The notes beneath the pieces are model-generated. The model did no database searches. It worked only from the letters and a program-made list of their open reading frames with translations, and had not been told where the DNA came from. Source: Phorcus lineatus (taxonomy: Eukaryota > Mollusca > Gastropoda > Trochida > Trochidae). Taken from it: 64,000 nucleotides of DNA. Below are positions 1-64,000 of the stretch, one piece after another; the stretch's first letter is position 1; each line of letters starts with the position of its first letter. The DNA is taken from positions 35,510,839-35,574,838 of the forward strand of contig OV121091.1 in the NCBI GenBank assembly GCA_921293015.1, in the 5' to 3' direction. The translations under genes and the position numbers were made by a program.

Positions 1-107
1 GATGCCTGGGGATCTATTCGCCCATCAATGATGGGTTAGCGGAAGTAGGTTTACTTGTCAATTGGAATGACAATAGGTTTCACGTCTGACGGAAACAATT
101 GGTCAAA

Positions 108-375
108 AGGGTGGGGTAGCTGGTAAACTCAAGCAAGATGTTGAAATTTCTCATTTACCTAGAAGTGGTAGAGAACTGTTCTACACGCAGTCAGGTTTGG
201 GTGCAATGCTACACTGAGTTTCAGTTTCACCCATGGTTCGCTAGTTCCAGCCGATGCTCGCAGGTTTCACCGCATTGCATAGCCAAAATGGTGTTGCGGG
301 CTTTCTCCCTGCAATAATACTAGCAGCCGCGATGTAAGTGAAATAAACCCCAATTCACTCACTCACTCACTCTTA
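108..375 (+). repeat. tRNA-derived SINE, copy A (3' part with ACTC tail)
   Basis: The stretch reads as the reverse of the copies at 14695-14905 and 57075-57306. Shared blocks include 'agaactgttctacacgcag', 'caatgctacactga', 'catggttcgctagttcc' and 'aataatactagcagccgc'. It ends in (ACTC)n at 355-372, the simple 3' tail expected of a SINE. The tRNA-like head, seen intact only in copy B (12957-13262), is not clearly present; the 'gtggggtagctggtaaact' at about 110 may be a decayed A box. The family looks specific to this genome type; the element name is unknown to me. Confidence 0.75.
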
Positions 376-737
376 GAAGTGTATGTAATGCTCAGTGACT
401 GCTTCCAGGACAACAGCACTACTAACGATACGCTGAGATTGAATGCTGCATGAAACAGACATTGATTCAATTGATAACAAGTTTGTCAAGGAAGATTTAT
501 AAGATGGGCATTAAACTAAAGACTAAGAATCACGGGGGCAATAACTCTAGATTAGCAAGTTCATCACGAAAGTAGCCCTGGAGGGAAAGTCTACTGCAGC
601 CATAAGAGCTGAAGCTCTCTGCACTAGAACATATGAATTTGAAGGAAACGGAAGTTTGCTAGAAGTTTTTCATATGTTTTCTTCTGTCAACTGGCATAGG
701 CCTTTCCTAAAATAGGTAGCTAAAAATAACGTCATTA
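376..737. other. unassigned flank of the ISL2EU-like element
   Basis: No convincing coding region or repeat was recognised. The right flank of the transposon (8797 onward) carries a hAT remnant, so this left flank may be the other half of the same older element, but I could not show that. Confidence 0.4.
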
Positions 738-760
738 TCCAAAACGAGGCTTAGTGAGCA
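738..760 (+). repeat. left terminal inverted repeat of the ISL2EU-like element
   Basis: It begins TCCAAAACGAGGCTTAG and is the exact reverse complement of 8736-8758 over 23 bp; identity stops abruptly outside. Confidence 0.9.
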
Positions 761-786
761 CGACAAGGGAATCCCCGACTATAAAC

Positions 787-961
787 ATGGCGTCGTCAGC
801 GGTGACCTACAGTGATCGAGATTTGTCATTGCTGCCGGATTGGCTTCTGTCACAAAATTTTGTTGACAATTACCTGCAGTCGACGTCCAAGGACTCTGGG
901 AAGACCCATATGCACAAAGCATACAAGTATTTCCACGAAAAATACCTCAGAAACAGACAAA
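787..961 (+). CDS. exon 1 of the SWIM-YqaJ gene
   Basis: It encodes 58 residues starting MASSAVTYSD and including 'HKAYKYFHEKYLRN', a short motif common at the N terminus of SWIM-YqaJ proteins. It ends at donor GTAAAT (962-967), directly before a Tigger insertion. Confidence 0.8.
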
Positions 962-3900
962 GTAAATACAGTAGAACTCGGATATAACGAACTCCAAGGG
1001 ACCAGCGAATCTAGTTCGCTATATCCGGTGTTCGCTACTCACGTTTGGCAGCCATCTTGGATTATCAAAATGAAAACGTACATGTCTAAACACAAAAATA
1101 ACAAAGATAAATTATACTGCACTTCATATCTTTATTCTGGAGGATCAAGGAGCACGATAAAGTTTTTACAATTACATATCCATAGCACTAGTACGTTTGA
1201 CAAAGTCTGCAATCTTCGTTTGCATACCTCGTTTGGCCTTCTTCATTTTGTCGACAGCTTGACATACATCTGCGAGGGAATCAAACACAGCAGTGTCCGA
1301 CCCCATCGTCTCGCACACGAGCAGATCACGAAGTGTTTGTATTGCCGCATTGGCTTCAGCAAACGTTGGTTTCGGTCTTGGTTCGTCTTCGTCACTGTCC
1401 GAGTCGGGAGTTGATGAGACAGTGGGCGTGGCATGCTTCTTGGTAACTGACTCCAAGATTTCATCTTCAGTCGGGCGTTCCGCTACCAGGACATCATTGT
1501 CGGCATTGATGAAATCTTCCATTGTTACTCCATCTGGCTTATCTGTGATTTCCTTCCACATCACTCGTAGGTCAGAGAGCAGCATGTCATCGGCCTCATC
1601 GTCTGAATCTTCGGTTGACTCAGGCATGACGAAGCCCCCCTTCCTGTAACAATTGGTAATTGTCTTACACGTGACCTGTCTCCATGCAGCGTGGATCATC
1701 TGGACGGCGTCTAGAAGAGTGATCTTGTATTCCACTTTCTGGTCATATGCAGCAAGCATTTTTCTCATCACCTGGCCCTTGTAGAACTGCTTTAGGTTTG
1801 CAATTATGCCTTGGTCCATCGGTTGGATCTTCGACGTGGTGTTTGGTGGAAGAAAGACAACTTTCACATGTGTGAGGTTTTTCACGACAGGGTGGGCAGG
1901 GCAATTGTCAACAAACAACAAGATTTTGCGTTTTTGTGACAAGAAACGCAAGTGAACTGACATTCTGTGACCATGTCGGGTATTTAAACACAACATCTGT
2001 TTACTTAACAGTTAATTTTCTAACAACGTTGAAGATACCGCTGATTGACTAAGCTGACACGGAGTGAGTTTGCTCTAACAATAATGAGGAGCTTTGATTC
2101 ACCACGGACAATGTTGATCTTACCGCTAATTGAGTAAAGCTGACACTGATTGAGTTCGCTATAAGTGATGTTAATTGACCCTCGTAGTGCCCGCCAAGTT
2201 CCGATAAACGTCAATTTACTCTTAATTTTAAAAACATTCACACATAGACTAACATGTTGTTTAGGTGTTGCGAGAATAATTTTCCTAAATTTATTGCTTG
2301 TCGATTGGTTGTGATTTTTTACCTACAATTCCTTAATCTTCTCAGCTACATACTCATAATTTTCATTAAAACGTCATTCTAGCAGGATGAATTAACTGTA
2401 TTTCATAAATAAAAAAGAACAGAATCAACATACCTGTACATAGCCGGCAATGGAATCACACGTTGCACACACACTATTTTAATAATCATTCGAAAAACTG
2501 ATCAACTTGTTGATGAAAATTAATTATGAACATGCTGCTGACATGAGTTTACACCTGTACGTCTGCAAAATATGACTGTAAAGGAATGTTTACATAATTT
2601 ATGAAAATTATTCTCACAACACCTAAATAACATGCAAGTCTATGGTAATTACGTCACTGTGAACTTTAACATGGCAAATCATTGTAGCTGTGATATTTAA
2701 CTCAGTGATCTAATGGAGAGGTTTTTTTGTATTTCTGATTAAATACTTATACTGCTTAGAAAATTATAATTAAATTGTACTTCTGAGACGATTCCAATTG
2801 AAACTGAATAGTTTTCAAATGAACACCCATTTACCCATTTACACTAAATTGATAACATTTTTACATGTGCGGAAATAAATTTGTTTAGGCATTTTCTTTA
2901 TAGCCTTACTAGGAAAACATCTTAATATTGTATCAGGATGTATTACGTTATCTCTGATATATATCATTATAGGCCTGTGTTTTAACTTGACTTGTAATAT
3001 GTTTGAGTGACATATAGTCTGGTGCGTTAACCCAAACTTTATTTGATTCATCCTATGTGTGAAAGCAGTTAATAATTGGGAGGCTGTTTCTTTTAAAATA
3101 ATAAAATTGCAATTGAATACCATTTTGTGTCATAATTTCAGTCACAAAAACAAGCACAGGATGTAGGTTATCAGCAGAGTGCTTTGCTTCTCAGAGAAAC
3201 AAAGTCTATTCTATATGGGTAAATCATGAAACTCTGCATGCTTTATCCGAAAGATTTATGTTGAGTTATGTTCATTTTATGGCTGATTGGGATTTTTTAG
3301 TTGTCTAGTTATCAGTTATTTTCTTGAACCTGTCAATCATTCATTCTTTCATTCACTCATTCCTGTTTGGTGTTGACTTTAAGTTAAAGAGTTGAGGTTA
3401 TTAACCCCTGCCACTTAGTGGAAAGGAGATATAGGTCTGGGCTTAATGCCTGCGTCGGTCCGAGTTAAAGGGGACAGCTTTTCTCAGAAACTATTTAAGA
3501 TATGTTAATCAAACTTGCTGTGTGTCTTCATGGTATAAATAACTTGATGGAGTTCTAAAATGAGGCAATTACTTATACAGAGTTACGGCCCATGAAGGAA
3601 AATATTGGGAGCTTTAATGAAAACCTATTTAGCGGGGGTATTGATGACCATATCTTCTTGTTTAATGATGTCACAAATTGTGACTTGCAACCATTATTTA
3701 TCACTTAGCTTATGACTGATGAAATGAAATGACCAGAAATTCTGAATACCAATATAAGATAAGAAATGAAAACAAAATATGAATACTACACAGTACACTA
3801 TTGTTTTTCACTGATACGTTATTGCTTAAGTGGTGCTATTAAACCTTTCAACTTTTTGCCAGAATCAGTTTAGGACATTAACGGTATACAAGAACACAAA

Positions 3901-5292
3901 TTGTTTTTCTTGAAAGTTTTCTTTTAAATAGTATCATAACTGCTCTATAACTTGGGCAGCAAACCATTGTTTGTCACCAAATGCCCAAAATATATTTTTA
4001 GAAATAACATCAAATTTCCTATATGAGATGAATGCACTGTGAATGTCTGCTGGGGCTTGCAGGTGACACTGAGGTTTGATGGCGATACGGGTAGTGTGGA
4101 AGATGCAAAGTGTGAGTGTCCAAAAGCTCAGGGGAAAGGCTGCAGCCACATTGGAGCTCTACTTTACGACATCGGTCACTTAAAGAAACTGGGAAATAAG
4201 GTTATTCCAATAGATCCTGTGAAAACCTCTCAACCCCAGACATGGCATAAACCTAGGGGTGAGAAAATAACAGGCGTGGAAGTTCAAGATATTGTGGCAG
4301 TAGGATACAGTAAAAAGCACAATCCCATGGAAGCACCTAAAAGGACAGTGAAGTCTACATTATATAATCCTCTCAGAACTGAGATGCCAGATCATGCTGA
4401 TCTCTATGCATCATTGAATAAAGTTTCACCATCTTCTATGATTCTCCCAGCCCTGGAGCTTAGTGTCAGTGGGTCTGTCCAAATGGTTGAAACTTCTTTT
4501 GGTAAATTTCAGAAGGGATCTGTACTATCAGTACATCAGAAATTGAATCCCAAATACAACATTTCCATTTTTGACAATTTTGACTATCCTCTTTTACCAG
4601 TATCCAACAAGATAGAGAACAATATGGTTGCGTTTCCACTAACAAAGGAAAAGCAGTTGAAATTGGAGTCTTTGAAGTGCACAGTTGAAGAAGTCCACAC
4701 ATTTGAGGAGGAAACCAGGCTTCAGAGTGAGTGCGGTCTTTGGTTTAAACTTAAGAAAGATCGTCTCAGCGCTTCAAAGATGCGCAGTGTTCTTACCAGA
4801 AAAGAAAACTTTGAAAAACTAGCTGACGATCTAAGAAAAAAAACAAGACAAACACTGGCCATGGCAACAGGACTATCAAATGAACCTATTGCTGTTGATA
4901 GATATGTTCAGGTACTTGATGGAGCTAATGTTTATCCCGTTGGAATTGTCATAAGTCCTTGGGCTTTCTGGATTGCTGCCACACCAGATCGGAAAGTTTA
5001 CATACCAAATCGCCAGCCTGCTATTGGTATTCTAGAAATCAAATGTCCCTGTGTCACCTCTGTTCTAGAGGTTTCATACCTGAAGCGAGTTGGAGATCGC
5101 CTTCAACTGAACCACAACCATGCATATTTCACCCAAGTGCAGACTCAGCTCGGAGTCACAGGACTAGAGTGGTGCGATTTTTTTGTTTGGTGTGAAAATG
5201 ATTTTCATCTAGAAACTATCTTTTTTGATGCAGAAGAATGGCATGCCATCAAAGACAAAGCAGATCAATTCTTCTTCAACTACTATTTGTAA
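787..5292 (+). CDS. SWIM zinc finger plus YqaJ-type exonuclease protein of the ISL2EU-like transposon (join 787-961, 3142-3218, 4063-5292)
   Basis: Three exons join in phase into 493 codons plus TAA. Exon 1 ends after one base of a codon at a GTAAAT donor, exon 2 (77 nt) follows a tttcag acceptor and ends in phase 0 at GTAAAT, and exon 3 follows a ttgcag acceptor. The protein has a SWIM zinc finger (C101-x-C103-x7-C111-x-H113), then a YqaJ/lambda-exonuclease-like nuclease fold with E358, D393 and the E409-I-K411 pair in 'LEIKCPC' as probable metal-binding residues. YqaJ proteins are 5'-3' DNA exonucleases; in ISL2EU elements the second gene is thought to help process or repair DNA during transposition, which is inferred from the family. 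Start choice: the first ATG in frame, 27 nt inside the terminal repeat. No defect is visible. Confidence 0.87.
1172..1996 (-). pseudogene. Tigger transposase, C-terminal DDE part
   Basis: The 274-codon open frame matches the second half of a pogo/Tigger DDE transposase: 'LLFVDNCPAHP' holds the second catalytic aspartate and 'PPNTTSKIQPMDQGI' the third acidic site. 'AWRQVTCKTITNCYRKGGF' and an acidic tail rich in Asp and Glu follow, as in Tigger proteins. The CENP-B-like DNA-binding domains and the first catalytic aspartate are missing, so it cannot act alone. The coding part has no stop, which suggests fairly recent truncation. Confidence 0.85.
2036..2172. repeat. diverged direct repeat pair, ~85-bp period
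   Basis: 2036-2085 and 2121-2172 share 'taccgct-attga-taa-gctgacac' and 'gag-ttgct'. They lie where the missing 5' end of the Tigger should be and may be its sub-terminal repeats. Confidence 0.5.
2243..2644. mobile_element. MITE with ~49-bp inverted termini
   Basis: 2243-2291 and 2596-2644 are inverted copies with few mismatches, sharing for example 'ttaggtgttg' and 'gagaataatttt'. The 402-bp element has no coding content. It lies in intron 1 of the SWIM-YqaJ gene. The superfamily is not assignable because no target duplication is obvious. Confidence 0.75.
3142..3218 (+). CDS. exon 2 (77 nt) of the SWIM-YqaJ gene
   Basis: This small exon restores the frame between exons 1 and 3 and encodes 'LSAECFASQRNKVYSIW'. 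In SWIM-YqaJ proteins this position carries the strand leading into the SWIM finger ('...SQR...VY..WV'). It is flanked by tttcag and GTAAAT. Confidence 0.8.
3219..4062 (+). other. intron 2 of the SWIM-YqaJ gene
   Basis: The intron runs from GTAAAT to ttgcag. Around 3380-3620 there is a less AT-rich stretch ('cgtcggtccgagttaaaggg') that looks like an interspersed repeat, but no second copy is in this window. Confidence 0.5.
4063..5292 (+). CDS. exon 3 of the SWIM-YqaJ gene (SWIM finger and nuclease domain)
   Basis: It encodes 409 residues. The SWIM finger lies in the first 30 codons and the YqaJ nuclease domain at about residues 310-440 of the whole protein ('KLKKDRLSASKM', 'ATPDRKVY', 'LEIKCPC'). 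The frame opens a few codons upstream in the intron, but ttgcag at 4057-4062 is the natural acceptor because it matches the phase of exon 2. Confidence 0.88.
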   Translation: MTLRFDGDTGSVEDAKCECPKAQGKGCSHIGALLYDIGHLKKLGNKVIPIDPVKTSQPQTWHKPRGEKITGVEVQDIVAVGYSKKHNPMEAPKRTVKSTLYNPLRTEMPDHADLYASLNKVSPSSMILPALELSVSGSVQMVETSFGKFQKGSVLSVHQKLNPKYNISIFDNFDYPLLPVSNKIENNMVAFPLTKEKQLKLESLKCTVEEVHTFEEETRLQSECGLWFKLKKDRLSASKMRSVLTRKENFEKLADDLRKKTRQTLAMATGLSNEPIAVDRYVQVLDGANVYPVGIVISPWAFWIAATPDRKVYIPNRQPAIGILEIKCPCVTSVLEVSYLKRVGDRLQLNHNHAYFTQVQTQLGVTGLEWCDFFVWCENDFHLETIFFDAEEWHAIKDKADQFFFNYYL

Positions 5293-6065
5293 AATTGCTA
5301 TTGCATAATCTTCTCTCAATTTAGAGATTAACTTGTACTAAGGATCAGTTTTCCAGTTGACCTGTTGCAAATCAGAAATAGTGCTCTGCCTATTGTCTCA
5401 ATTTGCATACAGTTTCAAGTATGTTAGATTTTATCAATTCAACCACTGATATCCAAATTAAATCAGTCTGTTATTATGCTTACTAGTATACAACTCTTTA
5501 AAAGTATTGCAACATCATAATTGACTGTTGTGATAAAAATTGTTGATGTTCAATAGATAAGGTTATAATTTGAAAGAAAATGATGTCTGTAGACAAAACA
5601 ACAACACACTCTTCAGTATTGACCAAGTTTATAATTCTTTTCTTCAAATGCATTTGTTAGATGTCTGAATATCTAAGATTTTATACAGTAGTACAGGGAT
5701 ATCATATTCTTAGAGTTTTAGAAATACAATTTGAGAAGGTAAAACTGGTTATGTTATTTATTGCTAACTGAATTAGCCTGGAAACGACTCAGAACAGAAA
5801 TCCTGAATCTGCATTATTTGTATTAAAAGCAACTCTGATATTCCTGACAAAGTATTTGGCCAAAAATACACAACTTTGCACACATCCATTGCAAGCTAAC
5901 AAAAAATTTTAAAGATAATTACTTGCTTAAAAATTACAAATTTCAGCAACAGTCTATTCTGCTTGATCAAATAATGTAATTATACAAGAATATTTATATA
6001 CAAGTTTCATTTATGTGACTCAACATCTGAGGAGTGGTTCAAGGAATGACCAGAACATACACTTA
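5293..6065. other. convergent intergenic spacer of the ISL2EU-like element
   Basis: AT-rich DNA between the stop codons of the two transposon genes. It must hold both 3' UTRs. No further gene or repeat was recognised. Confidence 0.5.
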
Positions 6066-7346
6066 TTATTTTGCAATTAATGGTCCCTGGAAATTTGAAA
6101 GAATACATGCAACTGACCACAATTGATTCATAGAACCAACCATTGACATTGGAACTTCATTGTCAAAAATATGATTTTCTTTCACACGTCTGTTGAAGCG
6201 TTCCACATGCACACGTAAACTAGCAATTTCCTCATTCAATTCAACTTGTTCAGGTGTGAACTGTCCATTATCACTGGTTGATAAAAATGGCGGCATGTTG
6301 AGACCAATGTTCTTCTCTGCAAAATACTTTCCAAGTCGAAAACCTTTATCTGCCATAACACTGTCTCCTTCCTCAAGTAAATCCCTAATACCACATAATT
6401 TTACGATTTCATTGTCCGACATGCATCCAGTGTATAGGGGTGATAAGAAAGTCATTGCACCATGAGGGGCTACACCAATCAGAGACTTGAAAGTTGTTCT
6501 GCTCTTGTAATTTGAATAAGCTTGGCTATTTAATACCATTGATGAAGGGACTTGACATGTGATTTCTGTACAGTCCAAGACAACTCGGGTTGAAGAATAC
6601 TTCGGCTTGAAATCGTCAGGCATCAGACAGTCTATTTGTTCCCTTGATAGCCACAAAGGAATGCTTCCCAAAACAAAATACAAATAGTTCAGCCATGTCA
6701 GAACTTTACGACTCACAGTCTGTACAGTACACTCAAATCTATCAGATAAATCTTCTTCCAACAGTCCCAAACGCATACGACACAGAAACATAAACAGTTC
6801 ATCTATCAATAGCATGTTCCGTTTCCTCCCAGCGAGAGATGTGGTATCGCGAGCCTGATAGTACATGCTTTTCATGTTTGATGCTGTGGGCTGGATCCAA
6901 TTGAAAAATGCCATGAAAACCTGATAAGTTATAAATCCAGTGTAGAACCTTATTTTGGAGTCATCGTATGAGAAGCGGTTGATGCCAAAACGACTAACTT
7001 TCAATTTTTCTGTCAGCAATTGGTTTTCTGCTCGAAGTTTCTCAATTTCCTCATTACTTGTTTTTATAATGTCCTTGAGTTGGTCACCCTCAAGTTGTTG
7101 TGTATCACCAGTAGTTTCTGTATTAACAACATCAGATTCTTCAACCTCCATTACCGCCTCTGTATCATTGACTACTGTCTCTGGTATGTCTGGTCTCCTT
7201 GTAGCAAGCCCTGACCGTCTCTTCACCTCTTGTGACCAAGAAAACTTTGATGGAACAGCTCCGGACTTCAGCATACGTTTAACAGGTGTCCATTTGTAGT
7301 CTGTTGCTTGGAAGTGTTTGCTACACACAACTGTTGACTTGCTGAT
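6066..7346 (-). CDS. exon 2 of the THAP-DDE transposase
   Basis: It starts after 'tttatatag' and carries the second half of the THAP domain and the whole DDE core. All three catalytic acidic residues are present. It ends with TAA at 6068-6066. Confidence 0.88.
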   Translation of the reverse strand: MSKSTVVCSKHFQATDYKWTPVKRMLKSGAVPSKFSWSQEVKRRSGLATRRPDIPETVVNDTEAVMEVEESDVVNTETTGDTQQLEGDQLKDIIKTSNEEIEKLRAENQLLTEKLKVSRFGINRFSYDDSKIRFYTGFITYQVFMAFFNWIQPTASNMKSMYYQARDTTSLAGRKRNMLLIDELFMFLCRMRLGLLEEDLSDRFECTVQTVSRKVLTWLNYLYFVLGSIPLWLSREQIDCLMPDDFKPKYSSTRVVLDCTEITCQVPSSMVLNSQAYSNYKSRTTFKSLIGVAPHGAMTFLSPLYTGCMSDNEIVKLCGIRDLLEEGDSVMADKGFRLGKYFAEKNIGLNMPPFLSTSDNGQFTPEQVELNEEIASLRVHVERFNRRVKENHIFDNEVPMSMVGSMNQLWSVACILSNFQGPLIAK

Positions 7347-8724
7347 CTATATAAATAAAAGAAATACTTAAGATTACTTTGAACATTTAAAGTATATTTA
7401 ATTACTGAAGTCCATATAATGTCTTATCAATAGCAAGTAACATAAGTTTTTTTTATCACTTTATTTCTTTTTTCTTGGGTACAGCATATCCAGTGTCATC
7501 ACAAGAAAGTAATACAATAAATTAACATATTCACATTTGTATACTATATACAAGTAAGTTCATCTAGACAAAGTTTATGACAAGACTACCAGAAAGAAAC
7601 AAAAGAATCGTATCTGCAGTGTGAGTAAGCGTTTGATTTATGCAATTGATAATTATGTTTTAATTTCGGCTTCAGACCAGCAAGGGAATGTAATAGATTT
7701 GCAAGTTTTCGGGAGTAAATGTATTCCTTTGTAAGCATGAAAATTAAATTCAATACATTGTTTCTTCTTTCTTTATATCCAAAAATAATGGTTTCTAGGT
7801 TTTGTGTTAAACAGGTATCTGTCTCTCTTTCGATCCATTCAAGTAGGTCTTGCCATAATCTTTTAATAATTGTGCAATCATATAATAAGTGACGAATTGA
7901 TTCTAAATAGAGTTTTTTCTAACAAAAGTTGTTTCAGCATGTTTGAAGTTTTTCAAAAGATACTTAGTTTTTGAATCATACTTATATCTATTTAAATAGG
8001 TTTTGAAAATACCTAACATTATCAGTTTATAATATTTATAGGTTTTGAAAGTGTTTTCAGAAGTTCAGGGAATGACACGGCTGTACTGTTGATGGTAGAT
8101 CTAGATCTAATTGTCCTATTTTCGATCACGTTCAAAAATCAAGAATGGATTGTGTAGCAGACATTTTGCATCCAGAAACTACGAAATTAAGCGATATGAA
8201 TAAATGCCATAGGTACAAGTCTGGAACTTTGATAAAGAAAACACATTACTGCAGTAATGGTACAGTAAGACTAGATTACGATTGATAGACTAAGTGATCG
8301 AAATCAGGACGAATGTTACAATGTGCTGTTACAAATTTCAAGTACAAATCGAAATACCTGCAATAAGTACAGCGTATTTTCTCATAATCCTAAAAGTATT
8401 CACTTTAAGTTGAAGTTTAACCACCACAATCATTACAGAAAATAATTCAAAACATTTAATTCACCTATCGTTACATGTACATTAGATCTGTAATCCTGAT
8501 ATCTGACATGAGTGTCGTACCTTAAAAAAGGGACCTTCGTCCCGGCGAATTTTCACAAGCCATGCTTTCCTTAACGTCTTGTCCTTCGGAAAGTGGTGAA
8601 ACCATACCGGGGAATCTTCGGGGTATCGGCTGTCTGATTGGCAATTATACACGCAACAGTGTTGTGAACTTCTTCCTCCACCCGTATCACGGGATAGCAG
8701 AACGTCATATAATTTGGCAGCCAT
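6066..8724 (-). CDS. THAP-domain DDE transposase of the ISL2EU-like transposon (join 8724-8521, 7346-6066)
   Basis: Two exons join in phase 0 into a 494-residue protein. Residues about 21-105 form a C2CH THAP DNA-binding domain (C23/C24, C28, C76, H79 in 'VCSKHF', with the closing 'AVPSKFSW'). An acidic linker and a short coiled coil (around 'EEIEKLRAENQLLTEKLK') follow. Then comes a helix-turn-helix region and a Harbinger-like DDE_4 catalytic core with D326 in 'LDCTE', D401 in 'MADKGF' and E450 in 'HVERFNRRVKE'. It would bind the element ends and cut and paste it. An upstream ATG at 8742 lies inside the terminal repeat; the ATG at 8724 is preferred. No stop or frameshift is present. Confidence 0.88.
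7347..8520 (-). other. intron of the THAP-DDE transposase gene
   Basis: The intron runs from donor GTACGA (8520 downward) to acceptor 'tatag' (7347). It contains a LINE 3' fragment at 7587-8060. Nothing else was recognised in 8061-8520. Confidence 0.7.
7587..8060 (-). pseudogene. LINE ORF2 C-terminal fragment nested in the transposase intron
   Basis: The reverse strand at 7905-7587 reads 'RHLLYDCTIIKRLWQDLLEW', then 'IIFGY' and 'NLIFMLTKEYIYSRK', ending at a stop. This is the C-terminal pattern of L1/Tx1-like non-LTR retrotransposons (HL..C....W..L..W, then a short helix before the stop). Upstream pieces continue in other frames to about 8060. Only the 3' end is present, as in a 5'-truncated insertion. 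Confidence 0.7.
8521..8724 (-). CDS. exon 1 of the THAP-DDE transposase
   Basis: It encodes 68 residues including 'CCVYNC' and 'WFHHFPKDKTLRKAW', the first half of a THAP domain, and ends 'GPFFK' at donor GTACGA. Splicing to 'ISKSTVVCSKHF' completes the domain. Confidence 0.86.
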
Positions 8725-8735
8725 ATTTGAAAGCT

Positions 8736-8758
8736 TGCTCACTAAGCCTCGTTTTGGA
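8736..8758 (-). repeat. right terminal inverted repeat of the ISL2EU-like element
   Basis: Exact reverse complement of 738-760. Confidence 0.9.
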
Positions 8759-8796
8759 GTGTTGACCCAATGACCTGCATAAATTTTGAGGAGGGC

Positions 8797-9205
8797 CTAT
8801 GGTGAAAAGGACTCCTTTGCTGAATATGATAGAAGTGATAGTTTCTTGAAATTCCTCGGAGACAGAAAATAGCTACAGATGCGGGAATTGCTGATGAAAT
8901 TCCTATCTGTTATTGGAGGCATCATTTGAATTTGAAGATGTAATGTTCTTACATATATTGATCTATGGTCAAGAGTGAAAAGTGAGACACTTTCACAGTC
9001 TGCTAGGTATAACAACATTCTTTCCCTCGTCAAGATTTCGCTGGCCGTCTCTTCATCGGAGTGTGAGAGGGTAAGACCCATGATTGGTAGGGTTAAGACT
9101 GGAAGGCAAAGTTGAAATCTGTTGCACAGTGCAAAATGGCAGGACTGTGATCCTAAGGGACCACTTGCTTTTGAGCACTCGGACATGAACACTGATAAGT
9201 CTAGT
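8797..9205 (+). pseudogene. hAT transposase C-terminal (dimerisation) remnant
   Basis: From about 8996 the + strand reads 'YNNILSLVKISLAVSSSECE' and on to 'IGRVKTGRQS' before a stop. This fits the hAT dimerisation domain (LVKI.L.VP.SS.ECERGFS..KRVKT..RS). The region upstream to 8797 is too decayed to align by eye. The 141-codon open frame on the other strand (9222-8797) is an antisense shadow. Confidence 0.55.
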
Positions 9206-9222
9206 AAATAGACAGATAGCAA

Positions 9223-9950
9223 AATAACAATACTTTGTTTCAGATCAGTAAATATTTAATAAACACAAAAAATATAATACTTACCGTCCAGTGTTTCAAG
9301 TTTATAAGAAAAAGCATATGAAACATCTATAACAACTTAGCCATTAGATCAATGATGTACTTAAACAAAAATCTTACCCTACCAGGCTTGGGAATGTCAT
9401 ATGTTTCATTTCTAACTTTCATAGACCATCAAGTTATTTGAATTTCAAAGGCACCTCTGAAATTGTTATGTTATTGTTTCATGAAAATATAATTACCGTC
9501 CCTATAGGCACACTTAAAACAATTGATTTAGATCCCTTAACAAGTCCTTGACGTAAGAGAAACACTTTTCATGGTAAATAGGAACTTGAGTTTGCATCCT
9601 TTTAGAAAATAATTGTTTAGATTGAATGAAAATAACACCAGAGTAAATATTGAAAGTTTGACATGATTTGAAAAGAACTAATTTGCTTAAGTCGTATATT
9701 AAAAACTTTCAAAAGATTAAGCGAAAGGAATCAGAAATAATTTGCTACAGACGCAATTCCTTTTCATGAAAATATTTTTTTGAGATGAAACTAGAGTTCT
9801 CCGTAATCGTAGAATACGGTATCATGTGAAAACTTCATGGGGCCATTTTGTTATTGACACCTTATATAGAGGAATGCATTCGTGTAGCTAGAGGTTTATG
9901 TTAATAGTTATGCATGTTATGTCATGTTATTCATTGTATTTACTCTCATT
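9223..9950. other. unassigned AT-rich DNA
   Basis: No gene, repeat pair or regulatory structure was recognised. Confidence 0.5.
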
Positions 9951-9952
9951 TT

Positions 9953-10184
9953 AGATCTCCATCACTTAAGATGGTCGAATGAAGAGTCAATTATACTAAG
10001 TATTTCCTCCTTGTTTAGTAGCTTATCCGAAATTCGTGCGTTTGTTTTAGATTTCCTTTCATTGAATAAAAGAGATTGGATTGCAATTGGCATCGTCTGT
10101 TTTCCTTTAGGTGAGATAACTTATTTTCTCTATGACACGGGCGTTCATGCCTATAACCAAATCGTATCAACCATTTACCGCTAG
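9953..10184 (+). other. orphan coding-like segment, unknown
   Basis: A frame opens after an acceptor-like 'ctcattttag' and runs 77 codons to TAG. It contains 'RDWIAIGIVCFPLGEITYFL', a possible membrane segment. I do not recognise the family. With no partner exon seen it may be chance. Confidence 0.2.
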
Positions 10185-10401
10185 TGACACGGTGAGTGTC
10201 TTGTGAGCATTATATCACTTGATGTACATTACTGTTATCAAATATCTACATAAACTGAAATAATGGCTTTTTCACTTTACGATATGAGGCAGATTAAATG
10301 CCCCTACACAAATACAATTTCTTTCCTGGAAAATAATTTTTGAAGAATTCAAAATAAGACTTCCTTCAAATTTAATTTAATTTGGTCACTTCATAGCTAC
10401 T

Positions 10402-10665
10402 TTAAGCACGGACAATTTGAACTTTGGGTAATTTGTCGCATTGGTGAGACAATACCTGATAAAAAGTTAAAGGTCTGGCTTCTACCCGACAACCTTTCCA
10501 GCTTGGATGCCCATACCAGGAAAATGTAAACTCCGACCCGAATCGGCTGGGTTTCGAAAGAACGCAAACCACAACACCACGATAAGGTAATGAGTCAATT
10601 GGTGGACCATCTTGAAACCTCAGATAAAATTGACCTCCTAAATGGGAACACAATTCCTGATACCT
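10402..10665 (-). other. candidate terminal coding exon of an unknown gene
   Basis: The minus strand has an open frame from an acceptor-like 'ttttccaaccag' to TAA at 10402. It reads 'RYQELCSHLGGQFYLRF', later 'PYRGVVVCVLSKPSRFGSEF' and 'WYGHPSWKGCRVEARP', ending 'QIVRA'. Base composition is clearly less AT-rich than the flanks, and the residue mix (Trp, Cys, Gly, Pro, no low complexity) looks like real protein. I do not recognise the family. It could be the last exon of a host gene, a gene fragment, or a decayed mobile element. No preceding exon could be assigned. Confidence 0.45.
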
Positions 10666-12068
10666 GCTGGTTGGAAAATTTGAGGGTCATAGAAACTTCA
10701 CGTAAATAAACAATGATTGAGCTGTACTGTCGTGACCGTTCAACATTTATTTCTTAAGCCGTTATTGCTGATAATACTTTGTGCTTAACAATGAATATTA
10801 GAGTTGACTGATTTCCGTCTATAAATGATGAACAGATGTAACTTTTGCCGGATTTTTTCAGTTTATCAACTTCAAATATCGAGATGCTCGCGTCAATTGA
10901 TTTAAAATCATTTTACTGATTGAGCTGACTGTTATCCTTATCTTTCTTCCATGCACTCATGATGGACGGTCTGGTCATCTCTTGTTTTCCTAATGAATTT
11001 ACAAACTGTTGCTTTCCTTATCAATCTGCTAAAACACAACTTCGCAATTCAACGTATCGGCCGGCAGTTGCTTCGTGCTGTTTATCGGGAAATCTTCGTG
11101 GCATTGAAATAAGACATGGCGACAATCAAGTTTATCGTTTTATCGATTTTGGCCTTCTTCCAGCGATAGTGTGAGATAGTATGGTGGTGATTTTTTTGGC
11201 CAATATACGGGAGCGTGTGTCAGCAGCTCCAATTCTAGGAATCCTCCCTCCCAAAAATCAGCTAAATGCTGAATTGTTGTTAAGACATACCTTCATATGG
11301 TTTTAATCCATAAATATAAAGCTTCAGTATATTATGTATACATATTAGCTCTATTAAATGATAAAACATCCTTAGACAATGATCATCACTAAGACAATTA
11401 AATGGATTTCCTGTCAAGTTAAAGGGATAACGATCTGTGCTCTGCTGAATGGCCTAAGACACTTTTCCGTGTGAAATTTACAATAAACGTCGCCTTTAAA
11501 ACAAGATTGAAAGTTTGGTTCAACAGAAAAGCAACGTAACAATTTCATTGAAATATCAAAAGAGTATATGAACATTCTACCTTCTATCAAACGTTCTATA
11601 ATGTAAATGGTCATTACAATCTCATATATAAGACAAACAATAACATATTCCACCGAGCAAAAATAAACATTACATTTAGTCTTTGAATAATAAATTGGAA
11701 CACAGTATCAGTAATATGTTAGACCACAGCTGCTTATAAATTAGTGCAAATACCAAAACGTTCGACTTGTTCAACCATCATTCTGCCAAAGGTAGCGAAT
11801 GTTACAGTAGAGGAAGAAAAACGTATTTCTAACACATATCTAAAGGGGACACTCATAGTACCACAGACACACGTACGCCGGTAAAAAAATACGAAAAATC
11901 CGTTACGTTATTATCTTTTAAGAGTGAAGTGTATATATATATACCACAATGGAAACCAACGTGGACTGTTTTCACCGAACATTTTCGGAATGTTTGTAAA
12001 AAACAGAAATATTTATTGCAGAAATAAGAAAATCCAATTATTCTATTTTGACCTCATGCCTCTTTTAG
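10666..12068. other. unassigned DNA
   Basis: No convincing gene. A 71-codon + frame at 10959-11174 has mixed composition but no recognisable motif. Confidence 0.45.
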
Positions 12069-12262
12069 GGAATGCTGAACTTATTTCTGGGACACCACAC
12101 ATGTGCCCTTAATGTATTTAGTGTTGATATGATCAATTTACTAAATAATCGAAAAGTTTTGATGCCTATTTGAGAAGGCTGAAATTATTTCTGTCATACC
12201 ACACGTCTGCTCATCTTTATGGAATGTAAAAATGATCATTTTATAAATTGATCCAAAAGTTT
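12069..12262. repeat. imperfect ~105-bp tandem duplication
   Basis: 12069-12172 and 12174-12262 share 'gctgaa-ttatttctg', 'accacac-tgt-c' and a closing 'aaaagttt'. Strongly diverged. Confidence 0.5.
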
Positions 12263-12956
12263 AGACTTAAAGTATTTTGATAGTAATTTGTGACTAATTC
12301 AACATTTCCCATTAAAACTCTTATGCAGTAAAACTAACTTTTCTTCAGCAGCTGTATTTCCTGTATGCATGCAGCGTATTTACTGTTTATTATAGTCTAT
12401 ATATATGTATATTTAAGAGTGATTGCTGTAATAAATGATGTATTAGTGAGAGGGGACGTTCCCCTTTATATACAAATGAACAGATTATAAAAATATTGGT
12501 TGACCAACGTTCCAATAATGAACAAAACTGATAGGAAAGACATGCCATTAGCGAATGATAGTAAGATCAAAGAGGTGTCAATATGTCTGTAATGGGGCTG
12601 ACGAGGCTGCTTGTTTAATACCAGCTGATATGCACTACAAAGTCACTTATCATTATCTTGATAAACTATAAAGGGAAAGCGTTCTAACCTTATCTATGTA
12701 TTCCTTAATCATGTTTGATGCCATTCAATGTTCTGAGTGAATTCAGTAAATCGTGATCCCAATCTTATTTGTTCATATCATTATAATAGATATATTGAAA
12801 TATCGCCATGAACATGGACAGTTTATCTTAAATCGTCCCACGAGCTCTGTGAAAGTTTACCATATTCAGGTGAACGCAGAGTTTTGAAATCTAAAACATG
12901 TAAATAAATTTCAGCTCTTCCTCTTCCGTTCTGTACATAAAATTATTGCCTTTAGG
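12263..12956. other. unassigned AT-rich DNA
   Basis: Nothing recognised. Confidence 0.45.
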
Positions 12957-13262
12957 TGAGGTGAATTGGGGGTTATCGCCGCTTGCAATAGTATTTTACT
13001 TATGTCCCGGCTTGTAATATTAAAACGGGTAGAAAGCCGACAACACTAGTTAAACTATGCATTGCGGTGACACCTCCAAACATCGGCTTGAACTATATGG
13101 GTGGTACTGCGCTGAAATTCAGTGTAGCATTGCACCATGACCTTTATGCATGTAGAACAGCTCTCTACTGCAGACAAGTTGCCAAGAACCTGGCTGGATT
13201 TGAACCATTGACCTCTTGAGCAGAAGCCGAACGCTCTTACTTGTTGGCTATCTCGGCCCCCG
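12957..13262 (-). repeat. tRNA-derived SINE, copy B (with tRNA-like head)
   Basis: Read on the minus strand it begins at about 13262 with 'gccgagatagccaacaagta', an A-box-like segment. A perfect B box 'ggttcaaatcc' follows at about 13205, then the family body, ending in 'ccaattcacctcacc'. This shows that the family is a tRNA-derived SINE oriented with the pol III head opposite the CACT-type tail. It is diverged from the other copies. Confidence 0.75.
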
Positions 13263-13744
13263 GCCCCCTTCCCCTGACCTTTTGTCTATCAATTTTAGTT
13301 CAGTAAAAAAAAACGGTTAGGCTTGAAACATGGTTCCTTTTGTAGCCTTTTTAAACAAGGAATGAATTAAAAATCCAAAATAAATAAATTAGTACTTAGT
13401 AGAATCAGACAACTACAAAACAACTTTTCGACTTTGATCCTAACAAAACTATGATTAAAATCATTAAACTAACGGACGTTATTAGTTAATTTCCTTTTGT
13501 ACAGAAATTTTGACCGGTAGAGCATTAATCTTTTAAGTAGAAAACGCGTGCGTGGAATTGGTCAAAGTTGAAGGAATCGACAATCGGCCAGTGACAAATG
13601 ATACGTTTCTTAATATGATCTTGCTACTACAGATAAGACAGTGCGCGTATCAATCATTTTAAAGAAATCAATCTCATTTAAGGATTTAAGTGTCACTAGA
13701 CTGATACTGCTATACTCGCATTTAATGAAATAAAAAGATTGGCT
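13263..13744. other. unassigned DNA
   Basis: Nothing recognised beyond the end of the SINE. Confidence 0.4.
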
Positions 13745-13842
13745 TGTGCCGCGTCCGTGGCCTCCGACAGGTTGATGTGAAAGGTGTCTTCGTCTAATAC
13801 ATCAGACTCTTTGTACCTACTAAATCGTTTACTTGTGTCGGT
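13745..13842 (-). other. short coding-like segment, unknown
   Basis: The minus strand reads 'RYKESDVLDEDTFHINLSE' and 'ATDAAQANLF' without a stop, in a locally GC-richer island. It is on the same strand as the 10402-10665 candidate exon. Splice signals are weak; treat as a hint only. Confidence 0.2.
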
Positions 13843-13994
13843 ATTTTATAATGGATCATCAATTACTTTTATTTCCCACGTGTGCATTTGACGGTCACTT
13901 CTTCCCGATGAGGTATTTTAAAACATTAAGCCATTGAACCATGCTGAAAGTATAGTGTAGGAGACACTGTTTTATCAAATCAATTTGTATCAAG

Positions 13995-14350
13995 GTACAG
14001 ACAAGTTAAGTCAAGTCAAAGTTTATTCTCATACGTCATAGAATTAAGACACAGAGTTAACAAATCATACATGAATAGCGTAAAACACACATCAATGAAG
14101 CATACGTTTGCCAAATTTGATAGAAAGAGCAATTTTGATAAGTATTGGTTTGAACATGCTGGACTTAAGTGAAATAAAGTTTTCTATTGAAGCATATTTA
14201 CAGTATTAGATTTTTGTTTCTTAATTCATTCAACAGAATACACACTAGAATAAAATGACTTTCATCCCCGACCTTACACATACATGATGTACATAATCTA
14301 TATTCTTTATGAATTTTATGCCAACTACCAGTTTAAATTTGGAGTACATG
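13995..14350 (-). pseudogene. LINE 3' end, C-terminal ORF2 fragment
   Basis: On the minus strand from about 14345 the frame reads 'TGSWHKIHKEYRLCTSC' then 'KVGDESHFILVC', the conserved end of many jockey/CR1-like LINE ORF2 proteins (R.C..C....GDE.HF...C). Stops follow soon after. The sequence ends near 13998 with 'aataaactttgacttgactt', the usual short repeated tail of these LINEs. Confidence 0.75.
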
Positions 14351-14694
14351 TTCTAAGTTGTGTGATATATACACACGCAAATTACACGCAATATCGTCAT
14401 TTATCGTGACCAGTTACATGATTCCGGGGTCGGATGACTCGAGTGGTATGGCTAGAAAATGAACACCAACAACTTGACAACAACTTAGATTCGATTCTAT
14501 TAATTAAAACAATTCGTCAAACATATTAAAACTTCAATGATATTAGGATTACAAATTGAGGCACATTAACAATCAAATTAATACAAGAGCAGTAAGACAT
14601 ATCAATCAGTAGATGTTCTTCGTACCATTTTCAAAATGTCATCAATATTTAATCTTCACTAGCAAGTAAAGCGATGTGCCTTGTACTCACAAAT
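14351..14694. other. unassigned DNA
   Basis: AT-rich; no feature recognised. Confidence 0.4.
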
Positions 14695-14905
14695 GTGAGG
14701 TGATATGGGGTTTAACGCCGCTTTCAAGAGTATTTAACTTATATGGCTGCTGCTAGTATTGTTGCAGGGGAAACCATTGTGTCTATGAGTTGCGTAGAAA
14801 TCTGCGAGCAGGAACTAGTGAACCATGGGTGGTACTGCGCTGAAGTTCAGTGTAGCATTGTACCCAAACCTTGCTGCTTGTAGAACTATTCACTACTGCA
14901 GACAA
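14695..14905 (-). repeat. tRNA-derived SINE, copy C (head missing)
   Basis: It matches copy E (57075-57306) from 'gtgaggtgatatggggttta' to 'actgcagacaa'. The tRNA-like head is absent, as expected of a 5'-truncated retrocopy. Confidence 0.8.
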
Positions 14906-16012
14906 AGTAGCCGAGGCACAAGGGCAATTATGCAATAAAGGGAATAGAAAAGGTCACTAATTACACTTGGACTTCTCAAAATAACATTTTACGGACAAAC
15001 AAACTTCCTCCTATTATATCATGAAACAACCTTGAGACATAAAGTGTTTCATCTTTTCACTTTTGCTAATCGACTTGGTTGGCACTCGACTATGGTTTTT
15101 AATAATATTTATAAGTTAAAGGGTTAGAATGAACCCAGTAAACTTGTATTCTCCATACTGCCTGAATTTCTCAAGGGCAAACTGTATATGTCCAAAATAA
15201 TTTTCGAATATAGATTGAAATATCATACATGCTTTGTATCAAACAACTGCGATTTTGGATATTTTATACGAGTCATTACAATTTTGTGATAAGTTTCTTT
15301 TGTTAACCGTAAACAAGCCCAGGCAGCTTTAGTCATAGGTAGTCCATTCCTTAAGGGCTGTTCTAGCCAGCGTTTCGTGCTCATATTGGCTATTTTATGG
15401 CTTTTGAAAACAAAAGTACTCAATTTAGCTTTCTATCGATGAAATAAAATGCTTTTTGTCCTTGATGATTAACCTGCAATCAAGTAAATATGACTGAAGA
15501 ACATCTTAATCCCTTTACTGATAAGTATATAGTTATATGGTATACCTGTAACTTAATCGATTTTATATACATGACAATGTCATTATTAACTATAGCGTCT
15601 GCCTTTTTCATTTTTCAGACTGGAAGAAAGATAACAAATTTCTCATGTTGTAGTTCATCGGAATTCTTTCTGGTCTGTTAGAATAGATTTTGAACCTGAA
15701 TACGTACATTTGATTCTGTACAACTTATGTAATAGATAACATGAGTATGGGTGGTTAGTAATATGGAGAGATTATATGCATTGTTTATATTAACGTCAGA
15801 TGGGTGTGCGTCATTATACAAGAAACAGATCATTATCTCTGAAAGAAATTTATCAATTTATACAATATGAAGACTTTTATACCAAAATCCAGCAATTGCC
15901 AAAATAGAAAAAAGAAAAATACATTTTCAAAAGAAAAAACGAAATGAATAAATCTAATAGAATTACTAATCCCAGTAGTCAAGTAATTATAGATATAGAG
16001 GATTTTATTTGA
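14906..16012. other. unassigned AT-rich DNA
   Basis: Nothing recognised. Confidence 0.45.
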
Positions 16013-16111
16013 GTGTCCATGACATACTATATTAACGACACAAGTGTCTAAATATTAGTATTTCCTGAGTATTTTCCTTTTCTTGTCGTGAACATAGTAT
16101 GTCATGAACAC
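16013..16111. repeat. short fold-back (MITE-like) inverted repeat
   Basis: Arms of about 30 bp (16013-16044 and 16082-16111) pair around a 13-bp perfect core, CATGACATACTAT (16018-16030) with its complement at 16094-16106. It could be a small MITE; no target duplication was identified. Confidence 0.6.
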
Positions 16112-16224
16112 GAATATGACATTCTGTGTATTACCGAAGTTGCAAAAGAAATTATAAAAATCAACCTCCAAGCACAGGTCTATCCCCCTCGTCGCAATTG
16201 GAATCCAACGTCATAGGCGAACTG

Positions 16225-16257
16225 TGACGTCAAAGCATTTTTTATTACGTGACGTCA
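16225..16257. promoter_or_regulatory. two TGACGTCA palindromes (CRE-like)
   Basis: Perfect TGACGTCA at 16225-16232 and 16250-16257, 25 bp apart. This is the CREB/ATF consensus, but no gene start is visible nearby, so function is unproven. Confidence 0.35.
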
Positions 16258-18601
16258 CAATTCAAGATTTTGCACTAGGACATCGTATGAAAATATTAAC
16301 CCCAATATGATTGCACTCGTAGATGATGATAAAAAAAGTTTGTACTTTAAATATTTTCTATGTTTATAAATTAGATATACATTTTGTTCCTTTACATTTA
16401 TTCTGATTCTGTATCCCTTGGAAATGAATAAGAATAATATGGTAAAAGGAATATATTGATGTGCGATAAGGCCTTTAACTCAACTTGGAATGCTAGGATC
16501 AAGAATATGTGTGTCATCACTTACAAGGTTATATAAACTCATCGTGTATCATCATGCCAGACAAGATTTTCCTGGGGTAATTTGGTTGATATGAAAGACT
16601 TGTCGTAGTCAAAGGACCGTTACATAAAGCCATTTTAATTCCAATTTCTCTCTTCCTAACTACGTAGAAGTATCCTTTTACAAATATTGATCAGACCCTT
16701 GTTTAATTAAGTTTGTACGTAATTGCTTCAAGATGACAATATTGATAGAACCAGGATCGACTTGACTTGATTAATATATCTTTAACTGCACCAGCTCACA
16801 CCAATATTTCGTAATTATGCAATATGAACAGATAAGATTTCTCGATATTACTAACAACCTGCATTCACGTAATCTACCATATAAGTTATTTTGAAAATAT
16901 GCACTTATTCTGGTTGGATAGTTAAGTATCTTATGCAACGTTGCATCAAACACGCATGAACTACAATGTTGGCATTATTCAAATATCAAATACTGCTTGA
17001 AAACCCAAAACGGTAGCGGCAATGGTAAAACAACAGTAATGCTTTATACCGTGTGGAAGAAATGGGTGAAGTTACTTATATCTTTATAACGAATGTTTCA
17101 TCCTTTTTCCTCAATTAAGAGATATATTCAAAAGCTGGACTGATCCTTATTTCATCTCTTTTCAACATTCATTTTTCCGATTTTAGTACAAGTGACACTA
17201 AAGATTTTGTACATCCCTTTGTGACTTCCGCAGTCACACAACAATAGCAATATTGGTTCCCTTATTAATGGTAAAAAGCGTATGTATTTTTTGGCATCAC
17301 TAGAAAGTTAAAGTGAGTGTACACGTCCTCATATGCTCTAAAATAGTAAAATGCGTGCTTTAGTTTATTTAATCATTTATAAAAAGCCACCATTTAAATG
17401 GTCAGATTTTAATTTCATTAATTATATTCAATTAAGGCATAGAACATATATGTTCACACATTTATTTACAATTAGAACACTATTGATATTTCACTTTATT
17501 TGACATTTCCAAATAATTTGATAAACTTTATCTATGAAAGAAATTGATGTATTCCCTGTTCTCATTACCCTTCAGATATTTTTGTCTGGTAACCTTGTGC
17601 TGTGTTTCTTGCTTCACACAAATGTCAAATGTCACAATTGAAACATCAACGTCTCCAATAACTGGTTTTGTAAGTCTGAGCTAAATTAGAAATTCTAACA
17701 TTGCTCTTGATGTCTTTATCTATCACTGTTTTGATGTAAGTAATTATATCAAAATGAATAATAGACAACATCTATTAACATTTTATTACATGAGGATAAA
17801 TGATATATTATAGTTTGAAAGATCCGTTTACAATATTTTGCATTCATGCTACACTCATAATATATACTCATGGAAAAAAGTTAAGCACTCCCACTTTTCT
17901 CATTAGCAAAAGTTGTATTATAAGAACGAGAACAATATGTCATTGGAGATAACATTTTGATGGAATCAAATGTAACGCATTAAGAAATAAAAGGTAATTT
18001 AGAAAACACTTCGCCTCTTGTTGCTATTTGCATTCATAAATTTGGTATCTCAAAATGTGACGGTATATCGAGAAACGAAAGTCAATATTGGTTGTTGTAA
18101 TGTGAATCCATTTCTTCAAGTCAACTGGATCAAACTAAAGCATCTTTCTTTAAACCCTTTTTAATATTTCAGATTTCTTAAAAAGATAAATTTGAATGTC
18201 AGGGTTTCAATGGAAATGTGTTGAATTATGATTCTTTACTGGGTATAGCTTCCTTTCTGTAGCAGACCTCCAAAACGGTGTATAAATTATTTTTGAAACT
18301 TTGCATGTGCATCGGCATCCTACTGAAGTGGTGTCTTGATGTTTTTAAAATTCTGAAATACAATTTTTCCTCGATCGATTATTTTCACCCAAACAAGTTG
18401 AAGCAGGACTTCGTACATAGATTGCTTCATTTCCAGAAAAACTCCAAAACTGCTCATCATATCTTGCTGAAAATGGGCATTTATGAAGCCCACCTACTGA
18501 AGTTGTGCCTTACGATACGTTCCTGATTTCAGACCAAAAACTTCCGTTTCCATGGAAAGGAGTAGAAGTAGAACTCTTTACAGGAATAGCTTCATTATAC
18601 A
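16258..18601. other. mostly unassigned AT-rich DNA
   Basis: No gene recognised. From 18267 to 18560 a loose ~175-bp direct repeat is visible ('ctccaaaac' followed by 'ctactgaagt-gtg' in each unit). A piece of the same repeat ('aaaactgctcatcatat') recurs at 25456, just beyond the LINE. Confidence 0.4.
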
Positions 18602-19930
18602 ATGTCTTCTGACGCACAACTACTTCTAGATACAACTTACAGCGAGTTTAATAACTTTGTATGTAACGCCACAAGGCGACATAATGTTGGTAGATATTCT
18701 GGTGGTATTTCAGTCTCTGTCCGAAGGAATATTTCTTCTTTTTTTCCTGGGAAAACTGCATATTCCTCAAGCTGCTATACAATGGGGTACACCATTTATT
18801 TGTCGGTTTTGAGTATATTCACCCAGACAGATCGCCGGAATATTTCAACTCCGAAGACAATGGTATAGACATTTTAGAGAATAAACTCTCAGAAGTATTG
18901 TACGATTACATGGATACCAGTAAGATTGTGTTGTTCGGTGACTTTAATGCTAGAACTGCTAATGAACCTGATTGTATAGTTAACGATGATACTGACTATA
19001 TCCCTTATAGTTAACGATGATACTGACTATATCCCTTATAGTTAACGATGATACTGACTATATCCCTTATAGTTAACGATGATACTGACTATATCCCTTA
19101 TAGTTAACGATGATACTGACTATATCCCTTATAGTTAACGATGATACTGACTATATCCCTTATAGTTAACGATGATACTGACTATATCCCTTATAGTTAA
19201 CGATGATACTGACTATATCCCTTATAGTTAACGATGATACTGACTATATCCCTTATAGTTAACGATGATACTGACTATATCCCTTATAGTTAACGATGAT
19301 ACTGACTATATCCCTGTTGGCGATGATTATTTACAGGACCTATTTTCTGTTTCACGTAATTCTTGTGATAATGTTGTGAATGCATATGGTAAGGGTCTTC
19401 TTGACTTATGTAAGCTAATGAATATCCACATCGTGAATGATAGAACTTTACCTGACATTCCAGGAAATCTAACATATATTTCAAACAAAGGCAGTAGTAT
19501 TGTTGATTATGTAATCGTGTCATCTGAATTATTCACTAATGTTGAGAGTTTTGAAGTTAAGGCTCGCACAGAGTCAGATCACCTTCAGATAGTATGTGTA
19601 CTCCATGATGTTACACAGTCGGACACTAGAGATAATGATATGGAAATGACACCGTTTCATTATGTAAGTTTCAAACTACGTGAAGATCAGAGTGAATTTC
19701 TTAACAACCACATAAATGACAGCATAGATAGAGGTTTTCTAGATGAATTTAGTGAATTACTTCACACTGATATTGACGCTGCTATTACTAAACCGACATC
19801 AGTACTACAATTAGCCGGTGAACAAGCTGGAGCTATAAGATTTGTATTACCACGTCGTAGACAGCTACGTCAACCTCCTTGGTTCGACCGAGAATGCATT
19901 AAATTAAAAACTGAAAAATACAGACTTTAA
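18602..19930 (+). pseudogene. LINE apurinic-like endonuclease, broken
   Basis: Readable blocks are 'RYSGGISVSVR', then in another frame 'KIVLFGDFNARTANEPD', the conserved GDFN motif. After the tandem array come 'DYVIVSSELF' and 'ARTESDHLQIVCVL', holding the catalytic SDH. These are the landmarks of EEP-type LINE endonucleases. At least one frameshift before 18840 and the 31-bp array at 18980 break the frame. Confidence 0.85.
18980..19315 (+). repeat. 31-bp tandem array (10 full copies plus 26 bp) inside the LINE endonuclease
   Basis: The unit TTAACGATGATACTGACTAT plus 11 further bases repeats at 18980, 19011, 19042 and so on to 19290 with essentially no divergence. It is an expansion of LINE codons reading 'VNDDTDYIP'. 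Because 31 is not a multiple of 3, the array rotates the frame. There are no spacers, so it is not CRISPR-like. Confidence 0.95.
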
Positions 19931-19975
19931 AACCGTTTGTGAAGACATAGATGTAAATCTAATCTTGATGCATAT

Positions 19976-21240
19976 GTGAATGCTAAATACCTTTTTAAAA
20001 GTTGCATAAAAATTAAAAAAGACGAGTATTTGGCTAAGGCTGCAGACGAGATAAAGGCCGCAGCTAGAAATTCAGATTGTAAGATTTTCTGGAGTACACT
20101 TAAACGTCACATTAAAAAAACAGTTGTGAATGAGAGTATTTCCGCAAGTCAATGGTTCAAGTATTTTAGCGACCTTCACTCTTGTAAAAAAAACAGTGTT
20201 CGCTCTGACTTCGATAAATCTGTCTATGATTTTGTTTTGAACCATAACTGTCTTAATTGTGAGGATTTCTCATTCTCCAATGAAGAGGTAATAAAATCTA
20301 ACAACGAGTTGAAATGGAATAAGGCAGCAGGGCGTGACGGAATACCTCCTTCTTTTTATAAATCAGCTCTTACGTCTTTGGTACCATATTTGAAAGATTT
20401 ATTTAATGCTGTATATGCTAATGGTATATTCTCTTCTGTGTGGTATGTAGGTATGATTATCCCCCTCTTCAAGTGTGGCAACAAATCAGACCCATCTAAT
20501 TACCGTGGAATATCTCTCTTAAACATATCTGGGAAATTATTTGCTAATATTTTAGAAAGGCGTCTAAGCGCCTGGGTTGATATTAATGAATTGTTGGATG
20601 AAGCTCAAGCTGGATTTAGACCCCATTACAGTACAACCGATAATCTGTTTGTTCTGCAGTGATTGTGCACTAAATACCTTTCCAAATCTAAAGGACGTTT
20701 TTATTGCGCTTTCATAGATTTTAGGAAAGCGTTTGATGTTGTTGACCATAAAAAGCTGTTATTTATGTTACATAACAAAGGCTGCCATGGCAAAATGTAT
20801 GGTATTTCAAGAAGTATGTATGATACTGTTTCAGCGTGTGTTCGCACTAGCGCTAGTGTTACCGAAATATTTGATACTCCACAGGAGTGAGGAAAGGCTG
20901 TGTCCTTAGTCCCTTGTTGTTCATCGTTTTTTTTAACGAATTAGTAATTAACTTGTATGAAGCATGTAATAATGGAGTTTTTCTTACCCCACAAATGAAA
21001 GATTTACTTTAACTTTTGTTTGCAGACGATATAGTAATGTTTTCATTAATTGTTAATGGCTTACAGCGTCAACTGAATATTTTAGAAACATTTTGCGACA
21101 AATGGGGTTTGGAAATAAACGTGGATAAATCATATATTATTGTATTTAGAAATGGAGGAATCATGGCTAAAAAGGAGAAGTGGACATTTCGAGGCAAACC
21201 ATTGAAGATTGTGACTTACTACAAATATTGGGTCTTTTAG
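19976..21240 (+). pseudogene. LINE reverse transcriptase, broken
   Basis: Blocks in order are 'KAAGRDGIPPSFYKSA', 'GMIIPLFKCGNKSDPSNYRG', 'DEAQAGFRPHYSTTDN', then after a TGA at 20660-20662 'FYCAFIDFRKAFDVVDH', and after more breaks 'FADDIVMFS', the catalytic FADD box. Order and spacing match the fingers, palm and active site of non-LTR reverse transcriptases. Stops at 20660, 20888 and near 21010 make it inactive. Confidence 0.92.
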
Positions 21241-21342
21241 TTTTAAGTCGATTAAACTGGTCAATGGCATGCAAGGCCCTTGCCGCACAAGCCAAAACGG
21301 CACTCTTTTCTATTTTTGAACTTTTTAAAGTAAATAATTTTA

Positions 21343-21435
21343 TTAAGGATTCAGCAGAAATGCTGAATCCTTATTGTTATTGGCGTGTTTTTAAGGATTC
21401 AGCAGAAATGCTGAATCCTTATTGTTATTGGCGTG

Positions 21436-21438
<3 letters not shown>
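21343..21438 (+). repeat. exact 48-bp duplication, each with a hairpin
   Basis: 21343-21390 equals 21391-21438. Each copy contains a palindrome with 10-bp arms (GGATTCAGCA / TGCTGAATCC) around GAAA. The arms equal the two sub-terminal repeats of the long units that follow, so these look like extreme internal-deletion derivatives of the same element. Confidence 0.9.
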
Positions 21439-21469
<31 letters not shown>

Positions 21470-21639
21470 TTTTTTTTTTTTATTCCACGATTCTTGTTAA
21501 CAAGATTCAGCCAAAACCGCTAAAGCTATTAAAGCCAAACTTACCAGCCTGGTAGAGCTCTATGAGGAGATCCTGCAATAAGCTTTTGGGCTTAATCGGC
21601 TTAAGCGTTAAAGGCACAGTACGATCCAAAGTTCGAAAA

Positions 21640-22916
21640 ATTAACATGGGAAAAATTTTCAAAATGCACTTAGAGACTTGCAACTTTTTTTAAACGATGC
21701 GCAATAGCATTGCAAGCAAAAAAGTCAATCATTGTAAATTCGTATCATGCATTGTTTGGCCGCCATATTGCTTTTTTTGACTTTCATAAAAATGCAAGAC
21801 CCCATGCGTCTTTGAGAATCTTCTTCTCTGAAGATACTTGCATCAAAGAGCTAAAACTCTCCAATTGTGTAGCTGTGGCATTGGGAATATCAGGGTGATT
21901 CAGATTTTGATGAAAGTCAAATATTTATTTCTCAGCAACCCTTCAAAGTCGGCCGATTTAGCTCATGTAAGCATGTTCAAAGGGAGATAACTCTAAAAGT
22001 TAGACTCACAATTGCTACATTTCTTCAGGAATATAAGACCAGTATGTGGACTTGACGAAACTGTTAAAACATCGATCGCGAACAGTCATTTTCGTTCACA
22101 ATAAACGATCAAAAACAGCAAAAAACTTTTGAAAAAAAATTAACATAGGGTAATTTTTCAAATTGCACTTAGAGACTTGAAACTTGATTTGAAAGAAGTG
22201 TAAGAACAATACAAACAAAAAAGTCAATCATGACGATTTCATAACTATTATAGTTATTTCGCATTTGCAACTTATTTGTTCCAGAAATTGCTCGTCAATA
22301 TTCGACAATTCTTGTTAACACGATTCAGCCCAAACCGCTAAAGCTATTACAGCCAAACTTGGCAGCTTGATAGAGCTTCATGAGAGGATGCCACAATAAG
22401 CTTTTGGGCTTAATCGGCTTAAGCGTTAAAGGCACAGTACGATCGAAAGTTCGAAAAATTAACATGGGTTATTTTTTCAAAATGCACTTAGAGACTTGCA
22501 ACTTGTTTTAAACGACAGGCAATTACATTTGGAGCAAAAAAGTAAACCATGGCAAATTCGTAGCATGAATAGTTTAGCCGCCATATTGCTTTTAGTGATT
22601 TTTGAGATGCATCTTAAAAAATCTTCTTCTCTGAAGATACTTGCATCTAAGAGCTCAAACTCTCCAATAATGTAGCTGAGACATTGGGAATTTCAGGGTG
22701 ATTCAGATTTTGATGTCAGTCAAATATTTTTTGCTCACCACTTCTTTGCAATAACCGGAGTATGCTTTGGAGATAAGGTCAGATGAAACTTGCTGCTGTA
22801 GATTAATGCAATCTCCAATCTTCATGAAAATTTCAGTGAAGCTGGCTAACATCGCTATGTTTGTACTGAATGTGCTTTTTATGCGCTGAATCCTTTTGTC
22901 GTCGCTTGCGACTATA

Positions 22917-22947
<31 letters not shown>

Positions 22948-23215
22948 CCACGATTCTTGTGAGCAAAATTCAGCCAAAACTAGCGACTCAATTACAACCA
23001 ATCTTTACAATCTTATAGCCCTTACCAAGACCTCGCGACATGAAACTTTTCAGCCAATTCGGACATTGCATTAAAGGCTCAGTACCATTCAAAATTTTCA
23101 AAATTAACATTGAAAATTTTTTTCAAAATTGACTTACAGACTTGAAACTTATTTCAAAAGATGCGCAATTAAATTGCAAGCAAAAAAGTAAATCATGGCG
23201 AATTCGTAAGTCACG
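21640..23215 (+). repeat. ~100-bp core block repeated inside the array
   Basis: A block with 'cacttagagacttg', 'gcaagcaaaaaagt' and a following cgaattcgta-like piece occurs at about 21640-21745, 22130-22235, 22457-22560 and 23098-23215. A fifth, decayed copy is at 27975-28075. Confidence 0.75.
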
Positions 23216-24530
23216 TGATTTCGGCGCCATCTTGAATTTTCACACTTTTTGCAAGTTCAAGACCCCATGCACATTTGAGGGATCACCACTCTGCTAATAC
23301 TTGCAGTAGAGATCCGATATTTACATGATAAGTAGTTAAAGCATTGGCCTATAACTACATTGTCTCAGAATCTAAAAATTCACAATACTTTTTCCACAGC
23401 GACCATTCCAATTTTCAAAAGTTTCAAAAATCGCAAACTTCAAGGGCAGATAACTCAAATACCTACCCGTCGAATTTCATGAATTTTGCATGAGAGGTAA
23501 ACATGATCGAGGTCATTAAGAATCAAGAATAAAATGGATCGCGAACAGTCATTTCAGTTCACACGAGGGAGTCAAAGTTTGCATCATACTATACGTCAAT
23601 TAAGTGCGTTAGCAAGGGTTAAATTGCAAACAATTGAAGGAAAACATCAATATTGAAGAACGGTCAAGACGTGTGACATGTCCAAATGCAGGTACATGCG
23701 CTCTTGCATGTGTGAAAGGGCAAAAGTTGACAGAAATACTCTACATTGCTCTTGTATCAAGTTTCTCTAAATGCGTTAGCAAGGGGTAATTTGAAAAGTT
23801 GAAGGAAAACTGTCAAGATATGCGACATGGGGCAAAGTTTGAGAGAAATACTCTTTGATGTCTTATAAACAAGCACGTAATCGACAGTCTACAGAGGGAC
23901 GAAATCGCTCTTTGGAGCAAAAGTCCGTACGACTGCACGTATGGTCGACGTGTGCGAGAAGACCAAAAGCATGCAAGTGCGTCAGTAACTGTCAAAATCT
24001 GATCAGACAGGCAGAGAAGCGAGCAAAAAAGCCTGCCTGACTGATCTGAGCTGACTGACTGACATAGTCTTGATTATTTATATATTATAAGACCCTCAAC
24101 CTATGTACCAGCATTCGGGAACTGTATTCCAGTGTCGGCAAACCACTTGAACTCGCTAAACTAAAACACTAGCCCTTTTTCAACTTTCAAACATATACTG
24201 CCTCCCCTCCACATACCCCTCACGTTGTGATGTTGTTTCTTTCTTGCCTCAACTGGCAGCAGGCCGTGTACATCGAGTAAACCTCACTTCCGCTCCTATG
24301 TCTCGCTACGTACTGAAAACGTATACAAAACGTCACTTTGCTTCAGAATACGGCCAAATCAACTGCAGTGTACTAAAGATGTCTTCAAAACGTTATCTTA
24401 ACTTGGAAAAGCAGCACTTAGTTTGCCCCCAAGAGCCACGGGTGCTCATATTTCGCTGAATCCTGTCATTGTCGTCGCTTTGCGACTATATTTTCTTTTG
24501 ATATTGCACGACACTTTTTGACTAAAAAAT

Positions 24531-25440
24531 ATCACCAATTCTGTTGTATGGAGCAGAAATTTGGGGAGCAAATTATTTTGAAGGTATTGAAAATGTCCAT
24601 ACATCTTATTTCAAAAGATTTTATCAGTCGTGAAATTTGCTTCTAATAAGGCCATACTTGGTGAAACAGGCCGCTATCAAATGCACATTGAAAGCCAATT
24701 GAGAGTTATCAAATTTCGGATTAAACTGATACGAATGCCAGAGTATAGGATACCGTATCAATGTTATCAAATCAAAATCGTGGGAAGCACACATGGGCTG
24801 CAGATGTGAGAAATATGTTATTCTCTAGTGGATTCTCCTATGTATGGATAAACCAAAATGTTGGTGACAAACATATATTTCTATCAATGTTCAAGCAACG
24901 TTTAAAAGACATATTTATTCAAAAGTGGGATGAATAACTTCACTCATCCGCCTTTCTGAATCATTATTCCCACTGTAAATCAGTGTTTGGGCCTGAAAAA
25001 TATATCACTGTTCTAAATGATAAATCTCTCTTGAGAAGTTTCTGTAAATATAGAATATCCCTACATGCTACCCTAAAGATAAACACTTGAGGATAGATAA
25101 TTTAACCTTGAAAGATTTGTCATGTTCATTCTGTTCTTCAGGTCAAACTGAAAATGAATTCCATATTCTGTTAGTTTGTGAAACTTTTTCCTAATGTAGA
25201 AACAAATTCTTGAAATGTAAAAATGTCAATCCACAAATGATGTACAATCTGCTTAATGCCTCTAATCCTGATGTTATTGAAAATGTTGCCAAATATATAA
25301 AACAATTGATGAATTTAATGAAATCGCATGTGCAATTCAACTTTAAGTCACGTGACTAATAAGTAAAAAACTCAACTGTACTATGGGCCACTGGGCCATA
25401 AATACTGAATAAACATGTCTGTCTGTCTGCCTGCCTGCTT
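24531..25440 (+). pseudogene. LINE C-terminal segment and 3' tail, after the insertion
   Basis: The frame resumes with 'LLYGAEIWGANYFEGIENVH', matching the region that follows the reverse transcriptase thumb in CR1/L2-like LINEs, then 'ASNKAILGETGRYQMHIE'. Many stops follow. The 3' end has 'gggccactgggccataaata' and a TGTC/TGCC microsatellite at 25416-25440. Confidence 0.82.
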
Positions 25441-26197
25441 CATTTTACAGCAGGATTCAAAAACTGCTCATCATATATTTCTGAAACTCTACGCAATGAT
25501 TTCGCAAGAAAATTTGATCACATGATTGCAAGTATGTATGTTTAGAAATATGGAAATCTAAATGCTCCACTACATTACGAATGTAGATCTCACCAGGCTC
25601 CGTTATGTGAGCCGTCAGGTTTGCCTCTGACATAATCCAAATCAGCCAAACAGCAAGGTCGCCCCGTAATCTATGGTGAGTTGCATTTCGCATGTACGCT
25701 TTTCAGATCTCAGAAACCCAAAACTTCCGAATGTTGTCGAACTGCCTAAATACCAGAATTAATGTATTTTATGTACATTCAATTTACCCTAGCTTGGTTT
25801 GTTGGACAAAAAAGTCAAATCGAATCAATGGAGTTATCTTTCGCAAAGCAAAACTGCATTCCTCAACGTTATCCTTTAGTAGACCGTATCAATCCAAATA
25901 CTTATTCTGGAAAAGTAACGTTGAATAAACGTTTCGTCTTTTAGTTTGTAGTTATCGTTGAATAATGTTAAATTCGTGAAACAAATTAACCATAAACATG
26001 CTGAAAAACATAAGCAAGCAAAACATGTACAAATACCAATACTAGGTTTCTTGATATATATTTATTAGTCATATGCGACGCACATATGCTAATGAGATGG
26101 ACTCTTGTTTCGTCAAAGACTGAAATGTTATAATTAAATCTGCTGGCTTAAGCGTGTTCACGGACGTATGCTAATAACTCTAACTTGTTCTGTGTAA
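25441..26197. other. unassigned DNA after the LINE
   Basis: 25448-25730 shares short blocks with 18440-18560. Otherwise nothing recognised. Confidence 0.4.
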
Positions 26198-26542
26198 AAT
26201 CAGAAGTTCATAAGAGTTTCAACTTCTACTCGCTTAATTAACTGCTAGTATGATAAAGGCTATATTTGAGATAAAATTGCTCCTTTTGGTTTTTCTCTGA
26301 TTGTAAATTAAATTGCAATATTATCTTTTCCTCTTTAGAATAATGATTTGATAGGGATGCTGCCCTTAACTCTGTGATACTTTGCTTTTATGTCCAAGGG
26401 TAGTGTCCAATGAGCTGTCCTCGCTTGTAATTTTCTTTCTTGTAATAAATTTATATAAATGAAAAAAAAAATCAAAAGTTTATAAGAGTTTCAACTTCTA
26501 CTTGCGGAATTACTTGCTAGCTCGATAAAGGCTATCAAGGGA
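26198..26542. repeat. ~72-bp direct repeat flanking a poly(A)-ended segment
   Basis: 26198-26270 and 26470-26542 share 'ataagagtttcaacttctac' and 'gataaaggctat'. The segment between ends 'aataaatttatataaatg' followed by a run of A, which resembles a retrocopied 3' end. The repeats are too long and diverged to be simple target duplications. Confidence 0.5.
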
Positions 26543-27205
26543 CGCGCATTATGAATGCTTGATGGTAACTGAGGTCAATCTGAAGCAAAGGTTAAGCTGA
26601 CGGCTTGTGTAAGGGAGTCTAGTGAGATCTATAATCTGCGTAACGTAGTGCAGCAATGTTAGATTTTATTTAAATGAGATTGGAATTATTGCAGACAGGT
26701 GGGATATGTCATCTATGGATGACTTTTGTACTTTCTTAGTGACTAATTAAGATCATGGTCAACCGAAAATGTTTTAATGTTGGAAACAATCATTTCTTCA
26801 TTATTCTGTATGAATTACTTACAGTTATAGAAAGCAAATCGACAATATAATACCACACGTCTTAATGTGTAGAAAAAAGACCATTTATCAAATGCTTGAG
26901 AAATCAGAACACAAAGGTTAATAGTAGTTACTCGGAAAAGCATGCGTAAAACGTCATATGTGCAGATACAACTGTTGACAAGGCAATTAACAATAACCGT
27001 ATTTCCTCAAATTGAGGAGGGGTCTCGAATAGATTGCCTAGGGTAATACGGCTGTAGCTTTCATCAAACATTTACTTATTATATAAGTTCCCAGAATTGA
27101 CAGCAAATATTCGATCTTAATTCTTTGAATCGAAATTAAGCCATTAAAATTGTATGATTCTGAAGTTTTGTGTTTCATGATATATCCGGTTTTAGAATCA
27201 TTTTA
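26543..27205. other. unassigned DNA
   Basis: Nothing recognised. Confidence 0.4.
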
Positions 27206-27279
27206 TAACAATTATTTTGAGTTTATGTAAAGGGTTAGCAAGTAACAATTATTTTGAGTTTATGAAAAGGGTTAGCAAG
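27206..27279. repeat. 37-bp tandem duplication
   Basis: 27206-27242 and 27243-27279 differ at one position. Confidence 0.9.
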
Positions 27280-27974
27280 TATAGTTCCAGTAATGGTATT
27301 TGGCAGAGCGGGCTAGATATTAGTCAAATGTTGATTATCATGTTAAATGTGTAAAATATTGCTGAAAAAAGGATTTAAGATAGTAGGTACCCTAGGCATA
27401 TGTATATATGATGAAAAGATGAGATGAATCTGGCAGAACACAGTGGTCAAGTTATGTAAAGCAATTAATTTAAAGGTATTTTGCTGGCATGTGGTATATG
27501 TAGATGTTATACACCTTTTGTAAGTCTGCCTGTTTTATATTTTTTTAAAAAGAACACAAACCAATTATATTCTTTGTGTACCCAACTTTGCATTCATTTA
27601 AATTCCTTGTTACTAGTAAAGATCGTGAAATTATTTCAAATGAAGCAAAGTATATTAAACATTGCTTTTCTTTTTGCAAAACTTTCTTTATAGATAGATG
27701 TGTTGAATAGATATATAAATTGGCCGATGGCCTAATACCCGATTAAATTATATCATGTTAAATTGGCCTTGACTCTCATAAACGTCGTTTGGACGCCTGG
27801 TCTCGAATTGACAACGATTGATAAGATGACTAATTAATTCTCTCGTATTCTAAGACATAATTTGGTTTTTCTGTTACAGCGATGGTACACCATACGGTAA
27901 TATGTCCACGTTCATTTGTGAAATGTAATGTCAGATAAGTTATACAAGTTTAAACAAAAGTGCGATATCTAACT
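27280..27974. other. unassigned DNA
   Basis: AT-rich; nothing recognised. Confidence 0.4.
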
Positions 27975-28075
27975 TGGTGAAAATTGCATTTGGAAACTTG
28001 CAACTATTCAAAACGATGCGCTACAAGCAAAAGGATACAATATGGCGAATTCGTAGGTCACATTGTTTCGGTTTT
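27975..28075 (+). repeat. decayed copy of the rolling-circle-like core block
   Basis: 'gaaacttgcaac' ... 'acgatgcgctacaagcaaaa' ... 'atggcgaattcgtaggtcac' follows the order of the core block at 23098-23215. Confidence 0.6.
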
Positions 28076-29794
28076 ATATTCAGACTATGCACATTTTCTG
28101 TCACATTGGTAACTTCAAAAGAAGATATTGTGTTACATTTCTGATTTTATAACTTTTAAGGGTAGCTGCATCGTTCAAGGCCACTAAATTTTCAATAAAA
28201 TCTCACTTATTGATTTGTGCTGAATTTATAGCATTTAATACTTTCAAGGGGAAATGAGTATGTTGCTGGGATCAAATATGGCAAACTTCATAAATGGTGT
28301 TATTTCATCGACAATTATTGGTTGTTTCTGAAATTAACATCTCAATGCTTATCAGTTAGCATAGTGACAATAAACAGGAATAAAGTAAAGATATATTATC
28401 GAAAACAATGGCGCGTGCCAATGACTCAAATGTAATTTAGGATATTTAATTATGCTGCACACAACATCAAATATAGATTGATATTGCTTAGTAGGCCATT
28501 TAACTAATATATATGTAAATGGGACGCTGAATTTCGACTTCTTAACATTTTTATGGCCGTTTTTAATTGACTTTGAAAACAAGAAAATGACATGATTATG
28601 GCATGTCAGAGACAAAGATGTAACTTAACTATTATATGATATTTTGGCTCTATTAAAGCCACATATAAAATTCTTGAGACACACTCTGTGTCACTCTAAC
28701 GAATCGACAGTATCGTTGTGTTTGCAGTTAACCATCTTCTTTGTAATGTAATGTTTCCTCGACGATATTGATAATGAAATTAAACAAAGTACTATGTGAT
28801 ATAAATTTCAATGAATTAAGGGGCTATCTTTAAAAATTTAAAAACACTGTAGCTTTTCTTTTCTTTTTGTCTACTTAATAGATATTTATTCATGCAAAAT
28901 AATTTTTCAAAAGCCTGATTACAGTATTCGTTTTTGTAGAATCGGGTATCACGTATCTTACGAAATCTGAATGTAGTCATTTTAATGTTTTGTAATTGCT
29001 TAAATTTAATTTTCTTTTCGTGATATCCCTTTTACTGCTACAGTTTTTTAAAAGGTCAATCCAATAATCATAACCGTCATTTTTAATAGTATAAACTGAC
29101 AGACAGAATCTTGAGTTTTGAAATAAGTGGGATTTTTTTGTCAAATTGAACGAATCAGTGACATTCACTCGATCAGCAATAATGTTTTAGGACAAGGGTA
29201 TCTCGTGATAGTCTCCAACATAAATTCATTTTGACTAAATCAGACTTTACGTCCCTATCCACTTGGAATTTATTAAACGATCGGTATTTGTTTAACTGAG
29301 TCAACACGGACAAAATTTCCCTCGACGATTTAGTGTGTGTGTTAACGGTTTTTCGAAATTGCTGTTGAATGAAATGTCACGAAATCAAACATACCAGTAA
29401 ACGTTATCAAATATGAACGACTGATTAGAACGTGCTACAATTAACAGGGCGTGTTAAAAGTTTACATGGATATATATTTACAGGCACCAGCAGAATGTCA
29501 GGAAAGGATGTATGGGAAGTAGTCCAAATCAACCATTCTTATCCATAAATCTTCTTCATGGCTACAAATTTATACACTACCTATAACGGATTTGAATACC
29601 CATCGAATACAGAAAACTTATGGGTAACACAGGAATTCTATATCAGAAATTGTGTTAATGTGTTCTTTATATATATTATATACTGTTTAGTGTACTAATT
29701 GGTTTTAGATGTACCGAATGTTTATATATGTACTAAATCGCTTATAAAAAATGTATTCGTATAGGTTTAGGGAATGACGTTACATCTCTTTTTG
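28076..29794. other. unassigned AT-rich DNA
   Basis: No gene or repeat pair recognised. Confidence 0.45.
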
Positions 29795-30203
29795 TAGAAG
29801 AAACCGCTCCAACAGAAATCACTAAAGCTATATTTTGAATCCAATTCTCATCTATCAAGTTGCAATATTATTCGGTCCTTATTTATGTTTTTTTGGCACA
29901 TGCGGTGGTCACGGTGGGCTTTGGTGTGGTCTGATATGGCGGATTTTGAATCTTTCTTCTGTACAGAGGTTTGGTGTCCTTTAATTCTTAGTTGGAGGAG
30001 GCGGGAAGTTTAACCAATATAACTTTCTCCACAATCACAAGGAATGTGGTAGGGTCTTCGTTCCCGTTTGATGTTGGTTTACCGTTGACATGGAGTAAGT
30101 TCTGGATTGATTTACCCTTTTTGAAGACGACATCTATGTTGGCTTGTTGTTTGAGAAGGCGGCGGATGTGATGGTTGACTGAAGTTATTTTAATGAAAAT
30201 CAT
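29795..30203 (-). pseudogene. Penelope-like element: C-terminal linker and GIY-YIG endonuclease remnant
   Basis: On the minus strand the first part reads 'IRRLLKQQANIDVVFKKGKS', the connector that precedes the nuclease in Penelope-like elements. After a frameshift it reads 'YHIPCDCGESYIG', the GIY-YIG core, a stop where a Glu-Thr pair is expected, then 'QLRIKGHQTSVQKKDSKSAI' and 'SDHTKAH'. These elements pair a reverse transcriptase with this nuclease. The reverse transcriptase part was not recognised upstream (30204-31890), so the copy is truncated and dead. Confidence 0.78.
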
Positions 30204-31891
30204 TTTATTGCTTACTTTCTTTTCTGGGAATCAAATCGCAACCTTAATGTACATTACTACTTATCATTTTACGTTTGAATTGAACAGCTTTTCCGTTACA
30301 AATGGAGTTAAAACGTTTTTCACGGTACTTTCACCTGGATTTTGAAGAATTGTGACGACGTGTTTTAATCCAGGCAGGATAAAAAAATTAAACTATTGTT
30401 GTACCAAGATTTCTTCCAAGCCACTCGTTCATGTTTATCTTAATCATCCTAATAATTTCCCTGTACCACCACTGTCAAATAGTGTATGAAATTGTGCCAA
30501 GGATAGCTCAATCTGTTTTGACCAGTCCACAAACATTTCATATTTTCTTTTTCGAATGATTTAAGGAACAGCTGCTTACTTGTATTTATTTTAAGATCCA
30601 AGAACATGGTTTGATGCCTGTAAAGTCACTTGAATGCATGTTTCAGTCCCATCTGCAAAGCATTTGGCCAAAGTGTGAAAAACCTCAACAAAATTTTGAA
30701 TAAATAGCCACTATAGTGACTAAAAAGACTTTTCTGTCATCAGCAAAAATAGACCAGGAATTTCCATACCTTCTGCTTACTTAATGACGTCGTTAACCTG
30801 CATGATAAACTTCCCGAATTACCTATTGGACAGAAACCTTGTCAATCCTCATTTACTAAAACTCCTTTATATTCGGTTTTCAATTGTAGCTGATGCTATT
30901 TCATACAGTACCTTCAATTGACAAATGGGCGTCCAATTCTAAAAAAACTGTTTCGGTTTCTTCTTTATTAGGGATACAGGTTAATAAAATCGTTTCTGAC
31001 TAAGAACTTGAAAAAACCTTATACGCCGAAACAGGTAAGAATGGAGATCCACGGGATTTTGAAAAATTCTTCTGTAAAACCCTGTGGGACCGGAACTTTT
31101 CGGTTTTCATATTTAAAAGGTATTTCAAAACCTCGTAAGACTTTATTCCCTTTCGCAAATATCTTTGTCGGACTTACTGTCAGTGAGTTTTAGGATCTCG
31201 GTTTCGAAATCGTTTTTCTGAAACATTTGGCGAAGAGTTCTGTTTTGTATAAATGCTTCATAATAACATTAAATATTTCTTTTCTGTTCTATATGTTGTT
31301 TTGTTTCTTCTTCGATATAGACCTGCTATATAGTCTTTTTCCATTTCCGTTTCCTCCTTGTTCTCCCCATTAACGTTTGAACCATATTATCATATAAGAT
31401 GTGTATTATTTATTTTCTTTTGATATATCTTACTTCTTTATTGTGACATGACTCTTGTCTTAATTTTCATTAAGTATTTGTAATATTTTATTCAGTTATT
31501 GTTATTTATAAAACCTCTTCAAATGATGAGAAAAATTTCAAAGAAAAGTGTATTATTGTTCTAAACAATGCATTTCATATCATCTGTCGCTGTTTGTTAT
31601 TGTTTTGGGTTTGTTTGGTTTTTTGTTTTATTTTGTTTTTTGTTTTGTTGGTCGTTTTAACTATATAGTTATCTTTTTAACTAAACTTTTTAAATACTTT
31701 AGTGATTATAATTGAATAAGTCTATGTCAGAGTTCTCTAAAAGGTTATTATCATCACACAGAGCAAAAAATTGTCAGAATCGACTTTCAGAAAAGGAAGA
31801 ACTGTTGTATTAGACCCGTGCAAAGCTATTGAAGTAAATGTCTTCTATATCTAGTTCTTTGCCTAGAATCTTAAAATCAACTTGTAAAATT
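30204..31891. other. unassigned DNA, possibly decayed Penelope-like sequence
   Basis: This is where the reverse transcriptase of the element at 29795-30203 should lie, but no RT motif could be read. Confidence 0.35.
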
Positions 31892-32167
31892 AAATGTGTT
31901 ATATACGCCATGAGCATTAATGGCGACGTCTTCCTCGGGCAGTGTCCGCTAACGTTCTACGATCCGTGAGGAGACGTTGTGTGTCTGTACGAGACGCGGG
32001 AAACGTTACTGATCACCTCAGATCGATTCTCTTCATTCTGTGAAATTCATTTGGGAGGGTATACACACGTCAGTAACGTTATTGACGTTGAAGACAAACG
32101 TGATTATGTGTTTCTGTCTTTTGATCATAACCAATTGATCTTTGCACTACATATACCAATGCAATAA
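31892..32167 (+). pseudogene. NHL/TRIM-like beta-propeller fragment with one in-frame stop
   Basis: One frame runs from about 31892 to TAA at 32165-32167, broken only by TGA at 31967-31969. It reads 'MSINGDVFLGQCPLTFYDP' before the stop and 'CEIHLGGYTHVSNVIDVEDK' after it. The pattern 'NGDVF.G......YDP.G..V' and 'IDV' recalls repeat blades of TRIM-NHL-type proteins, which are very abundant in molluscs. This is pattern recognition, not alignment. It is probably a pseudogene piece; a single exon with a stop recoded by sequencing error is possible. Confidence 0.4.
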
Positions 32168-33060
32168 TTGAAAATATCCAAACTTTTGTTTCCAGAGAAA
32201 TTAAGTGTTAAGTTTTCATTTTTGCTCAGTTTACATTTATATCGGTACCTTTTGGGTTTTCAACTTCTTATTTTGGCCGTTTCAACAGAAATGTAAATTA
32301 AAATTTGTTTCAGGACCAGAACACAGAAGGTGGTAGGTATGGATCATAGAATTGATATATTGAACAATAATCATCTAGAGTGGTGCCTTTTGGTGTTTTT
32401 CAACGTTTACCAATGCAATAATTGAAAATATCCAAACTTTTGTTTCCAGAGAAATTAAGTGTCATTTTTTCATTTTTGCTCAGTTTACATTTATATCGGT
32501 ACCTTTTGGGTTTTCAACTTCTTATTGTGGCCGTTTCAACGGAAATGTAAATTAAAATTTGTTTCAGGACCAGAACACAGAGGGTGGTAGGTATGGATCA
32601 TAGAATTGATATATTGAACAATAATCATCTAGAGTGGTGCCTTTTGGTGTTTTTCAACGTTTTCATAACTTATATTTTGACCTTTTCCATGGAAATGTAA
32701 CAATGTAGCAATTCCAGACCTGTATCTTGAAACTAAAAGACATAGCGAAGTGAAACTTGGTATATCTGACAATAATCATGTGTAATGGTGCCTTCGGGGT
32801 TTTCAACTTCTTCATACATTTGTTTTTGCTTTATTCAATGGAAATACAACTTAGAATTTGACCTAAAAAAAACCAATTAGGCCTAGCTCAATAAAACTTG
32901 TTAAAAGGAACAGTTTGATGTGTTTTGGTGCCTTTTCGGGTTTTAACTTCTTCTTCTTTGTTTATGTTTTGTGTTTTCCAAGGTAATACAACTCGAATAC
33001 AATTCGAAAAGAAGGCTTAACTCAATATTTTTTTTCGAAGTCTTCAGACCCTTTTTATTG
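32152..33060. repeat. ~140-bp satellite-like tandem array, about six units
   Basis: A 'gtrccttttgggttttcaac' block recurs at 32245, 32383, 32499, 32637, 32788 and 32928. The first two units are duplicated as a 254-bp block with few changes, and later units are more diverged. Fading traces continue to about 33060. Confidence 0.85.
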
Positions 33061-34529
33061 GCTTTTTGCATGAAAGCACAAGTTACAATACTGGTTTAAG
33101 GGTTGAACCTTTATAATTGACGCTGAGGACTACGAAATTGAGAATCTTAAACATTATCTTCTGTATAATGGATTTAATAGCAAAAATCTGGTAAGGGTGG
33201 TTTCAGCAAAACGACGAGTTATTAAACGTTTATGACAGAATCACGACTGTTATTCGATGTATTTCACACACACGGGATATAGCAACTCTGTCCACTTGTT
33301 GATTTACACACGCCATTTGTAACAGAAATGCTCTTGCTTTTCAAAAACAATATTTTGTTGCGTGCATTTTATCACGAATGTCATAACTTAAAATTTTACT
33401 TTCCAAGCCACAGTTGTATTTAATTTTATTCATAATTTGCCACGTTCGGATAATTTTGTCACAATTGTCTACCATTCGTCTCGCAAGATCGGCATAATGG
33501 GCCAAAGTTGAAGAAATTAGGTATAGATAAAGATACGTAAGAAGAGAACTTTTAAGATGTTTAGATGTCTTATGAGCTTATAAAGTCTGTTTATTGCTAT
33601 AACCTTTTCCTTAATGCGAAGACTAATATTTCATCGAAAAGAGTAATTGCTCGTTATGAGATGCTTGTACTTTAATCAGGTCCACAAACTGCTTGGATAT
33701 ATTTTTTTCTTAATTTCGAGAACAATAATCAAAGTTATTATTTAATTGGGGAGGTAGCGTAGGTTTGTTTACGATGCGGGATGAATTGCTTTGGGGAAGA
33801 ATTTATATTTAAACAATCAATATTCGGTACACAAGACGAATCACACCAGGAACCTTTCATCAGGACGATATGTACTGTCACCTAACTGACAATGCGTCAT
33901 GGATAAGATATAAGAAATGTGCTTGGTGAAAAGGAAACCCTGCACAACAAGCTATACTTGAGCACTACTAATTGCAGTAGACCTGGGTGTTAAATTTCAT
34001 GCTACTTTGTATCCAGCCATTGACAGGACAACGTATACTACCATCAAATCATTAAAGAAGCGTACAGTCAACATTTGATAGAGAGAAAGGTGTTGTAATT
34101 ATGTTGGAGAAATAAATTATTTAATTTATTTTCATCGAATATCATACTCTGCAACTATATTACTAAGGAATGTTGGTTCAGTTTTATTTTTCTGTATTAA
34201 ACTTTTTCTATTATTCAGATACACCATTCCATTCATTTCAAATAGACCCTTCCTTTTGTTAGTTAATGTAACTCTATTCTGGGAAGACTGAAATAAGTTT
34301 TTTCTCTGCTGAATTATTATGTCTCGAATGTTGTTACTATGAAAATAAAAGGACCATGAACAACCTGACAACTATCTTCTCAAAAACATATTGTAGTAGA
34401 TGTTTTAACAAAATAAGGATCGAGGCGTTTATTTAATAAATCATTGTTATCCTATTTCATCTGGCACAAGGCGAAAGCTTCTTGCGACAATCTGTGTATT
34501 CCTATTGCTCCAGGAGTAATGATGGGTTT
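33061..34529. other. unassigned DNA
   Basis: Nothing recognised. Confidence 0.45.
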
Positions 34530-34591
34530 CATGGAGACAAAGCATACAAAAGGAAGTTTACATGGAGACAAAGCATACAAGAGGAAGTTGA
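34530..34591. repeat. 31-bp tandem duplication
   Basis: 34530-34560 and 34561-34591 differ at two positions. Confidence 0.9.
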
Positions 34592-35017
34592 CGAAGATTA
34601 TGTTTGATGACAATACCGAATATTTGTCTCTTAGCAATGATTATAAAGATCCGTTTTAGTAAAACAATTCATGGATAGGAATATACATCTCTGGGAAAAA
34701 GACATGGAAAAAACTGTGGCTCAAAGAGGAAAAAAATTGCAAACTTGATGCAAGAATATTTGACTCTCATTATTGATGTCTATTGTAAACACAAAATGAA
34801 TACCCATATTAATTTTGAATAAAATATTTCCTAACTTGATTAAACATACATGTTATCACTAGATTAAGATTTGATGAGAAAAAAGATGGAAGCATCTATA
34901 CTGTTTAAGAATATTTCTTATAGAACATTGGTAACGTACTACAGAACAAGAGCTATTTGAATTCCGATGAATTATCAAAAAACGTCTTTAACATATTATT
35001 TGTTCTAAAACAATAGT

Positions 35018-35180
35018 TTAAGGACATACCCTACCCAGAAATAAAAATATTTAGATTTTTATGAAACTTAGCTTGTTTGTAGAACTGAGTGTGCTGAATT
35101 CAAATGTATTATCGTAACGAACTGCAATGCGCACAGTTCTGCGCATTAGACGTGTTTTGATGCGTAGGGTATGTCCTTAA
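35018..35180. mobile_element. 155-bp MITE with TTAA target duplication
   Basis: The element 35022-35176 has perfect 13-bp inverted ends (GGACATACCCTAC) and is flanked on both sides by TTAA (35018-35021, 35177-35180). TTAA targets are used by piggyBac and Kolobok transposases, so this is a non-autonomous member of one of them. No coding content. Confidence 0.85.
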
Positions 35181-36479
35181 GTTAATACAAGACATGGCCT
35201 CAAATGCGCAAGTCCAACGTATTTTTTTGCCAGAGGGATAATTCAAGCCATAAAATCCTACGTTGACCTCTGTTAGTACGTATCAGCCTTAAAATGGAAA
35301 AGCCTGATTGGATGAAACTGAAGCAGGTTAGCAATAAGTGACTTCGATACAAAAGTAATTTATCAAAATGTGTCAGTCATTCTCGTGTGCTTCTTGAAGA
35401 CTAAAATTTATTTCAAAATGCACTTCCAAGTTAGAGTTCTCTTTACAAAGCACAGTCATATAAAACTTAATCATGATAGTCCTTAGCGACAAAGAGCATT
35501 CTTTTTATAAACGAAATGTTTCAGGGACTGTCATTTTTGCACAATTTTTTTCCGTAATTCATTTACCGCCAGGGAAATCTGCTGCATGATGTGCTCAAAT
35601 TAGAACATAGATTAGCGTAGGGTTTGGGTATTTGAGCTATCTCTGTGGGGAGTGAATGATCGTTAAAGTACGAATAAAAATCTACTTCGTAATGCATATA
35701 AACTTTTTTTCTAAAAAGATTTCTGTCGTAAGTAATGAAGATAGACATAAACAGTTACCAAATTGAATCAGTTGGTCCCATTAGATCCCCTGATACAGAA
35801 AGGTGAGAGTTCTGGCTTCACTGCATCACAGAAGAACTCAGATTTGATCTAAAAACCGACTGCGTGTCAAAATCGAACAAGAGGAAGTGTAAAACTTTCG
35901 CGACTATTTTGAATACTGAATTGACATCACTTTAACTTCAAAAGTCTGTAGAAAATGCATAGTTCGTATGGATTATTGCAAGCAATAGGTTAGAATAAAG
36001 AATAGAATAAAGATTTCAAAATAAGTAAGAGTAATCATAGTTCATATTAAAAAAAACGATTAAAAACTAAATATGTACTGGAGCACTTTCTAATGAAGTA
36101 TTTGAAGCATGATGTTCATCAAATAAACTTTTCGTTTCGAGATCAGGAAACTGTGTCCATTGTTTAGAGATGTACAAATTGAAGATGTACAAACTACCTC
36201 GTTGTGAAAATTCAAAGCTGTTTCTACCATATGAGTTATAAGTAAGGGGAAATACTGTTCAAGCACAAATTATCCATTGAATCGATCGTAAATCTCATCA
36301 TGCATTTAGTGCAAAAAGGATATCAAACGATTACTACGATAGATAAGAATACTACTAGATACAAACGTGAACCTTTGTAGTTGTGGAATGGAGTCTGAAG
36401 GTGATTTTTTACATATTGCTCAGAGCGACACACTAATGGAGTTGACTTTCACCTATTATCATTATACATAAATAAATAC
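35181..36479. other. unassigned DNA
   Basis: Nothing recognised. Confidence 0.45.
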
Positions 36480-36543
36480 ATCCTTCACCCGGATAGTATT
36501 TATATGGGTAAAAAACAATCGCTCATGACTTTGAACAGAATTC
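36480..36543. repeat. left half of an interspersed repeat interrupted by the fold-back element
   Basis: It aligns with 46940-47010 ('atc-tcatgact-tgaaca-aattc'); the right half resumes at 36850. The copy at 46940-47040 shows the uninterrupted form. Confidence 0.6.
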
Positions 36544-36685
36544 TTTTAGTGGCATTCTCAAATTTTTAATTGTAATGAAGTACACGATTTTATGGATATT
36601 CAACTTCTTTATTAACAGATTTGCGACGTTTCGGTATAGCTCCTTATACCGTTTTCAAGCATATGGACAAAAAGATGTATCGATG

Positions 36686-36716
<31 letters not shown>

Positions 36717-36863
36717 ACTACAAAGGTTCACTATATATAAATCGATACATCTTTTTGTCCATATGCTTGAAAACGGTATAAGGTGCTATACCGAAACGTC
36801 ACAAATCTGTTAATAAAGAAGTTGAATATCCATAAAATCGTGTACTTCATTTGAACAGAATTC
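36530..36863. mobile_element. fold-back element with 111-bp arms and 14-bp flanking duplication
   Basis: Arms 36574-36684 and 36741-36851 are inverted copies with only two differences, around a TA-rich spacer. The 14-bp TTTGAACAGAATTC lies at both 36530-36543 and 36850-36863. Each arm has a stem 'GGTATA...TATACC' flanked by CTTGAAAAC and GAAACGTC. This recalls the GAAAC-containing motifs at ends of Penelope-like elements, some of which are hammerhead ribozymes. The long target duplication and inverted arrangement suit a Penelope-type origin better than a MITE; this is inference. Confidence 0.7.
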
Positions 36864-37384
36864 CTGAACTGTTAACTATCGATTGCTGAAGTTTGGGTAA
36901 AGTTTGGTTAAAACCCCATGTACTTCTAACAGGCAGGTGTCAAAGATTAATGTTAAGTAGCAGAAGACCTGGTTGTTCCAAGTCAACATGATGTGAGACA
37001 ACTAAGACCAAGTTTTCCAATAATTCACAATTTTTCCCGGCACACAACCGGACATCAATTTTGGTGTGCTCGCATTGTGAAACATCAATCAACTAGCTTT
37101 ATTCTATCGATTTGGCTCCCCATACTTTTAAACATATATCTTCGACAAGCACTTGACAAGGATAGTCCCGATAATGTCATTTTTATCTTGACCTAGTGCC
37201 TAATAATAAATCAACTATATTTTTCAGCTGTTCATAGAAGGCAACTTCGGTTCGACATTCGGTACAACCGCGCCGCTTCGTGATATGAATTTTTTGTCTT
37301 AGTGACAGGTCACAAACTTAAGAGATTAATGTTCAACCTTTACTTATTTTATATGTTTACCGCCCCTTCCGTGGAACGGCTTTT
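36864..37384. other. unassigned DNA
   Basis: Nothing firm recognised. Confidence 0.4.
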
Positions 37385-37830
37385 ACCCGTTTACACCGTC
37401 AACATAGATTACGATGGACACGTACAGTACGCCGGTGGCAGAGACGTGACTGGGAGAGGGAACGATGGCAGGGTTCGAGTTTATCGACGAAGGGGCGAGA
37501 ATCTCGTGCCAAACTGCATTAGATAGGTTCACCCGAGGTTCACCCGACGCGGAGGTATCATGATGTGGAGAGGGATTTGTGTTCAAATGACGACGCCGCT
37601 TGTTGTTCTGCGAGGGAATCTGACTAGCCAGCGATACATTGATGAGGTACTGAGACCAATCGTCGTTCCTTCGTCCAACAACAGCCAAGATTGATATTGC
37701 AACACGACAAGGCAAGACCTCAATGCAAGAATTGTTTGAAACTACCTCGTCACTGTTTTACCATGGTCAGCCAACTCACCAAGGTGAACCCCATTGAACA
37801 CCTTTGGGATCACCTTGACCGCCAACACCA
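37385..37830 (+). pseudogene. Tc1-like transposase, DDE half, broken
   Basis: Pieces in different frames read 'TVRRWQRRDWERER', 'DGRVRVYRRRGENLVPNCIR', 'GGIMMWRGICVQ', 'LRGNLTSQRYIDEVLRPIVV' and, near 37795, 'EHLWDHLDRQ'. This is the standard order of the Tc1 catalytic core. Frameshifts separate the blocks. It runs directly into a SINE fragment. Confidence 0.85.
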
Positions 37831-37915
37831 TTGTGGCTATTGCGGTGAGACCTGCGAACATTGGCTGAAACTAGCGAACCATGGACCGCTTGATCCGAAG
37901 CCGAACGCGCTTTAA
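37829..37915 (-). repeat. tRNA-derived SINE, copy D, internally deleted
   Basis: On the minus strand it reads head 'gcgttcggcttcggatcaag' and then the body 'tggttcgctagtttcagcc'. The tRNA-like head and the body are joined across GGTTC, omitting the segment between. Confidence 0.6.
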
Positions 37916-37974
37916 AATAAAACAGTGCTTATGATCTGAAGTTTCCAAATTAAGGACAAAAGACAAACACACTT

Positions 37975-38233
37975 GCTTATATGCATCTTCCAATTTACTG
38001 TACTGGTAGACTGTGTGTCGACTTATAACCTGTCCAAGTGCCATCGTTGCTGTTGACGACGCTATCGCAAAATGTTTCCTAAGCGGAATCGACCGGAAAT
38101 GGCTACCATCAGTGGGCGTAATCATCAGTGACTGACCAGTCTTTGGCCTGTCTATTGTATTGTCTGTATTTACAAATCGCTGACTGTCTGATGAAAGTTG
38201 CTCGTTTGTAGATAAAGGTTTCTGTAATGACAT
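37975..38233 (-). pseudogene. Tc1-like transposase, N-terminal HTH half, opposite orientation
   Basis: The minus strand reads 'DRPKTGQSLMITPTDGSHFR' and 'LRKHFAIASSTAT', the second helix-turn-helix of Tc1 transposases ('RPRVTTPAQDRHIR..HLRNRF.TASSTA'). It points against the DDE half at 37385-37830, so either two copies met or one copy was rearranged. Confidence 0.7.
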
Positions 38234-41086
38234 TGTTATTAGCTACTTAATGGGTTACTTTGACAGCTCCCTTTCTCTTAATTCGACTCACTCATGATAT
38301 AAATGTCATGTTCTTTTTACTAATGTGATGCTTAAGTATCGTATCAGCTATTTTAACAGTCAAATTGCACGTGATTTTCCTGTTACAACAGATAAGAGGA
38401 ATTATTTTATATTTTACGTTAACAATACATCATACATAAAGTTGCTTTTCCCTTTGTTTTTTAAAGGATGGTTTATATTTGTGTAACGTGGTTCAGTATG
38501 GTTTGTTACTTCATTTTAATTTTTTCAAATTTGTTTGCAATATTCATACTTCCTTTTGAGCCTTATTATATGCGGGAACAAGGACAGTTGTTATGTGGTG
38601 TCTACATTTCATAAGAATTATTTAAGCAAAAGCTGTCTGTTGAACAATGAATAAAATGTGTCAAGAAAAGTTTGGTAGGAAAATAAGATTGACAGAACAA
38701 TCTGATAGTCTATAAGCTTGAATTCTGCTGAGCTAACCCTTGTATATTGTGAATAATGTCAGTTTTTATTGTATCATTTTGGAAATGACTTTTTTCAAGA
38801 CGGAAAACATGGAATTTACTTTGTTAAACTTTGAAGAAAGTATTAGTTGGAAACTGAATAAAATTGTGAACATTTAAAATCAAAAAATGTTTCCTGCTGT
38901 ACCAATAAGTATAACGGCCCTTATCCAAACGTTTTCGCAAGAATGGATGTTAGCTTAACAAATTATATTTACTATATAAACCACACATTAATGGCTTGTT
39001 TAAACCCAACAGTCGATATACTATAAAAGTCTTGTTCAATCATTTCTGTTCTGAAAATAAGTTGTTTCATTATTGATTTCCAAACGTATGTTTCTTATTT
39101 TCACATCATGTTAAGTAAAGCAACTAATATATACTATAAAGAAATGGCACGTTTACAGTACAAAGTGTATAGTATTTTTGTTTCAAAAATATTTTGGAAA
39201 ATTACCTGATGTACAGATGCATAGATTAAAGAAGCACCAGTTTCATAAACTAGGGTACAAAAGAAACTTTGCATTATATGATGCATCATGACATACTACT
39301 ATAAGTTTTTTTAAAATTCAAAGTCAGCTGGGAAAACAATACTATCTAAATTAATCTAAAACGTCTATATAGTGTCTGCATGAAGATCTTAGATTACAAT
39401 ATGGGAAATGTGAAATGCTGTTGGTGAAGAAACTATAAAGCGAAAAGCAGAATGAAGGTATGCTGATCTTTCAATTACCCTGGTTTTAGCCTCTAAAGGG
39501 ACAGTAACGCATTTTTTTAAATTTCATGTCTAAGATTTTGCCCCAATGAATATAAGTTTATGCCAAAATATTGTCTTCAGCGAGTCAAAAACCACATTAC
39601 TAATATAATATAATTATATTGGAAGAAAGTATCAAGTATATAACAAAAACTGTTGGCGACCAATTTACACTTACGACCTTTTAACCATTTAAGGTAGAAA
39701 ATTTTTACGTAAGATTAACCCTTTTAAGTTAAGTTCATTATAAATGTTTCCTTTGATTAAAAGAAGATTGCCTAGCAATTTTTAACATTTGTTTTCGTTT
39801 TTGTGAGAGCACGAAACAACGTGCTCGTATCCCTTAGATAATAAGGTGGGAATTACTTATCGTAACCATCGAATTTGAATGTATTACGTTTTATTAGAAA
39901 AAAAACAAAAATGACAAAATTCCATCGATATGAAATGAATGAATTCAAGATGAAATCTGTTATGTTGCAATAAAGAATATTTCTTCTTTATGATTCAAAG
40001 AACATCGCATTTTAGGTTTCTATAGCGATAACTTCTCTACATCCAAAATTAGTTATTATCAACCATGTGATATTGTGCTACAGATATTTAACTGCTTTTA
40101 CTCCGTAATTTTTTTCACTTTTTAACAATTGTTTTAAAATAAGCCATTTTCATTAAATTTCACATCGCTGATTGTTGATAGGCGGAATCTAATAATAACT
40201 ACTTGCCTTGAAATAGATATCACGATCCTATTTGTGTCAATTCCACGTCCTATTAGATTATATTACTATTAAACCTGATAGGTAATTATATCACCATATT
40301 TTGGTAGCGATTGTAAAAGCTAAACGATATCTCTGTTCTTATTATGCGTTAGTCTTACGAATATAAAGTGTTTTCTCAGATTATGGCTCATAACTATATC
40401 TTATATCACAGATACAACCCTGTAACTACATTAAAGGACATGCTTTGTCAGCAGATATTACAAATATATCAAAATATGCTAGCTGCAGCACTATTCTTTC
40501 TTTTTTTCATGGCTTTATCGAATATTTAAAGATTGAAATTCTTAATGTCTGTTTTTAGCAGTTTATTGACAGAACCGGGAAGTAATACAGTACTTTACTA
40601 TTTACAAAACATTTTTTAAAAAATAATTTAAGAGCTTTACCTACTCATGTATACTCTACAAAACTGAACTATTTCTTCTACAACATGTGTTTTACAGGAA
40701 AATGATACAAAGAAGGATCTGTAAGTTATGAATAGTATCGACAGAAATAGGAAACTTATGGATTAACAACTTCTTCATTATATCAGCTTCTAAAATGCCA
40801 CTAAAAGAAGTTATGTGTAGCATCGACAGAAAAGAAATATTCATTATAGGTTTTACATATTAAATGTCATTTGGAAGCAACAGCGACGCAAGGTTTTTGT
40901 TTGTTTTCATCTTATTTACCTCACAAAGTTTTACATCTTAATAATCATTTTGACGAATCGTTTTTAACATCTTGAATTTCCTTCCAAAGGTTTTCGTTTT
41001 AGATTCTTCTCTTTTCATGTTATGCTCTAATCGGATTTCCCCCCAAAATTGTCCCCAAAGTCTTTTTTTGTTTATCTATATATGTT
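38234..41086. other. unassigned AT-rich DNA
   Basis: No gene, structured repeat or mobile element was recognised in this long stretch. Confidence 0.45.
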
Positions 41087-41240
41087 TTATCTGGAAGATA
41101 TAATATCTCATCAGCACAACTGAACTTTTTTTCATTTATAAGTCTTATCTGGATGATATGATCTCTCATCAACACTACTGATAGTTTTGTTTCATTTATA
41201 AATCTTATCTGGATGATATAATCTCTTATCAGCACAACTG
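41087..41240. repeat. ~59-bp tandem repeat, 2.6 copies
   Basis: 'ttatctgga-gatat-at' starts at 41087, 41145 and 41205. The minus-strand frame over it is a by-product of the repeat. Confidence 0.85.
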
Positions 41241-41264
41241 GTACTTAAATACACGGATCTGTTC

Positions 41265-41560
41265 AAGCAATTCTTGTTGACCTGCTCTCTATGACCAGGC
41301 TGGTCCGGATGCCCCTGCATCGACTAAATCATTTATGAATATTTCCCTCAAGTCACAATCAATTACTTGTACGTGTTCCCAGACAAGTTGGGTTATTCTA
41401 ACTCAATCAGTCAGTCCAAAAAGAAAAACTTCGCTCTCGCTAACAAGGTCTAAACGTTTCAAGGTTGCGTTCCATCTTCTACAATTTGTATCAGTCAAGC
41501 AGTATAACGAACATGATTACTACATGTCAAGATCCAGACGTTTGGGTTACAGGATGTAAG
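41265..41560 (+). repeat. ~290-bp interspersed repeat, copy 1
   Basis: It aligns with 49290-49590 in the same orientation over nearly its full length, sharing 'ctctcgctaacaaggtct', 'ctacaatttgtatcagtcaa' and 'aactcaatcagtcagtc'. Family unknown. Confidence 0.8.
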
Positions 41561-43090
41561 GAAATTGATTTAAGCAGTAAATGGAACATCTATATATTCA
41601 TATTATCTGTCAACCTCGTTACAAAACATTTTCATAACATCGGGAATTACAAAGGTTTTGCTTGACATCTGTATCGTAGCCTTTGCTGGTCAATCAACTT
41701 CAGGTGGCGTTACCCCATTGCTTTGCATATTCAATTACAACAAAAATTACTCACAAGTACCATTTTTTAAGTTTCAAAATTGCCAATATCCACACTGTTT
41801 AATCTAACAGTTCAGTGGAATGCTAACTTACTTAAATGGTCTTTTTTTAAATGTGACAAAACATGTCCATATGAACGCAAATTACCCATTCTACTCCCTT
41901 TACATTCCATATTCCACTCCTTATGAAATAAAACACAGAACTCTGTAGCTCTGGGTTGCAAGATTTATTAAAGTCATTTGAAATTGAAATATATTATACA
42001 CAAAAGACACTTTTTCAAAATCACAGTAATCACAATTTTACTTTGAGGAATATGTACACAAAATGAAAGCTTTGATAAGTCAAAGAGTCACATATCCACG
42101 GTTTATGATCCCTAAATACAACATAATGCAGCTTTGCTTTGTATTTTGCTGCTGGAGTTCAAGATGAAACTCGTTTAAACTTCATGGTATCAACATCTCG
42201 TATCTGGATGGGTCTCTGATCCGAGTTATGATCAATTTGGATCGACAATTTCGATCTGAGATCTATGAGATAAACTAAAAATATACAGTATACAGTATAC
42301 AGTATTGTCCATCTTATGATGACAATATGGTATTGCCGTAGTAAAGCGTCTCTAAGGGTTATTGCATTGCTTTATCACTTTTGACTCGTCACAATGGCTA
42401 TGTCTTAAACAGTGTCAACCATTGCACACCGCTGTGAAGGTTAAATGTTTTAGTTTTTCATTGACACTGCTTGGTGCATTAGTTTTTTTGATAACTGTTA
42501 ATCATGGGCGCTATTTACAGACAGAGATTAAATATTACTTGTCAGAAACTTGAAATGAAATATATTGTATCAAGCCAAAAAAACATTTGAATGTCATGGG
42601 TTGACAAAGTTAATGACTTTTAATCTGTTCAAAACCATTGGCTAATATAAACACCTTGCTAGCGATTATTCCCCTTTTAATGTTTTTTGGAAAGAACTCG
42701 TTTCATTGATTCGGATAGAAACAAATAACTATCAAATGTCAGTTTGCGGTCGTATCCGTGACATGTGGTAGAAGTAATGATTATTTATGTAATGGATGGA
42801 AGTAAAATTCTCTTTTCTAAACAAATTAAGCAAGATGACGTTGATCAGGAAAGTTTTACTCCCACAAAATGACACACTAAAAACCTAATGTTTAAAGAAA
42901 GACGTTGCATTGTAATTTTGATCAATCGTTCAAGATATTGAAATTTGAAGAGGTCTCTATACGTCAGTATAGAACATGGTTAAATCAAACTGAATGTTTT
43001 CCTAAATCTTTTTTCTAGGTCCTATTGAATTGCTAATCACAATATATTTTTTTACGTTAACATCAAACGGCGGATTACAGATGTTTCACT
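41561..43090. other. unassigned DNA
   Basis: Nothing except a short (TATACAG)n microsatellite at 42282-42305. Confidence 0.45.
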
Positions 43091-43240
43091 GGCGCACAGT
43101 AATGTAGTGGTTAGCATGGTCGCCTATCGCGCCAATGGAACGAGTTCGAATCCCAGCGTAGGCACCAAACACGACCTGAGCCTTGTCGTGTCTCTGGGCA
43201 AGACATTTCATCAACAATTTCACTCAGTCTATTATTTATA
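43091..43240 (+). repeat. second tRNA-derived SINE family, 5' part
   Basis: A box 'tagtggttagcatgg' at 43105-43119 and B box 'gagttcgaatccc' at 43142-43154 form a tRNA-like head. The domain 'gtgtctctgggcaagacatt' that follows also occurs at 55278-55320. The acceptor-stem ends do not pair well, so it is not a working tRNA. The 3' part is absent here. Confidence 0.75.
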
Positions 43241-44125
43241 TTTTGTTATCAATTTTCAAAGTTTTAAAATAGCAAAGTACTTCAAAGTAAGAAAGTTAGA
43301 TATATAATCCTCATTTAATTATGAAAATAAAGATTTTGCTTTCAGGTAGATAAAAGTTAATATTTCAAATCATAATGAGGTGTTAATATTAGAACATGTT
43401 TTCAAATTTATTGACTTGATTTATGCCGTTTTCCCTTTCACCATCAAAATGGCAAATTCGTATCCACGTTTGTATAATTGGTAGTCTCTCCAAAACCTAT
43501 TCACAACATTATTTTTTAAATGACAATTTGAAGCTATATCGTAATGATTCAACCCTTATGATATATACAGAAACGTCTTGTTTTACATCGGCTTCCTGCA
43601 TTGGGCCGACAATGGACTGAGCAGTTTACATGGAGTTTCATATGGAATCCTTCTCAATAAATGAAATTGCCCTTTTCATCGACGAAATTTTTTTAAATGG
43701 GAAAATTGTGATTTCATTCATTCAGTTATATGCCTGTTTTGCTTATCTCAAAATTTTAGGGTATGTTATTATTTTAACTTTAATTTGAATTTAACCCTTT
43801 GTCTTGGGACATATCACACAAAAATATTACACAAAATATATTTTGGTCTTTTATGACAAAAAATCCTATAGCTTTGTACATCTTTGGGGTTTTGTTATAC
43901 TTTCTCCTGTTCCGCATAACAATCAGACTTTTATATTAATGTTTCGTTTTAAAATCGACCGTGTTTCGAGTTTCAAAGTTTTGACTTTATCGAGGTTCGA
44001 ACTCGTTCTATCTAGGGCTTACCTCTCTGTTCGGTCTGACCACAGTCACATATAGCGCACATTCTGACATAAACTCAACTATCCAATAATAATGCCTCCG
44101 GCTAAAGCAATCGGTATCAGTAGCT
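43241..44125. other. unassigned DNA
   Basis: Nothing recognised. Confidence 0.4.
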
Positions 44126-44221
44126 ATCGGCCCGATGAAGTTAGCCGGCTCCGGGCCGATTAGTCAAGAGCGTAAGAATGCTAACGGACCGATGTTGGTG
44201 TGCTACATGGGAACACACCAA
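44126..44221. repeat. two adjacent hairpins, GC-rich
   Basis: ATCGGCCCG (44126-44134) pairs with CGGGCCGAT (44152-44160). TTGGTGTG (44195-44202) pairs with CACACCAA (44214-44221). Confidence 0.7.
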
Positions 44222-46939
44222 TATATGTTGAGTTAAAACATTCTGTAAAACATCTCACAGATGTAGATACTGACATGTCTGCTATTGACGGTCTTACGCA
44301 TTGATATGTTAGACGTTTTCAAGGGTTCAACACATATGTGCTTTGTTTTGAAAATTTGCATGTGTCAAAATAAGTTTTAAAATTAATTGAAATATTCCAT
44401 ACTTTTTTTTCATTTACTTTGTGTTGTAGAGCAAATTTCTAGAAATTGTATTTTATCACCCAAAACCGATATATCAATTGTATGAAATCAAGTGATATAT
44501 CCGACAGTTGATTTTGAACAATGCATTTAGTTCATCAGAATGAGGTCACCACATTGGGAGTATAAGGGTAGTAATGTAATGTAGAATGAAGTAATGAAAG
44601 ATTAATGATTCTAAATGATAAACAAATCGCATCCTAGTATCTCCTGAAATATCTATTCCGATTATGTACGCAAGTACTGCACATGATTTCATTAGAGATA
44701 AGTATTTTGAACCTTGTAAACATTGTAACATTTAAACCGAATATAATTATTTATTTATTGAACTCTTATACTTAGGAAGCAAACCATATTTTCTGCAAAT
44801 CGTATATCATAAATTGTTCATATTGTACTTTGGCAAACGGTCTAAAAACCGATATAGATTATTGAAAAAAATTATCCGTATAGCAATAGATTTAATAGTA
44901 GAGGTGATTTGAAACAATGTAAAATAGAGTTCATCAAGTAGTCAAGCAATTTCAACAGTCTACAAAGACACTAATTTACTAAAAAGATTTGTAACTAAAG
45001 GAAAAGACATTTTCAAAATTTTGTCCAATTCTGATGTGTTTCAAATATAACAGTGCCTTAAAGTGACACAGAGTATGTCTCAAACTTTTTATATGGCTTA
45101 AATAAGAGTAAAATCACCATATCGCTGATCTTTTGCAAAAACAAAGACTGTTCAAATAAAAGGAAGGCATACTTTGCAATGATACTAAGCCCTAATGATA
45201 GATGCTTACTGTCCAGTGAATGCCATCTGTTGTTCTTGAAACACATTTCAAAGAAAAAGATAAATGAGGCAGAACGTTCAGTGTTTGGATTAACTATTTC
45301 GGAAACAAAATCATTTCATTGTGTCACCTTTCCAGATTTCAAACACATTCAATCACAATACGAAAAAGGTTTGCGTACTGGACAAGGAAGAATAATTGTG
45401 CTGTTGCTGCAGAGCACGTGTGATTCAATGAGTTTCGATTTGTTGTCGATAAAATAATAGAGTCGTTTCTAAAACCAGTTCATATATTCTTTGTTAATAA
45501 GACCTAGAACTGGGTAAAATATTATTTTCGACGATCTGAATATTTATTTTCTTGAAACGGTATTTATCAAAATAGTAAGAATTATAGAAAAAAGGAAACA
45601 CTGTTAGAAGACAAGCTCTTATTCAACTGAAGATAAAAATAAAATTGTTACATTTTAAATGAAATTCCGAAAATGAAATAACATGAGCATAGACATTAAT
45701 AGTAGCAAAAACAGAGTCAAAACTCTTACATTTTGTGTTCTTTAATCAATAAGAATTACTATTCATACATTTTGTAGAAATATACGTAAACTGGATCACG
45801 TGACTTTGCTTAAAGTGGTACGGCACGTGACACAAAGGTACAATAACTAATGATACACGATGTTAGTCGTGGCTTCTATAAGAAAAGAAATTACTAAACT
45901 CTACATAAGAAAAATGTGACCATTCTCTGAAAATGAATTTTAAAAAAACGCCATATGGATAAATCGCCATCATTACTTCATATATATATAAAACGTGTTG
46001 TCAAAAACCATACTAGGTGACGGTATACTGGTACACGCAGAAGATAACAATTGATCTCCGTAAAATGAAATGCCATATTTGCTTGCTGATGATAAACGTA
46101 AATGCTATATTTAGTGACGTTAGACACGACATAGTCCGAAAGTCAATATGAAGGCATGCACTCATGCACCAGAAACATGTACACGTGAAACCAGAGCTAA
46201 CATTCAAACTTTATTGTAAACAACATATGATGGGGACAGAGTCGAAATGGTTTTTAAAGTTTTACAGTGACTGTTTAGACAATAAAGTTTACCACAGAAT
46301 GACACATTGATGCTTCGTAACAACAGTTTAGAGTCAAAGCACACCCAACCGAAGATTAACTAACTTCGATTTACTGTTTACAATGGTACTCATGCAGCTG
46401 TTAGATTTTACACTTTCGATCAGACAGTGCATTGTTGGGGTTTGTTAAAGCACATATGGTATGTTTTTGGTTTCGAGTCATACATTTCGTATCATGAATA
46501 TATATTGCTTGGAAACATTAAAATGAAAAGCTTTAAACCAAAAGCTTGACTCTTGCTGACCTTGCGGGTTGTTTATGTGCTAACTGATTATAGCAATGTT
46601 AATTTTAGTGCTGTAAAGTTTTAATGATAAGTGTACTTATAAGTGGTAGTTTTTAACACGTGTTGTTTTTCGTTCTTCTAAAAACAAAATGGTGACAACT
46701 TTCGTTTGACCGTCAATTTAGAGCAAATCACTAGTTATATCACGCATGAAAGTATATATACATGTAGGGTATGGAACAAGTACCATCATAGATAGAAATA
46801 ACACGTGAATACAGTGCTTCTGATAAAACTAGACCTTTGAAGTTACTGAGAGACGTGTGAAAGGGGTAATTTGCATAACGCTTGGAGGGACACAATTACA
46901 AAGCGACTTTAACTCCCTGCCATTAAATGTACTTCATCC
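44222..46939. other. unassigned AT-rich DNA
   Basis: No gene or repeat recognised. Confidence 0.45.
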
Positions 46940-47040
46940 TCCAGCCCGCTATCTATAGCCGGGGGTAAAGAACCACTATCAATCATGACTTGAAACAAAA
47001 TTCTTGAACTGTTATGAAATCAATTTCTGTAGATCAAATA
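46940..47040. repeat. uninterrupted copy of the repeat at 36480-36543/36850-36890
   Basis: 'atcatgacttgaaacaaaat' then 'tcttgaactgtta' bridges the point where the fold-back element is inserted at 36544. Confidence 0.6.
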
Positions 47041-47419
47041 TGGGACCCTTAGTTCTTGTGGCCCGCAGGTATTAAGGATATAGAGTTCAGTATCAGATAA
47101 GCTGTTTGTTCTAAGTAACTACCGGATGTAATGCGTAGGATGATTGCATGTTCTACAAATCCGCAGCAATTTATGTTCAGATCCTTTAAGGGTAAACACC
47201 TGTGATCACACACCGTGTTTCATCAATCATTTTACCTTTTTGCAACCCAGTTATTTACTAAAACATTGGAAATAGATCGCTAGTTTTCATTAAAACATAA
47301 CACTTGTATAATCCAACATTTAATATTATCAATATGTTGTATATCTATTATATTGAAAGAATTTGTAAAAGGCAAATGCACCTTTGGACCGTTTTACAAG
47401 ATGATTCCTTTCTTAGAGG

Positions 47420-48175
47420 TGTATTGTTCGGTATTCGATCACCTGTCACAACATGAGTCATCTGCCGCATCACTAAAACGTCTTAACATCGGGTGTGGCC
47501 CCTCGATATGCAACAAATCACGCCAAGGCAAAAAATGCACGATATTCGTGTTCAGAAAGTTCCTTGTACTGACAGCAGTGTTGAGCGTGGCGTTTGCATG
47601 TTGGAACATATCGTTCTTGGCTTCTGGCGGAGAAAAGGAACAAATACGGATTGCAGAGCTTCGTCAATATAAGGGCGTGCTGTCAGACTACCAGCAGTGG
47701 TAACCAATTCTGGTCTTCCTGTCTCCAAAAATCCCTCGCCACACCATAACACTTCCGCCTCCATTAGGCTCAACCTCAACAACGAGACGTTCTCTCACCC
47801 CGCCGCCTGTAGACACTTATCCGGCTGTCGGGCTTGTTGAGCTAGAACCTGCTCTCATCGGTGAAAATTAAAGCACTCGGCATTCAATTGATGTCGCTGC
47901 TGCCTAGAGGAACGGTTCTCGCCCTAGCCGGTCTTCGACGTCGATTTTGATGCGTCAACGTCATCGTCATCGCTCTGTAGGGTCGATAGGCTCGGATGCC
48001 GTGTCAACGCAGTCTGGTCACTGTCCATCTCCTGATTGAATGTGAGAAAGCAGATTGCTCAGGTGAAGCACCCGTAAATGTCTATCGTCATCAGGGGTGG
48101 TCACCTTTGGTCTGACGCTCCTGTCCTGTCTACTAACGCGTCACCAGTCGACGCTTTCACCGATTTGTCATTTTT
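47420..48175 (-). pseudogene. Tc1-like transposase, full-length but broken
   Basis: Reading down from 48175 the blocks are 'KVTTPDDDRHLRVLHLSNLL' (HTH), 'FTDESRF' (first catalytic Asp), 'PNGGGSVMVWRGIF', 'AGSLTARPYIDEALQSVFVP' with 'FLRQ', and 'FLNTNIVHFLPW'. Order is that of a Tc1 family transposase. In-frame stops and frameshifts are present, for example directly after TDESRF. The + strand frame at 47353-47703 is an antisense shadow. Confidence 0.85.
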
Positions 48176-49289
48176 CTCGCAAACCACGTACATCACATGT
48201 ACTTGTCATGTCATCAAATTGAGTGTTCACGGTCATTTAATAGAAATTGACAAATAAAAAGATTTTGGGGACATTTCTTTTGAATGTGAGTTTATGACAC
48301 TATCTAATATATTATAATAACCATTTCAGAATAGACCTAGGGTATTTGAAAAGTTATGAATTTCATTTCACTAACATTTGCTTTTTGTTAAGGGAAAAAA
48401 AGTGATGATTAGCAGTGATTTCAAAATGAGATCTCTACCAATGACTTGTATAATATTTCATCCTCTTTCCCCGTTGAAAGGTATACTTTTAATGAAGATA
48501 AATCCGCATTTTAAGATAAAACAAGAATATCTTAAAAACAGAAACCTAATTTATCAGATTACTATAAAGATATTAGAGGCGATAAAAAACAATTCCATTA
48601 CATCAAATTGTCAGAATTATAAAAAAAACCTCAATAATTCAATTTCCTTAGGCTGTTATTTGAGACATTCAAGAAAAAATGAAGAAGATGGTATAGTTGG
48701 AATCATAAAATAGGATAAATTTATGAGTATGCATATTGCTCTTGCTTAAAGCAAAGTTAGATAACAAATTTGTTTTTTGAAATTTCACAACGAAGTCAAC
48801 ATCCGTTTAGGTATTGATTACCTTAATATCAAAACTCTTTGAACTTCGATAAATTTATTTCACAAACTTAAACCGACTTATAAAGATAATCGTTTGATAA
48901 AGCAATATGTTGTTGTATCCATATCAACTACCATCCACTACCAGTAATTCAGATACATAAGTTAAATGACGATACACAGTTCTTTACTTGAAATATGAAT
49001 TTGTGATAAAGGGATGACTACATGTATGTTTTGTGATACAAATGGCTATGGTTAAAGTCCAAGAAGCGACGTTTTTCTTTTTTTCCAATTTATCTAACAA
49101 AACAAATTAATCTTAGAAATTAATTAAATAGTCGTCTTTGATATCTGTAATTTATATCCACAAGTAAATAACACTTCCAAATATTGTTAATATTATTATA
49201 TAATCTTCTCGGTTGTATGTGCATACCCTATGTAAAATGCACCACAAATCTTCTACAGCTGATGCTCCATAAGAACCCAGACTAGCGCT
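48176..49289. other. unassigned AT-rich DNA
   Basis: A 111-codon + frame at 48378-48713 is Lys/Asn/Ile-rich and shows no motif; treated as chance. Confidence 0.45.
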
Positions 49290-49590
49290 CTTACAGACAG
49301 CTATCTACAGCCTTCTCTCCAGGACCAGGTTGACGCGGAGTCCCATGCATCGACTAATCATTTCTAGATCTCTCCCTCAAGTCACATTCAATTACCTGTG
49401 TGTGTTTCCAGACAATTGGGGTTTTCTTAACTCAATCAGTCAGTCGAAAAAGAAGAACTTGGCTCTCGCTAACAAGGTCTGACCGTTTCAAGGTTGCATT
49501 TCTTCCTCTACAATTTGTATCAGTCAAGAAGTAAATTGGAACAATAACGAATCTGATTGTTACATGTCAAGATTCAGACGCTCTGCTTAC
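49290..49590 (+). repeat. ~290-bp interspersed repeat, copy 2
   Basis: Partner of 41265-41560. Confidence 0.8.
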
Positions 49591-50818
49591 AGCAAATAAG
49601 TTGTGCGATTGAGCTAGCAATTGGGATTTCTAGATCAACATTTTTCTCTAATTTCGGCAATGAAACATTTGCATTACATCCGGAATTAAAGTAGCTATCT
49701 AACATCACGGATACAAGTTCGTGATTAAAGTTAGTTAAAAATAGAACATTATTATTCAAAATATTCAAAAGGACTATTATTTTTGTAACTAAATATCACT
49801 TGTGTGGTCCCTGTTTAGCCATTTTCCAATCACTTTCTGTTCCTTCTGAACAAAGTTTTTGTTCAGAAATTGACATTTGATTATCATGGTATATTCCTAA
49901 TCTCGTAGTTCACATCTTGAAAAACAGTGGAATAGGCTCTGTAGCTCATCAGAGTTCCTCTATGTAATACATTAGTGGATAAAACATGACCCAAAGAGAC
50001 TTTTTAGATGTAAAGATGTTTGCCTGTGGCATTTGTCCAAGACTTGTAGGCTCCAAGGCATGTCATAGGGCAAAATCCCTATTTCACAACACAGCACACA
50101 AGGCAGTATTTAAATATCTTATAAACCACCAACTTGCTATGTTAACATTGATTTTAAATGATAACGCCAATAAAGAATGTGCAAACCCTAGCAAACATTC
50201 AGTATAAAAAGGCTTATAATTCTGACCTCTTTCAGTTTGGCTGCTGTTTTACAATAACATAACCCTTGGCTTAGCATATGAGACATGAAACGTGTGAGTT
50301 CCAATAACACCAAAACATTGATTGGTTATTCTTAAAATTTGAGTCAATTGATAGGCTCCTTTTTTCTTTAAACATTATTAAATATCACTGTTTAAACATT
50401 GGTATATGAAGAGGCATATGCCACCATAACAACCTGTCCTGCAGGGCAATAATGTTGGTTGCCCTGTGAGGAAGCAGAAAATAATTTTAAAAATATAATC
50501 TACCAAGAACATTAGAATGACCTCAGTAAATCAGTATAGCCGAAAATTATTCTGAAATTCCAAGCTACCATTGGACTCTTCGCAAAATCTACACCTTCTA
50601 ATCCCTATCAGCTAAGGAGACTTCAGTATGCTTAAACATTTCAGATCTATTGATTCTTGAAAGGTATAGAAAAGGTTTTCCTTAGACTGCTGTGGTGCTC
50701 AGGATCAAGGAACTATCTTTTTAATCAAAAGCATAAGTACACATAATTGCTGAAAGAGCTATAAGTTCACGTAAATAATAAATTGAGATATTGATTTAGT
50801 CTTTAGTCTTTATCAATT
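49591..50818. other. unassigned DNA downstream of HUS1
   Basis: No gene recognised; lies beyond the HUS1 poly(A) signals. Confidence 0.45.
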
Positions 50819-50870
50819 TTTATTAAGCTATCAAGAAAGTAAAGAATACAGTCTTGTAAAATAATTTATT
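50819..50870 (-). terminator. HUS1: probable HUS1 poly(A) signals
   Basis: AATAAA on the minus strand at 50870-50865 and again at 50824-50819, about 140 and 185 nt past the HUS1 stop codon. Confidence 0.5.
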
Positions 50871-50925
50871 ATGGGGAAAAAACAACAATGAGCAAGTCCA
50901 TTCATTCATAAGGAGTCTATAGAAT

Positions 50926-51027
50926 ACATGTCTCCTGCATTGCCTCCCTGTTTGGAGTTATGAACTGAGAGCTGACACATGTCTCCTGCATTGCCTCCCT
51001 GTTTGGAGTTATGAACTGAGAGCTGGC
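50926..51027 (-). repeat. 51-bp tandem duplication across the HUS1 stop codon
   Basis: 50926-50976 and 50977-51027 differ at one base. The unit contains the last codons, the TAA and the start of the 3' UTR, so a second copy of the protein's end lies in the 3' UTR. Confidence 0.9.
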
Positions 51028-51094
51028 ATGAAATACTGCAGTGATACATCCTCCTGCATCATGAAGACATGCACGATCCTCTTGTGCACGATAT
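51009..51094 (-). CDS. HUS1: HUS1 exon 8 (last)
   Basis: After acceptor 'gtgttgcag' it reads '[20 protein letters not shown]' and ends 'YFMPALSS' TAA. The vertebrate protein ends in the same pattern. Confidence 0.93.
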
Positions 51095-54000
51095 CTGCAA
51101 CACATGAATGATATCCACCACTGATTAACTTTTATGTCAGATGAAAAGCAATCTCACTAAATTTAAGCCAACCTAGCATTTGTATTTCATGTGCAGTCCT
51201 GATCTCAGGACTGCTCCACAGGCTCATGTCAACTGACCTTGTCTCTGACCTTTTATGTTTGATGAATTAAAACAAGCAAGCCAGACAAAATATCATACAT
51301 GCTGATGACTCCCTAACCTCATTGCTGATTGGCTGGATTAGGGTCAGTTGACATGATCCACATGGATCAGAAACTCAGATAGGAAACACACCAAGGCATA
51401 AATGTTATGTTCAAGCAGTTTTGCATGACAATAGATTAAACAATTTGATGACAGGTTTGTATTTCACTGCTGATAGCAGTGTATACACACAGAAATACTT
51501 CCATAATGTTGTTTTTTCAAAGAGAAAATAATTTTACATAACGACTTTAAAAAAAAAATTTGATAATAATTATAGAAATTTTTGGGGTACTAGTTTCCAG
51601 GTACTTTTACCTGCTCATGATGCTAAAAAAATACCAACGTTTGATGTTCACAAGAGGTGAATTCATGTGGAAAATAAAAATCTTTTAGCCAGGATAAAAA
51701 AGCTTGAAATAAAACTTTACACAGATCTTATCTTAGAATGATGATTACATTTACAAGCCTTTTTGCAATGACTACAAAAACTGATTTTAAGATTAGTATA
51801 TATGAAATATGACCTTCTTACATGTGGTCCAACTACTAACTTTTGGACAGTTCTAGGTTTGGATGACAAATATAAATTATCCATCACATATATATCACAT
51901 AACCTTACCTAAACTTTTCATAAATAAACATGAAAAAATTTATCAAAATTTATCCTTAATTTTTTTTATCAAAATCACAGGTCAGTGACAAAAAAATACC
52001 AGTTAGTTCTTGCCATAAAAGGCACAAATTCACTTTCAATTTCATCTCCCAGGAACTGACTATTTTTAAGGAAGTGCTTCAGAACAATGATTACGGCCAT
52101 TTGGTTGTCTATGATCCATCACCCAATGTGATACATAAATCATCATTCAAATCCCCAGGTGCTTTTGTCACTCTTTCATGAGACAAAATCGCGCTTTTGC
52201 TGACAAGAAGTTCAATCAATCAAAAGCATATTCAAAACACATTGCAACTTTTAAAGCATAAAGAAGATTTTCCTGCAACAAGGCTGAATCAGAAATAAAT
52301 TACAGTTTAATATCCATAAACCACAGATTTTTTTAAACAATTACAAAGGATCAAGTAACAAACAATATGCTATCAGTTTGAAATAACCACGTCAATTGAT
52401 ATGTGATTTTTTGATTTATCAAATTCTAATTATAAGATTGAAATCTACTTCAAATGATTTAGTTCAAGGAACTTTTCAAGCAAACATTTTCAGCATAAAT
52501 ATCTCCTTATGTCAAAACAATGTAATTATGATATGAGATCAATATGAAATTCTTTATGAAACTGATTAATCATTTCTGAAAGATAGCTGATAAAGACTGT
52601 GTATGAGAAACTAAGTGACATAAAATATAATGATGTATTGTTCAGTGTTGGGATATTGATGAATTGAAATTGAACAAAGCATTATCACTTTGTCCTTAGC
52701 AAAATAACTTTTTAACATCAAATCTAAGGGCCCAAACAAAATCAAACTTACACAAAGAAAATCTAAATATAAATGGTAAAACAAAAAAAACTGCTAGATA
52801 AGAAATATCATTATTATTCTCAGGATAGATATGTTGATTGGTCACATAAGTGTTGTTCAGTTTGACACATTAGAAAATTACAAAACAAACATGGTTGCAG
52901 CTACATGTAAAAGGTTTTTCATAGATAAGGAGCCTTCAAATTTTACAATTCATGAAAATTACTTATGATACATTTAAAATATAGAATAGTCAATAGACAT
53001 CAAATCATGGAACGCATATATTTGGTAGTCCACTGTTTTCCATGAACATCAAGTTTTCTAAGTTCTTCTTACATGAAAGCCTGAGACTCTGATCAGTACA
53101 TCATTTCAGGGAAACTTGTATAATACTATCTGATTGCTTTATTACTTACATTGTCCATGGCATAATGATCTTTTGTTGAAACATATAGGTTAATATCTTT
53201 TTCTGATGACACAAGAACATTGTGAGTGGAGGTTGTTATTAAGGATGGGTATCAATATGTATTTTTGTATCGCAATATATTGTGATACAGAGAGGCGTAT
53301 TGCAATACGTATTGCAATATATTGGTACTGTTCATATTCTAATATTTCCATGATCTTTTCACTAAATAAAATCAATCAGAACAGTGAACAATGCTCAACT
53401 GGCTCCTTTGGAAAGAGAGATAATTCAATGACTGGTTTAGGGCTTTTCTGTGCTGTGCTATTTTTGCTTTGCAAAGTCACACTTCAACTTTCCGTAAAGT
53501 CATATCTTTGGTTATATTTTTCTGCAATTTTTTCACAGAAATTGTTATCATTATAACATCGGATATATTGGATATCTCAAGAAGAGTGTACCGGTACATA
53601 TTATGTTGTTTCCGTATTGCATTATACTGATATACCAATAATACTGCGCAACCTTAGTTGTTATCATAATGTACGATCATAGGACCCCCCCTTGCTTGGG
53701 TTACTTGCGATCCATTTCCTATTTTCTAAAAGGTGCTTCAAAACAGCTCTTCTTCCATATCAGAATGAATATTTGCCTGTGATGCAAAACAGCCCTGTCT
53801 CATTCTGTTGCCCAGATAAAGCAAAGCCATAAAGTTATGAAAATCAATCTCCTGACGCCACAATGTAATGCTCCAGTGAACAGAACAAATACAAATTTCG
53901 AGCCATAATAGCTATATTTGGTTACAGATAAATGTTACCTCTTTATGCATGTTTTTAAGGTACACGCTTTAAATTAATGGAAAAAAAAAGGTTGATGAAA

Positions 54001-57000
54001 AAAAATAAAGTCGGACACAAAAATTTATCATAGTTATGTGTTGATATTTATGAGATATGTTTGAAGAACATATGCAAATAAGATAGACCTTCATTCCAAT
54101 TGTGAGATATTTCATTTGTTTCCCTCATTAATCAAGAAAGAATAGACATATGCAAATTACTTAAATATCCCCAATATATATTTAAAGAATAACTAGTAAG
54201 TGATGACAGGGAATTTTAAAACACTTGTATCTTCAATTTCGACCACTTTTAAGCACACATTATGATTGGTCAAGTCAAGCAAATCATGAACCTAAGGCTT
54301 TGAGTCAATATACGGCATTCTGTAGTGCAAAAAAATATTATGAACTTATTTTACTGAGATTGATAAAGTATCTTTACATTTGTGCAAAACAAAAAAATTG
54401 AAGAATTAAGTACTTGCACAATCAATATATTGATTCAATCAGACATTGGTTACTATTGGCAATTAACTATCACTAAACACCGGAATGGTGAAGGGTTTAT
54501 GAACAAAACAAAGTTCTAATTCTAGTCCAATGTAACCTTACAAGGCAAGTGGATCAAGTTACAGGAAAAGCAACAGAAATTGTCTGAGACTCACTGCAAA
54601 TAACCCTGGTTGGATTAACCTGCTGTCCAGATAGAAACTGTGCAAAGCGACGGATGTCAATCTTTGCTTCTGCAAACTCTTTCTCATTTCTGTCACATTG
54701 ACTGGCCTGTGAAGCATCCCCTGCATCCCTTCCTGCAAGTGAGCATTTAGTAGAAGTTTATATGTAACTTATCAAACAGGAAGTGACCAACAAACATTGA
54801 AGGGCAAAACTTAATATTAGTAAATATGTAGCTTCTGCTTGGATATGAGGCAATTTATTCCGATCATTGTGCAAATTCTCAGGACCTTTTATTCACTGAA
54901 CAATTGCATATATTAACTCTGAAACATCTATTAATTAAAGACACAATATAGTTCAACAGCTGAAAAAGATAACACATCAGGGTTCTTTCAAAGAAAACAA
55001 GAGTTGTCAATGCATTCAAAGTAGATTCTGTCAAAAGATAATCAGTGTTTTAAATTCTTCCAAAAGGCCATGAAATGAATATCACATTATTAGATGGTTC
55101 AAATTTTCAGGGATCTGGAAAGTACATTTGCAAAATCAGTGCAGTCTATTAGTTATGTACTACAATTCAGCTACCTACTAAAACTTGACATATATAGATA
55201 CAGACCATTGTCTGTTGGGTTTTTTATATCACAAATCTTGACTTTTACCTGTGTATTGTCATTATACTGAACTCATAAGCATTGTGTCCTTGGGCAAGGC
55301 ACTTCATCCACATTGCACCCAGTCCACAATTGGGTACCTCAATACGGTATATGTGGACCTATATGGTCGAGCGAAGTGCTTAGTAGCTGCATCGAAAGTA
55401 CAATTCCTTCAGGTAATAAATGTGTAGCGTTTTGAGCATGCTTTGGATGGACTATAGCGTACAATAAGTACCGATTTATTATCATTATTATTAAGATGCT
55501 AATTTTCTGAAACAACCAGTACTTCTCGATGAGACAACGCCATTTAAGAAGTTTGACAAATGTGACCACCAAAAAATATGCTGTGCCTCTTTCACCAGGT
55601 AAACAAAATTATGACAAACATCATCTTAAACTCTCAAACAGCAACAAAAATATTCTGCTTGTTTATTGATGTCAAAAGTTTACTGTACACTCACACGTGG
55701 CTAAATACCTGATTCACTGTCATTTGTTAACTTTCACATAATATCATGTTGTTTTTTCAAAATCAATCTTGTTCATACCATTAAATCATAAGTCCTTTAA
55801 CTTGGCAAAAACATTTCACCAACCAAAATTTACAACAATGAAATTGACATGAGAATGAAGAGACAGTAAAATCACACTAATCATGCACATACAAGAGAAT
55901 GTATATTATATATTCATAGAAATCATTGATTTTCTTATATATCATGAATATTTTCAACATGCAATGAAGATATATTTAGATTTTACTTTTCCGAGTTAAG
56001 TTGTAATAAAAAGTAAAACCAGACATGCAAGCGGTGATATAAGGGAAGTAACTCTGCTCAGTCTACAGACATCATGTTAATATTTTCATTGCCAGGATTT
56101 AGAGATATTTTTTACAAAACTAGAAAGTGTTTCTACGCATTAAAAAAGATGTCTCCTCACATGAAGCCTCTGAGAATTCTAAAACGTATTTCAGAATGAT
56201 GCTCTCAAGACAAATCTTTTATTCAAAAGACAAAGTCCAAATTATTGCTATGTTTAAAACATTAGCTAACACTGAATAAACGTCGAAGCCTCAAAAGGCA
56301 CATCTACATTTTATGGAGAGGTAGTATATCACAAAGTTTTAGAGTTATTACAAATGGGAATGGGAACGCTGACACCAACAGAAACTCAACCAAATACAAT
56401 AATATATCCTCACCCTTCGGAGGGAGACATAATTTTAAATAGATAGAAAATAGTATCAATGTTGTACATTTTCACAGCTTTGAAATTTTCTAAAACTGTA
56501 AAATAATTGCCATTTAGTAACACAGACTTCATGTAAGGAAATGATTTAAGAAGCCTCCAAGAGAGAATGGCTGTACTAGGGGTGAAGGTTTACTCACTCC
56601 AAGCAGGGTTCAGGAGATCCTGGAAGTGGGTACTGATTGACACCATGTCTGTCTCCACACTCAGCTTCATCTCTCCGCTCTGATTGGCCGACAGGATCTA
56701 GGTTAAGGGTTAACATAAGGGAATAGTTGTTGAAATTGATTTAATACTGAAAAAGATCAAATTTAGTTATCTTGTCAAGTCTATGAAGGCTAAGGCCCAT
56801 ATACAATGTTTATATATTCTTTGATATAGATCTACAAATATGTTAACAAATAATGAGTAAGAACAATATACTAAAGACTTACGTTTCTCTCCCTCAATTT
56901 ATGTGTGCGCCATAAGAAGTTCTTAACCCTTGTAATACTATTCTTCTTCTATTGGTATAAAATGTCTGTATATGTCCAAGAAAATAAAATAACCACCTCT

Positions 57001-60000
57001 CAATGTTAAGCAATACAATTTGTACTCAAATCAAAACACCATTTAGAGTGGGTGACCATTGATAAAGCATTCAGGTGAGGTGAGGTGATATGGGGTTTAA
57101 CGCCGCTTTCAAGAGTATTTCACTTATATAGCGGCTGCTAGTATTATTGCAGGGAGCAAGCCCGCAACACCATTGTTGCTATGCATTGCGTTGAAACTTG
57201 CGTTTATCAGCTGGAACTAGCAAACCATGTGTGATACTGCACTGAATTCAGTAAAGCATTGCACCCAAACCTGACTGCGTGTAAAGCAGTTCTCTACTGC
57301 AGACAAATAAAGCATTCAGTCCAAGTTACCATGGATAAAGCATTCAGCCTTTGTGACCAAAAATAAAGCAAAGAGACAAAGGATAAAACATTCAGACCTG
57401 GTAACCAATTACAATAATATTATGCCTGACTGAAGAAAAATAAAACATTCAACCTTTGGAAGGATAATCATTTAGTCCTGGGTATCAGAGTATCAAACAT
57501 TTATCTCAGTGACCCAAGATGATCAGAGGAAACAGAAGTTATTCAGATTTTTCAGAAAAAGGCTAAAAATTCAGACAAATTCGGACTGCAAAATACTAAC
57601 AAGTCATCTTTAAAATGTTATGACTTAATTAGAATATTGTTAAACACAGCAACACATACCATATTATTGCTGAGGTTTTTCATCTTGTCAACAACATTTC
57701 TCAAAATTTTCATTGTTGGCATGGCAATGCTAACCTACAAAGAAAGACAAAGGAATAATGAATGAACATGTAACTGTGGTTCTATTTAGTCTTTGTAAAC
57801 AAACACATTTGAATGATAGATAATTCAGACTTTTATACATTGGTTAATAAATGGCATGTCCTTCAAATGATTTGACACAATATTTTACATGTATTTTCAA
57901 ATTTTCAAAAGTGAACAAAATAATTTTTTAAAATATCAATGTGAGTTTCCTCATAAACTACGAGTCAATTAATTGTATTGATACACCCCTGAAGACATCA
58001 TCGTTGATGTCATTATTGAGATTTGATGACAGCTTACAGACGTAAACAACCCTTCCCAATCATTTACTTGAGATTTCAGCCTGTTGAACACATGTACCCT
58101 CCTGTAATCATGAAGAGTTCTAAAACTGATCATTGTGCGGTTATCAAGTTTTTCATGAAAGAAGGGATGAATGCGACGGAAATACATATATATTTGACCA
58201 ATGTATATGGGAAAGAAGCCCCTCAATATTCTACAAAATGGTCAGCTGAGTTTAAGCGGGGTCGCAGCTCCTTGGACGATGACCCATGGTCAGGAAGGCC
58301 TGTTGAAGCCATTACAGATGATATGGTTGCACGGGTCCAGTACTTAATCTTGCACGATTGTAGAAGAAAAGTGGAAGAGATATCTTCAGAGTGTGGAATT
58401 TCTCATTGAAGTTTTGACACAACCAAAACCACCTAAAACTACAATAACAGGAGCCTATCTTTCTGACTTGTTGAAGCAATTCAGCGGCGATCAAAAAGAA
58501 GAGGCGCGGCATGTTGACTCCTGGAGTCAGTCACTCCTCCAGTGCACAAGAGTCGTATTGCACTTTATTTCAACAATGTGGCTTTGAATAACTTAACCAT
58601 CCTCCCTTACAGTCCAGATCTGGTGGCAATCAAATTCTATCTGTTTCGCAATTTGAAATCACACTCATGAAGTACAAGATTTGACAATGATGATGATGAT
58701 AACTGAGGCGTGGCTGAGGAGCCAGTTAGAAGACTTATACCACAAGGGCATATGGACAAAGTGCATTGAGGTCAAGGGAGATTATATTGAAAAATAAAAT
58801 CAGTATCACAACCATTGGCTTCTGTTTTATATCCACTTCTATTAACCTTTTGACTTCCCCTAGTATGTAAAACCATGCCCATTTTAAATTGAATAACTTC
58901 ATTCAAAAAGAACATTTGTTTCAAAACTTATTATAATCCCATAACTTACATCAAAGTGTGGCATCTCAGGCTCCTCAAAGTCTTGCCAGTGTCTCTTTGG
59001 GACCACATGGACTGGAATGTCATGAGTCACAAGTCGCTGATGGGAACCAATGGTTGGCTATAGACAGAAGAAAAACATAAAAGTAATTATTTACAACTTT
59101 GACAATTATTTTTTAAGGACTAACCACTGTAAGAGTATTAACTATAGGTCAAATAAAATATTGGCACCTCACATTTTGAGAAAAAACATTGATTATTATC
59201 TAACTCATTTATGTTTTTTCAGAGATCTATATTTTTGGTGACTTCATCTCTGACTCATAAGGTTTACTCTCTAACTCACCATGGAATAATATCTCTAAAT
59301 CCTAAGGTCAACACTTCCTAATCATTGAATAATATTTATAACTCATCAGGTCAACTCTAACTGATCATGTAATAATATCTCTTACTTGCCCGATAAATCC
59401 CCCCCTAATCATGGAATTATATCTCTAAATCCTAAGGTCAACACTTCCTAATCATTGAATAATATTTATAACTCATCAGGTCAACTCTAACTGATCATGT
59501 AATAATATCTCTTACTTGCCCGATAAATCCCCCCCTAATCATGGAATTATATCTCTAAATCCTAAGGTCAACACTTCCTAATCATTGAATAATATTTATA
59601 ACTCATCAGGTCAACTCTAACTGATCATGTAATAATATCTCTTACTTGCCCGATAAATCCCCCCCTAATCATGGAATTATATCTCTGAATCCTAAGGTCA
59701 ACACTTCCTAACCATTGCAGGGATCACCCTGGAAAAATGGGTCTATGGGAAAAAATCCCCTTCATAGTTAAAGCAATGGGATTTTTAGGAGAGGTAATGG
59801 GATATTTTAGAAAACAAGATATTTTTAAGAATCGTTTATTACAAATGTTATAATATATTTTAAAAAATGAATTGAACTTCTTTATTCAATATTGGAATTT
59901 GGAACAGTTCAACACTTGTCAACTTAATTTGAAAAAATTATTGATGTCTTGATCACATTTTAGTTTTATGTGCCCGTGTTCTGCCAAGCATTTGGGACCA

Positions 60001-63000
60001 ATTTCCCCACTTCAGAAAAAAAATGGGGTCAACTTTTACTGGGTACAGGTCAAGTCAGTTGCAAGTAAAAATCAAATCTAAAATCACTCTATACAAAATT
60101 ATTTCTTTTGCTTGTATTTACATTATGTGCAAAATATGTGCATGCAATGTGTACATTACTTTAATCAGAGTTCAACAAATGATTAATATGATGTTTTAAA
60201 ATATATAATATATAAAAAAATAACCTTTTTGTTTGCAGCTAACACATCTCTATCATGTTTCATGTAAAAATAATAAACAGCAACATGTTCTTTCTTTCCC
60301 TCAAAAGAGAAAAATCTTAATGATAGTGACTGTCACTCAGCCATTTATTTCTACTATAAACTTTATTAATTTCTGTCCAATTATTAAAATATATTTTATC
60401 AAAATTACAGTATTTTTTCAATTTTGAAGAAAATGATTTCCCAAGCAAGTCATGTGTGAGGAAAAATGCAATTGAAAATATTTCATTACAATTGACGGTA
60501 CGTCATCTTTTAACAACAAAAAAGTGAACGATATTTTATCACAGCTTTTTTTTTTAGACATAAATAGGTAACATGATGGAAGGAAATAGTAAAACAAAAC
60601 GAAATATAAATCACGATTCGCGTCTGAGAAGTTGGCAATGTCGATGATTATTGATTCGTTTCTGTATTCAAAATATATCAAAATAATTAATTCCAAACAA
60701 TTAATAGGTCTATGATTATGTGATGAATATTTACGCATTCAAATAAATATTTTTTGTTCCTAATACAAACTTATAAAACGTATGATAACTTATATATTTC
60801 ATGGAAACATCGCGAAAAGCGTCTGCTTGTTCATGCCCGATTTGCGAGTCAGTAGAGTTACTTCCCTTGCATATATAATGTAACGCCAATTGTGATTGGC
60901 GCAGTAGTGAACGAAAGCTTCTCAACGTCCAATGAAATAAAGTGTTTTAGAATAAGTCGGTCTATGCGATATTACGGGCGCTCTTTACCGATCCAAATAC
61001 GAAGTAGCTCTAATATGAATTGACATTTAATAAAAAGTTTTCTGAAGATCTGAAGATTGAAAATGAAAGAAAGATCCGATTGCATTTTATTAATGCGATT
61101 TTTATCGCACTGCATATTTTTAAATGGGATATTTATAATTTTAATGCGATATTATCGCAAAATCGCGGCCCAAAGTGATCCCTGCATTGAATAATATTTA
61201 TAACTCATCAGGTCAACTCTAACTGATCATGTAATAATATCTCTTACTTCCCTGATAAATCCCCCCCTAATCATGGAATTATATCTCTAAATCACAAGGT
61301 CAACACTTCCTAATCATTGAATAATATTTATAACTCAGCAGGCCAACTCTGACTGATCATGGAATTATATTTCTAACTCACAAGGTCAAGCCTCCCTAAC
61401 GTTTTAATAATATCTCTAAATCACAAGATCCACTCTTCCCTAATCATGTAATAAGATCTCTAACTCACAAGGTCCACCTCCACTGTCAGACAGGGGCTGT
61501 GCTTCTTGGTCAGCTTGATCTTCACCCACTTAGCACTGTGGGCTGTCTTCATAGCTCTTAACAGGTTCTCAGGTGTCAGCTCCAGGTATATCTCATTAGC
61601 ATCAGCAGACAAACCCTCCATTGCATACTCATCAAAGAAGTTCCCCTGAAACATTTATTTTATGTTAGAGCTCCTATTGTATTGTATTTCACAGTACAAG
61701 GGTGTTATATGTTCAAGGTCATACTTAATGATTTTCTAACAGTTACTATACTGATTAATTGATAATGTGTTAAATGTGTTAAATGTAACAATTGAGTTAT
61801 TCAAATACCTTGTAATTTCATTTCAATGTTTTCTTTGATTGATAACAGTATACACCATTAAAATTAGCAATGGCATACATTTCTTTAATAACACTGAAAA
61901 CTACAAAGAATAAATAAAAATTGGACGGCTTAAAAACATTCATTAAAGGCCAATTAGTTTTATTGAATTATCTGTTTTATAATTCTTCTATTATATATAT
62001 TTATATTTTTTGGTTCAATCATACTTTTTTTCAGTGAGAACATACAAGTGGTTCATTGAATACCAAACTGCCTACATACTGGACTAAATCTTGCAGACAT
62101 TGTATCGATATATCCTCTTATATTGGAAGTGTCTGAGAGTTATTAATTGCCCTGTGAATTGATGCTTCTGCATTTGATAGAACAATATAACTCATCATGT
62201 TTGGTTCATGCATCATTTATCATAAGGGATGTCATGATTTAGGTACTTCGCGATATGATACATATCATGATACTTATGTCACATAAAGATACGTAACACT
62301 ATTCAATAAATACGAACTTTTTGTAGAGATACCATTTTACTGATTTTACTTAATTCAATATCTCCAACAATAGAGTAAGTTGAGTAATCAACAGTTGAAC
62401 ACAAAAACAAGCAAACCGATTTATTAATCTCATATTTTAATATCTTTCTCAACTTTGACATCAACAGAAACTCTAATTGAACCACGATGAACCACCTGTA
62501 CACATCTCTCCACAAGTATAGCTATTACCTGAGGGAGTTCACACCATATCTGTATTCCTCCATTGATAGCTTGTTCAGAGAGAATAAAGTAGATTCTGTC
62601 TGGAGTAATGCGAAGTACACATGTTTTGATAAGCTTGGATACTGTCCCAACAACCTCTGAAAGTGGGAAACAAAAACATAAAACACTGAAAAAACTTTCA
62701 AATGAATGATATAAGATCATAAACTTTTGGTTTGAACTGAATATCAAGTTTGTAGTGATGAATACACTTCTGTTTATTATCAAAATAATATATAAACTTA
62801 TTAGTCTTATTATACTGATATACGAATTATTGATGACTACAATTTTATGAAGATCATTCACATTAACTTGAACAGTGTTGTCAGACATGAGACATCTCAA
62901 TCTCAGTGTTGAACAATCATTTATTCTAACTAGTGTAACCATGCAATCTTTCAATTAAGTTCTTTGGTTTCTACTTTCAATACATTCAGACCAGCTTTTA

Positions 63001-63095
63001 AAGTTCATTCTATTACTTTTGGATTTTCTTTTTTAAAACATACTAGTGAAATGTTGAATGCATCCGATGTCAACAAGCTTTCCTCGAAATTTCAT
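51009..63095 (-). CDS. HUS1: HUS1 checkpoint clamp component (eight exons)
   Basis: Exons 63095-63044, 62656-62529, 61645-61469, 59057-58950, 57734-57660, 56697-56598, 54732-54595 and 51094-51009 join in consistent phases into 287 codons plus TAA. Vertebrate HUS1 is about 280 residues. Landmarks include the start '[17 protein letters not shown]', '[16 protein letters not shown]', '[14 protein letters not shown]', '[11 protein letters not shown]' and the end '[12 protein letters not shown]'. HUS1 is a PCNA-like subunit of the nuclear RAD9-RAD1-HUS1 ring, which is loaded on damaged DNA and activates ATR signalling. All introns are GT-AG. No stop or frameshift was found, so the gene looks functional. 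Introns 3, 4, 5, 6 and 7 hold mobile elements. The 5' flank has E2F-like and YY1-like motifs. Confidence 0.95.
51194..51355. repeat. hairpin and inverted repeat in HUS1 intron 7
   Basis: CAGTCCTGA/TCAGGACTG (51194-51213) forms a tight hairpin. CATGTCAACTGACC (51225-51238) is inverted perfectly at 51342-51355, enclosing 103 bp. Confidence 0.8.
53240..53656. mobile_element. non-autonomous hAT-like element (417 bp) in HUS1 intron 7
   Basis: It is flanked on both sides by the exact 8-bp GTTGTTAT (53232-53239 and 53657-53664), the target duplication length of hAT elements. The termini are imperfectly inverted (TAAGGATGGG / complement TAAGGTTGCG). The interior near the left end is a set of 'gtatcgcaatat' palindromes. 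Confidence 0.8.
54595..54732 (-). CDS. HUS1: HUS1 exon 7
   Basis: After 'cacttgcag' it reads through '[20 protein letters not shown]' to a GTGAGT donor. This is the most conserved C-terminal block of HUS1. Confidence 0.94.
54733..56597 (-). other. HUS1 intron 6
   Basis: 1.9 kb with a SINE at 55278-55495; otherwise AT-rich with nothing recognised. Confidence 0.9.
55278..55495 (+). repeat. second SINE family, 3' part, in HUS1 intron 6
   Basis: It begins in the shared domain 'tgtccttgggcaaggcactt' and ends with 'gcgtacaataagtac' and (ATT)n. The tRNA head is absent; 43091-43240 supplies that half. Confidence 0.7.
56598..56697 (-). CDS. HUS1: HUS1 exon 6
   Basis: Reads '[20 protein letters not shown]' and '[13 protein letters not shown]', matching HUS1 'NGEL.L..ET..V...THF.DL'. 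Donor GTGAGT. Confidence 0.94.
56698..57659 (-). other. HUS1 intron 5
   Basis: Contains SINE copy E and, beside it, degenerate repeats of 'gataaagcattcag'. Confidence 0.9.
57075..57306 (-). repeat. tRNA-derived SINE, copy E, in HUS1 intron 5
   Basis: The copy is flanked by the 13-bp ATAAAGCATTCAG on both sides (57062-57074 and 57307-57319), consistent with retroposition. The neighbourhood itself contains related repeats, so part of the match could be pre-existing. On the minus strand it lacks the tRNA head and ends in 'cacctcacctcac'. Confidence 0.8.
57660..57734 (-). CDS. HUS1: HUS1 exon 5
   Basis: Reads '[20 protein letters not shown]' then 'LSNNM'. Flanked by 'tttgtag' and GTATGT. Confidence 0.94.
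57735..58949 (-). other. HUS1 intron 4
   Basis: Holds a mariner remnant in opposite orientation at 58110-58800. Confidence 0.9.
58110..58800 (+). pseudogene. mariner transposase remnant in HUS1 intron 4
   Basis: It starts at ATG 58110 with a mariner HTH region: '[20 protein letters not shown]', '[20 protein letters not shown]' and '[12 protein letters not shown]'. It then jumps over most of the catalytic core to '[11 protein letters not shown]' and, in other frames, '[20 protein letters not shown]', the end of the DDD core. A large internal deletion and many breaks make it inactive. Confidence 0.85.
58950..59057 (-). CDS. HUS1: HUS1 exon 4
   Basis: Reads '[20 protein letters not shown]' then '[16 protein letters not shown]'; HUS1 proteins have 'R.VTHDIP..VIPR..W.D..EP' here. 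Donor GTAAGT. Confidence 0.95.
59058..61468 (-). other. HUS1 intron 3
   Basis: 2.4 kb, almost wholly occupied by a minisatellite and a hAT-like element inserted in it. Confidence 0.9.
59238..61475. repeat. minisatellite of ~43-bp units in a 130-bp higher-order repeat
   Basis: 130-bp periods start at 59281, 59411, 59541 and 59671 with near identity. Each contains three related ~43-bp sub-units ('aactca-aaggtcaac...aataatatctct'). The array is cut at 59717 by a 1467-bp element and resumes at 61185-61475, ending at the HUS1 exon 3 donor. Confidence 0.92.
59718..61184. mobile_element. non-autonomous hAT-like element (1467 bp), 5-bp target duplication
   Basis: Perfect 10-bp inverted ends CAGGGATCAC / GTGATCCCTG and CATTG on both sides (59713-59717, 61185-61189). 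The intact minisatellite units confirm the empty site ('tcattgaataat'). The CAGGG-type end fits hAT; 5-bp duplications occur in the hAT5 branch. Sub-terminal 'aatgggat-ttt' and 'gcgat...atcgc' repeats lie near the ends. No transposase is encoded. Confidence 0.85.
61469..61645 (-). CDS. HUS1: HUS1 exon 3
   Basis: Reads '[20 protein letters not shown]', '[20 protein letters not shown]' and '[19 protein letters not shown]', 59 residues. Donor GTGAGT lies in the first minisatellite unit. Confidence 0.96.
61646..62528 (-). other. HUS1 intron 2
   Basis: AT-rich, nothing else recognised; donor GTAATA. Confidence 0.9.
62529..62656 (-). CDS. HUS1: HUS1 exon 2
   Basis: Reads '[20 protein letters not shown]' then '[20 protein letters not shown]'. 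The longer open frame around it (62954-62430) is intron read-through. Confidence 0.96.
62657..63043 (-). other. HUS1 intron 1
   Basis: 387 bp, GTATGT to tttcag; nothing else seen. Confidence 0.9.
63044..63095 (-). CDS. HUS1: HUS1 exon 1
   Basis: ATG at 63095-63093, '[17 protein letters not shown]', ending in phase 1 at GTATGT, the same exon boundary as in vertebrate HUS1. Confidence 0.95.
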
Positions 63096-63139
63096 ATTGT
63101 AAAATAAATTGTTTCCATTTTCTTGTGTTTTCCCGCCAT
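63092..63139 (-). other. 15-codon upstream reading frame overlapping the HUS1 start
   Basis: ATGGCGGGAAAAC at 63139 opens a frame that ends at TGA 63094-63092, overlapping the HUS1 ATG as ATGA. It matters only if transcription starts upstream of 63139. Confidence 0.5.
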
Positions 63140-63142
63140 CTT
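63129..63142 (-). promoter_or_regulatory. overlapping E2F-like and YY1-like motifs in the HUS1 5' flank
   Basis: TTTCCCGCC (63129-63137) is the classic E2F/DP site. GCCATCTT (63135-63142, AAGATGGC on the gene strand) is the YY1 core often found at or just after start sites. Both lie 35-50 bp before the HUS1 ATG and fit a cell-cycle-linked checkpoint gene. Known motifs, inferred use. Confidence 0.5.
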
Positions 63143-64000
63143 GTTTCAAATGCGTGATGCACCAAGTACTTTTTGGGATTGATTTAGATTTTAATAATAT
63201 AAACCATTTCGTTTAACCATATTGTGTGCCGTAGTTAGTTTACCAGTTGTTTGTTTATATAGTGAGAATGTTTACTTTAAAAGATTCCGTCACACAATCT
63301 TGAAATATTTATCAAAAGCATTGCGTTATCCGAAAACGAATCCGGAACTACATATTTAATAACACAAATTTTTAAAGTCAAACATTCTTCGCCACTTCAT
63401 ACTAATTGATATAAATAAAATATTCTTAATCACACAAATGGTAATCAGTTATTTTCATTTCCATAGATCTTCGTTTTTATAAATCTGTAGCTCAGTTCGT
63501 ACACAAAACTAACTCGTCCCCAACGGGAATTCGTACCCGAAAGAAACTCGTACACACATATCATTTATGGTTTATTGTCTTACAAAGGAGTCATTATTAT
63601 TTGAAATATAGATTCATTTACAATTTAAATTAACAATGTTAACATACATGTATGAATCAATACGATTAATCTTTTTATTTTCTTGAAACATAAGTAAATG
63701 AAACCCATGGCACATCATTGGAAATATATATAATAACATCATTTATTATGTTTCGAATGGTGAAATATGCCATTTATCGGTGAAAATAAAACCCGTATTT
63801 TCACTGAGTGAAATAAAAATGGTATTCTACTCTGTAAAATGATGCAACAATCATATGACGTCGTCTGTGACGTCATGGAACAATTGAATGACGTCATGCA
63901 ACAGCCGCGCTAGCGAAGCGTTTTAGCTTCTCAATTCATATAGTTAGGGTCATTTACGGGGTTTTGGGAAACATAATAAATAGAACATTTGACATTTCTC
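63143..64000. promoter_or_regulatory. region upstream of HUS1 with a CRE-like cluster
   Basis: TGACGTC(G) at 63856-63862 and perfect TGACGTCA at 63868-63875 and 63889-63896, followed by 'cagccgcgctagcgaagcg'. 63495-63560 repeats 'ctcgtac'/'ttcgtac' motifs. No gene is visible on the + strand before the window ends. Confidence 0.3.

Follow-up and report, generated by a model that had tools for sequence, protein, structure and literature searches.

A probable ISL2EU-group transposon, candidate for autonomy, with open THAP-DDE transposase and SWIM-YqaJ nuclease genes

We analyzed a stretch of 64,000 nucleotides (the window) and found at positions 738–8758 an element of 8.0 kb that very probably (probability about 0.88) belongs to the ISL2EU group of cut-and-paste DNA transposons, in the PHIS/Harbinger-like superfamily, and has the coding capacity for its own movement. 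Between its terminal inverted repeats lie two convergent genes, one encoding a SWIM-YqaJ protein on the forward strand and the other a transposase on the reverse strand. ISL2EU elements, as described in the available sections of PMC4482050 and PMC9179366, occur in animals and combine a transposase carrying THAP, HTH, and DDE domains with a second open reading frame (ORF) containing YqaJ, short terminal repeats, and an AT target-site duplication. A THAP/HTH/DDE transposase and a separate YqaJ ORF were both found here, and the assignment to the ISL2EU type made in the initial annotation agrees in coding content with the definition given in the accessible text of PMC4482050. The ISL2EU kind has thus already been published, and the present element is a further member. 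Judged from its sequence, it is a candidate autonomous element, and the host is most likely an animal genome.

The transposase gene consists of two exons on the reverse strand. Exon 1 (8521–8724, 204 nt), with the start codon at 8724, encodes the first half of the THAP domain, and exon 2 (6066–7346, 1,281 nt including the stop codon) encodes the second half together with HTH_Tnp_4 and DDE_Tnp_4. The exons join in phase across an intron of 1,174 nt to give a THAP-HTH-DDE protein of 494 amino acids without an internal stop. When the exons were taken singly, the THAP halves scored 36.2 bits (profile positions 1–45) and 21.5 bits (positions 50–87) in Pfam, the exon 2 half falling below the THAP cut-off of 23.9 bits. 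In the spliced protein, the THAP match reached 63.9 bits and covered positions 1–87 of the 87 in the profile. Because joining the exons restores the full THAP domain, the splice junction is supported independently of splice signals. The junction (8520/7346) also ranked first among 48 in-frame open joins, with a score of 8.44 compared with 6.85 for the runner-up, on a scale whose splice frequencies are rounded values, so that all splice ranks for both genes are rough. HTH_Tnp_4 (41.4 bits, 1e-10) and DDE_Tnp_4 (128.3 bits, 2.6e-37) were both above their Pfam cut-offs in the spliced protein. The catalytic residues D326, D401, and E450 lie within the DDE_Tnp_4 match and were assigned from sequence motifs rather than from a structural alignment. 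Experimentally solved structures of the THAP domain from THAP1, THAP2, and THAP11 matched the N-terminus. A single-sequence structure prediction of exon 2 gave a mean pLDDT of 39; PHROGs returned no match for the transposase, and the single match in NCBIfam was far under the cut-off. These results bear out the earlier description of a THAP-DDE transposase with all three catalytic residues.

The protein encoded on the forward strand carries a SWIM zinc finger (C101, C103, C111, and H113) and a YqaJ nuclease domain (E358, D393, E409, and K411), both contributed by its third exon (4063–5292). The YqaJ domain scored 50.3 bits in Pfam (4.2e-13; cut-off, 22), and Viral_alk_exo (4.6e-7) and SWIM (8.2e-5) were also above their cut-offs. 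In an alignment with 3syy, a phage-type lambda/YqaJ exonuclease of known structure, the YqaJ domain shared the E, PD, ExK, and QxQ motifs, with E358, D393, E409, and K411 at the catalytic positions; 3syy, by contrast, is an exonuclease chain of 216 residues with no SWIM or transposase match. Furthermore, the protein matched a RecE-like exonuclease in PHROGs (6.8e-13) and the lambda-exonuclease family TIGR03033 (3.7e-11), but the latter at 43.4 bits, below the curated cut-off of 68.05. Phage matches to exon 3 showed 26.5–30.5% identity over 36–42% of the exon among the best 20 of 46. The SWIM-YqaJ nuclease that had been annotated is thus present with both domains, and from its conserved residues it looks catalytically competent.

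The complete SWIM-YqaJ gene was modeled as three exons, which give a protein of 493 amino acids without an internal stop; both genes therefore proved open across their introns, as initially proposed. Exon 1 (787–961) begins with the start codon at 787 in a frame (787–987) that contains no Pfam family, and is separated by intron 1 (2,180 nt) from exon 2 (3142–3218, 77 nt). Exon 2 was initially chosen by eye, guided by related proteins, and was ranked afterwards; it came first among 114 in-frame open candidates of 40–250 nt with a rough score of 2.38, a narrow lead over a shorter version sharing its donor (2.19) and a stretch within a nested transposon (1.74). Its residues are, we assume, like those of related proteins. 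The acceptor at 4063 is weak, with a rough splice score of −0.35. The SWIM match starts with residue 84, which is the final one encoded by exon 2, and the domains otherwise lie entirely in exon 3. No domain score therefore bears on exons 1 and 2, which are predicted from splice signals, phase, and a presumed likeness to related proteins. Without exon 2, 15 direct open joins were found among the donors and acceptors tried; donor 862 can be joined to 4063, and donor 962 only to 4028 or 4103. These direct joins are compatible with all domain matches. We prefer the three-exon model over them on the basis of the splice rank and the presumed resemblance of the exon 2 residues to related proteins.

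The perfect 23-bp ends reported in the initial annotation were found exactly at 738–760 (left repeat, forward strand) and 8736–8758 (right repeat, reverse strand). When the first 22 bases of the repeat were searched with up to three mismatches, the only two matches in the window were the two ends of the element, and no match was obtained in 100 shuffles. The repeats can also be read as 22 bp (739–760 and 8736–8757). The outermost T/A pair (T738 on the left) may belong to an AT target duplication (737–738) rather than to the repeat, because AT is palindromic and its duplication would lengthen the apparent repeat. Under the 22-bp reading, the flanks are AT on the left (737–738) and AG on the right (8758–8759), where AT would be expected; a single substitution would explain this mismatch, although it offers no proof. 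No perfect target-site duplication of 2–10 bp was found at seven offsets (−3 to +3), nor one of 5–10 bp with one mismatch at the same number of offsets. According to the accessible text of PMC4482050, ISL2EU elements insert at A|AT|T with duplication of AT, and their terminal inverted repeats range from 6 to 259 bp and "usually" begin with GG. The length of 22–23 bp falls inside this range. The repeats of the present element start with TCC or CC, depending on the reading, and the GG start was not observed; the word "usually" makes GG no defining exclusion. The element therefore differs from the published description in having no clean AT duplication, in its (T)CC start, and in its length of 8.0 kb, which is partly made up of nested insertions.

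Spy, the sister clade of ISL2EU in PMC11304231, lacks a target-site duplication, and no perfect one was found here either. As described in the available portions of PMC4482050, PMC9179366, and PMC11304231, Spy elements mostly carry a single ORF and insert within AAATTT without duplication. By contrast, the present element has a second gene encoding YqaJ, and its immediate flanks are TTA/GTG (or TAT/AGT), not AAA/TTT. Identity with Spy was set aside for these reasons.

A DDE transposase and a lambda-exonuclease-like nuclease also occur together in KolobokE, which belongs to another superfamily (available text of PMC9587614), so that an element of Kolobok type was weighed as well. Here, however, the catalytic domain is DDE_Tnp_4 accompanied by HTH_Tnp_4, the flanks (TTA/GTG) are not TTAA, and the termini are YY instead of 5′-RR. 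In addition, the nuclease is encoded by a separate convergent gene and not downstream of the transposase domain, and the C/DxxH motif between the second D and the E was not seen when residues 401–450 were read. The Kolobok reading is extremely improbable and was set aside in favor of ISL2EU.

Nested insertions were observed in intron 1 of the SWIM-YqaJ gene and may also be present in the transposase intron; the coding exons are untouched by them. Intron 1 of the SWIM-YqaJ gene contains a remnant on the reverse strand (969–2011, the outer limit past 2011 not being fixed), which we take to be of the pogo/Tigger type, the Pfam family itself being DDE_1. Its DDE_1 ORF (2011–1172) covers just the later part of the profile (positions 72–177 of 177), and its end sequence (969–993) occurs once in the window. 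The same intron holds a MITE-like inverted repeat of 402 bp (2243–2644) with 49-bp arms that are 90% complementary. Inside the transposase intron is an open frame of 110 amino acids on the reverse strand (7586–7918) that may be the C-terminus of a LINE protein; it gave no Pfam match above the cut-off (one below) and no match in the PDB. The insertions help account for the length of 8.0 kb compared with the mean of about 4.84 kb given for autonomous elements in the accessible part of PMC4482050.

These insertions bear on whether the copy is alive. An old ISL2EU insertion, dead or immobilized, in which one or both genes no longer yield a full mRNA would be compatible with the ISL2EU identity and would fit the DDE_1 remnant and the 402-bp inverted repeat in intron 1, the missing perfect target-site duplication, and the weak acceptor at 4063 (rough score, as above). 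On the other hand, there is no stop in the 987 codons, the proposed splice dinucleotides and the terminal repeats are intact, and the nested elements could have traveled with a mobile copy. Taken singly, the two genes, being free of stops, limit neutral divergence since insertion to about 4.6% and 4.4% per site (P = 0.05); jointly, the limit is about 2.3% (by arithmetic from the single-gene figures). These bounds ignore indels and assume no selection. Thus, either the insertion is of fairly recent date or selection acted on the genes not long ago, while they resided in mobile copies. A dead copy is a serious possibility, with the odds clearly against it. Persistence of both open genes despite the nested insertions might also be explained by domestication of the transposase and nuclease as a host gene pair kept by selection, but perfect terminal repeats flank both genes, and selection for a host function is not expected to preserve repeats. 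This explanation is very unlikely and was likewise set aside. The element had been described as apparently intact; we retain this description for its perfect ends and open genes and qualify it for the insertions in an intron and the absence of a perfect target-site duplication.

No second copy of the element was present within the 64,000-nt window. In scans that reach close relatives only, transposase exon 2 and SWIM-YqaJ exon 3 had no relatives in IMG/VR, and transposase exon 2 had none in prokaryote genomes. An animal element is not expected in either collection. Among phages, SWIM-YqaJ exon 3 recovered exonuclease domains only, and no transposon relative was confirmed. Neither Rfam at gathering thresholds nor ARAGORN with the bacterial code gave a match. 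In the open literature on YqaJ, SWIM, and transposons, no title concerned ISL2EU. The present element has a SWIM finger and introns, whereas "swim" and "intron" each occur 0 times in the main text of PMC4482050. The SWIM finger of the second ISL2EU protein may be little noted in this open literature.

We propose that each gene would be read inward from its own end of the element, with a promoter located at the terminal repeat or immediately outside it and with translation of both genes predicted to start less than 50 bp from the terminus. In the transposase, the THAP domain would recognize the ends and the DDE site would catalyze cutting and joining. The SWIM-YqaJ protein, as a lambda-exonuclease-like enzyme with a zinc finger of its own, would most likely be recruited to the transposon ends or the donor-site ends, where it would resect the break. 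Resection could steer repair to annealing or homologous copying, by which the element would be restored or multiplied. The available text of PMC4482050 states the function of the additional ISL2EU ORFs as unknown. The pairing of a like nuclease with a DDE transposase of another superfamily in KolobokE favors, in our view, a real role of the nuclease in transposition or repair. The break-resecting role itself is tentative, with the odds slightly against it.

Furthermore, a common sequence was seen at the two start codons, which lie 48 bp (SWIM-YqaJ) and 33 bp (transposase) from the termini in the 22-bp reading. The pattern AANATGGCKKC, which is YY1/TISU-like, occurs at 784–794 on the forward strand, at the SWIM-YqaJ start codon, and at 8717–8727 on the reverse strand, at the transposase start codon. 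Six sites were observed in the window against 0.41 expected, for a pattern defined after both start sites had been seen. The strict motif holds 6 of the 2,734 ATGs in the window, and AANATGGC holds 18. The other sites are at 1048–1058, in the end of the Tigger-type remnant; at 6284–6294, antisense within the transposase exon; and at 21759–21769 and 22577–22587. The last two are equivalent positions in a repeat that is present twice, so that the independent places number five, not six. Real start codons favor A at −3 and GC after the ATG. Because the pattern is post hoc and start codons favor such a context, the enrichment overstates the significance. The motif resembles the full TISU consensus. 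In the accessible text of PMC2518114, TISU is described as an AAGAUGG context bound by YY1, in mRNAs with a median 5′UTR of 12 nt. We treat the YY1/TISU-like start context as a post hoc lead and not as a result.

A parallel is offered by ProtoRAG of lancelets, another transposon with two genes, whose terminal repeats show promoter activity and carry the YY1 motif CGCCATNTT. As reported in the available sections of PMC7481187, YY1 binds the repeat motif, represses the transposon genes, aids precise excision repair, and suppresses transposition. The SWIM-YqaJ site fits this YY1 motif fully, and the transposase site differs from it at one position. The RAG1/RAG2-like proteins of ProtoRAG are unrelated to those encoded here, and YY1 binding there is experimental, whereas the present sites are sequence matches just inside the repeats. 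By analogy with this unrelated transposon, a host YY1-like factor might bind both start codons and couple expression to occupancy of the ends, in an arrangement that might recur in animal two-gene transposons; we consider this rather unlikely. The promoter, the start codon, and the transposase-binding end would in that case all lie within about 50 bp. In a search on transposons, transposase, and YY1, TISU was absent among the matches listed.

With its open genes and perfect ends, the element can serve as material for probing what the YqaJ ORF does in ISL2EU, and the start-codon motif near its two ends lends itself to a specific and cheap test of how the two genes may be controlled.

We examined the distribution of the YY1/TISU-like pattern AANATGGCKKC. 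Six sites were detected in the whole window compared with 0.41 expected, an over-representation whose significance is overstated because the pattern was written after both start-codon sites of the ISL2EU-type element (738-8758) had been seen. These two sites (784-794 and 8717-8727) contain the start codons of its SWIM-YqaJ and transposase genes, respectively. The remaining matches were located at the end of a Tigger-type remnant (1048-1058), antisense in a transposase exon (6284-6294), and in two copies of one repeat (21759-21769 and 22577-22587). Five of the six sites in the window lie within transposon ends or in the two copies of one repeat.

Intron 1 of the SWIM-YqaJ gene also contains a MITE-like inverted repeat of 402 bp with 49-bp arms (2243-2644), of which no further copy was found within the window. 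A dispersed repeat of ~180-230 bp was present in four copies within the window (168-345, 12954-13186, 14695-14915, and 57078-57307), one of them ~390 bp to the left of the element and in the opposite orientation.

At 19259-20662, two neighbouring frames gave weak endonuclease and reverse-transcriptase matches, each below the Pfam cut-off, suggesting that this region is probably a decayed non-LTR retrotransposon. A tandem array of eleven 31-bp units (18975-19315; 100% matches) overlaps the beginning of the endonuclease-like frame (19259-19930).

Elsewhere, two related minisatellites (59280-59717 and 61185-61481) share a 43-bp unit and a higher-order period of 130 bp. The frame at 58020-58409 weakly matched the HTH_48 domain of Mos1-transposase, slightly below the Pfam cut-off, and that at 62430-62954 on the reverse strand carries a portion of a Hus1-like gene, Hus1 being a host DNA-damage checkpoint gene.
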